Shown piece by piece: positions 1-64,000 of a stretch of DNA of 64,000 nt; position 1 is the first letter of the stretch, and each line of letters starts with the position of its first letter. Source of the DNA: Methylosinus sp. Sm6 (lineage in GTDB: Bacteria > Pseudomonadota > Alphaproteobacteria > Rhizobiales > Beijerinckiaceae). The notes under the pieces were generated by a model. The model was not told where the DNA came from, did no database searches, and saw nothing but the letters and a program-made list of their open reading frames with translations. The DNA is taken from positions 62,001 through 126,000 of the forward strand of contig NZ_JAINDZ010000010.1 of the NCBI RefSeq assembly GCF_019802345.1, written 5' to 3'. Both the position numbers and the translations under genes were made by a program.

Positions 1-19
1 GCCGGAGGACGTCTTTTGA
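1..19 (+). CDS. C-terminal end of a probable VapB antitoxin (partial)
   Basis: Only the last five codons and the stop are in the window. In the frame starting at base 2 they read Pro-Glu-Asp-Val-Phe followed by TGA at 17-19. The TGA overlaps the TTG start of the VapC-type gene by three bases, the tight coupling usual for vapBC pairs. The call rests on this position and an ending common in VapB proteins; the rest lies outside the window. Confidence 0.4.
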
Positions 20-423
20 CCGATCTGCGCTACATGCTGGACACCAACATCGTCTCCGACATGATCCGCAATCCGCGTGGAAAAGCCGTGCGGCATATCG
101 CGAAAATCGGAGAGCGCGGACTTTCGGTCAGCGCGATCGTCGCCGCCGAATTGCGTTACGGCGCGGCGAAGGCAGGGTCCTCGCGATTGTCGGCGCTGGT
201 CGAGGGCGTCCTGTCGCGTCTCGTCGTCGTTCCCTTCGATGTTCCCGCCGATGAACATTATGGCCGCATTCGCGCCGAGCTCGAAGCGTCGGGCAGTCCC
301 ATTGGACAAAATGACCTGTTCATCGCCGCGCATGCGATCGCCTTGGGCCTCCCGCTCGTCACGAACAATTTGGGAGAGTTCAGCCGTGTCGGAAGCCTGA
401 AGCTGGAGAATTGGCTCGGCTAA
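16..423 (+). CDS. vapC: PIN-domain ribonuclease toxin, VapC family
   Basis: This 135-residue protein is a single PIN domain, the usual VapC length. The acidic metal-binding residues are visible: Asp9 in MLDTNI, Glu45 in AAELRYG and Asp100 in NDLFIAAHA, followed by the VTNN motif at 115-118 where many VapCs have Asn or Asp. By family knowledge it is an Mg-dependent RNase that cuts tRNA or rRNA when not bound by VapB. The TTG start overlaps the stop of the upstream frame, consistent with translational coupling to a vapB gene cut off by the window edge. An ATG at 34 would leave out only six residues but would lose this coupling. The catalytic set looks complete, so the toxin is probably functional. 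Confidence 0.88.
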   Translation: MTDLRYMLDTNIVSDMIRNPRGKAVRHIAKIGERGLSVSAIVAAELRYGAAKAGSSRLSALVEGVLSRLVVVPFDVPADEHYGRIRAELEASGSPIGQNDLFIAAHAIALGLPLVTNNLGEFSRVGSLKLENWLG

Positions 424-642
424 CCGACTTTCGTCCGCTCGGACGTCGATTTTTTGCGGGACCTCGACTCGCGGCCGCCTGGACGATCGGGTTGAAATAC
501 CCGCACCCTCTTCCTGCGGAAAACGCGCCGCGGCCGGCCATTCGCCGTCGCTCGCGAGTCGAGACAAATGCGTCGACGTGATAGGAACATCCCGGGGCGC
601 TCGCCGTCCCGGCGAGCTTTTTCGAGCGACGGGCGTTTCATC
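424..642. other. Intergenic region, no gene seen
   Basis: No convincing coding region, RNA gene or clear terminator is visible in these 219 bases. A frame continuous with the downstream membrane protein reaches back to an ATG at 568, but its Arg-rich translation looks like non-coding GC-rich DNA. Confidence 0.5.
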
Positions 643-1038
643 ATGAAAATCCTCTCCGGCGTCACCCTTCTGAACGTCCTCGTCGCCCTCGGCTTCTCCG
701 CCGCCGCCGTGATCGCTCCGAGCGCCATCCTGCCACACGACATGACGCCGACCTCCGCGGCGACGACATTCGCGCTCTATGGTTTCGTCCGCTCGTCGGC
801 GCTCGCCGCCGCCGTGCTCGTCGCTGTGGTCAGGCGGGAGACGCGCCCGCTGCTCTGGCTCGGGGCGCTCGCCGGCGCGATCCAATGTCTCGACGCCACG
901 GTCGGCGTCTATCAGGCCGACGCCGGCAAGATCATCGGGCCGCTCGTGATCGGCGCCGCCCAATTCTGGGCGATCTTGCGTTTCACGCGATCGAAGGCGG
1001 CCGAGCGGTCGCAGGACGCCGTCGCGAATCGCCCGTGA
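643..1038 (+). CDS. Small integral membrane protein of unknown function
   Basis: The 131-residue product has four hydrophobic stretches, at about residues 6-26, 40-62, 70-85 and 93-111, and a short charged C-terminal tail. I do not recognise a characterised family. The ATG at 643 was chosen because the hydrophobic N-terminal segment begins there; an in-frame ATG at 568 would add 25 mostly basic residues. It runs toward a GST gene on the other strand, and nothing in the neighbourhood suggests a partner. Confidence 0.6.
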   Translation: MKILSGVTLLNVLVALGFSAAAVIAPSAILPHDMTPTSAATTFALYGFVRSSALAAAVLVAVVRRETRPLLWLGALAGAIQCLDATVGVYQADAGKIIGPLVIGAAQFWAILRFTRSKAAERSQDAVANRP

Positions 1039-1081
1039 ACGGCGCGCGCCGCCGCCTCGAGAAGAAGTCGCGTTCGACGGG

Positions 1082-1693
1082 TCAGCCGAACGGAAAGGCC
1101 CGAAACGCTTCGGTCGACTCGGCGCGCGCGCCGAGGGCGGAGAGTGCGGGACAGGGTTCGGCGAGCGCCTCGGGAAGCATTTCCTGCGTGAAACGGAAGG
1201 CGACGGCGCTGGCGATATCCGCCTGCAGCGGCCGGTCGCCGAAGAGCCAAGGATCGGCGCGCCGGGCCTCCGCCTCCAACAGCCGATAGGCCGCCGCCAA
1301 TTGGCCGGCGAGCCGATCGAGCCAGGGCTGGTGCTGTTTTTCGGCGGGCCGGAGCTTGCGCTCATAGACGATCTGAACTGATTTCTCGCAGGCCGCAAGC
1401 GCGAGGCCGATGATCCGCTGCGCGCGCGCATGGGCCGCAAGTTCGGTCGGCGCGAGCGTGAGACCGGGCGCGGCCAGTCGCTCCGCATATTCGAGGATCA
1501 GGCCGGACTCCATCAGCACGGTTCCGTCGTCGGTCACCAAGGTCGGCGCTTTCACCACGGGATTGATCGCGGAGAAAGCCTCGAACGTCGAAAACACCGA
1601 CAATGATCGATGCTCGAACGGGAGATTCAGCAGTTCGAGAGAAACGGCCACCCGCCGCACATAGGGCGAGTCCAGCATTCCGATCAGTATCAT
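1082..1693 (-). CDS. Glutathione S-transferase family protein
   Basis: The protein of 203 residues has the GST layout. The N-terminal thioredoxin-like domain (about 1-77) has the SPYVRRV segment at the glutathione-activating position (Ser9), a VKAPTLV stretch with the cis-proline, and an MESGLI segment matching the conserved Glu-Ser that binds the glutathione gamma-glutamyl group. The C-terminal part (about 85-200) is helical. The family conjugates or reduces electrophiles with glutathione in the cytoplasm; the substrate cannot be told from sequence. The gene stands alone, convergent with the small membrane protein upstream in the window. Confidence 0.85.
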   Translation of the reverse strand: MILIGMLDSPYVRRVAVSLELLNLPFEHRSLSVFSTFEAFSAINPVVKAPTLVTDDGTVLMESGLILEYAERLAAPGLTLAPTELAAHARAQRIIGLALAACEKSVQIVYERKLRPAEKQHQPWLDRLAGQLAAAYRLLEAEARRADPWLFGDRPLQADIASAVAFRFTQEMLPEALAEPCPALSALGARAESTEAFRAFPFG

Positions 1694-1840
1694 CGCTTCG
1701 ATCCCGTCTCTGCGATCATGAAAACTCGAGCGGCCGCTAGGATATCCGACAAGACGAGCGCGACAATAAGAAATTTCGCCGCGGTCTCCGCTTTCCGTTC
1801 GCAGCAGAAGAAGCGCCGTTCGGTCGGATGGAACGTTCTT

Positions 1841-3238
1841 CTACTTCTTCCCCTTGTCGAACGGATTTTCGCCCGAGCGCACCGAGATGCGGATCGGCGT
1901 GCCCGGCAGGTCGAACGCCCTTCGCAATCCATTGGTGAGGAAGCGCATGTAGCTCGCCGGCAGCTCCTCGAGCTGATTGCCGAACAGGATGAAATAGGGC
2001 GGGCGCGCCTTGGCCTGCGTCATATAGCGGATCTTGATGCGGCGGCCGGAGACCGCCGGCGGCGGCGTCTCGTCGATCGCGCTCTCCAGCCAGCGATTGA
2101 GGCGCGCCGTCGAGATGCGGCGGTTCCACACCTCATGCGCTTCCAGCACAGCGCGCATGAGGCCGTCGAGGCCGTAGCCGGTCGCGCCGGAGACGGGAAC
2201 CACTGGGCAGCCCTTGATCTGCGGCAGCAGGCGCTCGGCCTCCTCGCGCAGCTTGGCGAGCCGCGTGCCGGGGTCGTCGACCGCGTCCCATTTGCCGAGC
2301 GCGATCACCACCGCCCTGCCCTCGCGCGCGGCGAGATCGGCGATGGTCAAATCCTGCTTCTCGAAGGGAATGGCCGAATCGAGCAGCAGCACCACGACCT
2401 CGGAGAAGCGCACGGCGCGCAGCGCATCGGCGCCGGCGAGCTTCTCCAGCTTGTCGACGACGCGGGCGCGCTTGCGCAGCCCGGCCGTGTCGAACAGCTT
2501 CATCTCGCGATCGCGCCAACGGAACTCGACCCCGATCGAATCGCGGGTGATGCCCGCCTCCGGCCCGGTCAGCAGACGGTCCTCGCCGAGCAGCCGATTG
2601 ATGAGCGTCGACTTGCCGGCGTTGGGGCGGCCGACCACGGCGATGCGCAAGGGCTTGGTCGGATCGGCCTCGCTGCCGTCCTCGTCGTCGGAGACGGCGA
2701 CATCGGTGGTCGCCTCGTCATCGTCATAATGCGGCTCGGTCGCCTCGGGCAGCGCCTCGCGCAGCGCGTCATAGAGCTCGCCGAGGCCTTCGCCATGCTC
2801 GGCGGAGAGCGGCACCGGATCGCCGAGGCCGAGCTCATAGGATTCGACGAGGCCCGCCTCGCCCTTCTTGCCTTCCGATTTATTGGCGGCGAGCAGCACG
2901 GGCTTGCCGGCGCGGCGCACGAGATCGGCGAAATATTTGTCGTCCGGCGTCACCCCGACGCGCGCGTCGATCATGAACAAAATGGCGTCGGCCGATTCGA
3001 TCGCCGCCTCGGTCTGGGCGCGCATGCGCCCCTCGAGCGTCGCCGCCGCGCCCTCCTCGAGCCCGGCCGTGTCGATGATCGTGAAGCGCAGATCGGCGAG
3101 ACGCGCCTCGCCCTCGCGGCGGTCGCGCGTCACGCCCGGCCGGTCGTCGACGAGCGCGAGCTTCTTGCCGACGAGCCGGTTGAACAGCGTCGATTTGCCG
3201 ACATTGGGCCGGCCGATGATGGCGAGGGTGAAAGACAT
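1841..3238 (-). CDS. der: GTPase Der (EngA), 50S ribosome assembly
   Basis: This 465-residue protein has the tandem GTPase architecture unique to Der. The first G domain carries [11 protein letters not shown] near residue 9 and DTAGLEE. The second, after an acidic linker, carries [10 protein letters not shown] and DTAGLRK. A KH-like C-terminal domain ends in NPFDKGKK. Der binds the 50S subunit and is needed for its maturation. The guanine-specificity motif of the second domain reads GKWD rather than NKxD, while the first retains NKS. The gene follows a YfgM-like protein by 32 bases on the same strand, the usual partnership in alphaproteobacteria. The ATG start at 3238 gives the expected [12 protein letters not shown] beginning. 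Confidence 0.97.
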
Positions 3239-3270
3239 TGGCGGCCTCAGGCGGGGCGCGCGTCGCCCGC

Positions 3271-3996
3271 CTATTTCGCTTCCACTGCCGGCGCGGCCGG
3301 CGTCGGCGCGGGTGCGGCCGGCGCAGGCGCAGCGGGCGTCGGCTTGCCGCCGCGCGCGGCGTTCAGCAGCGCCTGATAGGCGGAGGCGCGCTGGCGCATC
3401 GCATGCGGCGCGTCGAGATTGTCGAGCAGCAGCTTGAACACGCGCTGGGCTTCGTCGAAATCGCCGTCGTTCAGCGCGTCGAGGCCGATCAGCTCCTGCG
3501 CCGTGTAGCGGAACGGCCCGTCGGCGGTGACGAGCTCGCCGAGCCGATCCGCCATTTTGGAGCGGTCGCCCTGCTCGAGCGCCACCAGCCCCGCCCTGAG
3601 CTTGGCCACATCCTGGGTGAGCCGATCGACGCTCTTGTCCTGCGCGACGGCGTCGAAGGCTGCGATGGCCTTGTCCTTGTCGCTCTTGGCGAGCTCCTCG
3701 GCGGCGCGAAGCCTGGCCAGGGTCGCATAGCCCTTCGGCGCGTCCTTGGCGAAGGCCTCGAAAGCCGCAGCCGCCTCCGTCGCCTTGCCCGCCGTCGCCA
3801 GCTCGGCCGCGGCGTCATAGCGCAGATTGGCGGCGAACGCCGCCTCGAGGCGCTTGTTCTCGTAGAAGGTCCAGGCCGCGGTTCCCGCGACGATCAGCAC
3901 GGCGGCCACGATCACCGGCGTCTGATAGCGCTTCCAGAGATTCGCCGCCTGATCGCGACGGACGTCTTCGTCGACCTCGCGGAAAATATCGGACAT
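3271..3996 (-). CDS. YfgM-like membrane-anchored tetratricopeptide protein
   Basis: A protein of 241 residues with a cytoplasmic N-terminus ([16 protein letters not shown]), one transmembrane helix at about 28-46, and a periplasmic part made of helical TPR-like hairpins. It ends in a Pro/Ala-rich tail of about 30 residues. The layout matches the TPR_21/YfgM group, whose E. coli member is linked to SecYEG and periplasmic chaperones. Position directly upstream of der matches the bacterial yfgM-(yfgL)-der order, but no BamB is present between them here. Function in this lineage is inferred from family and position only. Confidence 0.8.
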
Positions 3997-4135
3997 GGCG
4001 CTCCCCGAAGCTGCGCGGCGGACGATCCGGACGCGAGGGCCGCTGTTAGCACGGCGCGGACGCCGAGGCCAGCCGGCGCGGCTCGCGGAAGCCGGGGCGT
4101 TTCAATGAAGACGGTGCGCCCCGCTCGACGGCGCG

Positions 4136-5287
4136 TCAATCGATGATGAGATGCGGCAAAAAGCGCGAGCGGTCCGAGGTGACGAGCGCGACATCCTCGC
4201 GCACGCCCATGCCCGCCGGCGCGCCGTCGACGAGCCAGCAGCCGAGCGCCGGACGCCTGCCGTCGAAATCGGGCAGCAGATGCAGCTGCTGGCGCACGAA
4301 GCCTTCGGCGCCATAGGTTCCGCCCGTCTGCGCGATCGGCTCGACGTCGACGAGCGTGATATTGGCGCCTTCGCGCGAATAGAGCGGCTTGCGCGCATAG
4401 CGGCGCAGATCGGCGGCGCGCGCATCCTCCTCGAAGAAGCAGGGCAGAAGATTGGGGTGCCCCGGCGCCGCGTCCCACAGCAGCGCGAGAAAGCCTTTGT
4501 TGGAGGCGACCGCCTTCCACGGCGGCTCGACGAAATGCGTCGAGCGCATCGCCGGCGTGGAGCCGAAAGAATCGGCGAACATCCATTCCCAGGGATAGAG
4601 CTTGAACAAACGCTCGATCCGCCGTCCCTCGCGATCGATGAAGACATCGCCGTGAAGGCCGATGTCGCCCATGTCGAGCAGCGCCGTCGGCGAACCCGCC
4701 TGCATCGCGCAATCGGCGAGATAGGCGATCGCGCCGCGATCCTCGATGCTGGCGCTCATGCAGGCGAGATGGACGAAGGCGCCATCGGCGATCGCGCGCC
4801 AGCGGGCGATCAGCCGCTCATGCAGCGAGTTGAACTGGTCGGCGTCGCTCGGCAAACGCCCGCGCGCGATCATCTGCTCCAGCCAATGCCATTGCACGAC
4901 CGCCGCCTCATAGAGGCTCGTCGGCGTGTCGGCGTTATATTCGAGCAGCTTCGGCGGCCCTTCGCCGTCATATGCGAAATCGAAGCGGCCATACAGCGAG
5001 GGATCGCGCCGCGCGAAGCTCTCGGCGATCAGACTCCAGGCGTGGCGCGGAATGCGCAGCTTCGCGAGCAGCGCCTCGCTCGCGACGATACGCGCGACGA
5101 CCTCGTCGCAAAGCCGCGCCAGCTCCGCCGTCGCTCGTTCGAGATCCTCCTCGATTTCGCGCATCGAGAAGACATAGGCCGCGCTCTCGTCCCAATAGGG
5201 CTCGCCGTCGATATGCGCGAAATCGAAGCCGATGCGCGCCGCATGCTCGGCGAAATCGGGACGGGGCTCGAAACCCTGCCGCCTCAC
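4136..5287 (-). CDS. Glutathionylspermidine synthase-like ATP-grasp protein
   Basis: This protein of 383 residues matches the synthetase domain of the GSP_synth family (YgiC/YjfC type), without the amidase domain of E. coli Gss. Recognisable parts are the central LLEYNADTPTSLYEA segment, which fits the ATP-grasp nucleotide and Mg site, and the C-terminal AQTGGTYGAEGFVRQQ and PALGCWLVDG segments. The start is GTG at 5287, overlapping the upstream stop as GTGA. It is the last gene of a three-gene operon with a DUF350 membrane protein and a small Gly-rich protein. YjfC-type members have not been shown to make glutathionylspermidine, so the true amine and acid substrates are open. Confidence 0.85.
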   Translation of the reverse strand: MRRQGFEPRPDFAEHAARIGFDFAHIDGEPYWDESAAYVFSMREIEEDLERATAELARLCDEVVARIVASEALLAKLRIPRHAWSLIAESFARRDPSLYGRFDFAYDGEGPPKLLEYNADTPTSLYEAAVVQWHWLEQMIARGRLPSDADQFNSLHERLIARWRAIADGAFVHLACMSASIEDRGAIAYLADCAMQAGSPTALLDMGDIGLHGDVFIDREGRRIERLFKLYPWEWMFADSFGSTPAMRSTHFVEPPWKAVASNKGFLALLWDAAPGHPNLLPCFFEEDARAADLRRYARKPLYSREGANITLVDVEPIAQTGGTYGAEGFVRQQLHLLPDFDGRRPALGCWLVDGAPAGMGVREDVALVTSDRSRFLPHLIID

Positions 5288-5679
5288 GAGCCGCCGCCAT
5301 GGCCAAAGCCCATGCGCCCGAAGCCGCCGAAGAATCCGCGCACGCCCGACGAGCCTTCATGCGCGGAGGCGGAGGACGCATGCGCGCCCGAGCCGCCGAA
5401 GAACCAGCCATGGCCAAAGGAGCCGCCATGTCCGCCGCCGGGGCGCCGGCAGTCCTCCGGCGTTTGGCCGCCCTCGCGCGGACAGTCGCCCCGCGCGGAT
5501 TCGTAAGCGGCGTAGCCGCCGATAGAGCCGGCGCCGAGCGCGACCAGCGCAATGGCGAGCGAGCGCTTGCGCGCCGGCGAGAGGGCGCGGGCGCCGGGCA
5601 GGCCCTGCGGCGCATTGGTGACGACGGGCGGCGCCGCGACGCCGCGGCGGCCGAACTCCTTGCGTCCGCCGGCGGCCAT
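5284..5679 (-). CDS. Small Gly/His-rich membrane-anchored protein of the DUF350 operon
   Basis: The product has 131 residues: a basic N-terminal part, one hydrophobic segment at about 40-60, then a region with paired cysteines (DCPREGG and EDCRRPG) and a long Gly/Ser/His-rich tail rich in GFG and GHGG. It is probably anchored by a single helix with the tail outside the cytoplasm. It occupies the place of YjfM/YgiB-type (DUF1190) proteins between the DUF350 protein and the ATP-grasp enzyme, but sequence similarity to DUF1190 is not obvious to me. Its ATG at 5679 directly abuts the TAA of the DUF350 gene, and its TGA overlaps the next GTG. Confidence 0.7.
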   Translation of the reverse strand: MAAGGRKEFGRRGVAAPPVVTNAPQGLPGARALSPARKRSLAIALVALGAGSIGGYAAYESARGDCPREGGQTPEDCRRPGGGHGGSFGHGWFFGGSGAHASSASAHEGSSGVRGFFGGFGRMGFGHGGGS

Positions 5680-6087
5680 TTACGGACTCATGCAGGCGGC
5701 GCTGAGCACGCCGGCGGACAGGGACACGGCGCCGAGCCAGACGGCGGCGGCGATCGCATTCTGCTCGATCGCCTCGCAGAGGCCGGGATGCGCGAGGCGC
5801 GCGAGCAGATAGGCGATGATCTGAGTCGCGAAGGCGACGACGCCCCAGACGATGAACTCGATCGCCGATGTGGCGTTGTGCACGGCGCCGGCCAGCGCGA
5901 TGGCGAAGCCGACGAGGCTCGCGCCGAAGGCGACGGCCGCGGAAGCATTGTGCTGCTCGACGATCAGCGCATATTCGTCATGCGCGGTGAGCCGCGTGTA
6001 GACGACGCAATAAGCCGCGCAATAGGCGAGGCAGCCGAGGAAATAGGCCGCGAAGGAGAGAAGGCCGTAGGCGAGATCGGCGAGCAA
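5680..6087 (-). CDS. DUF350 family membrane protein (YjfL-like)
   Basis: This 135-residue protein has four predicted membrane helices, at about 5-27, 47-70, 78-98 and 110-131. The second has a small-residue pattern (ASAAVAFGASLVGFAIALAG) and the QHNASAAVAFG segment typical of DUF350. In other bacteria DUF350 proteins are encoded with GSP_synth-type ATP-grasp proteins, as here. No function has been assigned to my knowledge; a membrane role for the product of the ATP-grasp enzyme is only an inference from the linkage. It is the first gene of the operon. Confidence 0.82.
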   Translation of the reverse strand: MLADLAYGLLSFAAYFLGCLAYCAAYCVVYTRLTAHDEYALIVEQHNASAAVAFGASLVGFAIALAGAVHNATSAIEFIVWGVVAFATQIIAYLLARLAHPGLCEAIEQNAIAAAVWLGAVSLSAGVLSAACMSP

Positions 6088-6190
6088 GGCTGGTCCTTTC
6101 GACGAGTCGGCGCCGAAAGCCTAGCAGTGTGCAAAAGCGAAAGGAAGCGAGGCGCGCTCGCATCGATGCGAGCGAATTATGCGCGCGCCC

Positions 6191-6213
6191 CTCTCCCGCG
6201 AAGCGGGGGAGGG
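6191..6213. repeat. Short palindromic intergenic unit (CTCCCGCGAAGCGGG type)
   Basis: The sequence CTCCCGC-GAA-GCGGGGGAG forms a small hairpin between the start of the DUF350 operon and the Uma2 gene. Related units appear at 29101-29126 and 29169-29204, so it belongs to a dispersed family of short intergenic palindromes. Confidence 0.6.
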
Positions 6214-6300
6214 TGAGGGAGGGGCAATGCCGCGCAGACCTGCCATCCGTCGCTCAGGATTGCGATGCGCCGATGGGCGCGATGCGTTATATTGCGCCGC

Positions 6301-6924
6301 ATGAACCCGCATCTGCGCCCGCTCGGACTTCCGCTCGAGACTCAGGCCGCCGAGGGACTTCCCCGGCGCTTCTGGAGCGTCGCGGAAATCGAGGAGATGG
6401 TCCGCGCCGGCATCCTCGACGAGGACGAGCGTTTCGAGCTGATCGGCGGGGAGGTCGTGCCCATGTCGCCCAAGAGCGTCGCGCACGAAATAGCCAAGAG
6501 CGAGATCAATCGCTTCGTTCAGCGGGCCGCGCCGGACCATCTGTCCATCGCCGTCGCAACGACTCTGCGTCTCGACGCCCGCAGCTTCGTCGAGCCCGAT
6601 TTCTGCGTTTTTCCGCGCGGCCTCACGCTGACGGCGCTCGACGGGCCGGCCGTGCTGCTGGCGATCGAAATCGCCGATTCGAGCCTTTCCTATGACAAGG
6701 GCCGCAAGATCGGCGTCTATGCGGCTTTCGGCGTCCGCGAGGTCTGGGTGGTGGATGTGATCAAGGCGACGACCTGGATCCATTGCCGGCTCGGCGCCGC
6801 CGGCTATGCGGAGATCGCCGAATATCCGGGCGTTGCGCGGCTCGAGCCGATGCTGGCGCCCGAGCTCGCCTTCAGCCTCGCCGAGATCGGCGTCCACCCC
6901 GCCGCGGAAGCCACGAGCCGATGA
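6301..6924 (+). CDS. Uma2 family (DUF820) restriction-endonuclease-fold protein
   Basis: The protein of 207 residues shows the Uma2 pattern: an N-terminal WSVAEIEEMVRAGILDEDERFELIGGEVV segment, then FVEPDFCVF with the catalytic Asp, and VLLAIEIADSSLSYDKGRKIGVYAAFGVREVWVVD with the Glu-x-(Ala) and Lys of a PD-(D/E)XK nuclease core. Uma2 proteins are abundant in cyanobacteria and some alphaproteobacteria, and their role is not settled. The ATG at 6301 gives the usual MN start; an in-frame ATG at 6265 is less likely. Its TGA overlaps the ATG of the DUF983 gene by four bases. Confidence 0.85.
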   Translation: MNPHLRPLGLPLETQAAEGLPRRFWSVAEIEEMVRAGILDEDERFELIGGEVVPMSPKSVAHEIAKSEINRFVQRAAPDHLSIAVATTLRLDARSFVEPDFCVFPRGLTLTALDGPAVLLAIEIADSSLSYDKGRKIGVYAAFGVREVWVVDVIKATTWIHCRLGAAGYAEIAEYPGVARLEPMLAPELAFSLAEIGVHPAAEATSR

Positions 6925-7280
6925 CGACGCCCTCGCTGACCACCTCCCTGCTGCGCGGAGTCGCGCGCAAATGCCCGCGCTGCGGCGTGGGCGGCCTCTT
7001 CGCCGGCTATCTGAAGCGCGTCGAGACTTGCCCGCATTGCGGCGAGAGCTTCGAGGGCGTCGACGCCGACGACGGCCCCGCCTGGCTCACGATCGGGCTC
7101 GTCGCCCATATCATCGTGCCGCTGCTCATCTTCCTCGAGAGCCGCGAACTCTTGTCCTATCCGGCGGAAATGGCGGTGCTGCTCGGCGCGACGATCGTCT
7201 CGTCGCTGACGCTGCTGCCGCTGTGCAAAGGCCTGTTCCTGGCGGCGGTCTGGTCGATCGCCGCCAAGAAGACCGGCTGA
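6921..7280 (+). CDS. DUF983 family zinc-ribbon membrane protein
   Basis: A 119-residue protein with an N-terminal zinc ribbon formed by CPRCG and CPHCG (four cysteines), the GVDADDGPAWLT segment typical of DUF983, and two membrane helices at about 60-78 and 87-110. No biochemical function is known for the family; in alphaproteobacteria it is often near cytochrome oxidase assembly genes, which is not the case here. The ATG overlaps the Uma2 stop (ATGA), so the two are probably co-transcribed. Confidence 0.88.
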   Translation: MTTPSLTTSLLRGVARKCPRCGVGGLFAGYLKRVETCPHCGESFEGVDADDGPAWLTIGLVAHIIVPLLIFLESRELLSYPAEMAVLLGATIVSSLTLLPLCKGLFLAAVWSIAAKKTG

Positions 7281-7284
7281 GCGC

Positions 7285-7914
7285 TCACGCGGCGCGGGCG
7301 CTCGCCCGCGCGACGCGGCGCGGAGAAGCGGCGACGCGCGCGCCGGCCGCCGACACCAGTCCGCGCGCGTCGCGAAGCGCGCCCTCGATCAGCTCGAGGC
7401 CGAGGAAGCGCTCGCGCTCCACCGGGCCCGGCAGGCTCAGCCCTTCGGTCAGCGCCGCATCGAAGCCGAAACGCGCGTAATAAGGCGCGTCGCCGACGAG
7501 AATCACCGCGCGATGGCCGCGCGCCGCGGCGCGCGCGAGGCCCTCCTCCATCATCGTCGCGCCGAGGCCGAGCGAGCGATGGGAGCGCGCGACGGCGAGC
7601 GGGCCGAGCAGCAGCGCCGCGCAGCCCATGCCGGCATTCACCGACCAGAGCCGCAGCGTGGCGACGATGCTCCCCTCGTCCTCGGCGACGAGCGCGAGGC
7701 CGCGCGCCGGAACGCGCCCCGCGCGCAAACGCTCGCAGGTCTTCAGAAAGCGCGCCGGGCCGAAGGCCTCGTCGAGCAGCGCCTCACGCGCGTCGACATC
7801 CTCGGCGCGCTCCTCGCGCAGAACGAAGGACGGGGCCGCGGCGACATCGCGCGCCGCAACGGCGCGAAAGCGCCTGGCGTCGACAGCATTGGGAAAGGAG
7901 AGTTCAAAGGCCAT
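7285..7914 (-). CDS. GNAT family N-acetyltransferase
   Basis: The product has 209 residues. The acetyl-CoA binding core is visible as a beta strand (GCAALLLGPLAVARSHRSLGLGATMMEEGL), where RSLGLG occupies the Q/R-x-x-G-x-G/A pyrophosphate loop, followed by AVILVGDAPYYARFGFDAAL, the strand-turn-helix seen in YhbS-like acetyltransferases. The substrate is unknown. The ATG at 7914 is preceded by GGAGGA five bases upstream, which decides the start over in-frame upstream codons. It lies downstream of ornithine decarboxylase on the same strand, separated by paired palindromes that probably end that transcript. Confidence 0.85.
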   Translation of the reverse strand: MAFELSFPNAVDARRFRAVAARDVAAAPSFVLREERAEDVDAREALLDEAFGPARFLKTCERLRAGRVPARGLALVAEDEGSIVATLRLWSVNAGMGCAALLLGPLAVARSHRSLGLGATMMEEGLARAAARGHRAVILVGDAPYYARFGFDAALTEGLSLPGPVERERFLGLELIEGALRDARGLVSAAGARVAASPRRVARASARAA

Positions 7915-8000
7915 CGGTTCCTCCATTCGAGGACGGACGACCCTCGCGCCTGGCGCGCAGATGCGCGCCCGCCGAACGGGACTGACAAGGGGCGGAGCGT

Positions 8001-8063
8001 GGACCGCGAGCCTTAGAGGCTCGCAGTCTTTCATCTAGAAGCGAGCCTGAAGGCTCGCGGTCC
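8001..8063. terminator. Paired palindromes downstream of ornithine decarboxylase
   Basis: Two hairpins, GCGAGCCT-TAG-AGGCTCGC at 8006-8024 and GCGAGCCT-GA-AGGCTCGC at 8041-8058, are themselves inverted copies of each other, extended by GGACC on one side and GGTCC on the other. They sit 23 bases beyond the ornithine decarboxylase stop on the minus strand. There is no long T run, so a role as terminator or 3' stabiliser is inferred. The second unit recurs exactly at 29016-29033. Confidence 0.5.
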
Positions 8064-8085
8064 GGGGCTCGGTTCGCCGCCGCGC

Positions 8086-9228
8086 TCAGATCACGAAGGA
8101 TTCGAGCGGCGGGAAGCCGTTGAAGCCGACCGACGAATAGGTCGTCGTATAGGCCCCGGTTCCCTCGATCAGCACCTTCGAGCCGATCTCCAGGCTGATC
8201 GGAAGGAGATAAGGCTCCTTCTCATAGAGCACGTCGATCGAATCGCAGCTCGGTCCGGCGAGCACGCAAGGCGCGGTCGCGTCTCCATCCGCCTCGGTGC
8301 GGATCGGATAGCGAATCATCTCGTCGGTGGTCTCGGCGAGGCCGTTGAACTTGCCGATGTCGAGATAGACCCAGCGCAGCGGATCATCGTCCGACTTCTT
8401 CGACACGAGCACGACCTCGGCCTCGATCACGCCGGCGTTGCCGACCATGCCGCGGCCCGGCTCGATGATGGTCTCGGGAATGCGGTTGCCGAAATGCTTG
8501 GAGAGCGCCCGGAAGATCGCCTGGCCATAGGCCTTCACGACCGGAACATTCTTCAGATATTTCGTCGGGAAGCCGCCGCCGAGATTGACCATCTGCAGCT
8601 GAATGCCGCGCTCGGCGAGATCATTGAAGATCTCGGCGGCCGACTTCAGCGCGCCGTCCCACATCGACGGATCGCGCTGCTGCGAGCCGACATGGAAGGA
8701 GACCCCATAGGCCGTGAGGCCGAAACGATGCGCATGCTCGAGCACGCGCGGCGCCATCTGCGGCGCGCAGCCGAACTTGCGCGACAGCGGCCATTCGGCG
8801 CCGTCGCCGTCGCAGAGAATGCGGCAGAACACGCGCGCGCCCGGCGCGGCGCGGGCGATCTTCTCGACCTCCGCCTCGCAATCGACCGCGAACAGGCGCA
8901 CGCCGAGCGCATAGGCCCGCGCGATGTCGCGCTCCTTCTTGATCGTGTTGCCGAAGCTGATGCGGTCGGGCGTCGCGCCGGCGGCGAGCGTCTGCTCGAT
9001 CTCGACGACGGAGGCCGTGTCGAAGCAGGAGCCGAGACGCGCGAGCAGAGCGAGCACCTCCGGCGCCGGATTGGCCTTCACGGCGTAGAACACGCGCGTG
9101 TCCGGCAGCGCGCGGGCGAAGCCCATGTAATTGTCGCGCACGATGTCGAGATCGACGACGAGGCACGGGCCGGTGTCGCGTCCGGCGCGACGGCGGGCCT
9201 CGAGAAATTCGCGGATACGGTCGGTCAT
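8086..9228 (-). CDS. odc: Ornithine decarboxylase, alanine-racemase-fold (group IV)
   Basis: This 380-residue protein is a fold-type III PLP decarboxylase. The PLP lysine is Lys51 in FYAVKANP. Other family marks are SFHVGSQQ, the phosphate-binding GGGFPTKY, EPGRGMVGNAG, and GPSCDSIDVLYE with the active-site Cys-Asp pair. It converts ornithine to putrescine, the entry to polyamines; many alphaproteobacterial members also accept lysine. The ATG at 9228 gives the usual start; upstream in-frame codons belong to a long leader that may carry regulatory RNA. The 5' region of at least 250 bases without another gene fits the known presence of a speF leader motif before this gene in alphaproteobacteria. 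Confidence 0.94.
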   Translation of the reverse strand: MTDRIREFLEARRRAGRDTGPCLVVDLDIVRDNYMGFARALPDTRVFYAVKANPAPEVLALLARLGSCFDTASVVEIEQTLAAGATPDRISFGNTIKKERDIARAYALGVRLFAVDCEAEVEKIARAAPGARVFCRILCDGDGAEWPLSRKFGCAPQMAPRVLEHAHRFGLTAYGVSFHVGSQQRDPSMWDGALKSAAEIFNDLAERGIQLQMVNLGGGFPTKYLKNVPVVKAYGQAIFRALSKHFGNRIPETIIEPGRGMVGNAGVIEAEVVLVSKKSDDDPLRWVYLDIGKFNGLAETTDEMIRYPIRTEADGDATAPCVLAGPSCDSIDVLYEKEPYLLPISLEIGSKVLIEGTGAYTTTYSSVGFNGFPPLESFVI

Positions 9229-9480
9229 AGCTGCGGCATCCCCAACGAAGTCGCGGCGCGAAAGCCGCGGAGTGGCCAAGGGCTTCGAGCGGATGCACAT
9301 CGCCGTTTACGCAGGCGCTGTGGAGACGCGCTGCGTATCGATACGACTGCGATCCAGGATCGCCGCCACGCCGCCCGCAAGGGCGCCGCGAAGGCGATCG
9401 GGTGATGCGCCGTAGGCTAATGAAGGCGCGGACGCGCATGTCCTCGACGGACATGTGATTCCGACCTGCATAGCCATCGC
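9229..9480 (-). ncRNA. Candidate speF-type leader upstream of ornithine decarboxylase
   Basis: No protein gene is assignable directly upstream of the decarboxylase. The minus strand holds a hairpin (CATGTCC at 9449-9455, loop, GGACATG at 9437-9443), a block reading TTAGCCTACGGCGCATCACC (9402-9421), and short inverted repeats near the start codon. Established knowledge is that a conserved speF leader motif precedes this gene in alphaproteobacteria. I cannot verify the match by eye, so the boundaries and identity are tentative. Confidence 0.35.
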
Positions 9481-9990
9481 TTGGAAGGGGAGTGATCCCG
9501 TTCCGCACGCCCGGCAAGAAAGACAAGCCTCTTCGGTACGCCGGCCTTTGGAGGGCCGACAGAGACGAAAAAGCCCGGTCCGTCGTTGCTTTAAGTCGCG
9601 ATCCCTCGCTCAGGCGAGGTTCGCCGGTTTCGCCTCCGGCTGCCGGTTTTACTTCGGTGGTTGACCGGCCTCTTGTCCGGATCCCCGCCGACCGACACAC
9701 GACCACAGGCACGTGCGAAATTGGGCAACTCTGTAAATACGCGCTTTGGCTCGGTTGACAAGGGGTTTTTTGCGCCCACTACGCATTTCCTCGTCGCGCG
9801 GCGTTCGCGTGCGTCACAGCTACGTTCTAGCCGCTTGCGGGACGGGCGCGAGGCGGATAGGCAGAAGCGCGAGCGTGGTCGCGACGCGGCGCGCCGAGCG
9901 ATGCGGTCGTCCCCAAGAACGCCCGATTCGTCTGCGACCCCGGCGCCTTCGCTCGCAGCGCGGGCGTCCGTCTTTTTTCGGAAAGCTGAA
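9481..9990. other. Long intergenic region upstream of the OpgG/OpgD-like gene
   Basis: About 500 bases between the decarboxylase leader and the Tat-signal gene hold no convincing gene. A perfect TTGACA at 9755-9760 is a candidate -35 element for the plus-strand gene, with no strong -10 at standard spacing. The frame continuous with the downstream gene runs back to 9661, but its Arg-rich translation and the Tat motif beginning at 9991 argue against coding. Confidence 0.4.
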
Positions 9991-11589
9991 ATGAACGACA
10001 TCACACGCCGCCGGCTGCTCGGCGCGATGGCCGCGGCGGCGAGCGTAGAGACGACGGGGCTCGCCCGCGCCGTGGCGCAGACGGTCCAGAATGGCCAGAT
10101 CCCGAACGGCCAGATCCCGAACGCCCAAGCCCCTCGCTTCGGCTTCGAGGATGTGGCGCGCCGCGTCCGCGACCTCGCCGGCGCTCCCTTCGAGGCGGCG
10201 CCGCCGCAGCTGCCCGAGCAGCTCGACCGGCTCGATTTCGATTCGTGGCGCGACATCCGCTTCAAGCCCGAGCGCGCGCTGTTCGCCAATATCCCCGGCG
10301 CCTTCCGGCTGCAGACCTTCCACCTCGGCTTTCTCTACAAGCGCCCGGTGACGGTGAACACGATCCGCGACGGCATACCGACGCCGATCCCCTATTCGCC
10401 GGCGCTGTTCGACTATGGCCGCAACAAATTCGACAAGCCGCTGCCGATCAATGTCGGCTTCGCCGGCTTTCGCCTGCATTATCCGCTCAACGATCCGCAT
10501 GTCTTCGACGAAGCGATCTCCTTCCTCGGCGCGAGCTATTTCCGCTTTCTCGGCCGCGGCCAGAACTACGGGCTTTCGGCGCGCGCGCTCTGCATCGGCT
10601 GCGGCGACAATGGGGAAGTGTTTCCGTTCTTCCGCGAATTCTGGATCGAGACGCCGCAGGCCGGGAGCAATCGCGCCATCATCTACGCGCTGCTCGACAG
10701 CGAGGCGGCCACCGGCGCGTTCCGCTTCGAGCTGACGGCCGGGCAGGAGAGCGTCGTCGATGTGCAGGCGACGCTGTTCGCGCGGCGCGCCAATGTCAAA
10801 TTCGGGCTCGCGCCGCTCACCTCGATGTATCTGACCGGGGAGAACGACCGCCGCATGCGCGACGGCTATCGCGGCGAGCTGCATGATTCCGACGGCCTGC
10901 TCCTCCATGGCGACACCAAGGAATGGTTGTGGCGTCCGCTCGGCAATCCGGCGCAAGCGCGCCTCACCTCCTTCGCCGATCCCAATTTGCGCGGCTTCGG
11001 ACTGATGCAGCGCGACCGCGATTTCGATTCCTATCAGGACATCGAGCTCGCCTATGAGACGCGGCCGAGCTATTTCGTCGAGCCGCAAACGCCGTGGGGC
11101 GAGGGCGCGGTCGAGCTGCTGGAGCTGCCGACGCCGGACGAGACCAATGACAATATCGTCGTCTCCTTCGTCGGCGGCGCGGCGCCGGAAGTCGGCAAGC
11201 CCTTCTCCTACGCCTATCGCCTCACCTCTCTGCTCGACCTCCCGCGCCTGTCGCCGAACGGGCGCACGATCAATACATTCGCCACATCGGCGCGGGCGCT
11301 CGGCTCCGCCGAGCCGGTGACTCCCGGCGCGCAACGCTTCATCGTCGATTTCGCCGGCGGCGAGCTCGCCTATTTCGTCAATGATCCGTCGCAGGTCGAG
11401 GTGGTGGCGACCGCCTCGAAGGGCGCGGTGATCCGCTCGAGCGTGGCCGCCAATCCGCATATCGACGGGCTGCGCGCAATGTTCGACGTGGTGACGAAAC
11501 CAGGCCAGACCACCGACCTGCGCGCCTTTCTCAAGGCCGGCGCGCAGACGCTGACCGAGACCTGGACCTTCCCCTGGACAGCGCCCTGA
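9991..11589 (+). CDS. Periplasmic glucan biosynthesis protein, OpgG/OpgD family
   Basis: The 532-residue protein starts with a twin-arginine signal (TRRRLLGAMAAAASVE, cleavage near AVAQ at about 30), then a spacer with repeated NGQIPN units, and a full MdoG domain: FGFEDVARRVRDLA, YDQ-like FDYGRNKFDKPL, FAGFRLHYPLN, FLGASYFRFLGRGQNYGLSARAL and FFREFWIETP. OpgG/OpgD proteins act in the periplasm on beta-1,2-glucan backbones. A second paralogue (40713-42251) lies with OpgH, so this stand-alone copy may be the OpgD-like member, but sequence alone does not decide. The start at ATG 9991 is set by the Tat motif. Confidence 0.92.
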   Translation: MNDITRRRLLGAMAAAASVETTGLARAVAQTVQNGQIPNGQIPNAQAPRFGFEDVARRVRDLAGAPFEAAPPQLPEQLDRLDFDSWRDIRFKPERALFANIPGAFRLQTFHLGFLYKRPVTVNTIRDGIPTPIPYSPALFDYGRNKFDKPLPINVGFAGFRLHYPLNDPHVFDEAISFLGASYFRFLGRGQNYGLSARALCIGCGDNGEVFPFFREFWIETPQAGSNRAIIYALLDSEAATGAFRFELTAGQESVVDVQATLFARRANVKFGLAPLTSMYLTGENDRRMRDGYRGELHDSDGLLLHGDTKEWLWRPLGNPAQARLTSFADPNLRGFGLMQRDRDFDSYQDIELAYETRPSYFVEPQTPWGEGAVELLELPTPDETNDNIVVSFVGGAAPEVGKPFSYAYRLTSLLDLPRLSPNGRTINTFATSARALGSAEPVTPGAQRFIVDFAGGELAYFVNDPSQVEVVATASKGAVIRSSVAANPHIDGLRAMFDVVTKPGQTTDLRAFLKAGAQTLTETWTFPWTAP

Positions 11590-11598
11590 GGCGCTCGC

Positions 11599-12669
11599 TC
11601 ACACGGCGAGCGCGAGCTGCGGATCGGACGGCCGCTCGGCTGGACCGAGCGACGAAAGCGACACGCCGAGCAGACGCACGCCTGCGGGCGAGGGAAACAG
11701 CGGACGCATCAGCGCGAGCGCCGCTCGCTCGAGCTCGGCCGCGCTCGCGAAGGGCGCCGCCGCGGTGCTGCGTCGGGTGATCTGGCGGAAATCCGCATAT
11801 TTGACCTTCAGCGTCACCGTTCGTCCGCTCGTCGCCGCGCGGCAATGGCTCCAGACGCGCGCGACGATCGGCGCGAGCGCGGCGCGAGCCTCTTCATAGG
11901 AGAAGAGATCGCGCGCGAAAGTGACCTCGGCGCCGATCGATTTGCGAATGCGGTCGGGCCGCACCGGCCGCTCATCGACGCCGCGCGCGATTCCAAAATA
12001 GAACGCGCCGGATTTGCCGAAATTGCGTTGCAGAAAGTCGAGGCTCTTTTCGCGCAGATCGCGGCCCGTTTCGATGCCGAGCGCATTCATCTTCTTCGTC
12101 GTCGCCGGCCCGACGCCATGAAAGCGGCCGACCGGAAGATCGGCGACGAAGGTCGGCCCCATTTGCGGCGTGACGACGAACAGTCCGTCGGGCTTGCGAT
12201 GGTCCGAGGCGAGCTTGGCGAGAAACTTGTTGTAGGAGACGCCGGCCGAGGCGGTGAGGCCCGTCGTCTCCCTTATGCGCGCGCGGATGTCCTCGGCGAT
12301 GCGCGTCGCCGAAGCGATCGCCTTCAAATTCTCGGTGACGTCGAGATAGGCCTCGTCGAGCGAGAGCGGCTCGACCAGCGGCGTGTAGTCGAGGAAGATC
12401 GCGCGAATGCCGCGCGAGACCTCGCGATAGACGTCGAAGCGCGGCGGAACGAAGATCAGCTCCGGGCAACGCCGCTGCGCGGTGACGGAGGGCATGGCCG
12501 AACGCACGCCGAATTTGCGCGCCTCATAGCTCGCGGCGGCGACGACGCCGCGCTCGCGCGGCGAGCCGACCGCGACCGGCCGGCCGCGCAGCGCCGGATC
12601 GTCGCGCTGCTCCACCGACGCGAAGAAGGCGTCCATGTCGATATGGATGATCTTGCGCTGCGCCGGCAT
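11599..12669 (-). CDS. dinB: DNA polymerase IV (Y-family)
   Basis: A 356-residue Y-family polymerase. The palm motifs IIHIDMDAFFASVEQRDDP and PLSLDEAYLDVT contain the three catalytic acidic residues. The steric-gate region (FFASVE) and the SAGVSYNKFLAKLAS finger segment are intact, as are HhH-type residues in GRFHGVGPATTKKM and the little-finger domain. It makes error-prone bypass synthesis possible. The ATG at 12669 (MPAQRKIIHIDMD) was chosen over an upstream in-frame codon. I saw no GTTC-N7-GTTC LexA site before it, unlike the SplB-like gene in this window. Confidence 0.95.
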   Translation of the reverse strand: MPAQRKIIHIDMDAFFASVEQRDDPALRGRPVAVGSPRERGVVAAASYEARKFGVRSAMPSVTAQRRCPELIFVPPRFDVYREVSRGIRAIFLDYTPLVEPLSLDEAYLDVTENLKAIASATRIAEDIRARIRETTGLTASAGVSYNKFLAKLASDHRKPDGLFVVTPQMGPTFVADLPVGRFHGVGPATTKKMNALGIETGRDLREKSLDFLQRNFGKSGAFYFGIARGVDERPVRPDRIRKSIGAEVTFARDLFSYEEARAALAPIVARVWSHCRAATSGRTVTLKVKYADFRQITRRSTAAAPFASAAELERAALALMRPLFPSPAGVRLLGVSLSSLGPAERPSDPQLALAV

Positions 12670-12771
12670 GCGTGGGCCCGTCCGAGGCCGTGCCGCCTCG
12701 CCGTCGCAAGGTCTCACGCAGGCGCCGCGATTTCAACCATCGGACGGCTCGCGGTCCGCGCCGGCTCGCGT

Positions 12772-13896
12772 TCACACGTGCCAGCGGCGCGTGGCGTTCA
12801 TCTTGCGCAGACGCTGCTCGACCAGCGAGGTCGCGGCGTCGCGCAGCGACACGCCCGCCGCATCGGCGCGCTCGATGATCTTGCGCATATTGCGGCCGAT
12901 CTTCTCATCGATGGCGGCGAAGGCCGCGGTCGCGTCGCCGCCCGCATATTCCACCGCCGCGCAGATGACGCCGCCCGCATTGGCGATGAAATCCGGCGCG
13001 GCGACGATTCCGCGCTCGAACAGGCGGCGCTCCGCCTCCGCCGTCGCCGGAATATTGGCGCCCTCGATGACGAGCTTGCAGTCGAGTGTTTCGACATTGT
13101 CGGCGCGCAGCACGTCCGGCCGCGCCGCCGGAATGAAAATGTCGCAAGGCGCGCAGAGCAGCGCGTCCGGGCCGAGCGCGTCGCCGCCCGGATGCGCGGC
13201 GACGCTCGCCCCCTGCGCGCGGAGGCGCGTCAGCTCCTCTATGTCGAGCCCGCGGGCATTGTAGATCGCGCCGCGTCGGTCCGAGGCGCCGACGAGGACC
13301 GCCCCCTTGCGCGCGAGAAAGCGCGCCGCATGGCGGCCGACGGCGCCGAAGCCTTCGACGATGACGCGCGCGCCCGCGAGCGCGAGCCCGGCGCGCGGCG
13401 CCGCGACCTCGGCCGCAATGGCGACGCCGAAGCCCGTCGCGCCGATCTCGTCCAGCGGAATGCCGCCGAGCTCCGCCGGCAGGCCCACGGCGCGCCCGAT
13501 CTCATCACGCACGAAGGCCATGCATGTTTCGTCCAATCCCATGTCGGGACCCGGAATATAATCGACGAGCGGCTCGATGCCCTTGGCGAAGGCGCGGATC
13601 ACGCGCTCCTTCTCGTGCATCGGCATGGCGGGATCGCCGAAGATCACCGATTTTGCGCCGCCGTGACGAAGACCGCAGGCGGCGTTCTTCAGCGTCATCG
13701 CGCGCGCGAGGCGAAAGCACTCCTCGACGCCGACGTCGGGAGCCATGCGCACGCCGCCGATGGCGGGGCCGGCGGCGACATTGTCGATGACGACGATCGC
13801 CTCGAGGCCCGCGGCGGGCGTGCTCAGATAGACGATCTTCTCGGGACCGAATTCATCGACGAAGGAGAAGGCGTCGGATTTGAACGGCGTTGGCAT
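12772..13896 (-). CDS. Glu/Leu/Phe/Val dehydrogenase
   Basis: The protein of 374 residues is an amino-acid dehydrogenase of the ELFV family. It has the AIGGVRM and CGLRHGGAKSVIFGDP segments with the substrate-binding and catalytic lysines, YIPGPDMG with the catalytic Asp, and a Rossmann domain with EGFGAVGRHAARFLARKGA. At 374 residues it is shorter than GdhA (about 450) and nearer to leucine dehydrogenase. The reaction is reversible oxidative deamination to a 2-oxo acid with NAD(P). The substrate is not decidable by eye. The ATG at 13896 yields MPTPFKSD. Confidence 0.88.
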   Translation of the reverse strand: MPTPFKSDAFSFVDEFGPEKIVYLSTPAAGLEAIVVIDNVAAGPAIGGVRMAPDVGVEECFRLARAMTLKNAACGLRHGGAKSVIFGDPAMPMHEKERVIRAFAKGIEPLVDYIPGPDMGLDETCMAFVRDEIGRAVGLPAELGGIPLDEIGATGFGVAIAAEVAAPRAGLALAGARVIVEGFGAVGRHAARFLARKGAVLVGASDRRGAIYNARGLDIEELTRLRAQGASVAAHPGGDALGPDALLCAPCDIFIPAARPDVLRADNVETLDCKLVIEGANIPATAEAERRLFERGIVAAPDFIANAGGVICAAVEYAGGDATAAFAAIDEKIGRNMRKIIERADAAGVSLRDAATSLVEQRLRKMNATRRWHV

Positions 13897-14154
13897 ATTG
13901 CGTCGATTTGGCGCGAGCCGGCGCGGCTTCAAGCGGGAGACCGCGAAAAACGCGCTCGCTCCCTTCGCAATCCCCGACCGTAGTTCCGCCTAGCGGCCGA
14001 GCGCCTTGCCCGCAAGGCCGCCTCGCCCTAGACTGCGGCTTGTTTTCGTCGCTCGCGCGCCGCGAGCGGCAAGGTCGCGAGCCGCAAGCGCGTCGGGAGA
14101 CGCGGCTCCGAATCGTCTCCTTCTCGAGAACGCCAGACGCCGGAAACCGCCCTG
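13897..14154. other. Divergent intergenic region
   Basis: This 258-base region separates two divergent genes and should hold both promoters. No strong consensus element, RNA gene or reading frame with coding character was recognised. Confidence 0.4.
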
Positions 14155-15426
14155 TTGTCACGGTTGCCTTCCTTTTTCGTCGATCTCGTGCTGGCGCTCG
14201 CGCCTACGCGCCTGCTCGGCCTCATCAATCATCCGGCCTTGCACGATGCGCTCGGACGCGAGCGGCTCAATGCGGCGGGCGGCTGGATCAACAATGTCTT
14301 CATGCTGCCCTGGCGCCAGCGGCGCGCGCGCCTCGCGCCGCGCGACGAGGAGACGCGCGCCTATCTTCGCGAGCATTTTTGCGCGCGGCCGTTTCACACT
14401 GTGGAAACGACTCACACGGGCCTCGCCTTCGTCTGCTGCCCGGTGTGGCTGCCGAAGCCGATCGGCGCGCTCGCGCTGGAGCCCGAAGCGCTATGGAACA
14501 GCGCGACGGCGCGCGAGATTCGCGAGTCCATCGTCGACGGCTCCTTTCGCCATTGCGATCACCACACCTGTCCCCTCATCGCGAGCCGCGCGCTGCTCTC
14601 GCGCGCCTCCGCGCAGGCGCGGGAGCTGATCGCGCAGCACCGCTCGGGCGCTCCGGCGCCCTTGCCCAAGCATGTGATCCTCAGCCACGACAAATCCTGC
14701 AATCTCGCCTGTCCCTCCTGCCGCTCGGGCCTCTATGTCGCGAACAAGACGCAGCAGGCCAAGCTCGACGATCTCTTGGAGAGCTCCATCCTGCCTCTGC
14801 TGCGCAACGCCGAGGAGGTGGTGATCACCGGCTCCGGCGACGCTTTCGGCAGCAATCATTTCCGCAATGTCATCAAGCGCATCACGACGGGCGAGTTTCC
14901 GGGGCTGAAGATCCATCTGCACACCAACGGCCAGCTCTTCGACGAGCGCGCCTGGCGCGAGCTTTCGCTCGAGGGCCATGTCGGCGGCGTGCAAATCTCG
15001 ATCGACGCGGCGCGCGCCGACACCTACGCCAATGTTCGCCGGCCGGGCAATTTCGATCGGCTCCTCAAAAATCTGGCGTTCGTCGAGACGCTGCGCGCGC
15101 GTGGCGCGATTTCGCATCTGCATTTCTCCATGGTGGTGCAGACGGCGAATTTCCGGGAGATGCCCGAATTCGTCATCCTCGCGCGGGATCACGCCGCCGA
15201 TCTCGTCTCCTTCAACATGATCCGCCAGCGCGACGTGTTCAGCCGCGAGGAATTCGTCCAGGCCTTCATCGGCGCGCCGGAGCATCCCGAGCATCGCGAA
15301 TTTCTCGCGGTGCTGGAGGCGCCGGAGCTGAAGTCGCGCATCGTGGGCTGGGGCAATATGGACGCTTTCGCGCCCTCTGGAACATTCGCGCGAGAGACCG
15401 AGCACGCGGACCGCCTGCCGGCGTGA
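14155..15426 (+). CDS. Radical SAM protein of unknown function
   Basis: The protein has 423 residues. The [4Fe-4S]/SAM motif is CNLACPSC (Cys-x3-Cys-x2-Cys) near residue 182, preceded by LSHDKS and followed by an ITGSGDAF glycine-rich strand typical of radical SAM TIM barrels. The N-terminal half has a second cysteine group (FVCCPVWL and HCDHHTCPL) resembling a displaced auxiliary-cluster site. Such proteins often modify sugars or peptides, but no substrate protein is visible. Start codons TTG at 14155 or TTG at 14164 are the only near candidates, so the start is uncertain. It lies 85 bases before the 2-oxoacid dehydrogenase operon, with no clear functional tie. Confidence 0.78.
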   Translation: MSRLPSFFVDLVLALAPTRLLGLINHPALHDALGRERLNAAGGWINNVFMLPWRQRRARLAPRDEETRAYLREHFCARPFHTVETTHTGLAFVCCPVWLPKPIGALALEPEALWNSATAREIRESIVDGSFRHCDHHTCPLIASRALLSRASAQARELIAQHRSGAPAPLPKHVILSHDKSCNLACPSCRSGLYVANKTQQAKLDDLLESSILPLLRNAEEVVITGSGDAFGSNHFRNVIKRITTGEFPGLKIHLHTNGQLFDERAWRELSLEGHVGGVQISIDAARADTYANVRRPGNFDRLLKNLAFVETLRARGAISHLHFSMVVQTANFREMPEFVILARDHAADLVSFNMIRQRDVFSREEFVQAFIGAPEHPEHREFLAVLEAPELKSRIVGWGNMDAFAPSGTFARETEHADRLPA

Positions 15427-15511
15427 CGCCGCGGAAAAAATTTCCGCGCGCCGATGAAATGCGCAAACCGGCGCCTTACGTCTCGCATCGAAGCTCGAGG
15501 CCGAGAACGCC

Positions 15512-16597
15512 ATGGTTGCAGACGTCTCGATTCCGATCGACCCCATTCGCTTCCTCGCGCCCGACGGCGAGCTCTGCGCCACGGCGCCCGCGCGCGAGAT
15601 CGCGGCGGAGCTCGCGCTGACGCTCTATCGCGCCATGGCGCGCACGCGCGCCTATGACGGCAAGGCCGTCGCGCTGCAGCGCACCGGCAAGCTCGGCACC
15701 TTCGCCTCGGCGCTCGGCCAGGAGGCGATCGGCGTCGGCGTCGGCGCGGCGATGCGTAAAGAGGACGTGCTCGCGCCCTCCTATCGCGATCATGCCGCGC
15801 AGCTCCTGCGCGGCATAAGCATGGTGGAAAATCTCGTCTATTGGGGCGGCGACGAGCGCGGCAGCGATTTTGCCGTTCCGCGCGCGGATTTCCCCATCTG
15901 CGTTCCGGTCGGCACGCAGATCGCGCATGCGACCGGCGCCGCCTACGCCTTCGCGCTGCGCCGCGAGACGCGCGTCGCGGTGACGATCATCGGCGACGGC
16001 GGCACCTCGACCGGCGATTTCTATTCGGCCTTGAACATGGCCGGCGTCTGGCGCGTCCCGCTCGTCGTCGTGGTCAACAATAACCAATGGGCGATATCGA
16101 CTCCCTGCAGCCGGGAGACGGCGGCGCAAACGCTCGCGCACAAGGCCGTCGCCGCCGGAGTCGACGGCGTGCGCGTCGACGGCAATGACGCGATCGCCAT
16201 GCATCATGTGGCCGCGCGCGCGCTCGACAAGGCGCGCGGCGGCGGCGGGCCGACGCTGATCGAAGCGCTGAGCTACCGGCTCGGCGATCACACGACGGCG
16301 GACGACGCGACGCGCTATCGCGATCCCGATGTGGTGCGCCGCGAAGCGACGCGGGAGCCGTTGTCGCGCCTTCGCAGCCATCTCACCAAGCGCGGTCTCT
16401 GGAATGAGGACGCCGAGGCGAAGCTCATGCGCGACAACGCCGAGGAGGTGGAGCGCGCGGTGGAAGCCTATCTGGCGACGCCGCCGCAGAGCTTTTCCGC
16501 CATGTTCGACCATTTGTTCGCGCAGCTTCCGGCGAACATGCGCGATCAATATGAGGAGGCGCGGCGCTTCGCTCCGAATGGAGCGCGCCATGGCTGA
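15512..16597 (+). CDS. 2-oxoacid (pyruvate/branched-chain) dehydrogenase E1 alpha
   Basis: A 361-residue thiamine diphosphate enzyme. The ThDP-binding motif runs from GDGGTSTGDF to VVVNNNQWAIS, with the usual spacing between GDG and NN. The YRDHAAQLLRG and ALSYRLGDHTTADDATRYR segments are the E1alpha phosphorylation-loop and active-site regions. It forms an alpha2-beta2 E1 with the next gene and decarboxylates a 2-oxo acid. The sequence fits the two-subunit PDH or branched-chain oxoacid class, which I cannot separate here. It is the first gene of an E1alpha-E1beta-E2 operon. Confidence 0.9.
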   Translation: MVADVSIPIDPIRFLAPDGELCATAPAREIAAELALTLYRAMARTRAYDGKAVALQRTGKLGTFASALGQEAIGVGVGAAMRKEDVLAPSYRDHAAQLLRGISMVENLVYWGGDERGSDFAVPRADFPICVPVGTQIAHATGAAYAFALRRETRVAVTIIGDGGTSTGDFYSALNMAGVWRVPLVVVVNNNQWAISTPCSRETAAQTLAHKAVAAGVDGVRVDGNDAIAMHHVAARALDKARGGGGPTLIEALSYRLGDHTTADDATRYRDPDVVRREATREPLSRLRSHLTKRGLWNEDAEAKLMRDNAEEVERAVEAYLATPPQSFSAMFDHLFAQLPANMRDQYEEARRFAPNGARHG

Positions 16598-16753
16598 TCC
16601 CGCCGCCGCCGTCATTGCGAGCGCAGGCGCGTCACCCTCCCCCTCAGCGCTGAGGGAGTCACACATTTCCCGGAGGCGTCATGGCCGCGCTGTACATTTC
16701 AAGATGTATGCATGCGGCAGCGCGAGAGCGGCGCAACGGGCGAGGAGCGCGCG

Positions 16754-17737
16754 ATGACCGAGCTCACACTGGTCGAGGCCGTCAATCGCGCGCTCGCGCA
16801 TGAGCTGGAGCGCGACGACGCCGTCCTGCTGCTCGGCGAGGATATCGGCGTCAATGGCGGCGTGTTCCGCGCGACGCTCGGATTGCAGCAGCGCTTCGGC
16901 TGCGAGCGCGTCATCGACGCGCCGCTCGCCGAAGCGGCGATCGCCGGCGCGGCGATCGGCATGGCGGCGATGGGACTGAAGCCGATCGTCGAGATTCAAT
17001 TCAGCGGCTTCCTCTATCCGGCGATGGATCAGCTGATCAATCACGCCTCGCGCCTGCGCCATCGCACGCGCGGACGTCTCTCCTGCCCCATGGTGCTGCG
17101 CGCGCCGAACGGCGCCGGAATCCATGCGCCGGAGCATCATTCGGAGAGTCCCGAAGCCATGCTCGCGCATGTTCCCGGGCTGCGCGTCGTCATCCCGTCC
17201 TCTCCTTCGCGCGCGTACGGACTTCTGCTCGCCGCGATCCGCGATCCGGACCCGGTCGTCTTTCTCGAGCCGACGCGGCTCTACCGGCTGTTCAAGCAGG
17301 AGGTCGCCGAGGACGGCGAGGCGCTGCCGCTCGACACATGCTTCATCTCGCGCGAAGGGCGCGACGCGACGCTCGTCGCCTGGGGCGGCATGCTGCACGA
17401 GGCGCTCGCCGCCGCCGATCGTCTCGCCGAGGAGGGAATCGATTGCGAGGTGATCGACGTCGCGACATTGAAGCCGCTGGACGGAGAAACCATTTTGCGC
17501 TCGGTCGAAAAGACGGGGCGCTGCGTCATCGTGCAGGAGGCCGCGCGCACGGCGGGCTTCGGCGCGGAGATCGCGGCGCTGCTCGCCGAGCGCGCGCTCT
17601 ATTTTCTGCTCGCGCCGGTGAAGCGCGTGACGGGCTATGACGTCGTCATTCCGCTGGCGCGGCTCGAGAACCAATATTTGCCGAGCGTCGACCGCATCGC
17701 CGCCGCGGTCCGCGAGACGATGGAGGCGTCCTCATGA
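16754..17737 (+). CDS. 2-oxoacid dehydrogenase E1 beta
   Basis: The protein of 327 residues matches E1 beta subunits: TLVEAVNRALAHELERDDAVLLLGEDIG, followed by the AEAAIAGAAIGMAAMGLKPIVEIQFSGF segment, the HHSESPEAMLAHVPGLRVVIPSSP active-site stretch and the C-terminal EVIDVATLKPLD. It binds the pyrimidine side of ThDP through its conserved Glu (LGEDIG). The ATG at 16754 has GAGG eight bases upstream. The 156-base gap after E1alpha includes an imperfect palindrome (CCTCAGCGCTGAGG) but no gene. Its TGA overlaps the E2 ATG. Confidence 0.93.
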   Translation: MTELTLVEAVNRALAHELERDDAVLLLGEDIGVNGGVFRATLGLQQRFGCERVIDAPLAEAAIAGAAIGMAAMGLKPIVEIQFSGFLYPAMDQLINHASRLRHRTRGRLSCPMVLRAPNGAGIHAPEHHSESPEAMLAHVPGLRVVIPSSPSRAYGLLLAAIRDPDPVVFLEPTRLYRLFKQEVAEDGEALPLDTCFISREGRDATLVAWGGMLHEALAAADRLAEEGIDCEVIDVATLKPLDGETILRSVEKTGRCVIVQEAARTAGFGAEIAALLAERALYFLLAPVKRVTGYDVVIPLARLENQYLPSVDRIAAAVRETMEASS

Positions 17738-18843
17738 ACATCTTCCGCTTGCCCGATCTCGGCGAAGGATTGCAGGAGGCCGAGCTCGTGCAATGGCATG
17801 TCGCGCCGGGCCAGGAGGTCGCGGCCGATCAGCCGCTCGTCTCCGTCGAGACGGCGAAGGCGGTGGTCGAAATTCCGTCGCCGCAGGCGGGGCGGATCGA
17901 GAAGCTGTTCGCCGAGGCCGGTGAGATCGTGCGCATCGGCGGACCGCTCATCGCCTTCGAGGGCGCGCGCGACGAGAGCGCCGACAAGGGCACTGTGGTC
18001 GGCGCGATGGAGGCGAGCGGGCGCGTGCTGCAGGAAGGCGCCGCCAACGTCGACCACGGCGTCGCCGGCGTGCGCGCGACGCCCGCCGTGCGCGCGCTGG
18101 CGCGGCGTCTCGAGGTCGACCTTGCCATCGTCACGCCGTCAGGACCCGACGGGCTCATCACCGCGAGCGACGTGCAGCGCGTCGCGCGCATCCTGTCCGA
18201 GACCGAGCCGGCCGAACCGCTGCGCGGCTTTCGCCGGTCCATGGCGCAGAACATGGCGCTCGCCCAGGCGGAGGTCGCCGCGGCGACGGTGGTCGACGAC
18301 GCGGACATCGACGAGTGGCTCGAGGGAACGGACACGACCTTGCGGCTCATTCGCGCGCTCGTGAACGGCTGCCGCGTGGAGCCGGCGCTCAACGCCTGGT
18401 TCGAATCCCACGCGCTGGCGCGCCGCGTGCTGAAGCGGATCGATCTCGGCATCGCCGTCGATTCGGGCGAAGGCGGGCTGTTCGTGCCGGTGCTGCGCAA
18501 TGTCGCCGAACGCAATCCCGCCGATCTGCGCGAGGGACTGAACCGCATGCGCGCCGATATCGAATCGCGCGCCATTCCGCCGGAGGAATTGCGCGGCGCG
18601 ACGATCACCCTCTCCAATTTCGGCATGATCGCCGGACGCTACGCCTCGCCCGTGGTGCTGCCGCCGACGGTGGCGATCCTCGGCGCGGGGCGGGTCCGCC
18701 GCGCCGCCGTGCCGGATGGCGAGCGCATCGTCGCTCGGCGGCTGTTGCCGTTGAGCCTCACCTTCGACCATCGCGTGGTCACCGGCGGCGAAGCGGCGCG
18801 ATTTCTGCGCGCAGTGATCGACGATCTGGCGCTGGCGGCGTGA
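17734..18843 (+). CDS. Dihydrolipoyl acyltransferase (E2) of the 2-oxoacid dehydrogenase complex
   Basis: This 369-residue E2 has one lipoyl domain (about 1-76, lipoyl lysine Lys42 in VETAKAVVEIP), a peripheral-subunit-binding domain (about 113-150, ATPAVRALARRL to ASDVQRVA), and a catalytic domain with SNFGMIAGRYASPVVLPP and a C-terminal DHRVVTGG. The catalytic His is present, but the DHRxxDG aspartate position is Thr, a variant worth noting. It is shorter than most E2s because its linkers are short. No E3 (dihydrolipoyl dehydrogenase) is encoded nearby, so E3 must be shared from elsewhere. The ATG overlaps the E1beta stop (ATGA). Confidence 0.92.
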   Translation: MNIFRLPDLGEGLQEAELVQWHVAPGQEVAADQPLVSVETAKAVVEIPSPQAGRIEKLFAEAGEIVRIGGPLIAFEGARDESADKGTVVGAMEASGRVLQEGAANVDHGVAGVRATPAVRALARRLEVDLAIVTPSGPDGLITASDVQRVARILSETEPAEPLRGFRRSMAQNMALAQAEVAAATVVDDADIDEWLEGTDTTLRLIRALVNGCRVEPALNAWFESHALARRVLKRIDLGIAVDSGEGGLFVPVLRNVAERNPADLREGLNRMRADIESRAIPPEELRGATITLSNFGMIAGRYASPVVLPPTVAILGAGRVRRAAVPDGERIVARRLLPLSLTFDHRVVTGGEAARFLRAVIDDLALAA

Positions 18844-19147
18844 CGGGCGGCTTCTCCCAGTTCGACCTTCGGCGCCAAATGGGAACTCGTTTCGCCATTG
18901 CAGATGACCGCTGACACGGTCGGCATTCGGTCAAGGTCTGCTCGGGCGCTGCAACCTTTGCGCATTCAGGCAAGCGCCGTGCCGCAAGGCTCTCGACCAT
19001 CCGCCTGCTTTCATGGACGCTTCGGATCGAGACTGGACCGAGGGCTTGCGCCACGAGCGCGGATGTGGAGGCGACATAGAGCGTTCATGATGGAACGAGC
19101 CAGCACCGGGGGCGTTTCGCTGAAACGTCTCTCAGCGGAGCAAGGCA
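18844..19147. other. Intergenic region upstream of the DUF378 gene
   Basis: About 300 bases with no reading frame of coding character. The AGGCA near 19143 may serve as a weak ribosome binding site for the DUF378 gene. No terminator with a T run follows the E2 gene. Confidence 0.4.
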
Positions 19148-19393
19148 ATGAAACCTCTGAACCTGATTACTCTCGTCCTCGTCATCATCGGCGGCTTGAA
19201 CTGGGGACTCGTCGGGCTGTTCGATTTCAATCTGGTAGGCGCAATATTCGGCGGAGAGGACGCCACGCTGGCGCGCCTCGTCTACATTCTCGTCGGCCTG
19301 TCGGCCGTGTGGCAGCTCGTGCCGTTCTCACGCGCGCTCTCGACCGACGAGCCCTTTGCCGAGGTCGCGCCCGCTATTCGGCGCGACCGTTGA
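19148..19393 (+). CDS. DUF378 family small membrane protein
   Basis: An 81-residue protein with two membrane helices (about 5-27 and 42-60). The LVIIGGLNWGLVGLFDFNLVGAIFG segment is the hallmark of DUF378. No function is known for the family. The gene stands alone and is followed by a strong hairpin that probably terminates it. Confidence 0.9.
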   Translation: MKPLNLITLVLVIIGGLNWGLVGLFDFNLVGAIFGGEDATLARLVYILVGLSAVWQLVPFSRALSTDEPFAEVAPAIRRDR

Positions 19394-19436
19394 AGCCGCC
19401 CTGCCGGCGCATGCCTCTGCCGGAAGCATCGACAAC

Positions 19437-19466
19437 GATGTGGAGTCGGTCGAACGACTCCACATC
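19437..19466. terminator. Bidirectional hairpin terminator between convergent genes
   Basis: A perfect 12-base inverted repeat (left arm GATGTGGAGTCG, right arm CGACTCCACATC) with a six-base loop GTCGAA lies between the convergent DUF378 and META-domain genes. No T run follows, so it may need Rho or act as a 3' barrier for both transcripts. Confidence 0.7.
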
Positions 19467-19491
19467 CGACGCTCACCCGGCTGCTCTCGGA

Positions 19492-19968
19492 TCAGAGCGA
19501 ACGTGAGAAGCGCAGCACGCCGCCCTTGGCGCCCTTGAGGATCAAATCCGAGCCCTGCGTGTCCCAGAAGGGGCCGGACAGCATGACCTGCCAAAAATCG
19601 CGCTCGACCGCCTGCAGCGCCGGATCGCATTTGGCGTCGGCGACGGCCGGCATCGCCTTGGGCCCGAGCCGATTGGCGCCGACGACGAACACGCCCGACC
19701 AGGATTTACAGCCCGAAAAGCCCGAGCCGCGCATCGTCGAATCGATGCGGATCCAAATGTCGGCCGGCGGCGCCTTGCCGTTGATGTCCTTGAGATTGAA
19801 AATATGGTTGTGCGGGAAGGGCTTGTAGCTCAGGACCTGCTCCTGCTGCTCGCCGCCCTCCTCCTTCTGCTCCTTGGCCGCCGCCTCGCGCTTGCCCTTC
19901 GCCTCGGCCGCCGCGAGCAGCCCGAATGTCGAGAGGCCGATCACGAGGGCGGTCAGAAATCTTGTCAT
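19492..19968 (-). CDS. Periplasmic META-domain (HslJ-like) protein
   Basis: The protein of 158 residues has a signal peptide (MTRFLTALVIGLSTFGLLAAAEA), a Lys/Glu/Gln-rich linker at about 24-50, and a C-terminal domain with IDSTMRGSGFSGCKSWSGVF, GPKAMPAVADAKCD and DFWQVMLSGPFW. This pattern of a G-x-x-GCNxW-like turn and two conserved cysteines resembles the META/HslJ family of small envelope beta domains. Role unknown. The ATG at 19968 is chosen because the signal peptide starts there. It is the last gene before the convergent hairpin. Confidence 0.72.
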   Translation of the reverse strand: MTRFLTALVIGLSTFGLLAAAEAKGKREAAAKEQKEEGGEQQEQVLSYKPFPHNHIFNLKDINGKAPPADIWIRIDSTMRGSGFSGCKSWSGVFVVGANRLGPKAMPAVADAKCDPALQAVERDFWQVMLSGPFWDTQGSDLILKGAKGGVLRFSRSL

Positions 19969-20063
19969 TCCCCGATCCTTCTTCCCGAATCGCTGTTTTC
20001 GCAGGTTGCGTGTCGGATATGGCTTTTTTTTGCGACTCGCCGCGCGCCGGGTTCCGGCGGGCG

Positions 20064-21059
20064 TCACAACATGCTGGGCAGGACGCGGTCGGGCGGACGA
20101 TGGCCGTCCATGAAGGTCTTGATGTTGATGATGACCTTCTCGCCCATGTCGACGCGGCCCTCATTGGTGGCCGAGCCCATATGCGGCAGTAGCGTCACCT
20201 TGCCGGATTTGGCGAGCTTCAACAGCTTCGGCGAGACGGCGGGCTCATGCTCGAACACATCGAGCCCGGCGCCGGAAATCTCCTCGGCCTCGAGCATGCG
20301 GATCAGCGCATTCTCGTCGACGATCTCGCCGCGCGCCGTGTTCACCAGAATGGCGTGCGGACGCAATTGCTTGAGCCTGCGGGCGGAGAGCAGATGATAG
20401 GTCGCCGGCGTGTGCGGGCAGTGGATCGACAGGACATCGATGCGCGCCAGCATCTGGTCGAGCGATTCCCAATAGGTCGCCTCGAGCTGGTCCTCGATCT
20501 CGGCCGGCAGGCGGCGGCGATTGTGATAATGGATCGACAGGCCGAAGGCCGCGGCGCGGCGCGCCAGCGCCTGGCCGATCCGGCCCATGCCGACGATGCC
20601 GAGCCTCTTGCCGGTGATGCGATGGCCGAGCATCCAGGTCGGCGACCAGCCGCCCCAGGTCCCGTCCGGGATGGTGCGCGCGCCCTCGACCAGCCGACGC
20701 GCGACGGCGAGGATCAGCGCCATGGTGAGATCGGCCGTGTCCTCGGTGAGGACGCCCGGCGTGTTGGTGACGGTGATCGACCGCCGCAGCGCCGAGGCCA
20801 CGTCTATATGGTCGACGCCATTGCCGAAATTGGCGATGAGCTTCAATTGCTCGCCGGCCTGGCCGATGAGGCCGGAATCGATCCGGTCGGTGATGGTCGG
20901 CACCAGCACATCCGCCGTGCGCACGGCCTCGACGAGCTCCTCGCGCGTCGCGGGGCGGTCGGATACGTTGAGACGCGTGTCGAACAACTCGCACATGCGA
21001 GTCTCGATCACCTCGGGGAGCCGACGAGTCACCACGACGAGCGGCTTCTTTTTCGCCAT
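20064..21059 (-). CDS. D-2-hydroxyacid dehydrogenase (GyaR/glyoxylate-hydroxypyruvate reductase type)
   Basis: A 331-residue NAD(P)-linked dehydrogenase. Family motifs are ANFGNGVDHIDVASAL, the Rossmann GIVGMGRIGQALARRA, the catalytic Arg in NTARGEIVDENALI, Glu in DVFEHEP, and the active-site His in LLPHMGSAT. The sequence is closest in style to D-glycerate dehydrogenase / glyoxylate reductase proteins, which reduce hydroxypyruvate or glyoxylate. In a serine-cycle methylotroph that role would be central, but the window does not prove the host uses this cycle. The ATG at 21059 gives MAKKKPLVVV. It is divergent from the SH3 protein gene. Confidence 0.9.
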   Translation of the reverse strand: MAKKKPLVVVTRRLPEVIETRMCELFDTRLNVSDRPATREELVEAVRTADVLVPTITDRIDSGLIGQAGEQLKLIANFGNGVDHIDVASALRRSITVTNTPGVLTEDTADLTMALILAVARRLVEGARTIPDGTWGGWSPTWMLGHRITGKRLGIVGMGRIGQALARRAAAFGLSIHYHNRRRLPAEIEDQLEATYWESLDQMLARIDVLSIHCPHTPATYHLLSARRLKQLRPHAILVNTARGEIVDENALIRMLEAEEISGAGLDVFEHEPAVSPKLLKLAKSGKVTLLPHMGSATNEGRVDMGEKVIINIKTFMDGHRPPDRVLPSML

Positions 21060-21292
21060 CTTCCCCTTCGTCCTCCCGCCTCGCTCGACTATGCTGCCGC
21101 CACGCGGCGGGCCGCAGTCGAGCTTTCGGAGCAATGAATGGTCTCTTCAACCTGGCCTTAACGACGATGGATGAAAAGACCGTTTCGCCGCCCGCGCCGC
21201 CTTCCTTCGAAGCTTCCTATCAGATGGCGGGACAAAGACAAGACGACGCGTCGCCCGGCCGATTGGAAGCCTTCGCGAGGACAACGCAGACA

Positions 21293-21856
21293 ATGCCCGA
21301 ATCGCCGACCTCCCGCCCGCGCAATGTCGAAGCGGGCGCGCTCCCGAACGCCGCCCGCCGCGCCGCCGCCGCCCTCGCGCTCGCCGCCGCGCTGCTCGGG
21401 GCCGGCGGATCCGCGGCGCAGCAGCAGATCGGCCCGGTCTCCGGCCTCGCTGTGCCGCGCTTCGTCAGCCTCAAATCGGACCGGGTCAATCTGCACGAAG
21501 GGCCGAGCAAGGAGCATCCGACGCTCTGGGTCTATGAGCGCGCCGGCCTGCCGGTGGAGATCACCGCAGAATTCGAGACCTGGCGCAAGATCCGGGATTC
21601 CGAAGGGACGGAAGGATGGGTGCTGCACTCGCTTCTGTCCGGCCGCCGCACGGCGCTGGTCGCCCCGTGGAAGAAGGAGCCCGCGCTCGCCTACGCCCGC
21701 GACCGGACGACCCCCCTCGCCCGGCTCTCGCCCGGCGTCGTCGCCAGCCTGCGCCTCTGCGACGGCAGCTGGTGCCGCGTCACCGGCGACGGCTTCGACG
21801 GATTCGTGAAGCAGGAGAGTCTGTGGGGGGTATATCCGGGCGAGAAGATCGATTGA
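21293..21856 (+). CDS. Secreted SH3-domain protein
   Basis: The protein has 187 residues from ATG 21293. After a basic N-terminal stretch comes a hydrophobic signal segment (RAAAALALAAALLGAGGSAAQ), then two bacterial SH3-like domains: PRFVSLKSDRVNLHEGPSKE to EGWVLHSLLSGRRTALV, and a second ending in CRVTGDGFDGFVKQESLWGVYPGE. These domains are thought to bind cell-wall peptides; the family (DUF1058-like) is common in alphaproteobacteria. An ATG at 21167 in frame would lengthen the N-terminus by 42 residues and cannot be ruled out. It runs divergently from the hydroxyacid dehydrogenase gene. Confidence 0.83.
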   Translation: MPESPTSRPRNVEAGALPNAARRAAAALALAAALLGAGGSAAQQQIGPVSGLAVPRFVSLKSDRVNLHEGPSKEHPTLWVYERAGLPVEITAEFETWRKIRDSEGTEGWVLHSLLSGRRTALVAPWKKEPALAYARDRTTPLARLSPGVVASLRLCDGSWCRVTGDGFDGFVKQESLWGVYPGEKID

Positions 21857-21988
21857 AGAGCGAGGCGTCCGCGCTCGACGCGTTCTCGAGCGACGACGCG
21901 ACAAAGGCGTCGCCCCACGGCGGATGGATTGCGTCGCGCCGTTCGCAATGACGGTCTCGCCCTCGCAGCTCGCCGCAACGCGGGAGGC

Positions 21989-22360
21989 TCAGCTGTCCTT
22001 CAGCTCCATGAAGCGGATTCGATTGCCGAAAGGGTCGACCACCGCAAGCTCGAGACGAGAGCCCTCGTCCGTGAGCGCCGGCTTCATATAGCGATAGTCC
22101 TTGGCCGCGAGCTCCTCGTGGAGCTCGGCGACGCCGGTCATATAGACGCAGAGGGCGCCGCCCGGCGTCGCATCGCCGGAATGCTCGGAGAGATGTAGCC
22201 GCAGCGCGCCGCGCGACAGCTGCGTATAGAGCGGAAAATTCTCACCGTAGCGGTGCTCCCAATCGACGGCGAAGCCGAGAAAGCCGAGATAGAACTCATG
22301 CGCCTTGGCGACGTCGAACATACGCAGGATCGGCACGGCCCGCTCGAATTCGATGCTCAA
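21989..22360 (-). CDS. VOC superfamily (bleomycin-resistance/glyoxalase-like) protein
   Basis: The 123-residue protein has the paired beta-alpha-beta3 units of VOC proteins: AVPILRMFDVAKAHEFYLGFLGFAVDWEHRYGE and then GVAELHEELAAKDYRYMKP to VVDPFGNRIRFMEL. The PFGNRIRF ending is typical of bleomycin-resistance-like members. Whether it binds a drug, a metal or a metabolite is unknown. It is 22 bases downstream of irr on the same strand, so it may be read from the irr promoter. Confidence 0.85.
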   Translation of the reverse strand: MSIEFERAVPILRMFDVAKAHEFYLGFLGFAVDWEHRYGENFPLYTQLSRGALRLHLSEHSGDATPGGALCVYMTGVAELHEELAAKDYRYMKPALTDEGSRLELAVVDPFGNRIRFMELKDS

Positions 22361-22382
22361 AGGGACGCCCCCCGTTCTGCGC

Positions 22383-22835
22383 TCACCGCTCGTCCTTCAC
22401 CAATCTCACCACCACGTCGACGCGGGCGATTCTCATCCCCGGCGGCGGCGCGGGCAGGTTCACGATGTCGACCTCCGAGCCCGGAATATCGACGAGGCCG
22501 TCGCCGTCCTCGACCAGGAAATGATGGTGCTCGCTGACATTGGTGTCGAAATAGACGCGCGCGCCGTCGACCGCGATCTCGCGCAGCAGGCCGACATCGG
22601 TGAATTGATGCAGCGTGTTGTAGACGGTGGCGAGCGAGACCGGCAGCGCGGCCGCGAGCGCCTCCTCATAGAGCCTCTCCGCCGTCACATGGCGATGCCC
22701 CCCGCGGAACAGCAGCTCGCCCAGCGCCACGCGCTGGCGCGTCGGCCGCATGCCGGCGGCGATGAGCCGGCCGCGCAGCCTGCGCGCCGCTTCCCGCACG
22801 CGCTCCGCCTCGGCTGTCCGCACTTCGTTCGTCAT
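22383..22835 (-). CDS. irr: Iron response regulator Irr (Fur family)
   Basis: This protein of 150 residues is a Fur-family regulator with the strongly conserved Irr stretches GMRPTRQRVALGELLF, HVTAERLYEEA, PVSLATVYNTLHQFTDVGLLREIAVDG and YFDTNVSEHHHFLVED. The triple His fits the haem/metal site of Irr; the CP-type haem motif of Bradyrhizobium Irr is absent, as in many Irr proteins. Irr accumulates under iron limitation and controls haem and iron genes. The ATG at 22835 is used; ATG at 22856 would add seven residues. A likely promoter lies at 22876-22904. The VOC gene follows in the same direction. Confidence 0.93.
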   Translation of the reverse strand: MTNEVRTAEAERVREAARRLRGRLIAAGMRPTRQRVALGELLFRGGHRHVTAERLYEEALAAALPVSLATVYNTLHQFTDVGLLREIAVDGARVYFDTNVSEHHHFLVEDGDGLVDIPGSEVDIVNLPAPPPGMRIARVDVVVRLVKDER

Positions 22836-22875
22836 CGCCCCGCGATCCCGCTCCATTCGTCGCTCTCTACTGAAT

Positions 22876-22904
22876 ACAATAGGAAAGCTCACGAAAAAGG
22901 ACAA
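22876..22904 (-). promoter_or_regulatory. Putative promoter of irr with overlapping inverted repeat
   Basis: On the minus strand, TTGTCC (22904-22899) and TATTGT (22881-22876) are separated by 17 bases, a good sigma-70-type arrangement about 40 bases upstream of the irr start. The -35 element sits in the loop of an inverted repeat with arms GAAAAAG and CTTTTTC (22893-22911), a plausible operator position. Confidence 0.5.
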
Positions 22905-23002
22905 CTTTTTCCTCTACGCCGCCTCGATCGGCGCACGCGGGACGGCCTCCCGACGAGCAAGAGCTTGGCAGGCCGCCCGCTGTCGTGAGACAAGCAGCGG
23001 GT

Positions 23003-23020
23003 ATGACAAAAAGATGACAG
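23003..23020 (-). promoter_or_regulatory. PHO-box-like site between irr and pstS
   Basis: Read on the minus strand, the 18 bases are CTGTCAT-CTTT-TTGTCAT, two seven-base direct repeats with a four-base A/T-rich spacer, almost identical to the PhoB consensus. It ends 40 bases before the pstS start. Its orientation is opposite to pstS, which is unusual for PhoB activation and makes the target uncertain. Confidence 0.6.
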
Positions 23021-23059
23021 CCGCGCTTCGTCCGCGCGGCGAAAAAATGAGACTCTTGC

Positions 23060-24106
23060 ATGCGCATTCGCACATTCGGCCGGGGCGCCGCCGCCTTGCT
23101 GGCGACGATCCTCGTCGCCGGGCCAGCCTTCGCTTTCGACATATCCGGAGCCGGGGCGACGTTTCCGCTGCCGGTCTACGCCCGATGGGCGCAGAGCTAC
23201 AGCAAGGAAACCGGCGACCGGGTCAATTATCAGTCGATCGGCTCCGGCGGCGGCATCCGCCAGGTGAAGGCCCGCACCGTCACCTTCGGCGCCTCGGACC
23301 AGCCGCTCACCGCCGCCGAGCTCGACGCGGCCGGCCTCATCCAATGGCCGCAGGTGGCGGGCGGCGTCGTCGCCGTCGTCAATCTCGATGGAATCAAAGC
23401 CGGCGACATCGTCATCGACGGGACGACTCTCGCGCGCATCTTTCTCGGCGAGATCACGCGCTGGGACGATGCGGCGATCGCGCGGCTCAATCCGCAGACC
23501 AGGCTGCCGCCGCTGCCGATCGTCGTCGTGCATCGCTCCGACGGGTCCGGCACCACCTTCTGCTTCACCGATTATCTCTCGCGCGCCTCCGCGGACTGGA
23601 AGGCGAAGGTCGGCGAGAATGTCGCGGTGGATTGGCCGCTCGGCGTCGGCGCCAAGGGCAATGAGGGCGTCGCCAACAATGTCGCCAACGCCAAGGGCGC
23701 GATCGGCTATGTCGAATACGCCTATGCGAAACAGAACGGCCTGACGGTCGTTCACATGATCAATCACGACGGCAAGATCGTCGCGCCGGGCAGGGAGAGC
23801 TTTCGCGCCGCCGCCGCCAACGCCGATTGGGCGCATGCGCCGGGCTTCTTCCGCCTGCTGACCGATCAGCCCGGCGAGCGGTCCTGGCCGATCGCCGCCG
23901 CCACCTTCATCCTGCTGCCGAAGGCCCCGAAGGATGCGGAGGCGGCGCGCGTCGCGCTGAAATTCTTCGATTGGGCGTTCGTCAAAGGCGGCGCGGCGGC
24001 GGAGGAGCTCGATTATGAGCCGATGCCGTCGTCGGTGGTCGCGCTGATCCGCAAGAGCTGGAGCGAGAATTTGAAGGACGCGGAAGGAAGGCCGCTGGTC
24101 CGTTGA
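23060..24106 (+). CDS. pstS: Phosphate ABC transporter substrate-binding protein PstS (orphan)
   Basis: The protein of 348 residues has a signal peptide cleaved near GPAFA-FDI and the phosphate-binding elements of PstS: ISGAGATFPLPVYARW, QSIGSGGGIRQVKARTVTFGASDQPL, VVVHRSDGSGTTFCFTDYL and VGAKGNEGVANNV. It binds phosphate in the periplasm for the PstCAB permease. No pstC, pstA, pstB, phoU or phoB is adjacent: the next gene is convergent after a strong hairpin, so this is a separate phosphate-sensing or accessory copy. Regulation by phosphate is suggested by the PHO-box-like site 40 bases upstream. Confidence 0.93.
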   Translation: MRIRTFGRGAAALLATILVAGPAFAFDISGAGATFPLPVYARWAQSYSKETGDRVNYQSIGSGGGIRQVKARTVTFGASDQPLTAAELDAAGLIQWPQVAGGVVAVVNLDGIKAGDIVIDGTTLARIFLGEITRWDDAAIARLNPQTRLPPLPIVVVHRSDGSGTTFCFTDYLSRASADWKAKVGENVAVDWPLGVGAKGNEGVANNVANAKGAIGYVEYAYAKQNGLTVVHMINHDGKIVAPGRESFRAAAANADWAHAPGFFRLLTDQPGERSWPIAAATFILLPKAPKDAEAARVALKFFDWAFVKGGAAAEELDYEPMPSSVVALIRKSWSENLKDAEGRPLVR

Positions 24107-24112
24107 AGAACG

Positions 24113-24151
24113 GCGCGCTCCTTCTCCCGCAGGGCGGGAGAAGGAGCGCGC
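24113..24151. terminator. Long perfect hairpin between convergent pstS and corC-type genes
   Basis: An 18-base perfect inverted repeat (left arm GCGCGCTCCTTCTCCCGC at 24113-24130, right arm 24134-24151) has a three-base loop AGG. It lies seven bases after the pstS stop and 15 bases beyond the stop of the convergent gene. It is placed to end both transcripts, though no T run follows on either strand. Confidence 0.8.
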
Positions 24152-24165
24152 GTCGAGAGCCCGCC

Positions 24166-25470
24166 TCACCCCGCCGGCTTCGCCTCGGCCGGCGTCACCT
24201 TCAGCACGGTGATGCGATTGCGCATCTTGCGCATCACTTCGAAGCGGAAGCCGTGGAAGTTGAACACCTGGCCCGCTTCCGGAATGGCCGCCGCCTCGTG
24301 GATCACGAGGCCGGCGACGGTCGTCGCCTCCTCGTCGGGCAGGCTCCATTCCATCACGCGGTTGAGATCGCGCACCGGTACCGCGCCGTCGACCAGCACC
24401 GAGCCGTCGGTCTGCGGGCGCACGCCCTGCATCGCGAGATCGTGCTCGTCGCGAATGTCGCCGACGATCTCCTCCAAAATATCCTCGAGCGTCACGAGGC
24501 CCATCACCTCGCCATATTCGTCGACGACCAGCGCGAAATGCGTCTTGCGCTTCAAGAACGCCTGCAGCTGATCTTCCAGCGAGGTCGACTCCGGCACGAA
24601 CCAGGGCTCGAGCGCGATGTCGTCGATGTTCAGCCGGGAGAAATCGGCCTTCACCGCATCGAGCGCGCGCAAAAGATCCTTGGAATGAATGACGCCGATG
24701 AAATTATCCGGCCGGTCGCGCCAAAGGGGCATGCGCGTGAAGGGTGAGGCCAGCACCTCGCGCACGATCTCGTCGGGCGGCAGATCGGCGTCGATCGTGC
24801 GCATCTTGGTGCGATGGATCATCACATCGCCGACATGCAGAATCTGCAGATCGAGCACGCCGCCGAACATGTCGCGCCAATTGCGCTCGACCGTCCCCTC
24901 CTCGTGCAGAATGTCGACGGCGCTCTTCAATTCGTCATAGGGCGACAGCAGCGTGCGGCCATGGCCGATCTCGACGCCGAACAGCTTCAGCACCGCGCGC
25001 ACGAAGGCCTCCACCGCGACCAGCAGCGGGCCGAACACGGCGACAAACACATTTATGACGCGCGCGACGCGCAGCGACAGGCGGTCGGGATGATTGATCG
25101 CCACCGTCTTCGGCAGCACCTCGGCGAAGACGAGCAGCAGCACCGTCATGATGATGGTTGCGTAGATCGCGCCGCTCTCGCCGGTCAGATAGACGAGCAC
25201 GCTGGTGGTGAAGGCCGAGCCGCCGATATTGACCAGCGTGCTGCCGAGCAGCAGCGCCGCGATCATGCGATTGCGCTGGCGCAGCAGCCGGTTCACCAGA
25301 CTGGCGCGCCTGTCGCCCTCCTTCTCCAGCGCGTGCATATGCGCATGGGAGGCGGCGGTCAGCGCCGTCTCCGAGGCCGAGAAGAAGGCCGACAGCAGCA
25401 CGCAGAGCAGCACGATGGCCGAGGCGAGCCAGATGTCGATGTCGAGGCCGGTGTCGGCGCCGCCGTGCAT
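24166..25470 (-). CDS. CNNM/CBS-domain membrane protein, HlyC/CorC family
   Basis: A 434-residue protein with the N-terminal CNNM transmembrane domain (about 1-175, with the SAFFSASETALTAAS motif and a PKTVAINHPD turn), two CBS domains (about 205-325, LHVGDVMIHRTKM and FALVVDEYGEVMGLVTLEDILEEIVGDIRDEHD), and a C-terminal CorC_HlyC domain ending near ITVLKV. Relatives act in Mg or Co export, or are named haemolysins without direct proof. It starts four bases after the stop of the fused aroK-aroB gene on the same strand; aroK-aroB-corC order is common in alphaproteobacteria. Confidence 0.92.
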   Translation of the reverse strand: MHGGADTGLDIDIWLASAIVLLCVLLSAFFSASETALTAASHAHMHALEKEGDRRASLVNRLLRQRNRMIAALLLGSTLVNIGGSAFTTSVLVYLTGESGAIYATIIMTVLLLVFAEVLPKTVAINHPDRLSLRVARVINVFVAVFGPLLVAVEAFVRAVLKLFGVEIGHGRTLLSPYDELKSAVDILHEEGTVERNWRDMFGGVLDLQILHVGDVMIHRTKMRTIDADLPPDEIVREVLASPFTRMPLWRDRPDNFIGVIHSKDLLRALDAVKADFSRLNIDDIALEPWFVPESTSLEDQLQAFLKRKTHFALVVDEYGEVMGLVTLEDILEEIVGDIRDEHDLAMQGVRPQTDGSVLVDGAVPVRDLNRVMEWSLPDEEATTVAGLVIHEAAAIPEAGQVFNFHGFRFEVMRKMRNRITVLKVTPAEAKPAG

Positions 25471-25474
25471 GGGG

Positions 25475-27271
25475 CTACTCGCGCGCCATCTCGTCTTTCA
25501 GGAAGCTGCGCGCGGCGTCCACATCGACGCCCTTGGCGACGAAGGAGCGGCCGATGCCGCGCAGCAGGACGAAGGTGAGCGCGCCCTTCTCGACCTTCTT
25601 GTCCTGGAACATCGCATCGAGCACCGAATCGGCGTCGGCGCGCCAGCCGGGAATGTCGCGAATGCGGGTCGGCAGGCCGACGCGCGTCAGATGACGCTCG
25701 ACGCGCTCGGCCTCCTGCAGGCTGCACAAGCCGAGCCGCGCCGAGAAGCGCAGCGCGCAGACGAGGCCGATGGCGACGCCCTCGCCATGCACCAGACGAG
25801 CGCTGTCGTAATGCACGAGACGCTCGAAGGCGTGGCCGAACGTATGTCCGAGATTGAGCAGCGCGCGGTCGCCCTGCTCGGTCTCGTCGCGCGCGACGAT
25901 CTTCGCCTTGGCGCGGCAGCTCACCGAAATCGCCTCGACGCGCGCGGCGCGATCGGCGAAGACGGCCGAGGCGTTGCTCTCCAGCCATTCGAAGAAGAAG
26001 AAATCGTCGATGAGGCCGTATTTGACGATCTCGGCATAGCCGGCGCGGAACTCGCGCAGCGGCAATGTGGCGAGCGCGTCGACATCGGCCAGCACCAGCG
26101 ACGGCTGGTAGAAGGCGCCGACGAGATTCTTGCCTTGCGCCGTGTTGATGCCGGTCTTGCCGCCGACCGACGAATCGACCTGCGCCAGCAGCGTCGTCGG
26201 AATCTGCACGAAGCGCGATCCGCGGCGCACGCTCGCCGCGGCGAAGCCGGCGAGATCGCCGACGACGCCGCCGCCGAGCGCGACGACGACGTCGCGCCGC
26301 TCGATCCTCGCCTCGAGAATCTGCTCGCAGACGCTCTGGAACACGGGAAAGGATTTCGAGCCTTCGCCCGGCTCGACGACGATCACGCTCGAACGAATTC
26401 CGCGCGCCTCGAGGCTGTGGCGCAGCACCGGCAGCTGCAGCCGCGCGACATTGGCGTCGGTGACGATGGCGCAGGCCGCGCCCGGCGCGACGCGGGCGAT
26501 ATGGTCGCCGGCCTGATCGAGCAGGCCGGCGCCGATGATGATGTCATAGGCGCGCTCGCCGAGGCCGACGGGGACAGTCTGCGGTTCGATGGCGCGCGGC
26601 GGCGGCCGCGAGGTCATGAAGCGGGCGAGATCCGCCGTCGCGGCCGCATTCTCCGGCTCTCCCTTCGCCCAGCCATAGAGAGCCGCCAAAGTCTCCTCCA
26701 CCATCACCTCATGCGCGACATCGCGCGACAGCACGGCAATATCCGCCTGCCGATAGACCGGATAGCGCTCGTCCATCAGCCGGCGCAGCACCGCGGCGGG
26801 ATCGCTGGTCTGCAGCAGCGGACGATCGCCCTTGCGGCGCACGCGGCGCAGCAGCACGTCATGGGCGGCGTCGAACCAGACGGAGACGCCCTGCTCCCTG
26901 ATTCGCTCGCGCGTGCCCTCGTCCATGAAGGCGCCGCCGCCGGTCGCCAGAATGCAAGGCTCGCCGGCGAGCAGCCGCGCGATGACGCGCCGCTCGCAAT
27001 TGCGGAAATGCGCTTCGCCATATTTCGCGAAAATATCGGGGATCGACATGCCCGCCGCGGCGGCGACGATCTCGGCGTCGGCGTCCTTGAACGGCATGGC
27101 CAGCCGTTGCGCGAGGCGCTGGCCGATCGAGGTCTTGCCGGAGCCCATCATGCCGACGAGCACGATCGAGCGGCCGCCGAGCGCGGCGCGCAAAATCGCG
27201 CCGCCGCGTCCGTCGCCCGGCCAGCCGACCCGCGCCGGCTCGGTTTCGCCTATTGCTTGCGCTTTGTTCAT
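25475..27271 (-). CDS. aroKB: Fused shikimate kinase / 3-dehydroquinate synthase
   Basis: A single open frame of 598 residues carries both enzymes. Residues about 30-205 are AroK: P-loop GMMGSGKTSIG, DADAEI, FRNCERRVI, ATGGGAF and the lid KGDRPLL. Residues about 229-598 are AroB: VTDANV, EPGEGSKSF, ALGGGVVGDLAGFAAASVRRG, DSSVGGKTGIN, GYAEIVKYGLI, LNLGHTFGHAFE and HGEGVAIG with the zinc-binding His and Glu. They catalyse two non-consecutive steps of the shikimate pathway. A Met at 219 in the linker (position 26617) could allow internal initiation of AroB, but no good ribosome binding site precedes it. Both active sites look complete, and the fusion has no frame interruption. Confidence 0.95.
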   Translation of the reverse strand: MNKAQAIGETEPARVGWPGDGRGGAILRAALGGRSIVLVGMMGSGKTSIGQRLAQRLAMPFKDADAEIVAAAAGMSIPDIFAKYGEAHFRNCERRVIARLLAGEPCILATGGGAFMDEGTRERIREQGVSVWFDAAHDVLLRRVRRKGDRPLLQTSDPAAVLRRLMDERYPVYRQADIAVLSRDVAHEVMVEETLAALYGWAKGEPENAAATADLARFMTSRPPPRAIEPQTVPVGLGERAYDIIIGAGLLDQAGDHIARVAPGAACAIVTDANVARLQLPVLRHSLEARGIRSSVIVVEPGEGSKSFPVFQSVCEQILEARIERRDVVVALGGGVVGDLAGFAAASVRRGSRFVQIPTTLLAQVDSSVGGKTGINTAQGKNLVGAFYQPSLVLADVDALATLPLREFRAGYAEIVKYGLIDDFFFFEWLESNASAVFADRAARVEAISVSCRAKAKIVARDETEQGDRALLNLGHTFGHAFERLVHYDSARLVHGEGVAIGLVCALRFSARLGLCSLQEAERVERHLTRVGLPTRIRDIPGWRADADSVLDAMFQDKKVEKGALTFVLLRGIGRSFVAKGVDVDAARSFLKDEMARE

Positions 27272-27331
27272 GGCCCGGCAATCTACACTGCGTCCGCCGG
27301 AAATTCAGCACCGATTCATGGCTTGCGCCCT

Positions 27332-28069
27332 CTATTCGGGCAATAACGGCTCCAAAAAGCGGCGGATGAAGTCGAGCAGCCGCGGCTCGGCGAGGTCGGC
27401 GCGGCGGGCGGCCATGCGCACGCCGGCGAGCTCGGGCTTCTCCTGCGTTGCGATGAAGGCGCCGATCCGCCGCTCGAGCGCCGCCGCCGTCTCGGCGCAA
27501 TGGGCGATGCGCAGGCAGGCGACGCGGGACCCCGCCCGCACGATGGTCCAGCGCGGCTCGAGCCGCACCTCCTCGGGCGCGACGCCGGTCTCCTCATGCA
27601 GCTCGCGCAGGAGATTACTCTCGAGATCGACGAAGCCGTCGCGAATATCGCTCGGATCCGGCGTGCCGGCGGGAAAATAAATCGCGCCCGCGGCGGAATG
27701 GCCCGCCCCCATCTCGCCGAGCAGGAAGGCCCCGTCCGCCGAGCGCAGCGCCGGCATGGAGAAGCAATTGCGCACGCCCTCCCCCGGAAAGCCGAAGTCG
27801 CGCCAGGCCAGGAAGCGGGAAAAGCGCGTCGGAAAAAATTGGACGCGCAATGTCGTCGAGCCGTCGGCCTCGCGGGCGTTCTCGGCCTCGCGCGCCATCA
27901 GAACCGGGCCGTCGTAGAGCGCGGGATTGGCGGCGAGGCGCGCGCGCCAATGCGCGTCGATCTCCTCCGACCGCAGGCGCTCGAAATCCCAATCATGCGC
28001 GCAGACGACGCAGCGCAAGCGATCGACGGTCGAGAGCTCGATCGGCGGAGGCGGATTTCGCCCGCTCAC
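27332..28069 (-). CDS. Nudix hydrolase
   Basis: The protein of 245 residues contains the core of a Nudix box, LLRELHEETGV, with the metal-binding RExxEE; the upstream Gly and Glu of the 23-residue motif are displaced (DGFVDLESN). Other parts (FPAGTPDPSDIRDG upstream of the box) match a group of alphaproteobacterial Nudix proteins of unknown substrate. Nucleoside diphosphate derivatives are the family's usual substrates. The start is GTG at 28069, overlapping the phzF-like stop as GTGA, so the two genes are co-transcribed. Confidence 0.83.
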   Translation of the reverse strand: MSGRNPPPPIELSTVDRLRCVVCAHDWDFERLRSEEIDAHWRARLAANPALYDGPVLMAREAENAREADGSTTLRVQFFPTRFSRFLAWRDFGFPGEGVRNCFSMPALRSADGAFLLGEMGAGHSAAGAIYFPAGTPDPSDIRDGFVDLESNLLRELHEETGVAPEEVRLEPRWTIVRAGSRVACLRIAHCAETAAALERRIGAFIATQEKPELAGVRMAARRADLAEPRLLDFIRRFLEPLLPE

Positions 28070-28971
28070 AGATCGAGCTCCCCGCTCAGCACGCCGATCG
28101 CCTGCCCGGCGACGGAGACCGCGACGAGCGCCCCCGATTCGACTCGCGAGCCGACGATGAGCCGCGACGGGCGCCCCATATCGATCCCCTGCTCGATGAC
28201 GAATTCATGCTCGCCGTCCTCCGGCTGCTCGAAGGCGTGGGCGACGCCGGCGAAGGCGGCGGCCGCCGCGCCGGTCGCCGGATCCTCGGCCACGCCGGCG
28301 CCGGGGGCGAACATGCGGGCGCAGACGGCGCTCGCCGCGTCGTCGGTTTCGCTCGTGTAGACATAGGCGCCGAGCGCCGAGCCCAGCGCGGCCGGAAGCG
28401 CCGCTGCGTCCGGCCGCGCGCGGCGGAGGGCGGCGCGAGAGGCGACCGGAACGAAGAGCAGCTCGACGCCCGCCGAGAAGACCGAAGGCGCGTGCCGGCG
28501 AAAGCCGATCTCCTGCGGCTCGAGCCCGAGCGCGCCGGCGATCAGCGCCGGCGCGGCCGCCGCCGCCCCCCGCTGCGGCAGTCGCGGGGCGAAAAGACGC
28601 GCGAGCGAGACGCCGTCGGCGGAGCGGGCGACCTCGCAGCGAAGCACGCCGACCGGCTCCTCGAGCGCGATGACCAGTCCTTGGCGCGCCAGCATGTCCG
28701 GGGCCCGCCGCCAGGCGATCAGCGCCGCCGCGCCGATCGTCGGATGCCCCGCGAAAGGCAGCTCGACGGCGGGCGTGAAGATGCGCAGCCGCGCCGTGTT
28801 CACCGGGTCGCGCGGCTCCAAGACGAACACCGTCTCGCTCAAATTGAACTCGCGCGCGATTTTCTGCATCGTCGCGCCGTCGAGCGCGTCGGCGCCGAGC
28901 ACGACCGCGAGCGGATTGCCGGCGAGGCGCCGATCGGTGAAAACGTCGAGCGTGTGGAAGCGCAGCTTCAT
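28066..28971 (-). CDS. PhzF family isomerase-like protein
   Basis: The protein has 301 residues with the two-domain diaminopimelate-epimerase-like fold of PhzF: HTLDVFTDRRLAGNPLAVV at the start, FNLSETVFV with the conserved catalytic Glu, FAGHPTIGAA, and EDPATGAAAAAFAGV in the second half. PhzF itself isomerises a phenazine precursor, but most family members have unknown substrates, and no phenazine genes are near. The ATG at 28971 is in the expected MKLRFHTLDVFT context. It precedes the Nudix gene with a four-base overlap. Confidence 0.9.
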   Translation of the reverse strand: MKLRFHTLDVFTDRRLAGNPLAVVLGADALDGATMQKIAREFNLSETVFVLEPRDPVNTARLRIFTPAVELPFAGHPTIGAAALIAWRRAPDMLARQGLVIALEEPVGVLRCEVARSADGVSLARLFAPRLPQRGAAAAAPALIAGALGLEPQEIGFRRHAPSVFSAGVELLFVPVASRAALRRARPDAAALPAALGSALGAYVYTSETDDAASAVCARMFAPGAGVAEDPATGAAAAAFAGVAHAFEQPEDGEHEFVIEQGIDMGRPSRLIVGSRVESGALVAVSVAGQAIGVLSGELDL

Positions 28972-29015
28972 CGCGCATGACTCCTTTGCGATATCTTCGA
29001 TTTCGAAGCTCTCAC

Positions 29016-29033
29016 GCGAGCCTGAAGGCTCGC
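29016..29033. repeat. REP-like palindrome GCGAGCCTGAAGGCTCGC
   Basis: This perfect palindromic unit is identical to the one at 8041-8058 and lies upstream of the phzF-like gene. A shorter relative, GAGCC-TTCG-GGCTC, is at 42570-42583 before glmU. It is a small dispersed hairpin family in intergenic DNA. Confidence 0.65.
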
Positions 29034-29100
29034 CTTCAAATTTGTCGACGCAAGCCACTCGTGAGCTGCGTCACTCGAACTGAAGAGCCCCCCTCCCTGA

Positions 29101-29204
29101 CCCTCCCTCGCTTCGCGGGAGAGGGGCGCGCCGACGTTTCGCGAACTTCATATGAAGCGCCGAATCTGCTCCCTCTCCCGCGAAGGGGGAAGCGGGGGAG
29201 GGGG
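29101..29204. repeat. Two short palindromic units of the CTCCCGCGAAG family
   Basis: Units at 29101-29126 and 29169-29204, in opposite orientations, resemble the one at 6191-6213. They fill most of the gap between the phzF-like gene and the first SnoaL-like gene. No gene is seen between them. Confidence 0.5.
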
Positions 29205-29250
29205 CGCAGGCACATTCGCGTTCCGTGAACAGCGCTCGTTCAGCACAAGC

Positions 29251-29715
29251 TCACGGCCAGCTCGATTCGTCCTGCATCGCCAATATCGCCATCGTATCGC
29301 GAAACTCGATCATTTCCACGATGCGGCCATTCTCGAAACGGGCGAAATCCGCGAGATCGACGCAGCCGCGCCGGCCGGTGCCGCGATGGCGCCATTCGAC
29401 CCGGCGCCGCATCGCCACGCGGCCGCCGTCGACGATGATGTCCTCGACCTCGTGATTCGACTGCTCGAACTCGATATTGATGGCGCGCACGATGCCGATC
29501 AGAGCCTCTATGCCGATATGCCGGCCGGCATAGGGAATGCGCGACTTGTCGCCGACGAACTCGCAGGCGACATCCGGCGAATAGAGGCCGCGCAACAAGG
29601 CGAAATCGGCCGGCGTGTCGGGGCGCCAGCAGGCGAGCAGACGGGCGCGGCGGACGATCTCGGCGCGATCGAGGCCCGGCGGGCGAGCGGCAAATAAATC
29701 GTCGAAATCGCTCAT
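29251..29715 (-). CDS. SnoaL-like (NTF2-fold) protein, copy 1
   Basis: The 154-residue protein has the cone-shaped NTF2-like pattern: a helical start (RARLLACWRPDTPADFALLRGLYSPDVACEFVGDK), GRHIGIEALIGIVRAI, and a curved sheet with RRRVEWRHRGTGRRGCVDLADFARFENGRIVEMIEFRDT. The WRxRGTGR-(x5)-D-(x3)-F-(x2)-NGxIVE core is also present in the second copy at 30001-30462, so they are paralogues. Such proteins are ketosteroid-isomerase-like enzymes or binding proteins; no substrate is evident. Confidence 0.8.
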   Translation of the reverse strand: MSDFDDLFAARPPGLDRAEIVRRARLLACWRPDTPADFALLRGLYSPDVACEFVGDKSRIPYAGRHIGIEALIGIVRAINIEFEQSNHEVEDIIVDGGRVAMRRRVEWRHRGTGRRGCVDLADFARFENGRIVEMIEFRDTMAILAMQDESSWP

Positions 29716-29832
29716 TCACGGCCTCTACGGACGCGTCGACGGGGCTTGCTGCACTCTGCCGCCGGGCGCCCTCGCCGCCCGCCGGCCAGCTCGGCCGTCG
29801 GGCCGAACGAACTCACTCACTTGTCGAGGCCA

Positions 29833-30014
29833 GGGCGATCGGGTGAAGGATAAAATCCCCAATCCTCGTCCCGAGGAGCCGCCGCAGGCGGCGTCTCGAA
29901 GGATGGCCGCGGGGCGACGTCAAAGGCTTCTCCCCGTTGCCGTCCTTCGAGACGCCCGCTTCGCGGGCTCCTCAGGACGAGGGGTTAGGGATATAGACCT
30001 TCACACGATTCCCC
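29833..30014. mobile_element. MITE-like palindromic element, copy 1
   Basis: About 182 bases with imperfect terminal inverted repeats (GGGCGATCGGGTGAAGG left; matching CCTTCACACGATTCCCC right) and an internal inverted pair, CGTCTCGAAGGA near 29893 and TCCTTCGAGACG near 29943. It is related over most of its length to the element at 48313-48486. It holds no gene. Its right end runs into the stop codon of the minus-strand SnoaL-like gene, whose last residues it appears to encode. Confidence 0.7.
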
Positions 30015-30462
30015 TGTTGTCGAGGCGCGCCTCGCTCGCTGTCGCCCCCCAGCCATGATAATCGAGATATTCGAATACCTCGACGATCGATCCGTTTCGC
30101 CAGCGCAAGAAATGCGCCATGTCGAGCGTGGCGACCCGGCCCGTCCCGCGCTGGCGCCAGGAATTGCGCCAGCGCACCGCCCCCCGCTCGCCTTGCGCCA
30201 GAATGTCGAGCACCTCGAAGCCGAGCGGCTCGTATTCGACGTCGGTGAGACGGATATTCTCGCGGAACTCCTCGACGCCGTGCAGCTCGCCGGGAAGGAA
30301 TAGCCCTTCTTTTGTGCAACGGTAATGAACGACGACGTCCGGCGCGAAATATTGCATCATCGCGTCGATCGCCCCCGCCATGCGGAGCTGCGTGATCGCG
30401 AAGATGTCGCGCTTCAGCGCGCGGCCACGCCCTTCGTCCCTGTCGTCGGCCTCAGGCTGCAA
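30001..30462 (-). CDS. SnoaL-like (NTF2-fold) protein, copy 2
   Basis: The 153-residue frame begins at a TTG (30462); the true start is uncertain and could be a later codon. It keeps the family parts: LRMAGAIDAMMQYFAPDVVVHYRC, GVEEFRENIRLTDVEYEPLGFEV, and RWRNSWRQRGTGRVATLDMAHFLRWRNGSIVEVFEYLDYHGW. It is a paralogue of the protein at 29251-29715. The last few residues (LDNRGIV) and the stop lie at the edge of a MITE-like element, suggesting that the C-terminus was altered by its insertion. It is followed upstream by ilvC on the same strand. Confidence 0.72.
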   Translation of the reverse strand: MQPEADDRDEGRGRALKRDIFAITQLRMAGAIDAMMQYFAPDVVVHYRCTKEGLFLPGELHGVEEFRENIRLTDVEYEPLGFEVLDILAQGERGAVRWRNSWRQRGTGRVATLDMAHFLRWRNGSIVEVFEYLDYHGWGATASEARLDNRGIV

Positions 30463-30552
30463 TCGCTCTCTCCCGCCACACGCGAGAGCCAGCCGGCCCT
30501 CGCGTCTGGCGCGCGGTTCGAGCGCGCGATGTCGGTCCGCCTCCGGCGGCGC

Positions 30553-31662
<1,110 letters not shown>

Positions 31663-31715
31663 CTACGCGGCGAAACGCGGAAGGTCAAAGGGCGTGACCG
31701 CAGGGCGGCGGCTTC

Positions 31716-32600
31716 TCATTGCGATCGAGCCGCCGCGCGGCCGGCGAGAAACGCCGCCGCCTCGGCGAGCGAGCGGCGCGCCTCCGGCATGAAGGCGGCG
31801 CCCAGCTGCCAGCCATGCGGCACGACCGGCCAGACCTTCAGCTCGACCTCGACGCCCGCCGCCGCGGCGCGTTCGGCGAGGCGGCGGGAATCATCGAGCA
31901 GCAGCTCGTCGGCGCCGACATGCAGCAGCAGCGGCGGCAATCCGCCGAGCTCCGCGTGGAGCGGCGAGGCGAACGGATCGCGCGCGCTCGCGCGGCCGAG
32001 ATATTGGCGGGCGGCGAGCTTCAGGGCGCGGCGGGTGAAGATCGGGTCCGCGCCTTCATTGTCGCGCGCCGAGGCGCCGGCGGCGGCGAGATCGGTCCAG
32101 GGCGAGAACAGAGCGAGCGCGCGCGGCAAAGGCGCGCCGCGCGCGCGCAGGCGCAGCGCCAGCGCCAGCGCAAGGCCGCCGCCGGCCGAATCGCCGGCGA
32201 GCACGATGCGCTCGGCGTCTTGCGCGATCGCGTCATAGGCCGCGGCGACATCGTCGAGGGCGGCCGGAAACACATGAGCGGGGGCGAGCCGATAGGCCGG
32301 CGCGAAGACGTCGAAGCCAGCGCGGGCGAAGGCGCCGGCGATCGGCCGACCGCCGCGCGGCGATCCGGCGAAAAATGCGCCGCCATGCAGATAGAGGAGC
32401 GTCGCCACGGGCGCGGGGCGGCCGGATCGCGTCCATTCGCCGGCGAGCCGCGGGTCCGCCTCCCGTCGCGCCCCATCCGGCCAGGGCCAGCGCATATCGA
32501 GCGCCCGCGCCGCCGCCTCGAGGCCGCGCTCGCCGGAAAGCAGCGGACGCAGGCGCCGGCGCAGATAAGCGCATGCGAGACGCGCGGCGAGGCTCGCCAT
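31716..32600 (-). CDS. Alpha/beta hydrolase, hormone-sensitive-lipase-like esterase
   Basis: A 294-residue esterase with the oxyanion-hole motif YLHGGAFFAGSP, the nucleophile elbow GDSAGGGLAL (Ser of G-x-S-x-G), an Asp in the LLLHVGADELLLDD region, and a His in VVPHGWQL. This is the HSL/GDSAG subfamily, which hydrolyses short-chain acyl esters. It lies in a run of minus-strand genes: ten bases separate it from the upstream Sel1 protein, so co-transcription is likely. Its natural substrate is unknown. Confidence 0.88.
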   Translation of the reverse strand: MASLAARLACAYLRRRLRPLLSGERGLEAAARALDMRWPWPDGARREADPRLAGEWTRSGRPAPVATLLYLHGGAFFAGSPRGGRPIAGAFARAGFDVFAPAYRLAPAHVFPAALDDVAAAYDAIAQDAERIVLAGDSAGGGLALALALRLRARGAPLPRALALFSPWTDLAAAGASARDNEGADPIFTRRALKLAARQYLGRASARDPFASPLHAELGGLPPLLLHVGADELLLDDSRRLAERAAAAGVEVELKVWPVVPHGWQLGAAFMPEARRSLAEAAAFLAGRAAARSQ

Positions 32601-32610
32601 GTCCGGCGGC

Positions 32611-33474
32611 CTATTTCACCGCGGAGGCCGAGAGCAGCGCGTCGAGCTTGTCGTCGACGAGCCCCGCCGCCCGGGCGCGATTGTTCCAGCGCGCCGCCTC
32701 GGCGAGATTCTTGTCGACGCCGAGGCCCTCGGCGAGCAGGCGGGCGAGGCGGTTTTCGGCGACGGCGTTGCCGGCCTCGGCGGCGCGGCGCAGAAGAGCC
32801 ACCGCGCCGGCGCGGTCGCGGGCGACGCCGGCGCCGTTGAACTCCAGAATGGCGAGCTCGACCATCGCCGCCGAATGGCCGCCGGCGACGGCGCGGCGCA
32901 GCCATTGCGCCGCCTCCTTCGCATCCTGGCCGACGCCGCGGCCGCTCTTGAACAGCAGGCCGAGCGCATAAGCGGCGTCGGCGTCGTCGAGCGCGGCGGC
33001 GCGGCGGAAGAAGCCGATGGCGCGGGCGAAGTCGGGCGCGCCGCCGTCGTTCTCCAGCGCCAGCTCGCCGAGCAGGTTGAGCGCCGCCGGATGATTCTGC
33101 GCGGCGGCCCTCTCGAGATAAAAGCGGGCGCGGGGGCGGTCCTTGGGCGTGTCGCGCCCGGTCAGCGTCGCCGCGCCGAACAGATAGGCCGCGTCCTTGC
33201 CGCCGAAATCGGCCGCGCGGCGGAACCAGCGCATCGCCTCGGCCGGATCGCGCGCGACGCCGGCGCCGTCGAGATGGAGCCGGCCGATCAAAGTGAGCGC
33301 GGCGATGTCCTTGGGATCGGCGGCGAGGCGCTTGTTCGCCTCGCCCATGGCGGCGATATAGTCGCCGCGCTGATAGGCCCCGAAGGCGAGATCGGGCGCT
33401 GGCGGCGCCCCCTCCCCGCGAGCGGCGGCCGCGGCGAGAACAATACTCAGCGAGACCGCGCGCGCGAGTCTCAT
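32611..33474 (-). CDS. Secreted Sel1-repeat protein
   Basis: The protein of 287 residues has an N-terminal signal (MRLARAVSLSIVLAAAAARGEG), one TPR-like hairpin, then about six Sel1-like repeats with the AxxWFRRAAxxGxxxAxxxLG pattern, for example AEAMRWFRRAADFGGKDAAY and AKEAAQWLRRAVAGGHSAAM. Sel1 repeats mediate protein contacts; a periplasmic or surface location is inferred from the signal peptide. The ATG at 33474 overlaps the stop of the thiE-like gene by four bases (ATGA), as found for this gene pair in related bacteria. Confidence 0.85.
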   Translation of the reverse strand: MRLARAVSLSIVLAAAAARGEGAPPAPDLAFGAYQRGDYIAAMGEANKRLAADPKDIAALTLIGRLHLDGAGVARDPAEAMRWFRRAADFGGKDAAYLFGAATLTGRDTPKDRPRARFYLERAAAQNHPAALNLLGELALENDGGAPDFARAIGFFRRAAALDDADAAYALGLLFKSGRGVGQDAKEAAQWLRRAVAGGHSAAMVELAILEFNGAGVARDRAGAVALLRRAAEAGNAVAENRLARLLAEGLGVDKNLAEAARWNNRARAAGLVDDKLDALLSASAVK

Positions 33475-34064
33475 GGCGCGCCTCCGGCGAGGCGGGAGGC
33501 CTCGCGCATCGCCTCGGCGGGGCCGCGCGGATCGTCCCAGACGAAATCGCCGATCATCACGAATTCGGCGCCGGTGGCGGCGAGCGGGCCGATGTCCTCG
33601 AGCCGCCGCGCCAGCGCGACGCAGGGCGTCTCGAAAATCTCCGCCCACCAGGCGGCGCGCTCCAGAGCCTGCTCGAAATCTCCGTCGAACAGCAGATAAT
33701 CCGCGCCGGCTTCGCCCGCCCGCATGGCGTCGTCGCGGGTCTCGAGGCCGCCGACGCCGACGATGAAATCCGGATGCAGGCGCTTCAGCGCGGCGGCGAG
33801 GCGCTTCTCGTCGTGAGAGACATGCAGCCCGTCCGCTCCGCAGCGGGCGACGCGCTCGGCTTCGCCTTCCAGCATCAAAGCGATGTCGCGCTTCTGCGTC
33901 AGCGCGGCGACGGCCCGGACCGTCTCGTCCCCGGCGCCTTCGCCGAGCCGCAGCAGCAGGCTCGCGACATCGGCCGCCTCCAGCGCCTCCCGCAGGACGG
34001 GCAGAAAGGCGTCGGCGGCCGTGACGAGCGGTGTCACGAGGTAGAGACGAGCAGGTTCGGACAT
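33471..34064 (-). CDS. Divergent thiamine phosphate synthase-like (ThiE/TenI superfamily) protein
   Basis: This 197-residue TIM-barrel protein starts RLYLVTPLVT and has DGLHVSHDEKRL and GADYLLFDGDF, which align with ThiE positions. The ThiE pyrophosphate-binding and catalytic features (the T-x-K segment after the DY motif and the C-terminal GGI loop) are replaced by EFVMIGDFVWDD. It is therefore probably not a standard thiamine phosphate synthase, and no other thi gene or TPP riboswitch is nearby. The ATG at 34064 is preceded by AGGAAGAGCCC, a good ribosome binding site. It overlaps the Sel1 gene. Confidence 0.72.
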   Translation of the reverse strand: MSEPARLYLVTPLVTAADAFLPVLREALEAADVASLLLRLGEGAGDETVRAVAALTQKRDIALMLEGEAERVARCGADGLHVSHDEKRLAAALKRLHPDFIVGVGGLETRDDAMRAGEAGADYLLFDGDFEQALERAAWWAEIFETPCVALARRLEDIGPLAATGAEFVMIGDFVWDDPRGPAEAMREASRLAGGAP

Positions 34065-34256
34065 GGGCTCTTCCTTAACGGCGAGCGCGGCGGGTTTCAA
34101 ACGGTGTAAGCGGCGATCGTGGCGATTACGCAGACGGCGTCTTCTGCAGGTCCGCAAACAGAACGGGCAGGTCGGCGACTCGCCGCGCCGCCTCGCTTAC
34201 GCCGGCTTAAGTCCTTCTCGGCCAAGCTCTGCGCGCATCATTCTCCGGAGTCCGCC

Positions 34257-35504
34257 ATGGCCGCCCCTCATCCGACCGTCGTCATCTGCGCGGATCATGC
34301 TTTTGTCTCCGGCGGACAGGCGAAGGTGGCGATCGAGAGCGCGCTGGGGCTCGCGGCGCATGGCGCGCGGCCGATCCTGTTCGCCGCCGCCGCGCCGGTC
34401 GACGAGCGTCTGACCGAGGCCGGCGTCGAGGTCGTCTGCCTCGATCAGCATGATCTGCTCGGCAACCCCTCGCTCGCCGCCGCCGCTCTGCAAGGCGCGT
34501 GGAATTTTCGCGCGGCGCGCGCGCTCGCCGATCTGCTCGCGCTTCTGCCGAAGGACGAGACCATCGTCCACGTGCATGGCTGGGCCAAGGCGCTCTCGCC
34601 GGCCATCGCCGCGCCGATCCGCGCCTCCGGCATGCCGGCGCTCTACACGCTGCACGAATATTTTTTGTTCTGCCCCAACGGCGGCTTTTATGATTTTCAG
34701 GCCAATGAGGCATGCCGGCGCACGCCGCTCTCGGCCGCCTGCTGGTCGAGGAATTGCGACAGCCGCGATTATCCGCGCAAGCTCTGGCGCAACGCCCGTC
34801 TCGCCGTGGCGCGGGGCGTCGCGCGCCTGCCCGAGATTTTTTCGGATTTCATCTGCATCTCGGATTATCAGCAAAAGATTGTCGCGCCCTTCCTGCCGAA
34901 GAGCGCGCGCCTGCATCGCCTGTCCAATCCGATCGACTGCGAGGACCTCGGGCGCAAGAGCGCGCCGGCCTCGGGCGAGGCGATCTTCGTCGGGCGCCTT
35001 TCGGCCGAGAAGGGCGCCTTTCTCTTCGCCGAGGCGGCGGCGCGGACGGGCCTTCGCCCGGTGTTCATCGGCGACGGGCCGATCGCCGAGACCTTGCGCG
35101 CGCGCTTCCCCGATGCGCGCTTTCTCGGCTGGCTGCCGCCGAATCAGGTGCGCGCGCAGATGCGCGCGGCGCGCGCGCTGGTGTTTCCCTCGCTCTGGTA
35201 CGAGGGCCAGCCGCTCACCGTGCTGGAGGCCAAGGCCATGGGCACGCCGATCATCGTCTCCGATATTTGCGCCGGCCGCGAGGAGGTGGAGGACGGCGTG
35301 AGCGGGCTGTGGTTTGCGAGCGGCGACGTCGATGCGCTCGCCGCCGCGCTGCTTCGGCTGCAGGACGACGCGCTGGTCGCGCGGCTTTCCGACGGGGCCT
35401 ATGACGCCTTCTGGCGCGATCCGCCGACGCTGGACCGGCATGTCGAGCGCATTCTGGTCGCCTATGCCGAGCTGATCGAGCGTCGTCGAGCCGCGGCCGC
35501 CTGA
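34257..35504 (+). CDS. GT4-family glycosyltransferase
   Basis: The 415-residue protein has a GT-B fold. The N-terminal domain begins VVICADHAFVSGGQAKVAIES, a nucleotide-sugar enzyme start with the GG loop. The C-terminal domain has AIFVGRLSAEKGAFLFAEA, FIGDGPIAETL, FLGWLPPNQVRAQMRAARALVFPSLWYEGQPLTVLEAKAMGTPII, including the E-x7-E motif of retaining GT4 enzymes. A middle stretch with four cysteines (FLFCPNG, EACRRTP, SAACWSRNC) is a marker of one GT4 subgroup. The acceptor is unknown. It stands alone, divergent from the thiE-like gene; the ATG at 34257 gives the motif at residue 17. Confidence 0.87.
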   Translation: MAAPHPTVVICADHAFVSGGQAKVAIESALGLAAHGARPILFAAAAPVDERLTEAGVEVVCLDQHDLLGNPSLAAAALQGAWNFRAARALADLLALLPKDETIVHVHGWAKALSPAIAAPIRASGMPALYTLHEYFLFCPNGGFYDFQANEACRRTPLSAACWSRNCDSRDYPRKLWRNARLAVARGVARLPEIFSDFICISDYQQKIVAPFLPKSARLHRLSNPIDCEDLGRKSAPASGEAIFVGRLSAEKGAFLFAEAAARTGLRPVFIGDGPIAETLRARFPDARFLGWLPPNQVRAQMRAARALVFPSLWYEGQPLTVLEAKAMGTPIIVSDICAGREEVEDGVSGLWFASGDVDALAAALLRLQDDALVARLSDGAYDAFWRDPPTLDRHVERILVAYAELIERRRAAAA

Positions 35505-35931
35505 GTAGCTTTTTTTTTCCGGCGTCATCCGCCGCGCGCCGTATTGCGTCGCCGCGGCCGAAGGCGCGAGGACAGCCTTCTCCCGCGCCGCAGATTCGTC
35601 TCGGCGGAGCATTTATCGCGACGAGGAGAAGACGCGGCGTTCCGCAGCCGACGGCGCGAAACGAATGAAAATCTATGGAAATCGGGCGTGATAGACTAAT
35701 TATGGCATCATACCATAGATAACAAGTGCAATATCACGATTTGTGGCAATTATTGTATATTTTATTCTATGCATATGCCGGTATATCGGCGCGATCGATT
35801 CAAAAAAATGTTGCATATATAGAAATACATCGTCTAGCTTGAGAAATATTGCGCGGGATCGTCGCTTCAAAGACCTTCTTCTGGACGCGCTTTGGCGTCG
35901 TGAAGCGCATTGATCTCAACGGAGATGATAA
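35505..35931. promoter_or_regulatory. AT-rich regulatory region upstream of the TonB-dependent receptor
   Basis: These 427 bases hold no gene. From about 35660 to 35850 the sequence becomes strikingly AT-rich in an otherwise GC-rich window. It contains an inverted repeat ATCTATGG (35671-35678) with CCATAGAT (35713-35720), a nested TATGG/CCATA pair (35701-35717), and a promoter-like TTGTGG with TATTCT 16 bases downstream (about 35743-35770). GGAGATGATAA before 35932 is a strong ribosome binding site for the receptor. A binding region for a regulator or a nucleoid protein is inferred. Confidence 0.5.
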
Positions 35932-38460
35932 ATGACTTGTTTTGGGCTGGATAGCCGACCGATCATCGAAAGTCTCGGCCGTCATCCTCGATCGGAACGG
36001 CGATCGCGCGCGGCCTCGCTCGGCGCCAGCGTGCTGGCGATGGCTGTTTCCATGGCCACAGGCGCGGCGGGGCAGGAGCGCGCCTCGGCCGGGCGGGCGC
36101 AGGCCAAGGAGACCGTCGAGGACATTATCGTGACCGGCACGCGCGACTATGGCGTCAAGGCGCGCGAGAGCGCGGCGCCGGTCACCGTGATCAGCAGCGA
36201 GCGGCTGAAGGCGACCGGCCGAACCAATCTCGTCGATGCGCTCCAGCGCCTCGAGCCCACCTATTCGATCTATGGCGTCGGCGGCGATCTCAACAATCTC
36301 GTGCGCTCGCCGCGACTGCGCGGGCTCACCGCCAGCCATGTGCTGGTGCTCGTCAACGGCAAGAGGCGCCACGGCACGGCCAATCTCTCCTCGACCGGCT
36401 TCACCAAAGGCGCGGCCGGCGCCGATCTCGATCTCATTCCCGTCGCCCTCGTCGACCACATCGAAATTCTGGAGGATGGCGCCGCGGCTCAATACGGCTC
36501 CGACGCGATCGCCGGAGTGATCAACATCATATTGAAGAATTCGCCCGAGGGCGGCGGCGTGTCGGCGCTCGTCGGCTCTTATGGCGCCAGCTATAATCCA
36601 AACACGCATGGCAATGGGCTGACGCGCAATCTGCAAGCCGACGCGGCCTTTCCGCTGGGCGAGACCGGCTTCCTCGATCTCGGCGCCGACCTCACCTCGC
36701 ATCTGCACAGCAATCAGACCGGCCCCGATCGGACGCAGTCCGGAAACGGGCTGCGCGTCGGTCCCGGAACCGCCTATCCGTGGGTCGATCCCAATGTCGC
36801 GTCCATCATCGGCGACGCGGCTTACATCAATGGAACGGCGGGGCTCAATGCGGGCTTCACGCTCGACAACGACGTCGAGCTCTATCTGTTCGGCACGGGA
36901 GCCGGACGGCGCGGCGAGTCGTTCCAGAATTACCGCGCGCCCAATCTCAATGGAACCGCGCCGTCGAAGATCATCGACATCAACGGCTTCGTGCCGGCCG
37001 AGACGATCCATGAGGAGGATTGGAGCCTCACCGGCGGCGCCAGGGGCAAGATCTTCGACGATGTGCGATGGGATCTCGCTTTGACCTATGGCTCCGACAA
37101 GATCGATGTCGGCCTCAACCAATCCGCGAATGTGGCCTTGTTCAACGACACGCTCGCGGCGACCGGCGTCGGCTGGACGCCGCGCCAATTCTATATCGGA
37201 CAATATTTCCGTACCGAGCGGACGATCAATCTCGATCTGCGCAAGGAAGTCGCGCCGAGCTTTCTCTCATTTCCGGTCAATGTCGCGATCGGAGCCGAAA
37301 ATCGCAACGAGACCTATGCGGTGCGGCGCGGCGATTTCTTTTCCTATTACTCGTCGGGACCGTCCGCCTGGGTCGGCATAAGGCCCACGGACGAGAGCGA
37401 TCACGCCCGCGATTCTTTCGCCGGCTATGCCGACCTCAGCGCCAAGCCCTTGCCGCAATGGAAGATCGACATCGCCGGACGCTATGAGACCTATAGCGAT
37501 TTCGGCGACACGGTGAACGGCAAATTATCCACCCGCTACGATATTCTGCCGCAGCTCGGCGTGCGCGGCACGGTCAGCACCGGCTTTCGCGCGCCGACGC
37601 TCGCCGAGGAATATTTTTCCCAGACCACCGTCTCGCCCACCATCGCCAATGTGGTGCTGCCGCCCAATTCGGCAGCCGCGCGCGTCGCGGGCGCCGAGCC
37701 GCTGAAGCCCGAGAAGTCGACCAATATCAGCGTCGGCGTGGTGGCCGAGCCGTTGAAGGACCTGCATGTCTCGGTCGACGCCTATCAGATCGACCTGCGC
37801 GACCGCATCGTCGCGACCGGCGGCCTCACCGGCGCCGCGGCGCTCGCCGCCATCGCCGCGAGCGGCAATGCATTGCAGGCCGGAGCCGCGGGTTCCGTCA
37901 GCTTCTTCGTGAACGGCGCCGACACGCGCACGCGCGGCGTCGATGTGAAGGCGGACTATGCCTATGACCTCGGGGCTTACGGCGCGGTTCGCCTCGATGC
38001 GGCGGCGAGCTTTCTCGAGACGACGATTCTCTCCGTCGCGGCGGCTCCGGCCCCGTTCAACGGCGCGCCTCTGCTCAGCGCGGCGGCGCGCTCCAACATC
38101 ACCGATCTCACCCCGCGCACGAAAGTCGTCTTCGGCGGCTCCTATCTCTACGACGCCTGGACCGTCTCGCTGCATTTCACGCAATATGGGACTGTCAGCG
38201 CGGTCAGCGCCTCGCCGCTGACCGGCGCCGCCCCCTTCTTCACCAATGTCATCACGCCGAAATTCATCACCGATGGCGAGATCGCCTATGATTTCGGCTC
38301 GGGCCTGCGCGCGGCCATCGGCGGGAACAATCTGTTCGGCGTGCGGCCCGACCAGACCAACCCCCTCTCGCGCAGCTTCGGCGCCGCGATCTTTCCGGCC
38401 TTCTCGCCCTTCGGCGTCAATGGCGGATATTATTACATCCGCGCCTCGCTGCGGTTTTAG
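35932..38460 (+). CDS. TonB-dependent outer membrane receptor
   Basis: This protein of 842 residues has a long N-terminal export signal (hydrophobic stretch near LGASVLAMAVSMATGAAG), a TonB box EDIIVTGTR at about 64-72, a plug domain (VTVISSERLKATGRTNLVDALQRL to LEDGAAAQYGSDAIAGVINIILK), and a 22-strand barrel region with alternating aromatic strands ending in YYYIRASLRF, the C-terminal Phe needed for barrel assembly. It imports a bulky ligand such as a siderophore, haem or another chelate; the ligand is not readable from sequence. No ABC transporter or regulator adjoins it. Regulation probably acts in the AT-rich region upstream. Confidence 0.93.
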   Translation: MTCFGLDSRPIIESLGRHPRSERRSRAASLGASVLAMAVSMATGAAGQERASAGRAQAKETVEDIIVTGTRDYGVKARESAAPVTVISSERLKATGRTNLVDALQRLEPTYSIYGVGGDLNNLVRSPRLRGLTASHVLVLVNGKRRHGTANLSSTGFTKGAAGADLDLIPVALVDHIEILEDGAAAQYGSDAIAGVINIILKNSPEGGGVSALVGSYGASYNPNTHGNGLTRNLQADAAFPLGETGFLDLGADLTSHLHSNQTGPDRTQSGNGLRVGPGTAYPWVDPNVASIIGDAAYINGTAGLNAGFTLDNDVELYLFGTGAGRRGESFQNYRAPNLNGTAPSKIIDINGFVPAETIHEEDWSLTGGARGKIFDDVRWDLALTYGSDKIDVGLNQSANVALFNDTLAATGVGWTPRQFYIGQYFRTERTINLDLRKEVAPSFLSFPVNVAIGAENRNETYAVRRGDFFSYYSSGPSAWVGIRPTDESDHARDSFAGYADLSAKPLPQWKIDIAGRYETYSDFGDTVNGKLSTRYDILPQLGVRGTVSTGFRAPTLAEEYFSQTTVSPTIANVVLPPNSAAARVAGAEPLKPEKSTNISVGVVAEPLKDLHVSVDAYQIDLRDRIVATGGLTGAAALAAIAASGNALQAGAAGSVSFFVNGADTRTRGVDVKADYAYDLGAYGAVRLDAAASFLETTILSVAAAPAPFNGAPLLSAAARSNITDLTPRTKVVFGGSYLYDAWTVSLHFTQYGTVSAVSASPLTGAAPFFTNVITPKFITDGEIAYDFGSGLRAAIGGNNLFGVRPDQTNPLSRSFGAAIFPAFSPFGVNGGYYYIRASLRF

Positions 38461-38487
38461 AGAAAGCGAGCCGGGACGGGGGAAGCG

Positions 38488-40725
38488 TCAGCTCGCCTGC
38501 CGCTCGTTCCCCGCCCGCGCCGCAGCGTCGCGCTCCGTGGCGAGCGGCAGACGCGCCAGCATGCCGATCAATGCGCGGTCGCCGAGCACCACCAGGCGCT
38601 CGCGGCGATCGAGCCAGTCGACCGCCTGCTCCAAAGTCTCGGCGTCGGCGAGCTTGGCTTCGGCCATGGCGCGATCGGCGGAAATCTGGCCGCGCACGCG
38701 CGGCGGCCGGGCCGGCAGCCAGTCCTCGTGCAGCGCGCGCAGCTCCGGATCGGCGTGAATGGCGAGGAGGCCGTTCACATCGTCCTGTCCGGAGCGGGCG
38801 AGCAGGCGGTGCAGCGCGCGGCCGCGCCGGGCGATCGGCGGCGTCCTCGTCTCCTCGGGCGTCACCAGCACGCCGGCGCGGCGGAAGACGAGGCCGAGCC
38901 AGCGCTGGCCGGTGATCCAGGAGATGACGATCGCCAGAATGAGGCCGGCGATGGTCGGCGACATCCAGGCGACGAGCGAGGGCGAGATCATGAGGCCCGC
39001 GACCAGCGTCAGCAGGCCGAGCGCCACATGCGACTGATGCCGCTTGACGATGTATTTGAACGGCACCGAGCCGTCGTCGCGCCGCTGCGGGTCCCAGCCG
39101 GTGTCGAAGCCGAACAGAATATGGAACACATGGCCGGTCTGGATCAGCATCATGATCGGCGCGAACAGCGCCGACATCAGCACTTCGAACAAGGTGGAGA
39201 CGAGCAGCATGAAGACGCCGCCCGAGCCGCGCCGCGTCTTGGCGTCGATGAGCGCCAGCGCGAGGCCGAAGGCCTTGGGCGCGAGCAGGATCGCCATGGT
39301 GAGCGCGAACAGCGCCAGTGAGCGCTCGGCGTCGAAGCGCGGCCACACGGGAAACAGCGTGAACTGCGAGGTGAAATATTCCGGCCGGAAATAGCTCGCC
39401 TGGAACACGAGCGCGATGCCGACGAGCAGCTGACAGAGCCACAGCGGCGAGGTCAGATAGCCGAATATGCCGGTGAGGAAATGCTGGCGCGAGGCCCAAT
39501 GGAAGCCGCGCGCCCAGAGCACCCGGGAATGCTGCAGATTGCCTTGGCACCAGCGCCGGTCGCGGATCGAGAGGTCGATCAGCGAGGGCGGGCTCTCCTC
39601 ATAGGAGCCGTCCAGCGTCGGCATCATATAGACGGCGTAGCCGGCGCGGCGGATCAGCGCCGCCTCGACGAAATCATGGCTGAGGATGTGCCCGCCGAAG
39701 GGCGGGCGTCCTTTGAGGTCCGGCAGGCCGCAATGATGGGCGAAGGCTTCGGTGCGGATAATGGCGTTATGGCCCCAGTAATTGCCGTCGCGCCCCATCC
39801 ATTGCGAGAGGCCGGCGGCGATGACGGGCCCATAGATGCGCGCGGCGAATTGCTGCACGCGCGCGAAGAGCGTGTTGCGGTTGATGATCAGCGGCAGCGT
39901 CTGGATGATGCCCGCGTCCGGGTCCGCCTCCATCGCCGCGGCGAGGCGAACGATGGTCTCGCCGGCCATCAGGCTGTCGGCGTCGAGCACCACCATCTGC
40001 TCATAGGCGCCGCCCCAGCGGGTAACGAAATCGGCGATATTGCCGGCCTTGCGGCTGATGTTCTTCTCGCGCCGGCGGTAATAGACCCGCGCCTGCGGCC
40101 CGAGCCGGCGGCGCATGGCGATGAACGCCCGCTCCTCGGCGATCCAAATGTCGGGATTGGTGGTGTCCGAGAGGAAGAACCAGTCGAAATTCGCGCCGAA
40201 GCCGGTCGCCTCGACGTCCTGCAGGATGGCCTGCAGCGCGCCGAACACCCGGCTCGGCGCCTCGTTGTAGATCGGCATGACCACGGCCGTGCGGGCGTCG
40301 AGGCGCTCCGGCATGGACGGCGGGCGGCGCGAGGCGAGCAGCGCGAAGAAGCCGACGACGGCGCTGGAGAAGGCGAGGGCGATCCAGGAGAAATTGAGCA
40401 CGAACAGCGCGAGCAGCGCCCATTTCAGCGTCGTGACGCCGCCGACGTCGATGACGCGATACATCTCGTGGCCGCCGTAGACGGTGAGCGCCAGCCCGCC
40501 GCCGAAGGTGACGAGACGCGAGATCCAGGGCGTGCGACGCAGCGCCGGCGCCGCGAGCGGCCGCCGCTTGCGCGCGTCGAAGCGCCACAGCGATTGCGTC
40601 GGCATGCCGAGCCGACACTCGCGCGGCATGGGCGGGGCGGCGGCCGGATCGGCGGCCGGCGCAGCGGGCGTGTCTTCGGCCGGCGGCGCCGGCTCGACCA
40701 GAGGGAGGGCTGCTACTGCGTCCAT
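38488..40725 (-). CDS. opgH: Glucans biosynthesis glucosyltransferase OpgH
   Basis: The protein of 745 residues is an inner-membrane GT2 enzyme. It has N-terminal helices (about 70-135), the catalytic domain with TAVVMPIYNEAPSRVFG, SDTTNPDIW, VVLDADSLMAGE and the RRWCQGNLQH motif (Q-x-x-R-W type), and further helices in the C-terminal half. OpgH polymerises UDP-glucose into the beta-1,2 backbone of osmoregulated periplasmic glucans. Its ATG (40725) overlaps the end of the opgG-like gene by 13 bases on the same strand, the classic opgGH coupling. It is convergent with the TonB receptor gene. Confidence 0.96.
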   Translation of the reverse strand: MDAVAALPLVEPAPPAEDTPAAPAADPAAAPPMPRECRLGMPTQSLWRFDARKRRPLAAPALRRTPWISRLVTFGGGLALTVYGGHEMYRVIDVGGVTTLKWALLALFVLNFSWIALAFSSAVVGFFALLASRRPPSMPERLDARTAVVMPIYNEAPSRVFGALQAILQDVEATGFGANFDWFFLSDTTNPDIWIAEERAFIAMRRRLGPQARVYYRRREKNISRKAGNIADFVTRWGGAYEQMVVLDADSLMAGETIVRLAAAMEADPDAGIIQTLPLIINRNTLFARVQQFAARIYGPVIAAGLSQWMGRDGNYWGHNAIIRTEAFAHHCGLPDLKGRPPFGGHILSHDFVEAALIRRAGYAVYMMPTLDGSYEESPPSLIDLSIRDRRWCQGNLQHSRVLWARGFHWASRQHFLTGIFGYLTSPLWLCQLLVGIALVFQASYFRPEYFTSQFTLFPVWPRFDAERSLALFALTMAILLAPKAFGLALALIDAKTRRGSGGVFMLLVSTLFEVLMSALFAPIMMLIQTGHVFHILFGFDTGWDPQRRDDGSVPFKYIVKRHQSHVALGLLTLVAGLMISPSLVAWMSPTIAGLILAIVISWITGQRWLGLVFRRAGVLVTPEETRTPPIARRGRALHRLLARSGQDDVNGLLAIHADPELRALHEDWLPARPPRVRGQISADRAMAEAKLADAETLEQAVDWLDRRERLVVLGDRALIGMLARLPLATERDAAARAGNERQAS

Positions 40726-42251
40726 CTATAGAGCCAGGTTTCGCTGAGCGGCTCGTCGCCAGACCGGAGCACGAGGCGCATCTCGCAGAAGGTTTCGCCG
40801 GCCGGGTCGACGTCGAAGACGACTCGGCAGGTTTTCGCCTGCGGATTGCAGAAGGTGCGAATGTTCGTCGCCGATCCGGGCGAGGTGGTCAAGGCCGCTC
40901 GGACAGTGGCCGTGCGCTGCGGATCGGCGAGAGGCTCGCCTACGAACACGACGATAAAGCGGCGCATTTTGGGAACGGGCGAGCGCCCGCCCCGCGCCGT
41001 CGCCGCAATGGCCAGCGGCGGGCGGGCCGGCGGATTCCAGCACCAGAACTGCCGGTAGGCGAAGGTCGCCTCCTTGCCGACGGCGAATGCCTGCTTGGGC
41101 CGCCAATAGGCGACGATATTGGCGTTGATCTCGGATTCGGAGGGGATCTCGACGAGCTGCACCGACCCCTCTCCCCAATCGCCGATCGGCTCCACCCAGA
41201 GCGAGGGGCGGCGCTCCCAATGCTGCACATCGTCCTCATAGGCGTCGATGTCGCGCTCGCGCATCAGGAAGCCCAGCCCTTTTGGATTGGCGTCGACGAA
41301 GGCGGATATCTGTAATGTGTCGCGGTTGGAGACCGGGCGCCACAGCCATTCGTCTTTTCCGGTCAGCATCTGCAGGCCATTGGTCTCGGCGACGGCCGGC
41401 CGCACGTCGTCGGTGCGGCGGTGGTCGAGCGGCGTGAACAGAGAGGACGCAGCGGCTCCGGCGAGGCCGAGGTGGTCGATCGCCGCGCGCGGAATCAGCG
41501 TCATCTCGGTGTCGATCAGCGTCGCCTCGCCGGGGCGCAGGGTGAAGCGATAGGCGCCGACCACGCTCTGCGATTCGAGCAGGGCATGGATGACGAGGGC
41601 GTTGTCGGCGAGGGTCGGCTTTTCGATCCAGAAGACGCGGAAGGCAGGAAACTCCTCGCCGCGCGGATCGGCGGTGCGGACCGAGAGGCCGCGGGCGGTC
41701 ACGCCGAGGGTCTGGCCCGGCGCCACGGCCCGATAGAAGCTCGCGCCCTGGAACAGAGCCAGCTCGGTATCGCGGCCATCCTCGCGCCGGCCGAGCACGC
41801 GAAAGCCGGAGAAGCCGACGTCCGGCGCCTTGTCGCCGACCTTCAACGCGCCGTAGTCGAAGCTCGCCTGGTCGTAAGCAACGCGCCGGGCGAGATTGTC
41901 CTCGACCACGAACAGCTCGACCGAAGCGGCGAATATGAAGCCGCGGTGCAGCGGCTCGAGCGAGAAGCCGCGGTTCTCGCCGCTCCATATGGCTGCGCCG
42001 GGCCGCGTCTTGATGCCGACATATTGCTCATAGCCGAGATTGGCGAAGGGCTCGCGCAGATCGGTCGGGGGCGGGGCGAAGGGACGCTTGGCGACGGCTC
42101 GGGCGATGTCGAGCACCGCGTCGCGGTTGAACGGGACGGGCGCGCCGGGCGCCGGCGCGGCGGGCGCGGTCTGAGCCGCTCCGCGGCCCGGCCCGACGCT
42201 CGCGGCGAGAGTGGTCAGGGCGGCTTTCAGGACGTCTCTGCGTTCGAGCAT
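40713..42251 (-). CDS. opgG: Glucan biosynthesis protein OpgG
   Basis: A 512-residue periplasmic protein with a twin-arginine-like signal (LERRDVLKAALTTLAASV) and an MdoG domain: FDYGALKVGDKAPDVGFSGFRVL, FQGASFYRAVAPGQTLGVTARGLSVRTA, FRVFWIEKPTLADNALVIHALLESQSVVGAYRF and EWLWRPVSNRDTLQISAFVD. It is required with OpgH for periplasmic glucan synthesis. A paralogue without OpgH is at 9991-11589. The 13-base overlap with opgH implies one transcript. Its promoter must lie in the 42252-42604 region, which contains a dispersed repeat. Confidence 0.93.
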   Translation of the reverse strand: MLERRDVLKAALTTLAASVGPGRGAAQTAPAAPAPGAPVPFNRDAVLDIARAVAKRPFAPPPTDLREPFANLGYEQYVGIKTRPGAAIWSGENRGFSLEPLHRGFIFAASVELFVVEDNLARRVAYDQASFDYGALKVGDKAPDVGFSGFRVLGRREDGRDTELALFQGASFYRAVAPGQTLGVTARGLSVRTADPRGEEFPAFRVFWIEKPTLADNALVIHALLESQSVVGAYRFTLRPGEATLIDTEMTLIPRAAIDHLGLAGAAASSLFTPLDHRRTDDVRPAVAETNGLQMLTGKDEWLWRPVSNRDTLQISAFVDANPKGLGFLMRERDIDAYEDDVQHWERRPSLWVEPIGDWGEGSVQLVEIPSESEINANIVAYWRPKQAFAVGKEATFAYRQFWCWNPPARPPLAIAATARGGRSPVPKMRRFIVVFVGEPLADPQRTATVRAALTTSPGSATNIRTFCNPQAKTCRVVFDVDPAGETFCEMRLVLRSGDEPLSETWLYRWTQ

Positions 42252-42604
42252 TGGGAGGCCGGAATTCGGGCTGGAATCGGTAGATTGGAGGAAGCGGCGC
42301 GGGCGCCAGACGGGTATACCCGAAAGATCGCGGATCGGAATGCGATTCTTTGCTCGTTGGTCGCGTGATCGAGAGGCTTGCGGCCTGGAGCGCTTTCCGA
42401 TCGAACGGAATCGTTCGATCGATCAGAATTCGCTCCAAATCAAAAAAAGCTGGAGCGATTTTCGATCCATTCGGATCGGAAACTGCTCTAGTGTTTCGGA
42501 ATGAGGCTGCGAGAGGGCCCCCTCCCCCGATTCGCGGGAGCAGACGGGCGGGGCTCCGCAGTCGACCCTGAGCCTTCGGGCTCGCACGCACATGCGCGGA
42601 CGCC
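42252..42604. other. Divergent intergenic region between opgG and glmU
   Basis: This 353-base region holds the dispersed repeat at 42389-42488, the palindrome GAGCCTTCGGGCTC at 42570-42583 and a GC-rich CTCCCCC/GGGAG stretch near 42520. No gene is seen. Both divergent promoters should lie here. Confidence 0.6.
42389..42488 (-). repeat. Dispersed palindromic repeat, copy A
   Basis: About 100 bases that match, in inverted orientation, the copy at 60201-60296. Read on the minus strand, both begin GAGCAGTTT and end TCGGAAAGCGCT, share GCTCCAGCTTTTTTTGATTT and differ by roughly ten substitutions and one four-base gap. The core GCTCCA...TGGAGC forms a hairpin around a seven-T run. Confidence 0.85.
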
Positions 42605-43975
42605 ATGACAGAAGACAAGCGATCGACCGGACGACGCGCTCTCGCCGTGATCCTGGCGGCGGGCGAGGGGACGCGCATGAAATCGCGCCGCCCCAAGGTG
42701 CTGCACGAGGTGGCCGGGCGCTCCATGCTCGCCCATGTGCTGGCGGCGGTCGAGGCGGCGGGCGTCGCGGCGGCGGCCGTGGTCGTCGGCGGCGGCCGCG
42801 AGGATGTGGCGGCCGAGGCGCGCCGGCGCAGCCCCGGCGCGCGGACCTTCGTGCAGGAGCGCCAGCTCGGCACCGCCCATGCCGTGCTGGCGGCGCGCGA
42901 CGCCATCGCCGAGGGCTATGACGATCTGATCGTGCTCTTCGCCGACACGCCGCTCGTCTCCCCGGCGACCGTCGCCGCGTTGCGGGAGGGGCTCGCCGGC
43001 GGCGCGGGCGTCGCCGTTCTCGCCTTCGAGGCGGAAAATCCCTTCGGCTATGGGCGCGTTCTGCGCGGCGCCGATGGCGGGGTGCTGGCGATACGCGAGG
43101 AGAAGGACGCGAGCGAGGCGGAGCGTCGCGTCACGCTCTGCAACGCCGGGCTGATGGCGATCGACGGCGCCAGGGCGCTCGCCCTGCTCGAGGGAGTCGG
43201 CTCCGCCAATGCGCAAGGAGAGTTCTATCTCACCGATGTCGTCGAGCGCGCCCGGGCGGCGGGCTCGGCCACGCGGGTCGTGCTCGCGGAGGAGGAGGAG
43301 GTGCTCGGGGTCAACGACCGGGTCCAGCTCGCCCGGGCCGAGCAGATCGCGCAGCAGCGGCTGCGCCGCACCGCGATGCTCGGCGGAGCGACGCTGATCG
43401 CGCCCGAGACGGTCTTCCTCTCCTTCGATACGGAGATCGGCCGGGACGTGACCGTCGAGCCGCATGTGGTCATCGGCCCGGGCGTCTCGATCGGCGACGA
43501 CGCGACGATCCATTCCTTCTCGCACCTCGAGGGGGCGAGCGTCGGCGTCGGCGCGCAGATCGGGCCTTATGCGCGGCTGCGGCCGGGGGCGCGGCTCGCG
43601 GCCGCAGCCAAGATCGGCAATTTCGTCGAGATCAAGGCCGCCGACATCGGCGAGGGCGCCAAGGTCAATCATCTGAGCTATGTCGGCGACGCCACGGTCG
43701 GCGCCCATTCCAATATCGGCGCCGGCGTCATCACCTGCAATTATGACGGCTTCTTCAAATATCGAACGGTAATCGGCGAGCGCGCCTTTGTCGGCTCCAA
43801 TTCGGCGCTGGTCGCCCCGGTCGAGATCGGAAGCGGCGCCTATGTCGGCTCCGGATCGGTGATCACGCGCGACGTCGCCGCGGATGCGCTCGCGGTCGGC
43901 CGCGCGCGGCAGATGGAGAAGGGCGGCTGGGCCAGCGCTTTCCGCGCCGTGCAATCGGAGAAAAAGAAGGGCTGA
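42605..43975 (+). CDS. glmU: Bifunctional UDP-N-acetylglucosamine pyrophosphorylase / glucosamine-1-phosphate acetyltransferase
   Basis: The protein has 456 residues, the normal GlmU length. The N-terminal uridyltransferase domain has LAVILAAGEGTRMKSRRPKVLHEVAGR and later VLFADTPL with the metal-binding Asp. The C-terminal left-handed beta helix shows hexapeptide repeats and the catalytic and CoA-binding segments KIGNFVEIKAADIGEGAKVNHLSYVGDA and GVITCNYDGFFKYRTVIGERAFVGSNSALVAPVEIGSGAYVGSGSVIT. It makes UDP-GlcNAc for peptidoglycan and lipid A. It ends at a strong hairpin; glmS, its frequent partner in this order, is not in the window. Confidence 0.98.
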   Translation: MTEDKRSTGRRALAVILAAGEGTRMKSRRPKVLHEVAGRSMLAHVLAAVEAAGVAAAAVVVGGGREDVAAEARRRSPGARTFVQERQLGTAHAVLAARDAIAEGYDDLIVLFADTPLVSPATVAALREGLAGGAGVAVLAFEAENPFGYGRVLRGADGGVLAIREEKDASEAERRVTLCNAGLMAIDGARALALLEGVGSANAQGEFYLTDVVERARAAGSATRVVLAEEEEVLGVNDRVQLARAEQIAQQRLRRTAMLGGATLIAPETVFLSFDTEIGRDVTVEPHVVIGPGVSIGDDATIHSFSHLEGASVGVGAQIGPYARLRPGARLAAAAKIGNFVEIKAADIGEGAKVNHLSYVGDATVGAHSNIGAGVITCNYDGFFKYRTVIGERAFVGSNSALVAPVEIGSGAYVGSGSVITRDVAADALAVGRARQMEKGGWASAFRAVQSEKKKG

Positions 43976-43988
43976 GGGGAGCGCCGGA

Positions 43989-44020
43989 CGCCCGCCCTCC
44001 CCGCGCAGGGAGGGCGGGCG
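43989..44020. terminator. Strong GC hairpin between convergent glmU and the GT21 gene
   Basis: Arms CGCCCGCCCTCCC (43989-44001) and GGGAGGGCGGGCG (44008-44020) are a perfect 13-base inverted repeat around a six-base loop. It begins 14 bases after the glmU stop and ends eight bases before the end of the convergent gene, so it can serve both. No T run follows. Confidence 0.75.
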
Positions 44021-44028
44021 CGCCCTGT

Positions 44029-45168
44029 TCAGCCCGTGGTCTGCTCTTCCTGCTCGCGCACGGTCATCGCATTGCCGTGCCAGACGAAATCGTCGAAGAG
44101 GCAAGCGTCGACGAACATCACCGGCAGCAGAATGTCGCGCGTCAGATTTGCGAAGGGGCTGCGCCAGGAGCGCCGCCAGCCGGCGACGCGGGCCAGCGCG
44201 AGCTCCGCGCCATAGAGCGTCGCCAGAATGGCGGCGGCGACCAGCGGCACGCTCACATCGAGCAGATGGGCGGCATAGGCACCGGTCAGCACCGGCGCGA
44301 AGCTGCCGTTCATGAACTCGGGCGCGAAATAGGCGGGGAAGGTCACGCGCCGCAGCCGCGCCCAGCGCACATGGCGCGAATAGACCTCATGCGCGGTGCG
44401 ATGGCCGAGCGGCTGCTCGAACGGCATGTCGACGAGCCGCACCTTCATCTTCTGCGCGCGGATGATCTTGGTCGAGGCGGCGTCCTCGGCGATCTCGGCG
44501 CCGAGCGCTCTGATGCCGCCGGCGCGCTCCAGCACCTCGCGCCGCCACATCATGTTCTTGCCCTGGGCGAAGCCGATGCCGACCGCCTCGGCGCCATACT
44601 GCCAGCGCGCCTGGAAGGTGTTGAGGAAGGCGCATTCGACCTCGGCCCAGAACCCCTCGGGCCGCGAGCCGATCGGCATGGAGATGACGAGCGCCGTGTC
44701 GTCCCGGAAGGCGGCGAGCATGGTCTGAATATAGTCCGGCGGCAGCAGCGCATTGGAGTCGGCGAGCACGACCCAGGCGTGGCGCGCGGCGTCCCAGCCC
44801 TTCACGCAATTGTTCAGCTTGGGGTTGGCGCTTACATAATCATCGCCGACCAGGAGGCGCGCCGGAATATGCGGATGCGCCGCGATGAGCCGCTCGACGA
44901 GGCCGATCACCGGGTCATTGGCGCATTGGACGCAGAACAAAATTTCGTAGGACGGATAATCGAGCGTGAAGCTCGAGCCGAGCGTCTCCTCGCTGAACGT
45001 CTCGAGCCCGCGCAACGGCCGCACGATGCTGACCGGCGGCGGCGCCGCAGGAACCGGCAGGGTGCGCGGGCGGGCGCGGCATCGGAAGGCGGCGATGGCG
45101 ATGGCGGCGAGGTTGAGCGTTACCATGGCCGCGCAGAGCGCGGCGCACGCATAGGCGGCGATCATCAT
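44029..45168 (-). CDS. Ceramide glucosyltransferase-like GT21 glycosyltransferase (HpnI-like)
   Basis: A 379-residue membrane GT2/GT21 enzyme with an N-terminal helix (about 3-28), the domain start [38 protein letters not shown], the D1/D2-type aspartates in [14 protein letters not shown] and EIAEDAAST, and the [10 protein letters not shown] motif that corresponds to (Q/R)xxRW. Two helices follow near the C-terminus. The family includes ceramide glucosyltransferase and the hopanoid-associated HpnI, which transfers a GlcNAc unit to a hopanoid. No hpn or sphingolipid genes are nearby, so the acceptor is unresolved. Confidence 0.87.
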
Positions 45169-45365
45169 GCGTTATCTCTGCCTGTCACTTGCGGGAGTCG
45201 AGAGAGAGCGGGGTCGGGGCGGCCTCGGGACGGCGCCGGCGGCGCAGGCCGGGAGCGGGCCATTGCGATATTCCACCTGACAATTCCTTCGGGTCTTGGC
45301 AAAAGGGCGGCGGCGCGAGAATCTTGTCGCGTCGCGCGACGCCTCCCGTTTCCTCCTGCCGAACT

Positions 45366-46718
45366 ATGGCCATGACCTCTCCGATCGTTCGCTTTGCGCC
45401 GTCGCCGACGGGCCGCCTTCACATCGGCAATGCGCGGCCGGCGCTGCTCAATTACCTGTACGCGCGCGCCCACAATGGTAGATTCGTGCTGCGTTTCGAT
45501 GACACCGACGTCGCGCGCTCCTCGGAGGAGTTCGCGCAAGCGATCGAGGTCGACCTCGCCTGGCTCGGAGTCGCGCCGGATATGACGCTGCGCCAGTCGC
45601 AGCGCGTCGCGCTCTATGAGTCGGCGGCGGCGGCGCTGCGCGAGGCCGGGCGGCTCTATCCCTGCTACGAGACGGCGGAGGAATTGGAGAAGCGCCGCAA
45701 GCTGCAGCAGGCGCGCGGCCAGCCGCCGATCTACGACCGCGCCGCGCTGCGCCTCTCGGCGGAGGAGCGCGCCCGGCTGGAGCGCGAAGGACGGCGCCCG
45801 CACTGGCGTTTTCGTTTGGAGCCCGGCGTGGTCGAATGGCGCGATCTCGTGCGCGGGGATTGCGCGATCGACTGCGCCTCGCTGTCCGACCCCGTGCTGC
45901 TGCGCGAGGACGGCAGCTTTCTCTACACGCTGCCCTCGGTGGTCGACGACATCGATCTTTGCATCACCCATGTGATCCGCGGCGAGGACCATGTCACGAA
46001 TACGGCGGTGCAGATCCGCCTGTTCCAGGCGCTCGCCCCGGGGCGTCATCCGCCCGTCTTCGCGCATCACAATCTGCTGGTCGGCTCCGGCGGCGAGGCG
46101 CTCTCCAAGCGCAGCGGCGCCCTGTCGATCGGCGCCTTGCGCGAGGAAGGATATGAGGCGCTGGCCGTGGCCGCGCTCGCGGTTTTGACCGGCTCCTCGG
46201 ATAGCGTGCATCCGATCCGCTCGCTCGACGAGCTCGCGAAGGAATTCGACCTCGCCCATCTCTCGCGCAACGCCGCGCGCTTCGATCCCGCCGACCTTCG
46301 CCCGCTCACGCACCGCACGCTGGCGCGGCTCGACTATGAGGATATGCGCGAGCGCCTGGAGGCGCATGAGATCGTCGGATTCAAGGCCGAGCCGTTCTGG
46401 CGCGCGGCGCGGGGCAATCTCTCGGCCTTTTCCGATGTGCTGGACTGGTGGCGGGTGGTCGAGGGCGAGATCGCCCCTCGCCGGGAGGATGAGGAGCTTC
46501 TCGCCGCAGCGCTCGCCTCGCTGCCGCGGGAGCCCTGGGACGAGACGACTTGGAGCGCATGGACCGCCGGGCTGAAGGCGAAGACCGGCCGCAAGGGCAA
46601 GGCGCTGTTCCACCCGCTGCGGCTGGCGCTGACCGGGGCCGAGAACGGGCCGGAATTATCGCTGCTGCTGCCGCTGATCGGCCATGCGCGGGCGGCGGCG
46701 CGGCTCGCGGGCGGCTGA
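45366..46718 (+). CDS. gltX: Glutamyl-tRNA synthetase, short second-type
   Basis: The 450-residue class I synthetase has the HIGH-type motif in [20 protein letters not shown] and the KMSKS-type loop in [16 protein letters not shown], here LSKRS. The Glu/AMP region ([14 protein letters not shown]) is intact. Alphaproteobacteria often have two GluRS genes, one specialised for tRNA-Gln or other species; this sequence resembles the shorter type with a compact anticodon domain. The other copy is outside the window. The ATG at 45366 ([17 protein letters not shown]) was chosen; a much longer in-frame extension has no coding character. Confidence 0.93.
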
Positions 46719-46738
46719 CGGCCTTTCAACGGCAGTCG

Positions 46739-47932
46739 CTAAAACAGGCTGAGCTGCTCCGCTCCACAGCGGGGCGGACGAAACAGGTCGGAGCGCAGCC
46801 GCGTATGGGCGAAGCCGAGCCGGGCCGCAGCGACCTGGAATCTCCGCCCGATCATCCAGGCGTACGGCCCCTCCCCCGTCATGCGCTTGTCGAATGCGGG
46901 GTCGTAGAGCTTGCCGTCGCGCGCCGAGCGCACGAGCGAGAGGACATGCCGGGCCTTGGCCGGAAAATGCGTGACCAGCCATTCGCTGAACACCTCCCGA
47001 AGCTCGAGCGGCAGCCGCAGCATCACATAGCCCGCTTCCCGCGCGCCGGCCGCATGGGCGCGGGTCAGTATGGTCTCGATCTCGGCGTCGTTGATCGCCG
47101 GAATGATCGGCGCGACCAGCACGGCCACCGGGATTCCGGCCGAGGCCAGCTGCTCGATCGTGGCGAGACGCCGCTCGGGCGAGGCGGCGCGCGGCTCCAT
47201 CGCCCGCGCGAGACCCGGATCGAGCGTCGTCACCGAGATCGCCACTTTGACGAGTCCTTTGCGGGCCATGGGCGCCAAGAGATCGATGTCGCGCGCGACC
47301 AGAGAGGATTTCGTCACGATGCCGATCGGATGATCGGCGCGGCTCGCCACCTCCAGCAGGCCGCGGGTGATCCGGTAGCGCTTCTCGACCGGCTGATAGG
47401 GATCCGTATTGGCGCCGATCGCTATGGTCTTCGGCGAATAGCCCGGCGCGGAGAGCTCCCGCTCCAAGAGCTGCGCCGCCCCCTCCTTGACGAAGATCTC
47501 GGTCTCGAAATCGAGGCCGGCCGAAAGGCCCATGTAAGCGTGGCTCGGCCGCGCATAACAATAGACGCAGCCGTGCTCGCAGCCGCGGTACGGGTTCACC
47601 GAGCGGTCGAAGGAGATGTCGGGAGAATCATTGCGGGTGACGATGGTCCGCGCCCGCTCGGCGTGAATATTGGTGCGCAGCGGCTCGGCCTCCTCGAGCG
47701 TGCCCCAGCCGTCCTCGGCAGGCACGCGCCGCTCGCGCTCGTAGCGCCCGCTCTCGTTCGACAGGGCGCCGCGTCCGCGCCGCCGCGCCGGATCGACGAT
47801 CGGGCGCTCCTCGGCGGAAAAATCGACGGCCGCGCCGATCGCCTCGCGGCTGAGCCGCGCCGCGCCCCGCCAATCGGCCTGTTCCGCTCGTTCGACCAGC
47901 CGTTTCGCAGCGCTCGCCATGATGCTCGCCAT
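46739..47932 (-). CDS. SplB-like radical SAM protein (PA0069/Rv2578c type)
   Basis: The protein of 397 residues has the radical SAM motif GCEHGCVYCYARP (Cys-x3-Cys-x2-Cys), the upstream NPYRGC start, and the FVKEGAAQLLERELSAPGY and NTDPYQPVEKRYRITRGLLEV segments shared with spore photoproduct lyase-like proteins of the PA0069 group. Spore photoproduct lyase repairs UV lesions, but the role of this subfamily is unproven. The ATG at 47932 has GGGAGG five bases upstream (a GTG at 47938 overlaps that site). Two LexA-type boxes at 48075-48108 suggest SOS control, supporting a link to DNA damage. Confidence 0.88.
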   Translation of the reverse strand: MASIMASAAKRLVERAEQADWRGAARLSREAIGAAVDFSAEERPIVDPARRRGRGALSNESGRYERERRVPAEDGWGTLEEAEPLRTNIHAERARTIVTRNDSPDISFDRSVNPYRGCEHGCVYCYARPSHAYMGLSAGLDFETEIFVKEGAAQLLERELSAPGYSPKTIAIGANTDPYQPVEKRYRITRGLLEVASRADHPIGIVTKSSLVARDIDLLAPMARKGLVKVAISVTTLDPGLARAMEPRAASPERRLATIEQLASAGIPVAVLVAPIIPAINDAEIETILTRAHAAGAREAGYVMLRLPLELREVFSEWLVTHFPAKARHVLSLVRSARDGKLYDPAFDKRMTGEGPYAWMIGRRFQVAAARLGFAHTRLRSDLFRPPRCGAEQLSLF

Positions 47933-48074
47933 GCTCACCTCCCGCGCCGTCCGCGTCGAGGGCCCGCGATCGACGATGCGCCGCGAAGCGACGCTCGGCG
48001 CGCGACGACCACGGGCCCGACGCGACTACGCTCCACTACTGACGACTTTTAGGGGACTTGTTTACTCTGAGACG

Positions 48075-48108
48075 GAACATTTACCGAACAAGGGAACGTA
48101 TACGGAAC
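48075..48108 (-). promoter_or_regulatory. Two tandem alphaproteobacterial LexA boxes
   Basis: The plus strand has GAAC-N7-GAAC at 48075-48089 and again at 48094-48108; on the minus strand, toward the SplB-like gene, both read GTTC-N7-GTTC, the LexA-binding direct repeat known from alphaproteobacteria. A TTGTTC (48091-48086) between them could be a -35 element. The sites are 137-170 bases upstream of the SplB-like start. Confidence 0.75.
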
Positions 48109-48125
48109 ACGCTGGCCGCGGTCAA

Positions 48126-48146
48126 GCGCCGTCGGCGCAATTTTTT
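48126..48146 (+). terminator. Small hairpin with T run downstream of the LexA boxes
   Basis: A GCGCC-GTC-GGCGC stem is followed by AATTTTTT. It would stop any transcript leaving the LexA-box region in the plus direction. The stem is short, so strength is uncertain. Confidence 0.45.
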
Positions 48147-48237
48147 CACGCCGCGGGCGACCGCGTCATTGTCCAGTCACGAGAGCTCGCTATTTCTGGG
48201 AACAGAGCAACCGACGGCGTCACAGCCGCGGCGGCTC

Positions 48238-48273
48238 GAACGCCGGGCCGGAGGTACGTCCGGCGTTTTCTTT
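48238..48273 (+). terminator. Rho-independent terminator-like hairpin without an assigned gene
   Basis: ACGCCGG (48238-48244) and CCGGCGT (48258-48264) form a stem followed by TTTCTTTTT. No plus-strand protein gene lies upstream back to 47939, so it may end a small RNA or be a relic. No clear sRNA promoter was identified. Confidence 0.5.
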
Positions 48274-48312
48274 TTCAGGCGGCGTGTGCATTTTCTGGAC
48301 CCGCTCGCCCCA

Positions 48313-48486
48313 GGGCAATCGGGTAGAGGACGAGCCCCCATCATCCTCGTCCTGAGGAGCCCGCGAAGCGGGCGTCTCGAAGGACGGCGACGGCTGAAAC
48401 CTTTGCTTGCGCCCCGCGGCCGTCCTTCGAGACGGCGGCTCCTCAGCAGACGAGGGTTGGGGCTTTTATCCTTCACCCGATTGCCC
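48313..48486. mobile_element. MITE-like palindromic element, copy 2
   Basis: A 174-base element with perfect 12-base terminal inverted repeats GGGCAATCGGGT (48313-48324) and ACCCGATTGCCC (48475-48486), an internal hairpin GCCCGC-GAA-GCGGGC and an inverted pair GTCTCGAAGGACGG / CCGTCCTTCGAGAC. It has no gene. It closely resembles the element at 29833-30014. Its right end is two bases from the stop codon of the minus-strand methyltransferase gene. Confidence 0.8.
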
Positions 48487-48488
48487 GC

Positions 48489-49226
48489 TCAGGGCTTGAC
48501 CGCGGTCGCCAGAGTGTCGACGCCTTCGCGATATTCGACGCGGACGTCGGCAAAGCCCAGCGCCGAGAGGCGCTCGAGCGCGGGCGTCAGATACATGATG
48601 TGCTCGGGCGATTCGTCGCTGAAGAGATGCGCGATCCAATCCTCGAGCAAATCATAGCGGCCGATCGCCCCGAACTTCTGGAACCAGAGGCGCGCTTCCG
48701 CTTGCGTCGCGGAAAGATGCGCGGCGCGGTCGTCCATCGCATAGCGGTCGCCATTGACGAAGAGGCCGCCGGGCTTCAGCGCGCGGAACGCCGCGGCCAG
48801 AGTCTCCTGGCGATAGTCATCCAGAAAATTGTGAATCGCGTAATTGGACGTGATGACGTCGAGGCTCGCCTCCGGCAGAGCGCGCAGGCAGGACAGCGCG
48901 TCGGCCTCGACGAAGCGCACGCGGCCCGCCTCGACATAGCCGGAAAGATGCGCGCGCGCCTGATCGAGCATTTTGGCCGCGCTGTCCACGGCGGTGAGAC
49001 GAAGATCGTCGCGGAAGGCGAGCAGCGGCAGCGTGCTCACGCCCGAGCCGCAGCCGATCTCGACAGCCTCGAGCGCCTCGCCCTCGCGCCAGCCGGCGAC
49101 GCGCTCGGCGACGCGGCGGGCGAGCAAAGCGGCGTTGGGACAGATCAGCTCCAACATCCGATATTCGGCGCCGATCGGTCCGGTGAAGAGATTTTCGTCG
49201 ACGGGTCGGGACAGGGGGCGGGACAT
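48489..49226 (-). CDS. Class I SAM-dependent methyltransferase
   Basis: The 245-residue protein has the SAM-binding motif AVEIGCGSGVSTLPLL, motif II-like LTAVDSAAKMLDQARAHL, the acidic VEADALSCL, and SLDVITSNYAIHNFLDDYRQETLAAAFRALKPGGLFVNGDRYAMDD. The C-terminal half (AEARLWFQKFG, DWIAHLFSDESPEHIMYLTPALERLSALGF) resembles small-molecule methyltransferases. Substrate unknown. The ATG at 49226 is eight bases after the ccdA stop, so both are likely in one operon. A MITE-like element abuts its stop. Confidence 0.85.
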   Translation of the reverse strand: MSRPLSRPVDENLFTGPIGAEYRMLELICPNAALLARRVAERVAGWREGEALEAVEIGCGSGVSTLPLLAFRDDLRLTAVDSAAKMLDQARAHLSGYVEAGRVRFVEADALSCLRALPEASLDVITSNYAIHNFLDDYRQETLAAAFRALKPGGLFVNGDRYAMDDRAAHLSATQAEARLWFQKFGAIGRYDLLEDWIAHLFSDESPEHIMYLTPALERLSALGFADVRVEYREGVDTLATAVKP

Positions 49227-49234
49227 GGGCGAGC

Positions 49235-49966
49235 TCAGCCGAATTGCGCGAGGCCGGGGAAGGTCTGCAGCAGCCAGAACGACATATTCTGCATCGCTCC
49301 TGTCAGGAAGGCGAGGCCGGTCGCGACCAGCAGGACGCCGACGACTTTTTCGACCTTGCCGAAATGTCGCTTGAAGCGCTGCATGAAGCCCATGAACGGC
49401 CCCATCGCCGCCGCCGCGGCGAGGAACGGCAGGCCGAGTCCGGCCGAATAGACGGCGAGCAGAGCCGCCCCTTTCGCCACAGTCTCCTGCGAGCCGGCGA
49501 CCGCGAGAATGGCGGCGAGAATGGGCCCGATGCAGGGCGTCCAGCCGAAAGCGAAGGCGAGACCCATCACATAGGCGCCGAGCCGGCCGACCGGACGGCC
49601 GACCTCGAGGCGCTTCTCGCGATAGAGCAGGCCGATCTTGAACAGGCCGAGGAAATGCAGCCCCATCACGATGATGGCGACGCCGGCCGCGATCGACAAT
49701 ATTTCGAGATTGGCGCGCAGGACCTTGCCGAACACGCTCGCCGTCGCGCCGAGCGCCACGAACACGGTGGAAAAGCCGGCGACGAACAAAAGCGCGGCGA
49801 TCAGCACGTCGCGCCGCGCGCGCGGCTTGCCCCCGGCCGTCAGCTCCTCGAGGGTCGCTCCGGCGATGAAGGTGAGATAGGGCGGCACCAGCGGCAGCAC
49901 GCAGGGGGAGAGGAATGAGAGAACGCCCGCCGCGGCGGCGGCGGGAAAGGTGACGTCGGCCGCCAT
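49235..49966 (-). CDS. ccdA: Cytochrome c biogenesis protein CcdA
   Basis: A 243-residue protein with six membrane helices. It has the CcdA signature GVLSFLSPCVLPLVPPYLTFIAG, with one redox Cys flanked by prolines, and FGWTPCIGPILAAIL, with the second Cys. CcdA carries electrons from thioredoxin across the inner membrane to reduce periplasmic thiols used in cytochrome c maturation or other disulfide reduction. No ccm genes are nearby. It precedes a methyltransferase gene in the same direction. Confidence 0.93.
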   Translation of the reverse strand: MAADVTFPAAAAAGVLSFLSPCVLPLVPPYLTFIAGATLEELTAGGKPRARRDVLIAALLFVAGFSTVFVALGATASVFGKVLRANLEILSIAAGVAIIVMGLHFLGLFKIGLLYREKRLEVGRPVGRLGAYVMGLAFAFGWTPCIGPILAAILAVAGSQETVAKGAALLAVYSAGLGLPFLAAAAAMGPFMGFMQRFKRHFGKVEKVVGVLLVATGLAFLTGAMQNMSFWLLQTFPGLAQFG

Positions 49967-50102
49967 GGGAACTCCTCGCTTCGCGCCGACCTTGTGCCAT
50001 AGGCGGAGCGCCGACGCAAAGCGCGTGATCGAGGCGAGCCGACCTCGGCGCGCGCCGACCTCTATCGTCGCCGGCGCCGCTTCCGTCCAGCCAAAGCGAC
50101 TG

Positions 50103-51020
50103 CTATTCGATCGTCATTCCGATGCGCTCCCAGCGCACGCCCGAAGGCCCTGTCGAGAACCAAATCTGCCGCGCCTTGCCGACGAGATCGGCGAGCGGCA
50201 CGAAGCCGAAGCTGCGCGAGTCCCTGGTCTCGTCGCGGTTGTCCCCGAGCACGAACACCGCCGCCGGCGGGACCACCCATTCGGCGTCGGGGACGATATT
50301 TGCCTTGCCCCATTCCACGCGCCACTCGCGCGCGTCCGACTGCTCGCGGACCACGATCCGATCACCCTCGATCGCTTCGGCGCCCGAGATGCGCGCGCCA
50401 TTGACGAACAGCGCGCGGCCCCGCAGCGCGATATGGTCTCCCGGCAGTCCGATCACGCGCTTGATGTAGTAGAGCGTGCGATCGTCCGGGTAGACGAAGA
50501 CGCCGGCGTCGCCGCGCGACACGCGCCCTTTGCACAGCGGACAATTGTAGCGCATGTCGACGAAGAAATAATCGCCGCGCAGCAGGGTGGGCGCCATGCC
50601 GTCGGCCGGAGTGGTGAAGGACCGCACCAGATGCGCGTTCACGCCGCTGACGAGACCAAAATAAAGCGCGGCGTTGCCGAGGAGAAGCAGCAGGGCGTAG
50701 AGTCCGCCGACCTGCCACTCGCGACGCGGCGCAGGCTCCGCGCGCGCCTCTCGCCAGGCGTCGACGATCGAGGCCGCCCAGATGCCGAGGGTGAGGAGCG
50801 CCACCGCCGCGAGCAACGGCGCCATCAGCCGACTCGGCGCATAGAGAGTGGCGAGGACGCCGGCGGGCGCGCCCGCAAGCGCAAAAGCGAGGAAGGTCCA
50901 CAGCGCCTTGTCGAGCGCGCCATTGTGGAGCTGACCGAGCCCGGGCAGCGCAAGCGACAGCAGCGCGGCGACGACCGAGCGCCGTGGCGTGGCGTTTAAG
51001 AGCGAATTGAGGCCTGTCAT
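50103..51020 (-). CDS. Signal peptidase I-like (S26) protein lacking the nucleophile serine
   Basis: The protein has 305 residues. An N-terminal membrane domain (about 14-90, beginning LPGLGQLHNGALDKALW) is followed by a helix at 105-125 and an S26 domain. In TTPADGMAPTLLRGDYFFVD the residue before the conserved Met is Gly141, where signal peptidases have the catalytic Ser (P-S-x-S-M-x-P-T-L). The general-base Lys is present as Lys187 in YYIKRVIGLPGD, and box E reads LGDNRDETRDSRSFGFV. An unusual CPLC pair (160-163) sits between. The codon is GGC; one base change would give AGC (Ser). It is encoded after an ECF sigma factor and a small membrane protein, so a non-proteolytic or regulatory role is possible. 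Confidence 0.85.
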   Translation of the reverse strand: MTGLNSLLNATPRRSVVAALLSLALPGLGQLHNGALDKALWTFLAFALAGAPAGVLATLYAPSRLMAPLLAAVALLTLGIWAASIVDAWREARAEPAPRREWQVGGLYALLLLLGNAALYFGLVSGVNAHLVRSFTTPADGMAPTLLRGDYFFVDMRYNCPLCKGRVSRGDAGVFVYPDDRTLYYIKRVIGLPGDHIALRGRALFVNGARISGAEAIEGDRIVVREQSDAREWRVEWGKANIVPDAEWVVPPAAVFVLGDNRDETRDSRSFGFVPLADLVGKARQIWFSTGPSGVRWERIGMTIE

Positions 51021-51052
51021 GTGAATGCTCCATTGCGGGAGGATGGATCGCG

Positions 51053-51277
51053 TCACTGCGCGACCGCGGCGATAAAGGCGAAGACCGCGAATTCGCCGGC
51101 GAACAGCGCGCCGCACAGAGCGCTCGCGGCGAGAGCGACGAAGCGCCAGAGGGTGAGCGGTCGCGGGGCGGGCGCCTGCCGGCTCTCCCGCGCCAGAGCC
51201 GCGACTCGCCGAGCGAAATCCGGCGGAGGCCGATGCCCCGCGGCGGCGAAGAATGGGTCGAGGTCGTCAGCCATCAT
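51053..51277 (-). CDS. Small single-helix membrane protein, possible anti-sigma factor
   Basis: The product has 74 residues: a cytoplasmic part of about 42 residues (DDLDPFFAAAGHRPPPDFARRVAALARE) and one membrane helix at about 45-68 ending at AAVAQ. It overlaps the ECF sigma gene by 11 bases, the place expected of an anti-sigma factor, and the FARRVAALA helix could contact sigma. It has no His-Cys zinc motif of the ZAS type and almost no periplasmic part, so if it is an anti-sigma factor it is a minimal one. A GGAG precedes ATG 51277. Confidence 0.6.
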   Translation of the reverse strand: MMADDLDPFFAAAGHRPPPDFARRVAALARESRQAPAPRPLTLWRFVALAASALCGALFAGEFAVFAFIAAVAQ

Positions 51278-51812
51278 CCATCTCCACTATTCGTCTGAGC
51301 TTCATTCGCGCACGATGAAGCCGCAGTTTCGCGGCGCCCGGCGAGCAGCCCTCGAGCCGCGCGATCGATGCGAGATCGAGACCCTCGTCGTAGCTCGCGG
51401 CGAGCAGGCTGCGCTCGGCGGGCGCGAGCCGTTCGAGCGCGGCGGCGAGCAGCGCGCGTCGTTGCTTGTCTTCGAGCACGGCGTCCGGACGCGGCTCTTG
51501 TGAGGGCGCGTTCAGCGCCTCGTCTTCGTCGAATGTCTCGCGCCGGCGCGACGCCGCGCGGAGATGGCCGAGCGCCAGATTGCGGGCGATCGCGAGTATC
51601 CAGGTCGACGCCGCTCCACGCTTCGGATCGAAACTCCCGGCGTTGCGCCACACGCGCAGGAACGCCTCCTGCGCAATGTCTTCGCTGGTTGCGGCGTCGA
51701 GGCCCATGCGGCCGAGAAAGCCGAACACGCGGCCCTGCTCCGCCTCGACCACGCGGGCGAAGGCGACGCCATCGCCCATCGCCGCTCTGCAGAGATTTGA
51801 GGTGCTGTCCAA
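51267..51812 (-). CDS. ECF-type RNA polymerase sigma factor
   Basis: The 181-residue protein has sigma2 (VVEAEQGRVFGFLGRMGLDAATSEDIAQEAFLRVWRNAGSFDPKRGAASTWILAIARNLALGHLR) and sigma4 (LLAAALERLAPAERSLLAASYDEGLDLASIARLEGCSPGAAKLRLHRARMKLRRI). It starts at TTG 51812, preceded by GGAG; the next ATG (51779) would cut into the conserved N-terminal helix. It heads an operon with a small membrane protein and a signal-peptidase-like protein. An ECF-type promoter (GGTAACC-N16-GTATAA) directly upstream suggests that it controls its own expression. Confidence 0.92.
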   Translation of the reverse strand: MDSTSNLCRAAMGDGVAFARVVEAEQGRVFGFLGRMGLDAATSEDIAQEAFLRVWRNAGSFDPKRGAASTWILAIARNLALGHLRAASRRRETFDEDEALNAPSQEPRPDAVLEDKQRRALLAAALERLAPAERSLLAASYDEGLDLASIARLEGCSPGAAKLRLHRARMKLRRIVEMDDG

Positions 51813-51834
51813 GGCGCCGCTCCGGTTCCGCGTC

Positions 51835-51863
51835 TTATACCGGCGGCTAAGGAAAAGGTTACC
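51835..51863 (-). promoter_or_regulatory. Putative ECF-type autoregulated promoter
   Basis: On the minus strand, GGTAACC (51863-51857) and GTATAA (51840-51835) are separated by 16 bases, about 23 bases before the sigma gene start. The AAC in the -35 element and the spacing fit ECF sigma promoters, which usually drive their own sigma operon. Confidence 0.6.
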
Positions 51864-52007
51864 GGCGCATCGTGACGGCGACGGACGTCGTGACGCCGTG
51901 AATCAAGCAAGGCGACGCCGGCGCGGTCCCGCCGACAAAAAGCTTGGCGGAAATTCAAGCGACCCCACAATTCTCCGATATTCCCGGCCTCGGACAAGGA
52001 GAGAACG

Positions 52008-53378
<1,371 letters not shown>

Positions 53379-53533
53379 CGCTTGCGCTCCGGCGACGCTA
53401 GACGCCGGAACGATCCGCGTAGCCCTCGTGATCTTCGCGCGCTGACGTGAGGCGGCCAGACACCTCTTTGCAGACGCAGACTGGACGCCATATCTCAATT
53501 CGAAGCCACTCCCGCCGCCCGCTGGAGAGAGCG

Positions 53534-54421
53534 ATGCAGAGCGATCGCGACACGGCGCATCCGCCGAAGAACCGCTACGCCGACGCCCCCAAGCGCGCCG
53601 ATTGGACCATCGACCAGGATTGGCGGTCTTATGGCGAGGCGGAGCACGACCGCTGGAATCGGCTCTACGCCCGCCAGATCGCGCTGCTGCCCGGCCGCGC
53701 CTGCGATGAGTATCTGACGGCGCTGGAGGCGCTGCGGCTCTCGCGGAGCGGCGTGCCGGATTTCGCCGAGCTGAGCCGACGGCTCGCCGCCCTCACCGGC
53801 TGGAGCGTCGTTCCGGTGTCGGGACTCGTCCCGGACGACGTCTTCTTCGACCATCTCGCCGAGCGACGGTTTCCGGCGGGCGCCTTCATCCGCCCGGAGG
53901 AGGAGCTCGATTATATCGAGGAGCCCGACGTCTTTCACGACGTGTTCGGCCACGTCCCGCTGCTCGCCAATCCCGTTTACGCCCGCTTTCTGCAGGCCTA
54001 TGGCGAGGGCGGGCGGCGGGCGCTGGCGCGCGGGCAGCTCGCCGAGCTCGCGCGGCTCTATTGGCATACGGTCGAGTTCGGCCTCATCGCCACGCCCACG
54101 GGACTGCGCATCTTCGGCGCCGGCATTCTCTCGTCGCCGGCCGAGACCATGTTCTCGATCGAGGATTCGTCGCCGAACCGCATCGCCTTCGATCTCGAGC
54201 GAGTGATGCGCACGCGCTACATCATCGACGACTTCCAGCAGAGCTATTTCGTGATCGACAGCTTCCAGACGCTGCTCGACGCCTGCTATCAGGATTTCGG
54301 CCCGATCTACGACCGGCTGCGCGCGCAGCCGACGCTCGCGCCACATGAGCTCGCGCCCGGCGACCGGATCGTGACGCGCGGCGACTTTCATTATTTTCGC
54401 GCGAAGACGGCGGCGGCCTGA
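53534..54421 (+). CDS. phhA: Phenylalanine 4-monooxygenase-type aromatic amino acid hydroxylase
   Basis: This 295-residue protein has the catalytic core of pterin-dependent hydroxylases. The iron facial triad is His135 and His140 in DVFHDVFGHVP and Glu181 in YWHTVEFGLI. Other family segments are RDFLA-like FHDHLAERRFPAGAFIRP and IDSFQTLLDACYQDFGPIY. It hydroxylates phenylalanine to tyrosine with tetrahydrobiopterin in the usual case; tryptophan hydroxylation is not excluded by eye. The ATG at 53534 has GGAGAGAGCG upstream. It follows tnaA, and both act on aromatic amino acids, so they may be co-regulated. No pterin carbinolamine dehydratase is next to it. Confidence 0.9.
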   Translation: MQSDRDTAHPPKNRYADAPKRADWTIDQDWRSYGEAEHDRWNRLYARQIALLPGRACDEYLTALEALRLSRSGVPDFAELSRRLAALTGWSVVPVSGLVPDDVFFDHLAERRFPAGAFIRPEEELDYIEEPDVFHDVFGHVPLLANPVYARFLQAYGEGGRRALARGQLAELARLYWHTVEFGLIATPTGLRIFGAGILSSPAETMFSIEDSSPNRIAFDLERVMRTRYIIDDFQQSYFVIDSFQTLLDACYQDFGPIYDRLRAQPTLAPHELAPGDRIVTRGDFHYFRAKTAAA

Positions 54422-54436
54422 TCCGGCGCCGCCTCC

Positions 54437-56308
54437 TCATTCGGCCGGAACCCGCGCCGCGCCTTGCCAGCTCACGAGCGCGCGCGCATCGAAGCGGAGC
54501 GTCTCGCGCAGCCGCTCCCGCAGCGGGACGCGCTGAATCTCGATGCGGCGCAAGAAAATCGCGAGATCGCGCGCATCGTCGGAGAGCCCGACCGCACGCG
54601 GCGAGCACACCGTCTTGTAGACGAACCGCAGCTCCAATGTGCGGCTGCCAGTTCGTCGGTGAATGTCGATCGTCCGGCTCTCCCAGACATGCGCATCGAA
54701 GCTCCAGCCAGCGACGAGCGCGCCATCCGCCAGCACATCGGTTTCCTGCCGGCGCCCGGGCGGCGCGAAGGGCATGAGATCGAGTCGGACGCGCAGACGC
54801 CGCATCGGCCGGCGCAAGCGCAGACGGATCGTCGAGATCGCGCCGTCATTCCAGACGCCGGCGTCCTCAACGACGTCCCATCCATCGCTCGCACAGCTCC
54901 AGCACTGCGCCGGATCGTGCAGCTCCACGAGCGAGCCCGGCGCCAGTCCCGCGCGAAGATCGGCGCGCACCGCGCGCTCGCGAGCAAGACGTCGACGCAT
55001 GCCGGCATCCATCCATGATCCGATCCGGACCATGCTCGGCGCGCTCCCGCGCAACGCCTCGCGCTCCTGCTCATTCGCGGCCGCGCGCCGCAGCGGATGC
55101 GCGCGCAGGCCCTCGAAGCGCCGCTGCGGCCGCCGATGAGACGCAGCGAGCGCGACCACCGCCCCATATTCGCCGATCATGCGCCTTTCGTCGAAAAGCT
55201 CGACCGCACGCAAGCGCGCGCATCGACCCATGCGCTCCCGCAGGCGAGGATCGTCGCGCAGCAAAGCCATCGCATCGGCCAGCGCGGCCACGCAGTCCTC
55301 GCGCGAGACCACCGGCGACGGCGCCAAGATCCCCGACATGCGATCGATCTGCTCGGGCACGCCGTCGACCGCCGTGGCGATCACCGCCCGCCCCTTCGCC
55401 ATCGCCTCGATGATCGAGAGCGGCATTCCTTCCGAATAGGAGGGAAGCACGAAGGCGTCGCAGGCTTCGAGCAGGCTCGGCACATCATCGCGCGGTCCGA
55501 GCGCGAGCACATGCTCGCCGAGGCCCTTGTCCGCGATCGCCCGATGGAGCGCGTCGACATCGCCGCTCACGCCGCCGCCGGCGAACGCGAGCCGCAGCTT
55601 CGTCAGCCGCCCGTGCGCGCGCAGCTGTTCGAACGCCTCGAGACAGAGCGTCTGCCCCTTGCGCGGCTCGATACGCGCAGCGCAAAGCATCAGCGTCTCA
55701 TCGTCGCGCAGGCCGAGCGATCGGCGCGTCGCCTGTCGCGTTCCGAGCATGTCGAAATAGCTTCCCGGCCGGCTGTTGGCGACGACATGCTTCGGCGCGT
55801 CGATGGCCGGCAACAACGTCTCGAACCGGCGGCGGCTCGCCTCCGAGACGAAGACGATCGCGTGCGCCGCGCGCAGCGTCTCGATCGCCTTGCCGCGCAG
55901 CTCGGCGAAGCGCCGCACGCAATCCTCGGTGAGCAGATTGACCGAAACGACATAAGGAATTCCACGCGCCGCCGCGACCTGCTTCAAGGCCAGCAGCGAC
56001 CAGATCTCGCCGCCATCCACGAGCAGGATCACATCGGGATCGACCGCGTCGAGCAGGCGCTGAGCGTCTTCGAGCGCGAAAGCGGCGCGCTGCGGATTGC
56101 GCTCGCAGACGCGATAATCGAGCACGGTGACGCCACTGGCTTCGATCTTCTTTCGCGACGCCGCGTTCTTCGCCTCGAAGCTGCAGGCGAAGCGGATGTC
56201 GAACGACGCCGCCATGCCGGCGACGAGCTGTTCGGCGACCCGGTAGGTTCCGCCCATATTGGCGTCATCGGTGACGATCAACAGCTTGTTTCGCATCGCG
56301 TCGCTCAT
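54437..56308 (-). CDS. GT4 glycosyltransferase with C-terminal beta-rich domain (paralogue 1)
   Basis: The 623-residue protein has a GT-B core: VTDDANMGGTYRVAEQLVAGM at the start, LCAARIEPRKGQTLCLEAF, VLALGPRDDVPSLLEACDAFVLPSYSEGMPLSIIEAMAKGRAVIATAVDGVPE with the E-x7-E motif, and a helical tail. Residues about 460-600 form a separate domain with CWSCASDGWDVVEDAGVWNDGAISTIRLRL and SDDARDLAIFLRRIEIQ. The same architecture and motifs occur in the protein at 61364-63046, so they are paralogues. They sit in one surface-glycan locus with a deacetylase, an acetyltransferase and a BcsS-like protein. The start ATG 56308 is one base before the window's GT-cluster promoter side and follows another GT gene. 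Confidence 0.87.
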   Translation of the reverse strand: MSDAMRNKLLIVTDDANMGGTYRVAEQLVAGMAASFDIRFACSFEAKNAASRKKIEASGVTVLDYRVCERNPQRAAFALEDAQRLLDAVDPDVILLVDGGEIWSLLALKQVAAARGIPYVVSVNLLTEDCVRRFAELRGKAIETLRAAHAIVFVSEASRRRFETLLPAIDAPKHVVANSRPGSYFDMLGTRQATRRSLGLRDDETLMLCAARIEPRKGQTLCLEAFEQLRAHGRLTKLRLAFAGGGVSGDVDALHRAIADKGLGEHVLALGPRDDVPSLLEACDAFVLPSYSEGMPLSIIEAMAKGRAVIATAVDGVPEQIDRMSGILAPSPVVSREDCVAALADAMALLRDDPRLRERMGRCARLRAVELFDERRMIGEYGAVVALAASHRRPQRRFEGLRAHPLRRAAANEQEREALRGSAPSMVRIGSWMDAGMRRRLARERAVRADLRAGLAPGSLVELHDPAQCWSCASDGWDVVEDAGVWNDGAISTIRLRLRRPMRRLRVRLDLMPFAPPGRRQETDVLADGALVAGWSFDAHVWESRTIDIHRRTGSRTLELRFVYKTVCSPRAVGLSDDARDLAIFLRRIEIQRVPLRERLRETLRFDARALVSWQGAARVPAE

Positions 56309-56341
56309 GAAAGTCTCGCGGCAGGCAGTGGTCCGATCGGC

Positions 56342-57751
56342 TCAGGACACGGCGCGCAGCGCGCGCGTCGGTTCGGCCTCATACTGTCCGTCCGAGCCGG
56401 CGAGACGCCATGCGAAGGAGCCGAATTGATAATCTTCATGGCGAATGAGCTCGAACAGACCAGCGGCCGCGTCGCGCCAGCTCCGTCGCCGCGGCAGCGA
56501 GACGAGCCCATTGCGGCGCGCGCACGCCTCGCCGATGCGCGCCGCGAGGCCGTCGATGTCCGCGACGTCGAAATAGGTCGCCGCGTCGCCGCCGACCTCG
56601 CGAAACACGGGAATATCGCTCGCGATCGCCTGCAGTCCAAAATGCGTCGCCTCCACCAGAGGCAGACCGAATCCTTCCGCCACCGATGCGGCCACGAGCC
56701 GATGCGCGTGGCGATAGAGATGCGTGAGATCCGCCCCGCCGACCGCATCGAGCCAGAACAGCCGCCGGCCGAATTCTGCGTGCGACAGAATGCGACGCTC
56801 GAGCGCGCGCGTGTTCCAGCCGCGGCGCCCGACCATCACGAAGCGCGCGTCCACGCCGCTCGCCCAGGCGCGTTCGAAGGCGTCCAGCGAGATCGAATAG
56901 CCCTTCTTCGGCTCCAGCGTTCCGACGCTGAGGAAGAACGGCGTCTCGCTCGCGCAGATCGCGGCGACCTGCTCCGACGCGTCGCCCTCGGCGTCCGCAT
57001 CGACGTCGGCGCCCGGATGGCTCCACCCGATTCTCATCGCGGGGTTGACGCGCTTGCCGCTCGCGATCACATAATCGAGAAATTCTTCCGCCGAACTGCG
57101 CGACACGGCGACCAGAGCGTCGCTGGCGATCGCGACCTTGTCGAACCAGACGGAGAAGGCCTCGACATTCTGCGGGTGAAACAATCCCGGATAGAGCAAT
57201 GGATGAATGTCGTGCAGGATGAGAATATTCATCCCTCCCTCGCGCGAAACCTCGTCCATCACTCGTCTGCAGCCGCGCGCATCGTGCCAGGCGGCGTCGG
57301 CCATGACGAATTTGTCGCCCGCAGCGATCTCGACCTTCTCGCGCTGCGACGAACCATCGCAAGCGTAGAGCTCGCCGTCTTCGAACACGACGCCGATCCC
57401 CGCCCCCGCTTGCGTGGACTCGGCCGCGATCCGGCGCACCACACGCTGGATGCCGCTGACAAACTCGCAGCGGATCGTATTGGTCATATCGATGAGAAGA
57501 CGCTCGCCGGCCGGCGCGGCGCGAGCGCGTCGAACCTCCGCTTCCACGGGCGCCGGATGCGCCGCCACGTCGACGCCGCGGCCGATCGCCGCGCCGCGCG
57601 CGCCGCTCAAAAGCCGCTCGCGCAATGTCGAGAAGCGGCGCGACAGCCGCACGCTTCTTTCCGATTCGAGGCTCACCACACGCTGCTCGAGTTCGCCGAT
57701 CTCCTTGTGCAATTCGCAAGCGATATAGGAATTGATCGTGTGAGCGTTCAT
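56342..57751 (-). CDS. GT4-family glycosyltransferase with N-terminal coiled coil
   Basis: The protein of 469 residues starts with a likely coiled coil (about 12-45, ELHKEIGELEQRVVSLESERSVRLSRRF), then a GT-B fold: LLIDMTNTIRCEFVSGIQRVVRRIAAES, FFLSVGTLEPKKGYSISLDAFERA, MVGRRGWNTRAL, LFWLDAVGGADLTHLYRHAHRLVAASVAEGFGLPLVEATHFGLQAIASDIPVFREVGG with the E-x7-E motif. It resembles mannosyl- and rhamnosyltransferases that decorate surface polymers; the donor is not decidable. The ATG at 57751 is 33 bases before the next gene on the same strand and after the deacetylase gene, so the three form an operon. Confidence 0.87.
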   Translation of the reverse strand: MNAHTINSYIACELHKEIGELEQRVVSLESERSVRLSRRFSTLRERLLSGARGAAIGRGVDVAAHPAPVEAEVRRARAAPAGERLLIDMTNTIRCEFVSGIQRVVRRIAAESTQAGAGIGVVFEDGELYACDGSSQREKVEIAAGDKFVMADAAWHDARGCRRVMDEVSREGGMNILILHDIHPLLYPGLFHPQNVEAFSVWFDKVAIASDALVAVSRSSAEEFLDYVIASGKRVNPAMRIGWSHPGADVDADAEGDASEQVAAICASETPFFLSVGTLEPKKGYSISLDAFERAWASGVDARFVMVGRRGWNTRALERRILSHAEFGRRLFWLDAVGGADLTHLYRHAHRLVAASVAEGFGLPLVEATHFGLQAIASDIPVFREVGGDAATYFDVADIDGLAARIGEACARRNGLVSLPRRRSWRDAAAGLFELIRHEDYQFGSFAWRLAGSDGQYEAEPTRALRAVS

Positions 57752-57789
57752 GTCGAGGCGCTTTCGTTTCGACTTTTGGCCGATATCGT

Positions 57790-58689
57790 TCAGACAAACG
57801 CAAACCATTTTCGCGACGCGCGCTCGAGCCCCAGCCGCTGCAGCGCCGCGCGCGCCGTGTCGGGCCAATCCGCCGCCGAGAAGCCACAGTCGAATGTCGA
57901 ATAGAAAATGCGCCCGCCATTTGGGAGCGACCGAAAATCGCGAGTCCCGGCGCGGCGAAAGCGCTCCGCCTCGCAGCCGAACGATCGGAGCGTCTCGGCC
58001 TGGCTCGCATGCGCGCCCATCATCGCCGCCTTCATCCGCCGCTGGCGCGACGTCAGCTCGACGACGACGCCATCCTCGCCGTCGCAAAAGCGCTGAGCGA
58101 CGAATGATACGCCGTCTTCGGCGAGATGATAGAACGGCATCTCGATCAGCGCCGGCGCGCGCGAGCCGAGCAGCTGCGCGGCGGCCGCGACGCAGAAGGC
58201 GACGCCGTCGTGATCCGGATGGCCGCCTTCGAAGGCGTGAGTGAGAACGATACGAATGCCGAGGCGGTCGAAGATCGAAGCAAGGCGGCGCGCGGTCGGC
58301 GCGAGGGAATGGCAGACGCCCTGATCGGCGAGGCCGAGCGCAATAATGCGGCTCGCATCGACGCCGGCCACGGCGAGCGCCGCGCGCAGCTCCCGCGCGC
58401 GCGCCGCGCCATAGTCTCCTGCCGAGGCGAAGCCGGCGCGCAGAGCGTCCACGCCATTGCGCGGCGCGCCATCCGTGATCAGCATCACCGACGCCCCTGC
58501 GAGACGCGACAGGCCGGCGCCGCAGCCGATCGTCTCGTCATCTGGATGGGCGACCACGATCGCGACGTCGCGCGCATCGATCGTCGCGCTGGTCTCGATA
58601 TCCGCGAGCTCGCCGAGCAGCGTGGCGGCGCGATCGCTCGCATTCTCCAGCGTGACGATTTCCTCTGGTTGCGCGACGCAGCTCGTCAT
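57790..58689 (-). CDS. PIG-L (LmbE-like) deacetylase
   Basis: A 299-residue metallohydrolase with the zinc-binding motif VAHPDDETIG (His and two Asp), the DGAPRNG loop, and the second zinc ligand in AFEGGHPDHDGVAF. PIG-L/LmbE enzymes remove N-acetyl groups from GlcNAc-containing substrates. Here it opens a three-gene operon with two GT4 enzymes, so a deacetylation step in a surface glycan is the likely role. The ATG at 58689 was used; an earlier in-frame codon adds 21 residues without a clear signal. Confidence 0.9.
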   Translation of the reverse strand: MTSCVAQPEEIVTLENASDRAATLLGELADIETSATIDARDVAIVVAHPDDETIGCGAGLSRLAGASVMLITDGAPRNGVDALRAGFASAGDYGAARARELRAALAVAGVDASRIIALGLADQGVCHSLAPTARRLASIFDRLGIRIVLTHAFEGGHPDHDGVAFCVAAAAQLLGSRAPALIEMPFYHLAEDGVSFVAQRFCDGEDGVVVELTSRQRRMKAAMMGAHASQAETLRSFGCEAERFRRAGTRDFRSLPNGGRIFYSTFDCGFSAADWPDTARAALQRLGLERASRKWFAFV

Positions 58690-59105
58690 CCCCTCGCTCC
58701 TCGAAATGGCGACTGCAGCGCAAGTCGCGCATCGGCGGCGGCGCGGCGTCATTGAAATCGTCGAAACGAAGCAGCAACAATGTCAATATCCACGACGAGA
58801 TCGTGGTCGGGAAATAGGGAAAACTGCGGAGCCGCGGACATATCCCCCGCTGCACGGTACGTACGATCGGCGCGCTTTCGCAGCATTTTCCGCGAATGCG
58901 CATGCGCTGCTTATCGTCTTGACGATGACGAGCGCCGTCCGGCATAACTCCGACATTCCCGTCGCCGCATTCGATCATCATCGTCGAACGGCTCCGGCTC
59001 GGGCCGAGGACGTGTATTGTCCGCGCGTGTGCGTCGAAGCGAGTGCGCCAACGCGACGAGGAGCATCGCCATGCGCGAGAGGACGGACCGCCGCCAGCGG
59101 CTCGC
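58690..59105. promoter_or_regulatory. Divergent promoter region of the glycan locus
   Basis: This 416-base gap separates the minus-strand deacetylase operon from the plus-strand acetyltransferase gene and should hold both promoters. It is less GC-rich than its surroundings in part and contains a hairpin CCACGA-CGAGA-TCGTGG (58790-58806) and the self-complementary GGTACGTACG near 58856. No gene was recognised. Confidence 0.45.
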
Positions 59106-60092
59106 ATGCTGACGCGCGGCGCCTGGAGGGCGATCTCCGCCAGCGAATATAAGGTGATTTTCGACCGCTTCGGCGGCTCCTTCGGCGTGCATCCGCGCGT
59201 CGTGTCGCTGCTCGGCGCGCTGGCGTCGCGCGATGTGCGCTACGTCGCCTACGAGCACAAGGGCGAGTGGATCGCCGCCGTCCCGCTATGGGGAGAGCAT
59301 GTCGTCGCAACTCATCTCGCTCTCATCGACTATGGCTGCCCGCATCTCATCGACATCGGCGATTCGGAAATCGTGCTGCCGCTCGCGCCTTGCTGCAGGA
59401 TCGAGCTGCCGTTCAAGGCCGACCTCGTCTCGCCCCTGCATGCGGAACAGATCGCCAATCTCGGCCGCGAGCAGGATTTCGCCATGACCCTCGCCAAGGG
59501 CCTGCGCGGAGAGCGTGGATTGTCGACGAAGACGCAAGCGCGCAGGCGTCGCGAGCGGCGGCGCCTGCTCGAGGCCGGCGGCAGCTTCTCGCCCATCGCC
59601 GGCTTTTCGCCGAAGGAGATCGCCCAGACGTATAAGCGCCTGTTCGAGAGTCGCTGGGGCTTTTCGCCTCTCGCAGACGCACTGCTCGAGATCGTGCTCG
59701 CCGAGATCGGCGACATGCTGTTCGGCGACGTTCTGCTGATCGGCGGCGAGCCCGCGGCGATCGAATTGATCTATCGCAGCGAGACGCCGCGATTTCTGCT
59801 GGCGAACGGCGTCAATCGCGGCGTCGATCCACGCTTTCGCCAGTTTTCGCCCGGAGCGGCGCTGATGTTTCGCAATATGGAGCTGCTCGAGAGCGAGGCC
59901 GAGGCGAAAGGACGATCGCTGCGCTTCTCCTTCGGCCGCAACGACGCCGAATACAAGCAGCTCTGGGCGTTCGAGTCGATGGCCTATCGGCTCGCGGAGC
60001 CGACACGCAAGCGCATCTGGCCGCCAATGTTCGGCAGCCTCATGTCCCGCCTGCGCAGAAGCGGTCCGGCGACGACGCGTCGCGTCACCTGA
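59106..60092 (+). CDS. CelD/BcsL-like acetyltransferase (GNAT fold, Acetyltransf_6)
   Basis: The 328-residue protein has the pattern of the CelD/BcsL group: a degenerate N-terminal half (WIAAVPLWGEHVV), a central basic helix (STKTQARRRRERRRLLEAGGSFSPI) and a C-terminal GNAT core with FESRWGFSPLADALLEIVLAEIGDMLFGDVLLIGGEPAAIELIYRSETPRFLLANGVN and SPGAALMFRNMELLESEAEAKG-type segments. Such proteins are found in cellulose and exopolysaccharide loci and are thought to add acyl groups. It lies just before the BcsS-like gene, supporting a polysaccharide role. The ATG at 59106 is preferred over a longer Arg-rich frame. Confidence 0.75.
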   Translation: MLTRGAWRAISASEYKVIFDRFGGSFGVHPRVVSLLGALASRDVRYVAYEHKGEWIAAVPLWGEHVVATHLALIDYGCPHLIDIGDSEIVLPLAPCCRIELPFKADLVSPLHAEQIANLGREQDFAMTLAKGLRGERGLSTKTQARRRRERRRLLEAGGSFSPIAGFSPKEIAQTYKRLFESRWGFSPLADALLEIVLAEIGDMLFGDVLLIGGEPAAIELIYRSETPRFLLANGVNRGVDPRFRQFSPGAALMFRNMELLESEAEAKGRSLRFSFGRNDAEYKQLWAFESMAYRLAEPTRKRIWPPMFGSLMSRLRRSGPATTRRVT

Positions 60093-60168
60093 AGGTTCTG
60101 TACAAATACTCGATCAGCTCCGGCTCGCGCGGAGTGCCGACGACGCGCATGAAGCGTATGCTCGATTA
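60085..60168 (-). pseudogene. Possible 3' remnant of a lost gene next to the dispersed repeat
   Basis: A minus-strand frame of 27 codons (from after an in-frame TAA near 60166) ends in RVVGTPREPELIEYLYRTFR and a TGA at 60087-60085. The end looks like a real protein C-terminus rather than random GC-rich sequence. The frame is cut off next to the repeat at 60201-60296. It may be a gene remnant; the family is not recognised. Confidence 0.3.
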
Positions 60169-60200
60169 TCGACGTTGGGCATTCGCGCGTCGGTCATCTC

Positions 60201-60296
60201 GAGCAGTTTGCGATCCGAGTGGATCGAAAGCGGCTCCAGCTTTTTTTGATTTGGAGCGAATCCTGATCGTTCGACGCCGTTCGATCGGAAAGCGCT
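60201..60296 (+). repeat. Dispersed palindromic repeat, copy B
   Basis: About 96 bases matching the inverted copy at 42389-42488: it begins GAGCAGTTT, contains the hairpin with a seven-T run (GCTCCAGCTTTTTTTGATTT) and ends TCGGAAAGCGCT. It lies only 25 bases before the GTG start of the BcsS-like gene, so it probably forms that gene's 5' leader or promoter. Confidence 0.85.
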
Positions 60297-60321
60297 CGAA
60301 GCGCCTTTCGGAGAGATCATC

Positions 60322-61143
60322 GTGAAACGGATTTGTCGTGCGGCCCTGCCGTTTTGCATCGGCATCGCGAGCTTGGACGCGAGCGCGGATTCTCTTCGTC
60401 CGCCGCCGGGGACTCCCGCGCCGCCGATCGCCCCCACGATCGAGATCACCTCGCTGTCGACCTCGACGACGCGGCGCATCTGGGATCAATATCTCGAAGG
60501 CACGCTCGCGCTGCAGAACGGCCTCGACCAGTCGGGCCCTCGCGCGCGGCTCGGGCTCGGCTTCGGCCGCTATGATTATCCGATCGCCGGAACCGACGTT
60601 CCGTTCAGCGATTTCGGCCTGCCGTGGCTCAGACAGTTCGGCAAGATCTCGGGGCGCTATCAGGAAGGCGCCTTTCTCGTCGGCTATGAGCTCGTCGGCG
60701 ATCGCTATGCGCTGCTCGGCCTCGTCGGCGCGGGCGTGCAGCATCACTCCTTGTCGCAGCCCGATCCCGAGAATCCCGTGCGCGGAACGAGATGGGGCTT
60801 CAATGTCGTCGGCGAGGTGGACGCCTATCCGACGGATCAGACGATGTTCTTCGGCTATGGCATGTACAGCACGGCGTTCCAGAGCGCCTATATCGACGCG
60901 CGCCCCGGCTATCTCGTTTTGAAGCAATTCAATCTCGGAACGCTCCTGTCGGCGACGAATATCTATGTGGGCCCGCAAGGGATTTGGGACTCCAATCGCC
61001 ACGAACGAATTTGGAAGGTGGGCGCGCATCTGACGATTTCCGAATTCGGTCCGTTCCACGCGACATTCGCCGGCGGTTACGCCTATGACAATTTCAACAG
61101 GTCCGGCGCCTACGGCCTGGTCGAGACATCCGTGCGATTTTGA
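60322..61143 (+). CDS. BcsS-like outer membrane protein of cellulose/exopolysaccharide synthesis
   Basis: The 273-residue protein has a signal peptide (MKRICRAALPFCIGIASLDASA), then a beta-rich region with ALQNGLDQSGPRARLGLGFGRYDYP, YELVGDRYALLGLVGAGVQHHSLSQPDPENPVRGTRWGFNVVGEVDAYPTDQTMFFGYGMYSTAF and a final YGLVETSVRF strand. The DPENPVRG segment and alternating Gly/aromatic strands match the BcsS family of alphaproteobacterial cellulose loci, probably an outer-membrane barrel. No bcsA or bcsB is in the window. The start is GTG 60322 with GGAGAG upstream. It follows the BcsL-like gene and a dispersed repeat. Confidence 0.75.
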   Translation: MKRICRAALPFCIGIASLDASADSLRPPPGTPAPPIAPTIEITSLSTSTTRRIWDQYLEGTLALQNGLDQSGPRARLGLGFGRYDYPIAGTDVPFSDFGLPWLRQFGKISGRYQEGAFLVGYELVGDRYALLGLVGAGVQHHSLSQPDPENPVRGTRWGFNVVGEVDAYPTDQTMFFGYGMYSTAFQSAYIDARPGYLVLKQFNLGTLLSATNIYVGPQGIWDSNRHERIWKVGAHLTISEFGPFHATFAGGYAYDNFNRSGAYGLVETSVRF

Positions 61144-61363
61144 TGAAAGCCCGCGCGGGATGGCGACGGGTGGCGCGGACGCGAGTGTTCTGCGTCATCT
61201 GAATTGAAGGCCCGAAGGCGGCGTCGGCCGAGTCGAGCACGCGACCAGGGATCATCGATGCGCGCGCTGCATTCGCGCCGCGCCGCAATGGCGGACGGCC
61301 GCGGCGAGCGAGGTAGACCGAGACATTCCGCGTCGACGACTTTTCATAAATGGAGATTTGCAT
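61144..61363. other. Intergenic region before the second paralogous glycosyltransferase
   Basis: These 220 bases contain no gene of coding character. TGGAG at 61351-61355 is the ribosome binding site of the next gene. No terminator with a T run follows the BcsS-like gene. Confidence 0.4.
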
Positions 61364-63046
61364 ATGACGTTCGTCCCTGCCCGCGCCAAGCCGCGCCTGC
61401 TCGTCGCGACCGACGACGCCTCCGCCGGCGGCACGGCGCAGGTCGCCTATCAGATCGCCGCCGCCCTCGTCGGCGACTTCGATGTCCGCCTCGCCGGCCG
61501 GCGCAATGCAGTGAACGCCCACGCGCTCGACGCGCTCACGCGGCAGGGAGTGGCCTTCGTCGCTTATGACATCGATGAGGGCGCGCCCTGGCGCAATCCT
61601 TTGAAGAGCCTCTATTCGATCGATCAGGCGATCGATCTCTTGGAGGCGAGCGATCCCGATCTGCTGCTCACTTTCGACTCCGCCGAGTTGTTCTCCTTCG
61701 CCGCGCTCAAATCGACGGCGAAACAGTGCGGGATTCCTTTTGTCGCCGTCATCAACATATTACTGGAGAATGTCGAAGCTCGCTTCGGGTTCGGCTATGG
61801 CGCTCTCGTCGAGGCGCTGGCGAAAGCGGAGGCGATCGTCTTCGCCTGCGAGGCGCATCGGAGGCGCTTCGACACGGTTCTCCCCGATCATCCGGCGCCG
61901 CAGCGCGTCATTCTCAATTGCCGTCCGGAGCGTTTCTTCACGCCGCGCGATCGGCGGGCGCGCGAACGGCTGCGGCGGGAGCTCCAGCTGCCGGAGGACG
62001 CCTTCGTCTGCCTCACCACCGCGCGCATCGAGCCGCACAAAGGGCAGCATTTGATCGTCCGGGCGCTGGCGTCGCTGCAGCGGCGCGGTCTCGGCGCGGA
62101 TGTGCGCCTCGTCTTCGCCGGGGGAGCGTCGGAGCCGCATCTGCGCGAGCTCGAGCGGGAGATCGCGCGCGGCGCGCTCGAGGATCGCGTGCTGACGCTC
62201 GGTCCGCGCGCCGATGTCGTCGATCTGCTCGATGCGAGCGACCTCTTCATCCTTCCCTCGAAATCGGAGGCGACGTCGCTGTCGATCATCGAGGCGATGG
62301 CCAAAGGCGTGCCGGTCGCCGCCACGGCGGTCGACGGCATCCTCGAGCTGATCGACGAGGACTGCGCCATTCTGCTGCCGCTCGATCCGGATGCGGCCGT
62401 TGTCGCCATCGCCGCGGCGATCGAGCGCTCGAGCAAAGACGAGCGGCTGCGCATGCGCCTCGCCGAGGCGGCGCGCGAGCGGGCGAACGGGTTTCGTGTC
62501 GAGCGCGCGGCGGCGGGCTATGCATCGCTGCTGCGCGAAATTGTCGAGCGGCGGCGAGCGGAGACATCGGAGCGCCGCTATCGGCGATCGATCCTCCCGA
62601 CCGGCGGCGCGGTCGATTGCGCCAATCCGGCCGCCGCCTGGAACGTGCTGCAAGAGGGCTGGTCGATCAGCGAGGCGGAAGGCGTGTGGAGCAGCGGACC
62701 GTCGTCCACGCTGCTGCTGCGGACGAGCGCCCACAAAGGCGAGACGCTGCTGATCGAATTCGATATCTCCGCCTATGTGTCGCCGATCTGCTCCTGTCAG
62801 CAGAGCTATGTCTTCGCCGATGACGAGCCGGTCGCTTTCTGGCGCATTCTATCGCCCGGACGGCAAAAGCTCTCCGTCCGGGTCGAGGTCGTCGACGATT
62901 CGGGGCGCGTGCGGTTGCGCTTCGAGCACATGCGCGCGGTCAGGCCGGCGGCGTTCGGCGAATCGGCCGACCCGCGCGAGCTCGCGCTGTTCTTGCGGAC
63001 TGTCACGGTGCGCGCGGCGAGGGAGGAGGCCTCCCGCGTCGCCTGA
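61364..63046 (+). CDS. GT4 glycosyltransferase with C-terminal beta-rich domain (paralogue 2)
   Basis: A 560-residue protein with the same architecture as the one at 54437-56308. The GT-B core has VATDDASAGGTAQVAYQIAAAL, TTARIEPHKGQHLIVRALASL, VLTLGPRADVVDLLDASDLFILPSKSEATSLSIIEAMAKGVPVAATAVDGILE with the E-x7-E motif. The C-terminal domain (about 414-550) has AAWNVLQEGWSISEAEGVWSSGPSSTLLLR and GESADPRELALFLRTVTVRA. The domain looks like a beta sandwich of carbohydrate-binding type, which is an inference. The ATG at 61364 has GGAG eight bases upstream and is chosen over a TTG at 61358. It ends four bases before the convergent transglycosylase gene. Confidence 0.87.
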   Translation: MTFVPARAKPRLLVATDDASAGGTAQVAYQIAAALVGDFDVRLAGRRNAVNAHALDALTRQGVAFVAYDIDEGAPWRNPLKSLYSIDQAIDLLEASDPDLLLTFDSAELFSFAALKSTAKQCGIPFVAVINILLENVEARFGFGYGALVEALAKAEAIVFACEAHRRRFDTVLPDHPAPQRVILNCRPERFFTPRDRRARERLRRELQLPEDAFVCLTTARIEPHKGQHLIVRALASLQRRGLGADVRLVFAGGASEPHLRELEREIARGALEDRVLTLGPRADVVDLLDASDLFILPSKSEATSLSIIEAMAKGVPVAATAVDGILELIDEDCAILLPLDPDAAVVAIAAAIERSSKDERLRMRLAEAARERANGFRVERAAAGYASLLREIVERRRAETSERRYRRSILPTGGAVDCANPAAAWNVLQEGWSISEAEGVWSSGPSSTLLLRTSAHKGETLLIEFDISAYVSPICSCQQSYVFADDEPVAFWRILSPGRQKLSVRVEVVDDSGRVRLRFEHMRAVRPAAFGESADPRELALFLRTVTVRAAREEASRVA

Positions 63047-63049
63047 GCG

Positions 63050-64000
63050 TCAGCGGTCGCGCAGCGCCTCCAGCGTCCTGCGGCCGGCGCGGCCGTCCGC
63101 GCGCATGCCAGCGCGGCCCTGGAAGTCGGCGATGGCCTGAGTCGTCTTGGTCCCGATGACGCCGTCCGGCTCGCCGACCTCATAGCCGTGGCGGGCGAGC
63201 AGCGCCTGCACCTCGCGGCGCTCGGCGCGCGAGAGGCCGGGATCGTCGGTCGGCCAGGCGGACTGAACCCCGGAGCGCCCGCGCAGCCGGTCCGACAGGA
63301 TGGAGATGGCCAGAGCGTAGGATTCGGCGGCATTGTAGGAATAGATGGCGTCGAAATTCTGCGTCACGAGGAAGGCGGGACCGTCGCGGCCGGCCGGCAG
63401 CAGCAGCGCGGCCGCGCCCTCGCCGAGCGGCTGGCCGTCGAGCCGCCGCACGCCGCGACTCGCCCAGGCGGACATGGGCTGACGGGCCGTGCGTCCGGAA
63501 GGCCCGGAATAGCCCTCGGGAATGCGCACCTCGACGCCCCAGCGCAGGCCCGGCCGATAGCCGCTCTTGTGCAGATAATTGGCGGTGGAGCCGAGCGCGT
63601 CGGCCGCCGAGCTCGCAATATTGCGGCGCCCGTCGCCGTCGAGATCGACGGCGATGCGCAGGAAGGTCGAGGGCATGAACTGGGTGTGGCCGAAGGCGCC
63701 GGCCCAGGAGCCGTAGAACTCGTCCGGCGCGATGTCGCCGGCGTCGAGGATCTTCAGCGCGGCGATGAATTCGCCGCGGAAATAATCGTTGCGGCGGCGC
63801 GCCTCGCAGGCGAGCGTCGCCAGCGACTGCACCACGCTGCGCTTGCCGAAATTCTTGCCGAAATCGGACTCGACGCCCCAGACGGCGACCACCGTCGCCG
63901 CATCGACGCCATAGCGCTGCTCGGCCGTCTGCAACGCCGCGGCGTGGCGGCGCATCAGCGCGCGACCCTCATCGACGCGCTCGTCGTCGACGAGGCCGGC
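63050..64000 (-). CDS. Lytic murein transglycosylase, MltB family (5' end beyond the window)
   Basis: The visible part of about 316 residues includes the SLT core: AEQRYGVDAATVVAVWGVESDFGKNFGKRSVVQSLATLACEARR, with the catalytic Glu in WGVESDFG, then SWAGAFGHTQFMPSTFLRIAVDLDGDGRRNI. A C-terminal peptidoglycan-binding domain (about the last 65 residues, EVQALLARHGYEVGEPDGVIGTKTTQAIADFQ) is complete. The frame stays open to base 64000, so the N-terminus and signal peptide are missing from the window. It cleaves peptidoglycan glycan strands to anhydro-muropeptides in the periplasm. Confidence 0.95.
   Translation of the reverse strand, partial: AGLVDDERVDEGRALMRRHAAALQTAEQRYGVDAATVVAVWGVESDFGKNFGKRSVVQSLATLACEARRRNDYFRGEFIAALKILDAGDIAPDEFYGSWAGAFGHTQFMPSTFLRIAVDLDGDGRRNIASSAADALGSTANYLHKSGYRPGLRWGVEVRIPEGYSGPSGRTARQPMSAWASRGVRRLDGQPLGEGAAALLLPAGRDGPAFLVTQNFDAIYSYNAAESYALAISILSDRLRGRSGVQSAWPTDDPGLSRAERREVQALLARHGYEVGEPDGVIGTKTTQAIADFQGRAGMRADGRAGRRTLEALRDR

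Follow-up and report, generated by a model that had tools for sequence, protein, structure and literature searches.

Three described systems come closest to the operon reported here. For E. coli LepB, the available part of PMC2259416 calls Ser88 catalytically important and gives the Ser88 O-gamma, the Ser90 O-gamma and the Lys145 N-zeta as important for activity; a review (PMC12067869), in its available part, labels Ser88 as catalytic and Ser90 as stabilizing, the reverse of PMC2259416 and PMC4049620, both of which are followed here. Signal peptidases that act on anti-sigma factors are also known, and the available text of PMC8844934 names RsiV and RsiP as anti-sigma factors treated in this way. 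The third case is SipA of S. pyogenes, which, in the accessible text of PMC4049620, lacks the catalytic Ser and Lys (having Asp and Gly), retains the peptide cleft and is required for pili to assemble. A sigma-signal-peptidase operon like the present one was not found in the literature by title and abstract opening, a search outside which most subscription papers fell. The parts of the operon are known, their combination appears to be new, and the striking residue change that it carries is local.

The operon lies within a 64,000-nucleotide stretch of DNA from Methylosinus sp. Sm6, the whole of which is referred to as the window. Compared with E. coli LepB, its S26 (type I signal peptidase) homologue shares the fold, the Lys general base and the LGDNRD box, whereas it is without the nucleophile Ser and the Ser88 equivalent and has an extra N-terminal region with an LPGxGQxxNG motif, a CxxC pair and an ECF sigma factor as a neighbor. 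The operon resembles SipP/RsiP/SigP of Bacillus thuringiensis, as presented in the available part of PMC8844934, in that a signal peptidase is linked specifically to an ECF sigma factor and to a membrane anti-sigma factor, here a candidate one; however, SipP is active and cuts the anti-sigma factor, whereas in the present operon the peptidase has no nucleophile and the small protein no ectodomain. With SipA, as far as the accessible text of PMC4049620 describes it, the common feature is a signal-peptidase fold without the catalytic Ser, but SipA is also without the Lys and belongs to a pilus cluster, whereas the present protein retains Lys187 and the LGDNRD box, and no pilus gene is found in its operon.

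On the minus strand (50103-51862), the promoter-like site is followed in transcription order by the sigma gene, the gene for the 74-aa protein and the S26 gene (Table 1). The initial annotation had described the three genes as those of an ECF sigma factor, a 74-residue single-helix protein and an S26 protein, and all three were found; its coordinates were correct, the interval end at 51863 also covering the promoter-like site. All three reading frames (3/3) were open, the sigma stop was overlapped by the start of the 74-aa protein gene, and GGAG was present 7 bases 5' of the S26 ATG (at 51020). The sigma gene matched Pfam Sigma70_r2 (2.2e-18) and Sigma70_r4_2 (3.1e-11) and, among the sigma-region models listed, only those of regions 2 and 4, with none of region 3. 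Its product was 84.5% identical to the sigma factor of the sister operon (genome G089). A membrane protein gene, CcdA-like by eye, lies directly downstream of S26 on the same strand (49235-49966). No counterpart of this gene was found beside the other operons within the stretches around them, and six window genes neighboring the operon likewise had no match within those stretches.

Table 1. Coordinates, in the window, of the features of the sigma-S26 operon
Feature	Coordinates	Strand	Basis or comparison
Promoter-like site GTAACC-N16-GTATAA	51835..51862	-	Exact match; ECF-type
ECF sigma factor gene, 181 aa, TTG start as listed	51267..51812	-	Sigma70_r2, Sigma70_r4_2
74-aa single-helix membrane protein, candidate anti-sigma factor	51053..51277	-	Gene position, weak profile matches
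S26 (type I signal peptidase) homologue, 305 aa, N-terminal helices	50103..51020	-	Profiles, predicted fold
S26 codon 141 GGC (Gly), nucleophile column	50598..50600	-	AGC in 8/10, AGT in 2/10 operon relatives
S26 codon 139 GCC (Ala), column of E. coli Ser88	50604..50606	-	Ser in 40/42 homologues
S26 codon 187, general-base Lys, kept	50460..50462	-	Lys also in 41/41 others

The S26 gene translates to a protein that contains FTTPADGMAPTLLRGDYFF, with Gly141 (GGC), YYIKRVIGLPGD, with Lys187, and LGDNRDETRDSRSFG. It matched Pfam Peptidase_S26 (1.6e-32) and TIGR02227 (6.1e-31, 107.5 bits against a cut-off of 47), and an AlphaFold model of the S26 domain, which was built from 10 sequences and is weak (mean pLDDT 65), aligned with E. 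coli LepB (1t7d) over 159 residues with a Z score of 12.5 and an rmsd of 3.7. In the family profile alignment, Gly141 of the motif PADGM occupies the nucleophile column, which is that of the second Ser of IPSGSM in E. coli LepB, and column 139 aligns with Ser88. Lys187 and LGDNRDETRDSR were intact, and the residues kept in the LGDNRD box were D260, N261, R262, D267 and R269. The replacement of Ser by Gly141 with Lys187 and LGDNRD kept, as first annotated, was therefore visible in both the translation and the alignment. From the roles that the available part of PMC2259416 gives to the Ser88 and Ser90 hydroxyls, it follows that the sister protein is without one of them and the window protein without both. 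Because the Ser88 equivalent and the nucleophile Ser141 have both been lost, the S26 product is most likely dead or near-dead, and its earlier description as probably inactive agrees well with the sequence. Residues 160 to 163 (50532-50543), after the first motif, form a CxxC (YNCPxCK) that was present in 26 of the 42 homologues, including that of the window, while both Cys were absent from the remaining 16; this pattern suggests a disulfide or metal pair.

Relatives were collected by a scan of one genome per species, which gave 10 loci. Nine of them span the S26 protein, namely, those of Methylovulum, three further Methylococcales MAGs, Thiothrix caldifontis (aligning with an internal gap), a Halothiobacillus MAG, two unclassified proteobacterial MAGs and a Rhodospirillales MAG; at the tenth, in Rhodoblastus acidophilus, a remnant of the gene is left. 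The closer relative G089, with 76% identity, was added by a family-level search. The order sigma-small protein-S26 was the same in 10/10 relatives, and all 10 had Ser at column 141, encoded by AGC in 8 and AGT in 2. In the order of Thiothrix, the S26 type was found at 32 places, 1 of which was already among the operon relatives, so that 31 were added. A joint alignment of 42 distinct proteins showed Ser141 and Lys187 in 41/41 others, with Gly at the nucleophile column in the window protein alone (1/42). As judged from this alignment, Gly141 is private to this genome within the sequences examined. It is not conserved in relatives, either in the same operon (Ser in 10/10) or among the homologues at large, and Gly as a family trait is ruled out by the Ser in all 41. 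In addition, 25 rows from 24 of 27 S26 loci could be read at the nucleophile and all had Ser, the other three loci (L003 to L005) giving no row. Two variants were seen elsewhere in the motifs: the canonical LepB of the family has Leu, not Met, after the nucleophile, and the S26 protein of L036 has LADN in place of LGDN.

Since Gly is private to this genome and all relatives have Ser, a local loss is suggested rather than a new kind of sensor. The proposal of the initial annotation that the S26 fold serves in binding or sensing, perhaps as a control on the sigma factor, is unsupported for the family, given Ser and Lys in 41/41; among them are relatives with the same operon, an outcome that the annotation had itself named as refuting, and the promoter evidence (see below) suggests that S26 is an output. 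Its other proposal, a fresh mutation of AGC to GGC, came closer to the truth, as the change at codon 141 is a single transition, but it is too simple. Column 139, with Ser in 40 of the 42 proteins, is Ala in the window and Gly in the nearest relative, G089, and because it has been lost in both, more than one fresh mutation is indicated. The same residues bear on the possibility that GGC was read for AGC through a sequencing or assembly error at one base. Such an error would lie one transition from the codon of 8/10 relatives, in a draft assembly of 162 contigs, but we consider it very improbable in view of the change at column 139, the open frame and the preceding residue, Asp140, which was absent from all 41 other homologues (L120 has Glu there with Ser kept).

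From comparison of the sequences, we read the pattern as that of an accessory enzyme eroding step by step within one clade. The best explanation for the locus, which we hold to be probable, is an accessory-peptidase switch whose catalytic center has eroded in this lineage. Loss is tolerated nearby, as Rhodoblastus acidophilus, of the same family, keeps only a C-terminal S26 remnant (L045 3824-4180) in which the last 61 residues are recognizable and the catalytic half is absent. Upstream of the remnant there was at most a trace that contained a stop and was not significant (E value of 0.89), and the surrounding stretches showed neither a sigma gene nor a small gene. What speaks against erosion is that the rest of the window S26 protein shows little sign of relaxation, with Lys187 and the LGDNRD box intact. 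Pairwise dN and dS between the window and sister S26 genes were 0.139 and 0.510, the tree branches were 0.20 and 0.16 for window and sister, respectively, and amino acid changes polarized by L042 fell 16 to the window branch and 14 to the sister branch, with 40 assigned to neither. At the most conserved columns, the window protein deviated at 4/53 and the sister at 3/54, and only 2 of the 42 sequences deviated more than the window protein. A general pseudogene was rejected on the basis of the three open frames and rates similar to those of the sister, though the window protein is among the more deviant at conserved columns.

Because the window protein otherwise evolves at about the pace of its sister, either the nucleophile was lost recently or a non-catalytic role remains. 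The second possibility would make the window protein a retained pseudoenzyme that has lost cutting and kept binding, of signal peptides or of the small protein, with feedback on the sigma factor. That the remainder of the protein is constrained about as much as in the Ser-bearing sister is in keeping with this, as are the retention of all other catalytic boxes, the intact promoter-like site and sigma frame, and the precedent of S. pyogenes SipA in the available part of PMC4049620. A recent loss would look alike, however, and with Gly in only 1/42 homologues and near-complete gene loss in Rhodoblastus, we regard a retained pseudoenzyme as possible but doubtful. Whichever applies, the relatives form a natural series, from an intact center through loss of the Ser88 equivalent and then also of the nucleophile to a gene remnant, from which it could be learned whether peptidase activity is needed for the circuit.

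A counterpart of the 74-aa protein was present in 11/11 operons. The window protein has one hydrophobic segment by eye, with about 40 residues N-terminal to the helix. Profile matches were weak, those of the window protein all being below threshold: NF052375 matched 4/11 small proteins (best E value of 0.00045), the window protein scoring 16.3 bits against a cut-off of 100; NF010501 (putative anti-sigmaE) matched 3/11 (best E value of 0.022); and Pfam gave DUF3180 in 1/11 only. From gene position and these matches, the small protein probably sequesters the sigma factor and is a candidate anti-sigma factor. The C-terminal sequence of 16 of the 19 small proteins is [A/S/T]-x-A-x, so that the chain stops one residue beyond what resembles a signal peptidase site (51056-51067 in the window), and in three (L106, L121 and L128) this ending is broken. 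A C-terminal A-x-A as a general rule was abandoned, since it was perfect in the first 11 and broken in 3/8 from the order of Thiothrix.

This chain end raises the possibility that in the wider family S26 acts as a site-1 protease whose cutting of the small anti-sigma factor activates the sigma factor, in the manner of SipP and RsiP in the available text of PMC8844934, the circuit here being broken or run by LepB. The reading concerns the role in the family and is compatible with loss of the center in the window. S26 adjoins the small membrane protein in 10/10 relatives, and most of the small proteins carry the putative site. However, with one residue past that site there is no ectodomain to remove, 3/19 small proteins break the rule, and the S26 genes that have the site, but for which no sigma gene was seen in the fetched stretch, suggest that S26 is an output; we therefore think a site-1 protease unlikely.

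The promoter-like site GTAACC-N16-GTATAA was found upstream of 11/11 operons, 10 with an exact match and that of Halothiobacillus with one mismatch, about 20 to 35 bases from the aligned sigma start. The exact pattern occurred in 11 copies in 12 genomes, all in sigma-small protein-S26 operons. A reversed control pattern also gave 11 copies in all in the same 12 genomes, so that about one chance copy per genome is expected and the position of the copies, not their number, is informative. Even when its 16-base form was allowed up to 2 mismatches, the site had no second copy in the window genome. When up to 2 mismatches were allowed in eight genomes, the operon site stood alone in the window genome, G089, the Rhodospirillales MAG and the unclassified MAG G535 (controls of 0, 2, 0 and 1), and the other four had 3, 2, 1 and 1 further sites against controls of 16, 6, 1 and 2, that is, at or below the controls.

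Copies of the site were also seen directly before S26. Thiothrix caldifontis has a second exact copy in this position, inside the operon (L044 3912-3939), and an exact site likewise lies just before S26 in L115, L116, L118 and L121. In the order of Thiothrix, a scan of the 160 bp upstream (up to 2 mismatches, spacer of 15 to 17) found the site before 11/31 S26 genes, where 0.82 was expected from shuffles, and 20/31 were without it. Six of the 11 site-bearing genes (L120, L122, L124, L126, L127 and L130) had no sigma gene in the fetched stretch of about 2 kb upstream; the sites of three of these six were weaker, with a 15-base spacer. Upstream of the sigma gene, sites were found in 6/8 operons of this order (0.34 expected), with none for L123 and only the internal site for L118. 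We infer that GTAACC-N16-GTATAA functions as a promoter and is recognized by this sigma factor. Because site-bearing S26 genes occur without a sigma gene in the fetched stretch, S26 looks like the regulated product, that is, the output of the sigma factor and an inducible accessory signal peptidase. Against this output role stand the 20/31 S26 genes of the order without a site, and other targets of the sigma factor, with weaker promoters, may have escaped the scan.

In the accessory-peptidase switch that we favor, the system would have three members: the ECF sigma factor; a small membrane protein that probably keeps it silent; and, as output, an accessory type I signal peptidase. A signal would free the sigma factor from the small protein, and the active sigma factor would then transcribe its own operon from the dedicated promoter, yielding more peptidase; the added enzyme might ease a bottleneck in export or process particular clients. 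The Ser88 equivalent has been lost in both the window and G089 and Ser141 has become Gly in the window as well, so there the last step is very likely dead. With its sigma factor, minimal membrane regulator, accessory signal peptidase and near-invariant site, this is a small testable system that could tell whether bacteria induce a second signal peptidase on demand, and by what signal. The operon is in this respect a more useful find than the Gly itself, which is a local event. A more far-reaching proposal, which we think improbable, is that of a self-contained ECF circuit, present in both alpha- and gammaproteobacteria, that has no clear target except its own accessory signal peptidase, with the peptidase of the window acting as a non-cutting binder of signal peptides that reports the load of unprocessed export to the sigma factor.

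The operon is compact and sporadically distributed in alpha- and gammaproteobacteria. In overlapping genome samples drawn from larger groups, the S26 type was found at more than 400 bits in 2/397 genomes of the window's family (next best match, 119.5 bits), in 1/385 of the class sample and 1/398 of the phylum sample (in both cases the window's own genome), in 3/251 of the order of Methylovulum (with two more at 140 to 145 bits) and in 1/180 of the order of the Rhodospirillales MAG. Within the window's genus (10 genomes including its own), only its own genome had the S26 type. In the order of Thiothrix the S26 type was common (27/63 genomes, E values up to 1e-60), and a sigma gene lay beside S26 on the same strand for 8/31 S26 genes. 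Judging by these occurrences, the module outside the order of Thiothrix resembles a mobile or frequently lost cassette. A known plasmid or viral origin was not supported, as 0/376 matching plasmid records covered 80% of the protein and a viral-contig scan gave 18 pattern matches with no relative among them.

A second, higher-scoring S26 gene was present in 10/11 host genomes, the exception being a MAG with a single S26 match. The initial annotation had raised the matter of another intact lepB, and a separate canonical LepB with IPSGSM was found in the window genome; by its sequence, the housekeeping signal-peptidase function is covered by this intact-looking enzyme. Besides LepB and the operon copy, three more S26-domain genes were seen in this genome, on contigs C83, C106 and C111 (L003 to L005), and these may be conjugation-type TraF peptidases.
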